Below are positions 1 through 10,882 of a stretch of 10,882 bases of DNA, in pieces. Origin of the DNA: a candidate division NPL-UPA2 bacterium (GTDB lineage: Bacteria; NPL-UPA2; JAGMAN01); NCBI GenBank assembly GCA_021129695.1, contig JAJOKU010000066.1, positions 1 through 10,882 of the forward strand, written 5' to 3'. A program made the position numbers and the translations under genes. Positions within the stretch are counted from its first letter, which is position 1. Each line of letters opens with the position of its first letter. The notes under the pieces are model-generated. The model made no database searches. It was not told the origin of the DNA and saw only the letters and a list, made by a program, of their open reading frames with translations.

Positions 1-50
1 CTCTCCGTCGGTAGTGAATGTTTATGAACGGGAGATCTGCGGAAGTTGGG
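1..50. mobile_element. Right end of a MITE-like inverted-repeat element, copy 1, cut by the window edge
   Basis: Bases 1-53 are identical, base for base, to 3440-3492, the right third of the complete element near the 5' end of the GAF-ANTAR gene. As there, it ends in the terminal repeat GCGGAAGTTGGG (39-50). It is followed by TTATAA (51-56), which resembles the TTACAA duplication flanking the complete copy. The sequence diverges at base 54, which supports the inferred element border. The element's left part lies outside the window. It sits 14 bp beyond the stop codon of the aminotransferase gene, so it does not disrupt that gene. Confidence 0.75.
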
Positions 51-64
51 TTATAAATGGATCC

Positions 65-1345
65 CTATTTAGCGTAGGCTTGAGCAACCTTCTTTATCGC
101 TTTACCAATCAGCCTCATGTGCTCCTCTTCCAATCTGGGATGGCAGAGGGTAATGAAGGTCCTCTCTTCCAACCAGGCAGCATTGGGGCAGTAATTGTCC
201 TCATATTTGACCGACTCCGGATTGGTGTACTCCTTTGACTCAAAGGGAAACTTTGCTTTCCCAAATCCCCGATGCTCCCGGTAAACTTTCTCCTTGTAGC
301 CTTGCGGCCAGAAACAGCGCCATACGGGAACTTTTTCCGCTCCCAGGGCTTCCTTGAACTGTTCGATATCACAGCTCATCTTGTCGATATCCAGAACGAC
401 AGGAAAGACGAAGAAACCGTTGGTCTTCTCCTCCTCGTTATGGATGGGCAACTGCCAAACCTGGGGACAGTCTCTCAGCTCCTCAATCAGGATAGACCCG
501 TTTCTTTGCCTGGCGGGCAGGTTCCAGGAATCGAACTTCTCTAATTCTTTCAACCCAATCGCTGACTGGAGCTCCGTCATGCGGTAGTTATACCCGACCC
601 TGTTATGGATGTAAGTCAGCTTATCTTCCGCCTCCAGCAAGGAGAGCCTGGTATAAACATCGTAACCATGGTCCCGGAAAGATTTGCAGTGCCACATGAC
701 CTCCTCGTTATCGGTAGTGACCATTCCTCCTTCTCCCCCGGTAGTAAAGGCTTTGCTCTGGCAAAAGCTGAAGGCACCAACATCTCCCCAGGTGCCTACC
801 TTTTTACCTTTGTAAGTGGCCCCGTGAGCCTGAGCACAGTCTTCGACCACATATAAATTATGTTTCTTAGCGATAGTCAGGAGCTCATCCATATCACAGA
901 CGTTGCCATAAAGATGAACCGGAATAATCGCCCGCGTCCTCTCGGTTATCTTAGCTTTAACATCCTGAGGGCTTAAGCAATGGGTCTTCCTATCCACATC
1001 GGCAAATATCGGAACCGCCCCGGCCTGCAAAACGCAGAACGAAGAGGCAATGAAAGTATAAGAAGGAACAATCACCTCATCTCCGGGACCGATTTCCAGC
1101 CCGGCCAGGGCCACATGGAGGGCACTGGTGCCATTGGTAGTGGAGATAGCATATCGGGAACCATTCCACTCCGCAAACTTATTTTCGAACTCCATCCCCA
1201 GCTTGCCTGTCCAGTAATTGATTTGCCCGGTTCTCAAGGGCTCCATAGCCGCTTGAATGGTCTCCTCGGAAAACCAGGGCCAACCCGGAAACTCCTTTCC
1301 TTCTCCAACAGCCTTTCCCCCATCTTTTGCCAATTTCTCTCCCAT
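65..1345 (-). CDS. DegT/DnrJ/EryC1/StrS-family PLP-dependent aminotransferase
   Basis: This 426-aa protein belongs to the fold-type I PLP enzymes that transaminate keto-sugars or cyclitols, normally in the cytosol, for surface polysaccharide or secondary-metabolite precursors. Visible family hallmarks are NGTSALHVAL (71-80, cofactor phosphate site), GDEVIVPSYTF (88-98), VEDCAQAHGA (167-176, with Asp169 expected to contact the PLP pyridine nitrogen) and SFCQSKAFTTGGEGG (193-207, with Lys198 as the expected Schiff-base lysine). The C-terminal half has the family pattern NYRMTELQSAIGLKEL (253-268). The length is slightly above the usual 370-400 aa, mostly from an N-terminal extension of about 20 residues and a longer C-terminal region. 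The start ATG has an excellent ribosome site, AAGGAGGG, 6 nt upstream. The gene is divergent from pyrG and its operon partners, if any, lie off the left edge. The family call is secure; the substrate is not recognisable. Confidence 0.93.
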   Translation of the reverse strand: MGEKLAKDGGKAVGEGKEFPGWPWFSEETIQAAMEPLRTGQINYWTGKLGMEFENKFAEWNGSRYAISTTNGTSALHVALAGLEIGPGDEVIVPSYTFIASSFCVLQAGAVPIFADVDRKTHCLSPQDVKAKITERTRAIIPVHLYGNVCDMDELLTIAKKHNLYVVEDCAQAHGATYKGKKVGTWGDVGAFSFCQSKAFTTGGEGGMVTTDNEEVMWHCKSFRDHGYDVYTRLSLLEAEDKLTYIHNRVGYNYRMTELQSAIGLKELEKFDSWNLPARQRNGSILIEELRDCPQVWQLPIHNEEEKTNGFFVFPVVLDIDKMSCDIEQFKEALGAEKVPVWRCFWPQGYKEKVYREHRGFGKAKFPFESKEYTNPESVKYEDNYCPNAAWLEERTFITLCHPRLEEEHMRLIGKAIKKVAQAYAK

Positions 1346-1347
1346 CT

Positions 1348-1482
1348 TTATCCCTCCTTGTTCAGCACCAAGGTAACTGCACCTAATCTGCCAGCGTCAT
1401 CTTCCAAACTAGACCGAAGAAGTTCAACCGCCTTCGCTGAGGGCCGAACGGCACAACTTTTCCACCGATTCTGATTAATCAT
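1348..1482 (-). CDS. Possible 44-codon leader ORF upstream of the aminotransferase
   Basis: On the minus strand an open frame of 44 codons runs from ATG (1482) to TAA (1350-1348). It fills the leader between the consensus promoter and the aminotransferase, and its stop is 2 nt before the aminotransferase ATG. The aminotransferase ribosome site (AAGGAGGG) lies inside its last codons, so the two would be translationally coupled. The N-terminus is basic (MINQNRWKSC) and the rest looks amphipathic (AVELLRSSLEDDAGRLGAV). Its own ribosome site is weak, and the predicted transcript starts only about 9 nt upstream. I recognise no family. It could be a regulatory leader peptide, a small coupled protein, or chance. 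Confidence 0.35.
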   Translation of the reverse strand: MINQNRWKSCAVRPSAKAVELLRSSLEDDAGRLGAVTLVLNKEG

Positions 1483-1497
1483 CCTACTGTCAGGGCG

Positions 1498-1526
1498 ATT
1501 ATACCTTCTCCCTGAGGGGTTGTCAA
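1498..1526 (-). promoter_or_regulatory. Consensus housekeeping promoter for the aminotransferase transcript
   Basis: On the minus strand, TTGACA (1526-1521) and TATAAT (1503-1498) are separated by exactly 17 bp, a perfect sigma-70/SigA match. The predicted start is near 1491, giving a leader of about 145 nt before the aminotransferase ATG. No convincing terminator or riboswitch was seen in that leader, but it contains the 44-codon open frame. Confidence 0.8.
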
Positions 1527-1536
1527 TAGTGAAATT

Positions 1537-1566
1537 TGCAGAAAGATAGATGCAGAAAGATAGATG
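1537..1566. repeat. 14-bp tandem repeat, 2.1 copies, next to the pyrG promoter
   Basis: The unit TGCAGAAAGATAGA occurs at 1537-1550 and 1551-1564, followed by TG. The copies are identical and the array abuts the -35 box of the pyrG promoter. The unit is two heptads long, matching the 7-nt periodicity of the other degenerate arrays in the window. It may be an operator or simple slippage; the sequence does not decide. Confidence 0.7.
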
Positions 1567-1594
1567 TTGACATAGATGGAGAATGTGGTAGAAT
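1567..1594 (+). promoter_or_regulatory. Promoter of pyrG
   Basis: TTGACA (1567-1572) and TAGAAT (1589-1594) are separated by 16 bp, a near-consensus sigma-70/SigA promoter. Transcription should begin near 1601, leaving a very short leader of about 16 nt with GGAG (1606-1609) 7 nt before the pyrG ATG. The short leader leaves no room for the initiation-site or attenuation control of pyrG known in some Firmicutes. Confidence 0.7.
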
Positions 1595-1616
1595 TCAGGT
1601 GAGTGGGAGTGAGAAG

Positions 1617-3236
1617 ATGACCAAGTATATCTTCATTACCGGTGGAGTGCTTTCTTCCCTGGGAAAAGGAATTGCGGCTTCCTCCATTGGTTGCCTTTTA
1701 GAGAGCCGGGGCCTGAGGGTAAGCCTGCAGAAGATAGACCCTTATCTCAATGTTGACCCGGGGACGATGAGCCCCTTCCAGCACGGGGAAGTGTATGTCA
1801 CTGATGATGGAGCGGAGACAGACCTTGATCTGGGACACTACGAGCGTTTCACCAGCCTGAACACCGGCCAGAAAAGCAATTTCACCGCTGGACAGATTTA
1901 TCACTCCATACTCAGTAAGGAAAGGCGGGGAGATTATCTGGGGGGGACGGTTCAGGTTGTTCCCCATGTAACTGATGAGATTAAAAGATTCATCAGGAGG
2001 GTGGCTCGGGGGAGGAGATTGGATGTAGTCATCGTTGAGGTGGGAGGCACCGTTGGTGATATAGAGGGGCTTCCTTTCTTAGAGGCTATCCGGCAATTCC
2101 CACTGGACATCGGAAAAGAAAATTGCCTCTATATTCATCTCACCTTAGTCCCTTATATTAAGAGCGCCAACGAGATAAAGACGAAGCCCACTCAGCACAG
2201 CGTGGCCCGGCTGCGGGAGATTGGGATACAGCCGGAGATACTGCTCTGCCGGACAGAAAAGCCATTTTCCAGGGAGGCAAAGCGCAAGATAGCCCTCTTC
2301 TGCAATGTTACCGAAGAGGCTATCATTCAGGCCATTGATGTTGATTCCATCTATGAGGTCCCTCTCGTCTTCAAAGAGCAGGGATTAGACAGGACTATCA
2401 TTAAGCGGCTTGGCCTTCCCCGAAAGAGGCAGGACCTATCCCAATGGGAGGAGGTGCTCAGGCGGCTTAAGGATCCGTCCACTTCCACTGAAATTGCCGT
2501 CATCGGGAAATATGTTGGCCTGCAGGATGCCTATAAGAGCATCAACGAGGCTCTAATTCACGCCGGGGCAGCCAATAGCTGTCAGGTGAAGACTAAATGG
2601 GTGGATGCTGAGGAGATTGAGAAAGAGGGCCCAGATAAGTTGCTTTCAGGGGTAAGGGGAATCTTAGTTCCCGGTGGGTTTGGGAGCCGGGGGATTGAAG
2701 GAAAGATAACTGCCATTAGATATGCCCGGGAGAGAAAAGTTCCTTTACTGGGAATCTGTCTGGGCATGCAGTGTGCCGTAATAGAGTTCGCTCGCCATGT
2801 CTGTGGTCTCAAGGGAGCCAATAGCTCTGAATTCAATCCCACAACCCCTCATGCGGTAATTGACCTGCTTCCTGAGCAACGAAAGATAAAAGACAAGGGG
2901 GGGACAATACGACTGGGTTCCTATCCATGCAAACTTTCTCGCAACTCCTTAGCTCGTAAGGCTTATGGAAAGAATAGAATTGGAGAGAGGCATCGGCATC
3001 GTTACGAATTCAATATGCAGTATAAGAGACAGCTGACGGAAGCGGGGATGGAGCTTAGTGGTCTCTCCCCGGATGGCCGCCTGGTGGAGATTATTGAGAT
3101 AAGTGACCATCCCTGGTTCGTTGCCTGCCAGTTCCATCCTGAATTTAAGTCAAAGTTGAGCCAGCCCCATCCTCTCTTCCGCGATTTCATTAAGGCCAGT
3201 CTGTGCCCGCCCCAGGCGGATTCGGATAAAGGATAA
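1617..3236 (+). CDS. pyrG: CTP synthase (glutamine-hydrolysing)
   Basis: Makes CTP from UTP, ATP and glutamine, the last step of de novo CTP synthesis in the cytosol. The 539-aa length is normal for the family. The N-terminal amidoligase domain (about 1-265) has the P-loop region [18 protein letters not shown] (6-23) and the strongly conserved [19 protein letters not shown] stretch. The C-terminal class I glutaminase domain (about 290-539) has LLGICLGMQ with nucleophile Cys381 and FHPEF with His507 and Glu509, close to the E. coli numbering. ATG 1617 is chosen because the protein then begins [10 protein letters not shown] like its relatives, because GGAG lies 7 nt upstream, and because the in-frame TTG at 1536 lies upstream of the promoter. 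No terminator is apparent after the stop, and the regulator gene begins 64 nt later. Confidence 0.97.
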
Positions 3237-3269
3237 TGTTGATTAACTGGAACGAGTTTCGTTACAGTC

Positions 3270-3291
3270 TATCATAACAAGCAAGGAGGAG
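3270..3291 (+). promoter_or_regulatory. Weak -10 element and ribosome site of the GAF-ANTAR gene
   Basis: TATCAT (3270-3275) matches five of six -10 positions, but no good -35 box is correctly spaced, so the promoter is doubtful. AAGGAGGAG (3283-3291) is a strong ribosome site 9 nt before TTG at 3301. That site decides the ancestral start, because translation from TTG runs into the GAF reading frame once the inserted element is removed. A 10-bp palindrome, AACTCGAGTT (3293-3302), overlaps the start codon. Confidence 0.4.
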
Positions 3292-3300
3292 CAACTCGAG

Positions 3301-4181
3301 TTGAAACCTTCTCGACCAACATATGCCAGGCGGATTAAAGCCTTACAACCCAACTTCCGCACTTCGCCAGTTTTCATCTGGCTCTCCGACGGAAGAGCTT
3401 GAAAAAGTGTCGGTAACACATTTTGATTTAGAAAAATGCCTCTCCGTCGGTAGTGAATGTTTATGAACGGGAGATCTGCGGAAGTTGGGTTACAAGAGAT
3501 AAGTAAGACCATTGTTTCTGACCTTTATCTTGACGATATACTGCACTTAATAGTTACGGTGACGGCCGGGGTGATGAATTCAAAGATTTGCTCCCTTTGG
3601 TTTTTAGAGGAAAAGGAGAAAGAATTGAGCCTGCGGGCTACTCAAGCTATAGATGAGGAATATCTCAAGGAAAGAGCCTTAAAATTAGGGGAAGGAATTG
3701 TCGGCATTGTGGCCAAGCAGAAAAAACCTATGAAAATCTCAGATGTTCTAAAAGAGCCAAAGTACAAAGAGAAAAGGTTAGCTAAAAAACTCGGACTTTG
3801 TTCTATGTTGAGTGTTCCTATGCAGGTGAAAGGCAAAGTCATTGGAGCAATAAACAGTTATACTTCTACCCCTCACCGATTTACCAAAACCGAAATAGAA
3901 ACTCTTGCTGCGGTAGCCAATCAGGCGGCCATTGTCATAGAGAATACCCAGTTGATGGTAAGGACTAAAATTATTCAAGAGGAGCTTGAGACGCGCAAGG
4001 TTGTAGAGAAAGCCAAGGGTATTTTGATGAAAGAAAGTGGTTTGACAGAGGAAGAGGCCTTTCGCCGGATACAGAAAAAAGTATGGATACCCGAAAGTCA
4101 ATGCGAGAAATTGCCGAGGCCATTATTCTCTCCAGGGAGTTGCAAAAAGGCTCTGCGGGGGCTTTAAAGAAAAGGAGGTAG
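3301..4181 (+). pseudogene. GAF-ANTAR transcription antiterminator, interrupted by a MITE and a frameshift
   Basis: Removing the 147 bp from 3343 to 3489 joins ...RRIKA to LQEISKTIVS..., the usual N-terminus before a GAF domain. The repaired protein would be 244 aa: GAF sensor domain about 25-165, linker, then ANTAR RNA-binding domain about 180-236. ANTAR proteins bind nascent RNA hairpins and prevent termination, as in NasR and AmiR. Two lesions are visible. The element brings an in-frame TGA (3400-3402), leaving a 33-codon fragment; an ATG at 3457, inside the element, opens a shortened 236-codon frame. After a run of six A (4075-4080) the frame also turns to nonsense ending at 4167. One base back, it continues as SMDTRKSMREIAEAIIL, the expected last ANTAR helices, to TAG (4179-4181). 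The neighbouring PII gene suggests a nitrogen-control role. The frameshift could be a sequencing error; the insertion is not easily dismissed. Confidence 0.85.
3343..3495. mobile_element. MITE-like element with 12-bp terminal inverted repeats and 6-bp target duplication
   Basis: The element body is 141 bp (3349-3489), bounded by CCCAACTTCCGC (3349-3360) and its exact complement GCGGAAGTTGGG (3478-3489). A second inverted pair, CCGACGGA (3386-3393) and TCCGTCGG (3443-3450), lies inside. TTACAA flanks the body on both sides (3343-3348, 3490-3495). Deleting the element and one TTACAA restores the GAF protein's reading frame, strong evidence for true insertion. It encodes no plausible transposase, so it would be mobilised in trans. 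The right 53 bases recur at the window's left edge. The two flanks read TTACAA and TTATAA, suggesting a TTAYAA-like target preference. I cannot name the insertion-sequence family. Confidence 0.8.
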
Positions 4182-4185
4182 TTAG

Positions 4186-4527
<342 letters not shown>

Positions 4528-4546
4528 CTAAATAGGGGGAAACGAA

Positions 4547-5800
4547 ATGAATAAAGAGGGAATAAATCCTTACCAGATAGCTTTAAAGCAACTTGAAGAG
4601 GTAGCTGAAAAGATTGACCTTGATTCTGGAATGCATGAGATACTTAAACATCCTAAGAGAGAATTGACTGTATCTATTCCGGTAAAGATGGATGATGGAA
4701 AAATTAAAGTCTTCACCGGCTATCGAGTCCAGCACAATGTGACTCGAGGGCCGGCTAAGGGAGGAATAAGGTATCATCCGCAGGTAACTTTAGATGAAGT
4801 AAAGGCTCTGGCTATGTGGATGACCTGGAAATGCGCCGTGGTAGGAATTCCTTACGGAGGAGCTAAGGGGGGAGTGGTCTGTGACCCCAAGAAGATGTCC
4901 TCGGGTGAACTGGAGCGCCTGACCAGAAGATACACCTCGGAAATCATCATTATTATTGGTCCAGAATGTGACATTCCTGCTCCTGATGTCTACACCAATC
5001 CTCAAATAATGGCCTGGATTATGGATACCTACAGTACGAACCGGGGCCATTCTGTTCCCGGAGTGGTGACCGGTAAGCCCTTGGCGATAGGCGGTTCAGA
5101 GGGAAGAGAAGAGGCTACTGCTCGAGGATGTGTCTATACCATTGAGAATGCTGCTAAGCATTTAGAGATAGATATGCGAGAGGCTACTGTTGTTGTGCAG
5201 GGTTATGGGAATGCCGGGTCAGTGGCGGCTAAACTTCTTCATCAGGAAGGATGTAAGATTATTGCGGTGAGCGATTCTCAGGGAGGAGCATATAATCCCA
5301 AAGGGATAGACTCTCTAAAGATCCTGGACTATAAGAGAAAAACAGGAAGTGTCAAAGCTTATAAAGAGGCGGAGTTTATTTCTAATAAGGAGTTGCTCGA
5401 ACTGGAATGTGATATCCTTGTGCCCGCCGCTTTAGAAAGTCAAATTACGAAAGAAAATGCCGATCGAATAAAAGCAAAGATTATTGCCGAAGCAGCTAAT
5501 GGACCGATCACTCCTGAAGCGGATAAGGTATTGAGTGAGAAGGAAATATTCATAATACCAGATATATTAGCTAATGCCGGAGGAGTCACTGTATCTTACT
5601 TTGAATGGGTCCAAGGTCTGCAGGCCTACTTCTGGAGTGAAAGAGAGGTGAATTTAAAGTTAAGGGATATAATGAGTAAGGCCTTTAATAATGTACTGAG
5701 GTTATCCCTGGAGAAAAAAGTTGATATGAGGACGGCGGCCCTTATGCTGGCGGTGAGTCGGGTTGCCGAGGCTACCAGGATACGGGGCTTATATCCATAA
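4547..5800 (+). CDS. gdhA: Glutamate dehydrogenase, NAD(P)-dependent hexameric type
   Basis: Interconverts 2-oxoglutarate plus ammonia and glutamate in the cytosol. At 417 aa it matches the 415-430-aa hexameric enzymes of Thermotoga, archaea and many Firmicutes. The substrate domain contains GPAKGGIRYHP (68-78, Lys71), TWKCAVVGIPYGGAKGGV (93-110, Lys95 and the likely catalytic Lys107) and PAPDVYTNP (144-152, catalytic-type Asp147). The Rossmann domain has VVVQGYGNAGSVAA (215-228, GxGxxG), followed by an acidic-to-Ser turn (AVSDSQGG) that does not by itself settle NAD versus NADP. The ATG has AGGGGGA 6 nt upstream. Placement directly after glnB suggests a shared transcript and possibly PII-linked control. 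No terminator is evident before the promoter at 5826. Confidence 0.96.
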   Translation: MNKEGINPYQIALKQLEEVAEKIDLDSGMHEILKHPKRELTVSIPVKMDDGKIKVFTGYRVQHNVTRGPAKGGIRYHPQVTLDEVKALAMWMTWKCAVVGIPYGGAKGGVVCDPKKMSSGELERLTRRYTSEIIIIIGPECDIPAPDVYTNPQIMAWIMDTYSTNRGHSVPGVVTGKPLAIGGSEGREEATARGCVYTIENAAKHLEIDMREATVVVQGYGNAGSVAAKLLHQEGCKIIAVSDSQGGAYNPKGIDSLKILDYKRKTGSVKAYKEAEFISNKELLELECDILVPAALESQITKENADRIKAKIIAEAANGPITPEADKVLSEKEIFIIPDILANAGGVTVSYFEWVQGLQAYFWSEREVNLKLRDIMSKAFNNVLRLSLEKKVDMRTAALMLAVSRVAEATRIRGLYP

Positions 5801-5825
5801 TCTGTTTTAAAAAATGAAAAAGGTC

Positions 5826-5854
5826 TTGACAGGGTTTGGAGATTGTGGTAAAAA
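5826..5854 (+). promoter_or_regulatory. Promoter of the glutamate synthase leader transcript
   Basis: TTGACA (5826-5831) and TAAAAA (5849-5854) are separated by 17 bp. The -35 is perfect and the -10 matches four of six positions. Transcription would begin near 5861, just before the first leader hairpin, which strengthens the call. Confidence 0.55.
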
Positions 5855-5866
5855 GTAATTAGATAA

Positions 5867-5964
5867 GGCAGTACGAGGAAGTATTGCCAGTAATCTATAA
5901 CCCGTGAGATCAACGGGATAGAGACGAAGGTGTCCGCTTCTGAGAGAGGGCACCTTTTCTGTTT
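5867..5964 (+). ncRNA. Structured attenuator-like leader of the glutamate synthase gene
   Basis: Three stems can be drawn. Hairpin 1 (5867-5888) pairs GGCAGTAC with GTATTGCC around a six-base loop, GAGGAA. Hairpin 2 (5894-5922) pairs TCTAT and CCCGT, separated by a bulged AA, with ACGGG and ATAGA around a seven-base loop. A third, alternative mini-hairpin, GAC-GAAGGT-GTC (5923-5934), shares bases with the terminator stem, so the two cannot coexist. Two six-base loops closed by identical C-G and A-T pairs, with the second overlapping a terminator, recall the dual-hexaloop RNAs bound by ANTAR proteins, one of which is encoded 1.6 kb upstream. The first loop base is G rather than the expected A, while loop position 4 is the expected G. 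An unlisted riboswitch is an alternative. Confidence 0.45.
5927..5964 (+). terminator. Intrinsic terminator in the glutamate synthase leader
   Basis: AAGGTGTCC (5927-5935) pairs with GGGCACCTT (5948-5956) over nine base pairs with one G-T, around a 12-base loop. TTCTGTTT follows as an imperfect U tract. Because it lies after a promoter and about 150 nt before the gene, it looks like an attenuator rather than an end-of-operon terminator. Confidence 0.55.
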
Positions 5965-5981
5965 ATGGTGCCTTATCGGTA

Positions 5982-6097
5982 ACAGAAAACTGTGATGTCA
6001 GATGACAGAAGACAGAGAAGAGAGGACAGAAAACAGATTTTTTCGGACGTCTGAATTCTGACCGGTGATTTCTGAAAACTGCTATCTGACTTTCTGA
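5982..6097. repeat. Degenerate heptad-periodic ACAGA/TCTGA repeat array
   Basis: ACAGA occurs at 5982, 6005, 6012, 6026 and 6033; the last four are spaced 7, 14 and 7. TCTGA occurs at 6050, 6057, 6071, 6085 and 6093; the first four are spaced 7, 14 and 14. The two blocks are roughly inverted around TTTTTTCGGACG (6038-6049), so the RNA could fold into a long imperfect hairpin between the leader terminator and the glutamate synthase start. No coding potential was seen. With the promoter and leader, this accounts for most of the 311-bp gap 5801-6111. Confidence 0.7.
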
Positions 6098-6111
6098 AGA
6101 AAAAGGGGTAG

Positions 6112-7683
6112 ATGAAAATGTCATTTAGTAGGCCAAATGCAAGTGCAGCTACTTTGACTAAAAACAGGGTTGAGCGTTCACCGGTTTCAGGGTTATGTGT
6201 AACCTGTCTTGATGGTTGCATCGGACTTTGCGAAGTGGGGAAGTCAGCCATAAGGGGAAGAGAACTTATCTATCCTCAGCCTTTTGGAAAGGTTGTGGCT
6301 GGATGTGATAAGGATTATCCTATTGACTTTTCCCATTTTAACATTCAAGGCACATGTGTGGGTGCAGTTGGTGTGGAAGCTGACCCGGATAAGGCTACCT
6401 TTCCGGCAGTAGATGTTTCTACTGAGGTAGGTGGCGAGGATAAAATCAAGCTCGATGTGCCTTTCTTTACCGGTGCTTTGGGTTCAACAGATATTGCCAG
6501 AATTAACTGGGAAGAGAATGCAGTAGGTGCCGCTATTTGTGGAACCATTGTAGCTGTGGGAGAGAATATCTGCGGTATGGACCCAAAATCTGAGATAAAG
6601 AATGGCAAAGTGATTAAATCTCCAGAATTTGAGCGCCGAATAAAGACCTACCAGAGATGGCATACCGGCAGTGGAACGATTGTAGTTCAATATAATGTTG
6701 AAGATGGAAGGCTTGGTGTTCCGGAGTATGTCAGGGAATTAGGGGTAGAGGCCATTGAGCCTAAGTGGGGTCAAGGAGCTAAGGACATAGGCGGAGAAGT
6801 AAAATTACCGTCTATAGAAAGAGCTCTTGAGCTTAAAGAGAGAGGTTATATTGTTTATCCTGACCCAGAAGACCCGGTGACAAAGAGAGCCTACGGAGAG
6901 GGAGCTATTAAAGAATTTGAAAGGCATTCAAGACTGGGCATGGTTGAAGAAGAAGCGTTTTACAAAGAAGTAGAGCGCTTAAGAAAACTCGGATTTAGAT
7001 ACGTTACCCTGAAAACAGGAGCATATCGCCCAGCAGACTTAGCAAGAGCAGTAAAGTGTGCCTCTGAAGCCAGAATAGACTTGCTTACCGTAGATGGTGC
7101 AGGTGGTGGAACCGGGATGAGCCCCTGGAGAATGATGAATGAATGGGGTATTCCGACTGTTGAGTTAGAGTGCCTGCTTTATCAAATGTTAAAGAGAATA
7201 GATAAACAGGGCAAATATGTTCCCCCGGTAGCAATGGCTGGAGGTCTTGCCTTAGAGGACCATATTTTCAAAGCCATAGCATTGGCGGCACCTTATGTTA
7301 AGGCTATATGTATGGGTAGAGCCACCTTTGCGGCAGCCATGGCCGCCAAGACAGTGGGTAACCTTGTAAAAGATGGCAAGGTTCCTGCTCAGTATAAGAA
7401 ATATGGCGATACAATAGAGCAGATTTTTATTGCCGCTGAGACATTAAGAGAGAAATATGGAAAAGACTTTAAAGACATCCCGGTAGGTGCCATTGGGATG
7501 TATACTTACTACGACCGGTTAGCAACCGGCCTAAGACAATTTATGGCTGGCGAGAGAAAATTTGCTCTAAAGCACATTACCAGAGATGATATCTTTGCTT
7601 TGACTCGAGAGGCTTCTGATATCTCTGGCATTCCCTATGTGATGGATTGCGATAAGGAAGAAGTAGACAAAATCTTGGGTTAA
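6112..7683 (+). CDS. FMN-binding glutamate synthase family protein (stand-alone synthase domain)
   Basis: This 523-aa protein corresponds to the FMN-binding synthase domain of GltB without the glutaminase domain. Family marks are KWGQGAKDIGGEVKLPS (218-234), the FMN-barrel glycine motif DGAGGGTGMSP (328-338), AGGLALEDHIFKAIALAAPYV-type barrel strands (376-396) and MGRATFAAAMAAKT (401-414). Near the N-terminus, CVTCLDGCIGLC gives cysteines 29, 32, 36 and 40, a likely iron-sulphur site replacing the usual C-terminal 3Fe-4S motif of GltB. By analogy it would reductively make glutamate from 2-oxoglutarate, but no glutaminase or GltD partner lies nearby, so substrate and electron donor are uncertain. 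I know similar proteins from Clostridia. AAAGGGG (6102-6108) lies only 3 nt before ATG 6112 and 9 nt before ATG 6118, so Met3 may be the true start. Confidence 0.88.
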   Translation: MKMSFSRPNASAATLTKNRVERSPVSGLCVTCLDGCIGLCEVGKSAIRGRELIYPQPFGKVVAGCDKDYPIDFSHFNIQGTCVGAVGVEADPDKATFPAVDVSTEVGGEDKIKLDVPFFTGALGSTDIARINWEENAVGAAICGTIVAVGENICGMDPKSEIKNGKVIKSPEFERRIKTYQRWHTGSGTIVVQYNVEDGRLGVPEYVRELGVEAIEPKWGQGAKDIGGEVKLPSIERALELKERGYIVYPDPEDPVTKRAYGEGAIKEFERHSRLGMVEEEAFYKEVERLRKLGFRYVTLKTGAYRPADLARAVKCASEARIDLLTVDGAGGGTGMSPWRMMNEWGIPTVELECLLYQMLKRIDKQGKYVPPVAMAGGLALEDHIFKAIALAAPYVKAICMGRATFAAAMAAKTVGNLVKDGKVPAQYKKYGDTIEQIFIAAETLREKYGKDFKDIPVGAIGMYTYYDRLATGLRQFMAGERKFALKHITRDDIFALTREASDISGIPYVMDCDKEEVDKILG

Positions 7684-7697
7684 AAGGGGGCTGTAGT

Positions 7698-7760
7698 ATG
7701 GGAACAATTTACATTCAGTTGTATTCTGCTTTGAAAGCTAAGGGAAATATGTTAGTATAG
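7698..7760 (+). CDS. Possible 20-codon small ORF after the glutamate synthase gene
   Basis: ATG at 7698 follows a G-rich ribosome-like site (AAAAGGGGG, 7682-7690) and opens 20 codons beginning MGTIYIQLYSALKAKGN, ending at TAG 7758-7760. It could be a small peptide or the stub of a degraded downstream gene. It is short enough to be chance, and its end overlaps the possible hisH promoter. Confidence 0.2.
   Translation: MGTIYIQLYSALKAKGNMLV
7731..7758 (+). promoter_or_regulatory. Possible promoter of hisH-guaA-hisF
   Basis: TTGAAA (7731-7736) and TAGTAT (7753-7758) are separated by 16 bp, matching five and four of six consensus positions. It would start transcription near 7765, about 46 nt before the hisH start. 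No terminator is visible after the glutamate synthase gene, so read-through from upstream is also possible. Confidence 0.35.
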
Positions 7761-7810
7761 ACAGGGAATGTGTAAATGAGAGTAGCATCTTAACACTGAA
7801 GAGGGATAAT

Positions 7811-8428
7811 TTGGTCACCGTAATTGACTATGGAATGGGGAATGTGAGGAGTGTGAGCAAGGCTCTGGAGAGAGTGGGAGGCAAGATTAAGGTAACCTCA
7901 GATAAAGAAATAATTAAAAATGCTCGCTCCTTAGTCCTGCCCGGGGTGGGTGCCTTTTCTCAGGCCATGGAGAACCTGACCTCGCTTGGCCTCCTTTCCT
8001 TAATTCGTCAGGAGGTTGAAGAGGGTAAGCCTTTCCTGGGCATCTGTCTGGGCTTACAGCTCCTCTTTACAGAAAGTGAGGAGGGAAAGTGTAGGGGACT
8101 GGATATTTTCCCGGGCAAAGTGAAGAAGTTTTCGTTCAAGGAGCCTTTGAAAGTCCCTCATATGGGTTGGAATGCTGTGAATAAAGGGACGGAGAGAAGC
8201 TATAAAGTTATGGATGGGATTCCTGATGGTTCTTACTTCTATTTTGCTCACTCTTATTATGTGGAGCCACGGGATGAAACGGTAATTCTGGCCAGGACTG
8301 AATACGGACTAAAATTTACCTCAGCTATTTGCAAGGATAATATCATCGGGGTGCAATTTCATCCGGAGAAGAGTGCAGATATAGGGTTGAAGTTACTGAG
8401 AAACTTCGTTGAGTTAGGTATGAGATGA
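7811..8428 (+). CDS. hisH: Imidazole glycerol phosphate synthase, glutaminase subunit
   Basis: HisH hydrolyses glutamine and channels ammonia to HisF, which turns PRFAR into imidazole glycerol phosphate and AICAR in histidine synthesis. The 205-aa length is normal. Class I amidotransferase residues are Cys79 in FLGICLGLQ (75-83) and His184/Glu186 in [11 protein letters not shown] (180-190). The oxyanion strand LPGVGAF (43-49) and HMGWN (117-121) are also typical of HisH. The protein aligns from TTG 7811 ([13 protein letters not shown]), with AGAGGG about 6 nt upstream; no ATG or GTG is better placed, so a TTG start is accepted. guaA starts 7 nt after its stop, indicating one transcript. Its partner hisF is separated from it by guaA. 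Confidence 0.95.
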
Positions 8429-8435
8429 GGAGAGA

Positions 8436-9977
8436 ATGAACTGCGAGCGGGTGGCCATCTTAGATTTTGGCTCCCAGTATAGCCAACTCATTGCCCGTCG
8501 GGTGAGGGAGTTGGGAGTCTACGCCGAGATCCTTCCATATAATGTTTCTGTCTCTCATTTAGCCAAAGATAAGCCGAAGGCAATCATCCTTTCCGGAGGA
8601 CCAGCCAGCCTGACGGCTACCCAGAGCCCGGTCTGTGAAAAAGAAGTTTTTGAACTGGGAGTTCCCACCCTTGGCATCTGCTATGGAATGCAGCTCATGG
8701 GAAAACTCTTAGGGGGAGAGATAGTTTCCTCTCTTTCTCGGGAATATGGCCAGGCTACTCTCTTAGTCAATAGACGAGATGACCTGTTCCGGGGACTTGA
8801 TAAGGAACTCCCTGTCTGGATGAGCCACGGAGATAGAGTCTCCAGGCTTCCTCCCGGCTTTGAGGTGATAGCCCACACCCGTAATTCTCCTATGGCCGCC
8901 ATGAGAAATAAAGCAAGACAACTTTATGGAGTGCAATTCCATCCGGAAGTGGTTCATACCCCCAAAGGGAAGGAGATTATTAAGAACTTCCTTTACCAAA
9001 TTGCTAAATGTTCTCCCACCTGGACGATGAAGTCCTTTCTCAATCGCTCCCTGGAGGAGATAAGGCAAGGGGTGGGGGAAGGGAAGGTACTCTGTGCTCT
9101 CAGTGGTGGAGTGGATTCTTCCGTTCTGTGTCTCCTTCTTCATAAGGCTATCGGGGAAAGATCAGTAGCTGTCTTCGTTGATAATGGACTGCTGCGCAAG
9201 GATGAGGGGAAGAGAGTAAAAGAGATCTTTGAGAGCCATTATCACTTGAATTTAAGATATGTGGAGGCTGGAGAGCAATTCTTGGAAAAGTTAAGGGGAG
9301 TTACTGACCCAGAGAAGAAGAGGAGAATAATCGGGAATGAGTTTATCAAAGTGTTTGAAGAGGAAGCAAGGAAGATAAAGAAGGTAAAGTATCTAGCACA
9401 AGGGACCCTTTATCCGGATGTCATTGAAAGTCGCTCAGCTCGGGGAGGGCCTTCGGCTACCATCAAGACGCATCACAATGTAGGGGGTCTGCCAGAAGAG
9501 ATGAATCTGGAACTGATTGAGCCATTTAAGGAGCTATTTAAGGATGAAGTCAGAATATTGGGTAAAGAATTAGGGCTTCCCGAGGAGATTATCCATCGTC
9601 ATCCCTTCCCTGGGCCTGGATTGGCCGTGAGGATCGTTGGTGAAGTTAGTGAAGATAGGCTTTCCCTTTTAAGGGAGGCAGATGAGATGGTGCTTGATGA
9701 GATTAAGAAGGAAGGATTATATGCCGAGCTCTGGCAAGCCTTTGCTGTGCTTCTTCCGATTAAGACGGTAGGAGTGATGGGAGATGAGAGAACTTATGAA
9801 AATGTGGTTGCCATTCGTGCTGTTACCAGCACCGATGGGATGACCGCTGATTGGGCCAAGCTCCCCGACAGGCTACTTCGAAGAATCTCTAACCGCATCA
9901 TCAATGAGGCTAAGGGAATAAACCGGGTGGTCTATGATATAAGTTCCAAGCCGCCAAGCACAATTGAGTGGGAATGA
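8436..9977 (+). CDS. guaA: GMP synthase (glutamine-hydrolysing)
   Basis: Converts XMP to GMP using glutamine and ATP, in the cytosol. The 513-aa length is close to the usual 510-525. The N-terminal class I glutaminase domain (about 1-190) has [12 protein letters not shown] (78-89, nucleophile Cys82) and [11 protein letters not shown] (165-175, His169 and Glu171). The ATP-pyrophosphatase domain follows with the PP-loop [11 protein letters not shown] (222-232). The C-terminal dimerisation domain ends [14 protein letters not shown], the family's typical terminus. All key residues are present, so it should be active. AGGAG overlaps the hisH stop region only 3 nt before the ATG, suggesting translational coupling. 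hisF begins 19 nt after its stop. Confidence 0.97.
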
Positions 9978-9996
9978 GAAATGGAAAGGCCAGTCT

Positions 9997-10863
9997 ATGT
10001 TGGCTAAAAGGATTATCCCATGTCTGGATGTTAAAGATGGTCGGGTGGTTAAGGGCGTTCACTTTCTCAATTTAAGGGATGCCGGAGACCCGGTAGAAAT
10101 CGCAGCCCTTTATAGTCAGGGGGGAGCGGATGAACTGGCCTTCTTAGACATCACCGCCACCATTGAAAGCCGCCCCATTATGCTCGAGGTAGTTAAAAGG
10201 ACGGCTGAGGAAGTTTTCATTCCCCTGACGGTAGGAGGAGGAATCAGAGCAGTTGAGGATATAAAAGAGTTGCTTGCCTCTGGGGCAGATAAAGTCTCCA
10301 TAAATACAGCGGTAGTGAAGAATCCAGAGTTGGTAAGAGAAGCCTCAAAAAGATTCGGAAGTCAGTGCATCGTTGTAGCTATTGATGCGAAATTGCATAT
10401 GGCACCTCGCAAATTGCAAATTGTGAATAATATAAACGAAAATCGAATATCGAATAGCGATAAGCCAAAGTGGGAAGTATACATTGATTCTGGTCGCACG
10501 CCAACCGGACTGGATGCTCTTAAGTGGGCAAAGGATGTGGAGAGTTTGGGAGCAGGGGAGATACTTCTGACCAGCATGGATGCTGATGGAACTAAAACCG
10601 GCTATGATCTGGAGCTTACTAAAAGAGTCTCGCAGTCAGTGGATATTCCGGTCATTGCCTCGGGAGGAGCGGGAAACTTGGAGCATCTCTATCAGGTCCT
10701 GACAGAGGGAAAAGCCGATGCCGTCCTGGCTGCCTCAATCTTTCACTATGGAGAATATTCAATTAAAGAGGCGAAACAATATTTGAAAGAGAAAGGCATA
10801 GAAGTAAGATTAATAAATTCAAATATCAAACACGAGTTACGCACCCTTTTTGTAACTATTTGA
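9997..10863 (+). CDS. hisF: Imidazole glycerol phosphate synthase, cyclase subunit, with in-frame insertion and extended C-terminus
   Basis: HisF is a (beta/alpha)8 barrel that cyclises PRFAR with ammonia from HisH. Starting at ATG 9997 gives 288 aa and exact alignment with the standard numbering: Asp11 in [12 protein letters not shown] (9-20) and Asp130 in VVAIDAK (126-132), the two catalytic acids. The in-frame TTG at 9964 overlaps guaA and is not used; AAAGG lies 8 nt before the ATG. The phosphate-binding strands [11 protein letters not shown] (190-200) and ASGGAGN (221-227) are intact. Two features make it longer than the usual 250-256 aa: about 22 extra residues directly after Asp130-Ala-Lys (about 133-154), encoded by heptad repeats, and a 16-residue tail after the normal EVRL terminus (273-288). 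The core is intact, so it is probably functional. Confidence 0.94.
10393..10461. repeat. Heptad-repeat DNA inserted in frame in hisF
   Basis: GCAAATT occurs twice head to tail (10409-10415, 10416-10422). A second array, CGAAAAT, CGAATAT, CGAATAG, CGAT, starts at 10437, 10444, 10451 and 10458, exactly 7 nt apart. The segment coincides with the stretch of hisF that has no counterpart in ordinary family members. Its length keeps the frame and no stop codon is created. Confidence 0.7.
10814..10834. repeat. Short heptad array at the 3' end of hisF
   Basis: TAAATTC, AAATATC and AAACACG start at 10814, 10821 and 10828, spaced 7 nt. They encode part of the C-terminal tail beyond the normal HisF end and resemble the array inside the gene. 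Confidence 0.45.
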
Positions 10864-10882
10864 TAATCAATGGGTTACAGTA
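10835..10882. other. Inverted-repeat-rich sequence at the right window edge, possibly a transposon end
   Basis: AGTTAC (10835-10840) is complementary to GTAACT (10852-10857), and TGTAAC (10851-10856) to GTTACA (10874-10879), with TTGAT and ATCAA (10860-10864, 10866-10870) nested inside. The stop codon of hisF lies within this structure. It has no U tract, so it is a poor terminator. It could be the start of an insertion sequence continuing past the window, but no transposase is visible. Confidence 0.3.

Follow-up and report, generated by a model that had tools for sequence, protein, structure and literature searches.

The window, i.e. the whole stretch of 10,882 nucleotides analysed here, is contig C16 of a draft genome of 909,787 bp in 167 contigs (~70% complete). 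Upstream of a PII gene it carries a gene for a GAF-ANTAR regulator, within which a MITE-like element of 141 bp lies on the forward strand. The features of the region are listed by position in the window.

1..50, forward strand: second copy of the element, right part, at the contig start and followed by TTATAA (51-56)
3283..3291, forward strand: AAGGAGGAG, resembling a ribosome-binding site, upstream of the TTG at 3301; this start agrees with the public protein P0001
3301..3342, forward strand: GAF-ANTAR regulator gene, 5' fragment; the frame ends at TGA 3400-3402 in the element
3343..3348, no strand: left copy of the TTACAA target duplication, doubling as Leu-Gln codons of the host gene; P0001 has a single Leu-Gln
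3349..3489, forward strand: 141-bp MITE-like element, identical to the other complete copies in the source genome
3349..3361, forward strand: left terminal inverted repeat, 13 bp, perfect
3386..3393, forward strand: inner inverted pair, left arm
3443..3450, reverse strand: inner inverted pair, right arm
3477..3489, reverse strand: right terminal inverted repeat, 13 bp, perfect
3490..3495, no strand: right copy of the TTACAA target duplication
3496..4167, forward strand: regulator gene, 3' fragment (GAF, ANTAR), open from an ATG at 3457 inside the element; the frame is lost near 4075-4085

The interrupted regulator gene and its uninterrupted relatives

The frame from the TTG at 3301 yields LKPSRPTYARRIKALQ (with M at the start), enters the element and ends after 17 codons of it at the in-frame TGA, and beyond the element the host frame resumes as LQEISKTIVSDLYLDD, carrying the GAF and ANTAR domains. 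A preliminary description of this DNA, made from the sequence alone, had already proposed the TTG start and its ribosome site, and both are borne out by AAGGAGGAG at that place and by P0001, which begins at the position of the TTG. The same description put the damage to the gene down to the element's stop alone; the stop is there, but "alone" does not stand, the frame being lost again at ~4075-4085, in an A-rich run at the ANTAR end of the window gene where P0001 is in frame. This second loss is either a further lesion or a sequencing error. In the strain with the insertion the regulator is presumably non-functional, and with genes for PII and glutamate dehydrogenase next to it, its loss may alter nitrogen control.

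The terminal inverted repeat comprises the first and last 13 bases of the element; it is perfect, as described earlier, and one base longer than the 12 bp then given. Its length becomes 15 if two target bases are counted on each side, but the outer A/T bases vary among the copies and were therefore assigned to the target. The inner inverted pair and the TTACAA on both sides were located as previously described. When 200 mononucleotide shuffles of the stretch 3200-3600 (401 bases) were searched for inverted repeats with outer ends 60-220 apart, the longest perfect one was 11 bp against 13 bp in the real stretch, and none of the 200 contained an inverted repeat of at least 8 bp flanked by identical 6-mers, which the real stretch has. 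The longest open stretch in the element is 47 codons and it thus holds no transposase gene.

A strong fold is predicted for the element on both strands (z -5.1 and -6.7), as would be expected of a structured regulatory repeat (REP/BIME-like or an RNA gene) spread or kept for its hairpin and not a transposon. Such a fold can, however, come from terminal repeats alone, and the Rfam search of the window gave no match up to E = 1. A constant length, constant borders and the duplicated target speak instead for transposition, and copies lie inside genes, so that a structured repeat is a most improbable explanation and an inserted MITE the preferred one.

The best public match to the regulator is P0001 (244 aa, on a 2,890-bp contig), which reads MKPSRPTYARRIKALQEISKTIVS through the insertion site without interruption. 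The earlier proposal that removal of 147 bp (the element plus one TTACAA) restores a continuous gene agrees with this reading. Apart from the start codon, P0001 shows no mismatch to the left piece of the window gene over 16 residues, nor to the right piece (from the second TTACAA to base 4080) over 197 residues. The homologous regulator genes of the same-genus genomes G001 and G002 are also uninterrupted at this place. The suggested alignment of GAF-ANTAR homologues was made with the best 120 out of 5,976, nine of which (at least 300 aa) were left out; none of the 111 aligned gains residues at the insertion site or carries the 147 bp as conserved protein sequence, and the two with a length difference across the site are both shorter. 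The CTP synthase of the window has a near-identical public counterpart, P0121, in which one residue of 539 differs; P0121 therefore stems from a close relative and not from the window contig itself. P0001 is probably likewise from a close relative, and P0001 and P0121 may come from one and the same sample.

Copies, target sites and interrupted genes in the source genome

A BLAST search with the element against its own genome, one of the checks suggested at the outset, gave 22 matches, one being the opposite arm of the C48 copy, so that the element is repeated at 21 places. Five copies (C16, C15, C48, C56 and C2) are complete and identical over 141 bp, and 16 are partial, with 40-88 bases of the element present before the contig stops; one base differs in the partial copy on C98, and one of the 16 is the window's own start (positions 1-50). 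Contigs break at the element, which is why 16 of the 21 places show one side only, and many assembly breaks in the source genome are explained by it. From 13 distinct left flanks and 12 distinct right flanks, seven of the latter being one-sided, the copy number is put at 13-20 in 0.91 Mb, depending on how the one-sided ends are paired.

The flanks revealed a TTNNAA-like target common to the copies. Among the distinct flanks, NTNNAA is found in 12 of 13 on the left and 10 of 12 on the right, and TTNNAA in 9 and 6 of them, respectively, with background frequencies per position of ~0.020 for NTNNAA and ~0.006 for TTNNAA; the 7-base left flank of C15 was omitted from this count because it is common to two other contigs. 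Exact target duplications are present in three of the five complete copies, TTACAA in C16, TTAAAA in C15 (where the left flank is just 7 bp long, at a contig end) and the 7-bp ATATTAA in C2, and in the other two the flanks match at 5 of 6 bases (TTGAAA/TTGTAA in C48 and CTATAA/CTCTAA in C56). Copies whose flanks show no duplication had been named beforehand as evidence against an insertion; the flanks are exactly duplicated in three cases and nearly so in two. It had also been claimed that target length, target sequence and borders can be read from the single locus. This fails for the target length (6 versus 7 bp, with two imperfect copies), and at a single locus the outer A/T bases could be assigned to the element as well as to the target.

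The added length of 147 bp (141 + 6) is a multiple of three, and two of the three minus-strand frames of the element are open throughout, as might be expected of a coding palindromic insert of the Rickettsia RPE type, which lengthens the protein by an in-frame peptide and leaves the gene alive. Over 47 codons, however, finding two of the six frames open is near chance (~0.6 expected by our own estimate), and the host frame enters the strand that bears the stop. In C2 the 7-bp duplication also shifts the reading frame, and in-frame read-through of an insert occurs in none of the 111 homologues. Rickettsia palindromic elements resemble the present element in size (~150 bp) and in often lying inside genes, but they are described, in a passage of PMC10969869, as in-frame fusions, whereas the window element ends the frame. 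We consider an insert of this type hardly credible and retain a MITE insertion.

Genes at the borders of the copies were studied by a Pfam scan of 10 reading frames, taken from nine copies; in all, 15 copies have 24 boundary frames of at least 40 aa. Coding domains are clearly cut by four copies, namely in the regulator gene (C16), a GspE/PilB-type ATPase (C2; Pfam profile 4-208 and then 207-370), a GH38 glycosidase (C56; profile ending at 175 of 270) and a nitronate monooxygenase (C122; profile starting at 183 of 331). Two more are probably cut, a sulfatase (C97), in which the profile starts at 7 of 301 and the element-facing side has no start codon, and a ParE-like gene (C39), with a profile from 41 of 89 and a score barely above the cut-off. 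The Pfam profiles of SNF2 (C108), a histidine kinase (C131) and SAICAR synthetase (C42) are uncut at the element side, the C48b frame had no Pfam match, and the C48 copy sits between two reading frames. Prokaryotic MITEs are normally intergenic according to a passage of a 2024 review (PMC10969869), and so many copies in coding domains are unusual for bacterial MITEs. The product of the interrupted ATPase gene on C2, including its element-encoded tail, is identical to the public protein P0241 (402 aa, on a 9,977-bp contig), and the C2 junction is thus not confined to one contig; P0241 is possibly from the same sample as the source genome.

These data also bear on an assembly artefact, in which the repeat was stitched wrongly into an intact gene and the strain is truly uninterrupted. 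The element stands at 16 contig ends of a draft, an otherwise identical intact protein exists (P0001), and C56 joins the truncated GH38 gene to sequence upstream of an aspartokinase-like gene with imperfect flank repeats, all of which would fit such an error. In the window, however, the copy is flanked by the two halves of one gene in register, and an exact 6-bp duplication on both sides is the mark of insertion and not of stitching; the interrupted C2 allele is moreover recorded on a separate contig, that of P0241. An artefact at this locus is accordingly very unlikely, if slightly less so than the structured repeat or the RPE-type insert, and a true MITE insertion is preferred.

The borders of C48 (L003) and C56 (L004) have imperfect flanks despite identical elements, for which copy exchange, later mutation or misassembly may be responsible. 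When the adjacency at C56 (the neighbouring aspartokinase-like gene was named by eye) was looked for in relatives, neither of the other two genomes of the genus gave a match to the GH38 fragment, a result that fits copy recombination as well as misassembly there.

Searches for a transposase and for relatives of the element

Outside its own genome the element was found by blastn in none of 59 other genomes, so that the search of related genomes proposed earlier brought no match. Elsewhere in its own genome there is a decayed relative. This relative (positions 1501-1660 of L048, corresponding to G000:C2:19004-19163) has retained the end CCCAAGTTCCGCAGATCT as well as two inner motifs, whose order is unchanged, and is cut off in C2 by an unrelated insertion-sequence end of the same kind as L098 (see below). 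The element family thus probably predates the identical copies seen today. A 20-base end in Teredinibacter, in one stretch of the genome collection, has no partner end in the 8 kb examined and was taken as chance; the reading frames listed for the last 3.5 kb of that stretch are by eye unlike a transposase. Two weak 37-base matches were obtained among plasmids and none among phages, and 12 viral contigs matching the 17-base end pattern, none of whose 12 stretches has an inverted partner, were likewise taken as chance. In literature searches no published description of the 141-bp element was recognised among the matches listed.

A full-length insertion sequence sharing the element's ends, which the preliminary description had recommended looking for, was not found with PF01609, PF00872, PF13612 or end patterns, the own genome being ~70% complete. 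In the phylum set of nine genomes, source genome included, PF01609 gave five matches in three genomes and none in the own genome. Four of these loci were rejected as partner on account of inverted pairs unlike CCCAACTTCC; L099 and L100 hold solitary stretches matching the first 11 bases of CCCAACTTCC with 2 mismatches and without a partner in the listed pairs. The fifth (G002:C66) was rejected as an unrelated insertion sequence with CTGAAAAACC ends. Both PF00872 matches are in G004, at loci with none of the three short end words, and PF13612 gave one weak match, below the cut-off, in G005 and none in the own genome.

With up to 3 mismatches, the 14-base end and its backward control each matched 85 times in the own genome; among the 85 matches of the end itself, the 26 with at most 1 mismatch are ends of the element, and one with 2 mismatches belongs to the decayed relative. 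The 17-base end, with up to 2 mismatches, matched 28 times (27 exact) in the own genome, where its control had 0 matches; the other 8 phylum genomes had 0-2 matches apiece, and their controls 0-6. The partner could be in the third of the genome that the draft lacks, could be hidden as a collapsed repeat, or could come from a transposase family beyond those searched.

As a separate observation, positions 1-2171 of L098 (G002:C66) hold an insertion sequence that appears to be complete: its ends are CTGAAAAACCGAATCGATTTTTT, and it encodes a DDE transposase of 481 aa and a DUF6788 protein of 128 aa. Ends of this type are present on six contigs of the window's genome, five of them at a contig end, and also in G004.

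An origin from the IS982 family was considered and rejected. The likeness consists of direct repeats of variable length and of the 5 of 69 IS982 members that begin with CC; 57 of 69 begin with AC and follow the set pattern AC(N)6T(N)5TT, according to a passage of PMC7335449. In the present element the base outside CCC varies (T in 7, A in 4 and C in 1 of 12 right flanks), and an A is therefore not part of the element end; when an A is added, the TT of that pattern is absent from positions 15-16. PF13612 was, as stated, unmatched in the own genome.

Origin of the insert and comparison with known elements

Identical copies, conserved ends, a target preference, direct repeats and an uninterrupted near-identical allele together argue that the 141 bp are a non-autonomous mobile element (MITE) inserted into the regulator gene by a transposase acting in trans, a reading to which we give a probability of about 0.94. 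A transposase supplied in trans would recognise the 13-bp ends and insert the element into TTACAA of the regulator gene, where staggered cutting followed by gap repair would leave TTACAA on both sides. The insertion is recent and is absent from a close relative, and the spread is multi-site.

According to a passage of PMC10969869, a prokaryotic MITE is short, typically under 500 bp. The element has 141 bp, terminal repeats of 13 bp (the usual range being ~4-30), no transposase gene, several copies and target duplications in young copies (exact in 3/5, 5 of 6 bases in the other 2). It constitutes a new family within a well-known kind of mobile element. What is unusual is that its copies are identical, that so many lie inside genes and that no partner was found, but no single one of these points makes it a new kind.

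MITEAba12 of Acinetobacter, as characterised in a passage of PMC6382973, is 113 bp long and inserted in the regulator gene hns; both systems thus combine terminal inverted repeats and target duplications with a hit in a regulator gene. MITEAba12 has 9-bp duplications and ends in common with the co-resident ISAba12, whereas the window element has NTNNAA duplications of 6-7 bp and ends of 13 bp, and the searches gave no partner for it. Chunjie of Geobacter (235 bp) is likewise a multicopy MITE with one copy disrupting an operon; its 37 further copies, of 178-235 bp, are described in a passage of PMC10969869 as intergenic, in contrast to at least four copies of the window element in coding domains.

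Tentatively, and against the greater likelihood, the MITE family could be midway through a burst in its uncultured host, driven by an undescribed type of insertion sequence whose ends are CCCAACTTCCGCA and whose NTNNAA duplications are 6-7 bp long. If this is true, copies would still be identical, many would lie within genes ahead of selection and close relatives would differ site by site. Undiverged complete copies inside genes would make an early MITE expansion open to study before selection acts, and the insertion offers a clean marker to tell close strains apart in metagenomes.

Two further observations were made in the window. Between the glutamate dehydrogenase and glutamate-synthase-like genes (5868-5960) the transcript is predicted to fold into two hairpins and a terminator-like stem (z -5.4). 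The consensus terminator scan made no call there, Rfam gave 3 matches far below gathering scores, and blastn found this leader in none of the 8 other phylum genomes. As a possible target of the ANTAR regulator it fits poorly, its loops being without the A1/G4 hexaloop of the rule given in a passage of PMC3369931. The second observation concerns the HisF frame, which at 10385-10475 has an AT-rich in-frame insert of ~25 residues in repeat-like DNA, placed by eye; to the eye, the hisF of a same-genus relative (L053) looks different there.
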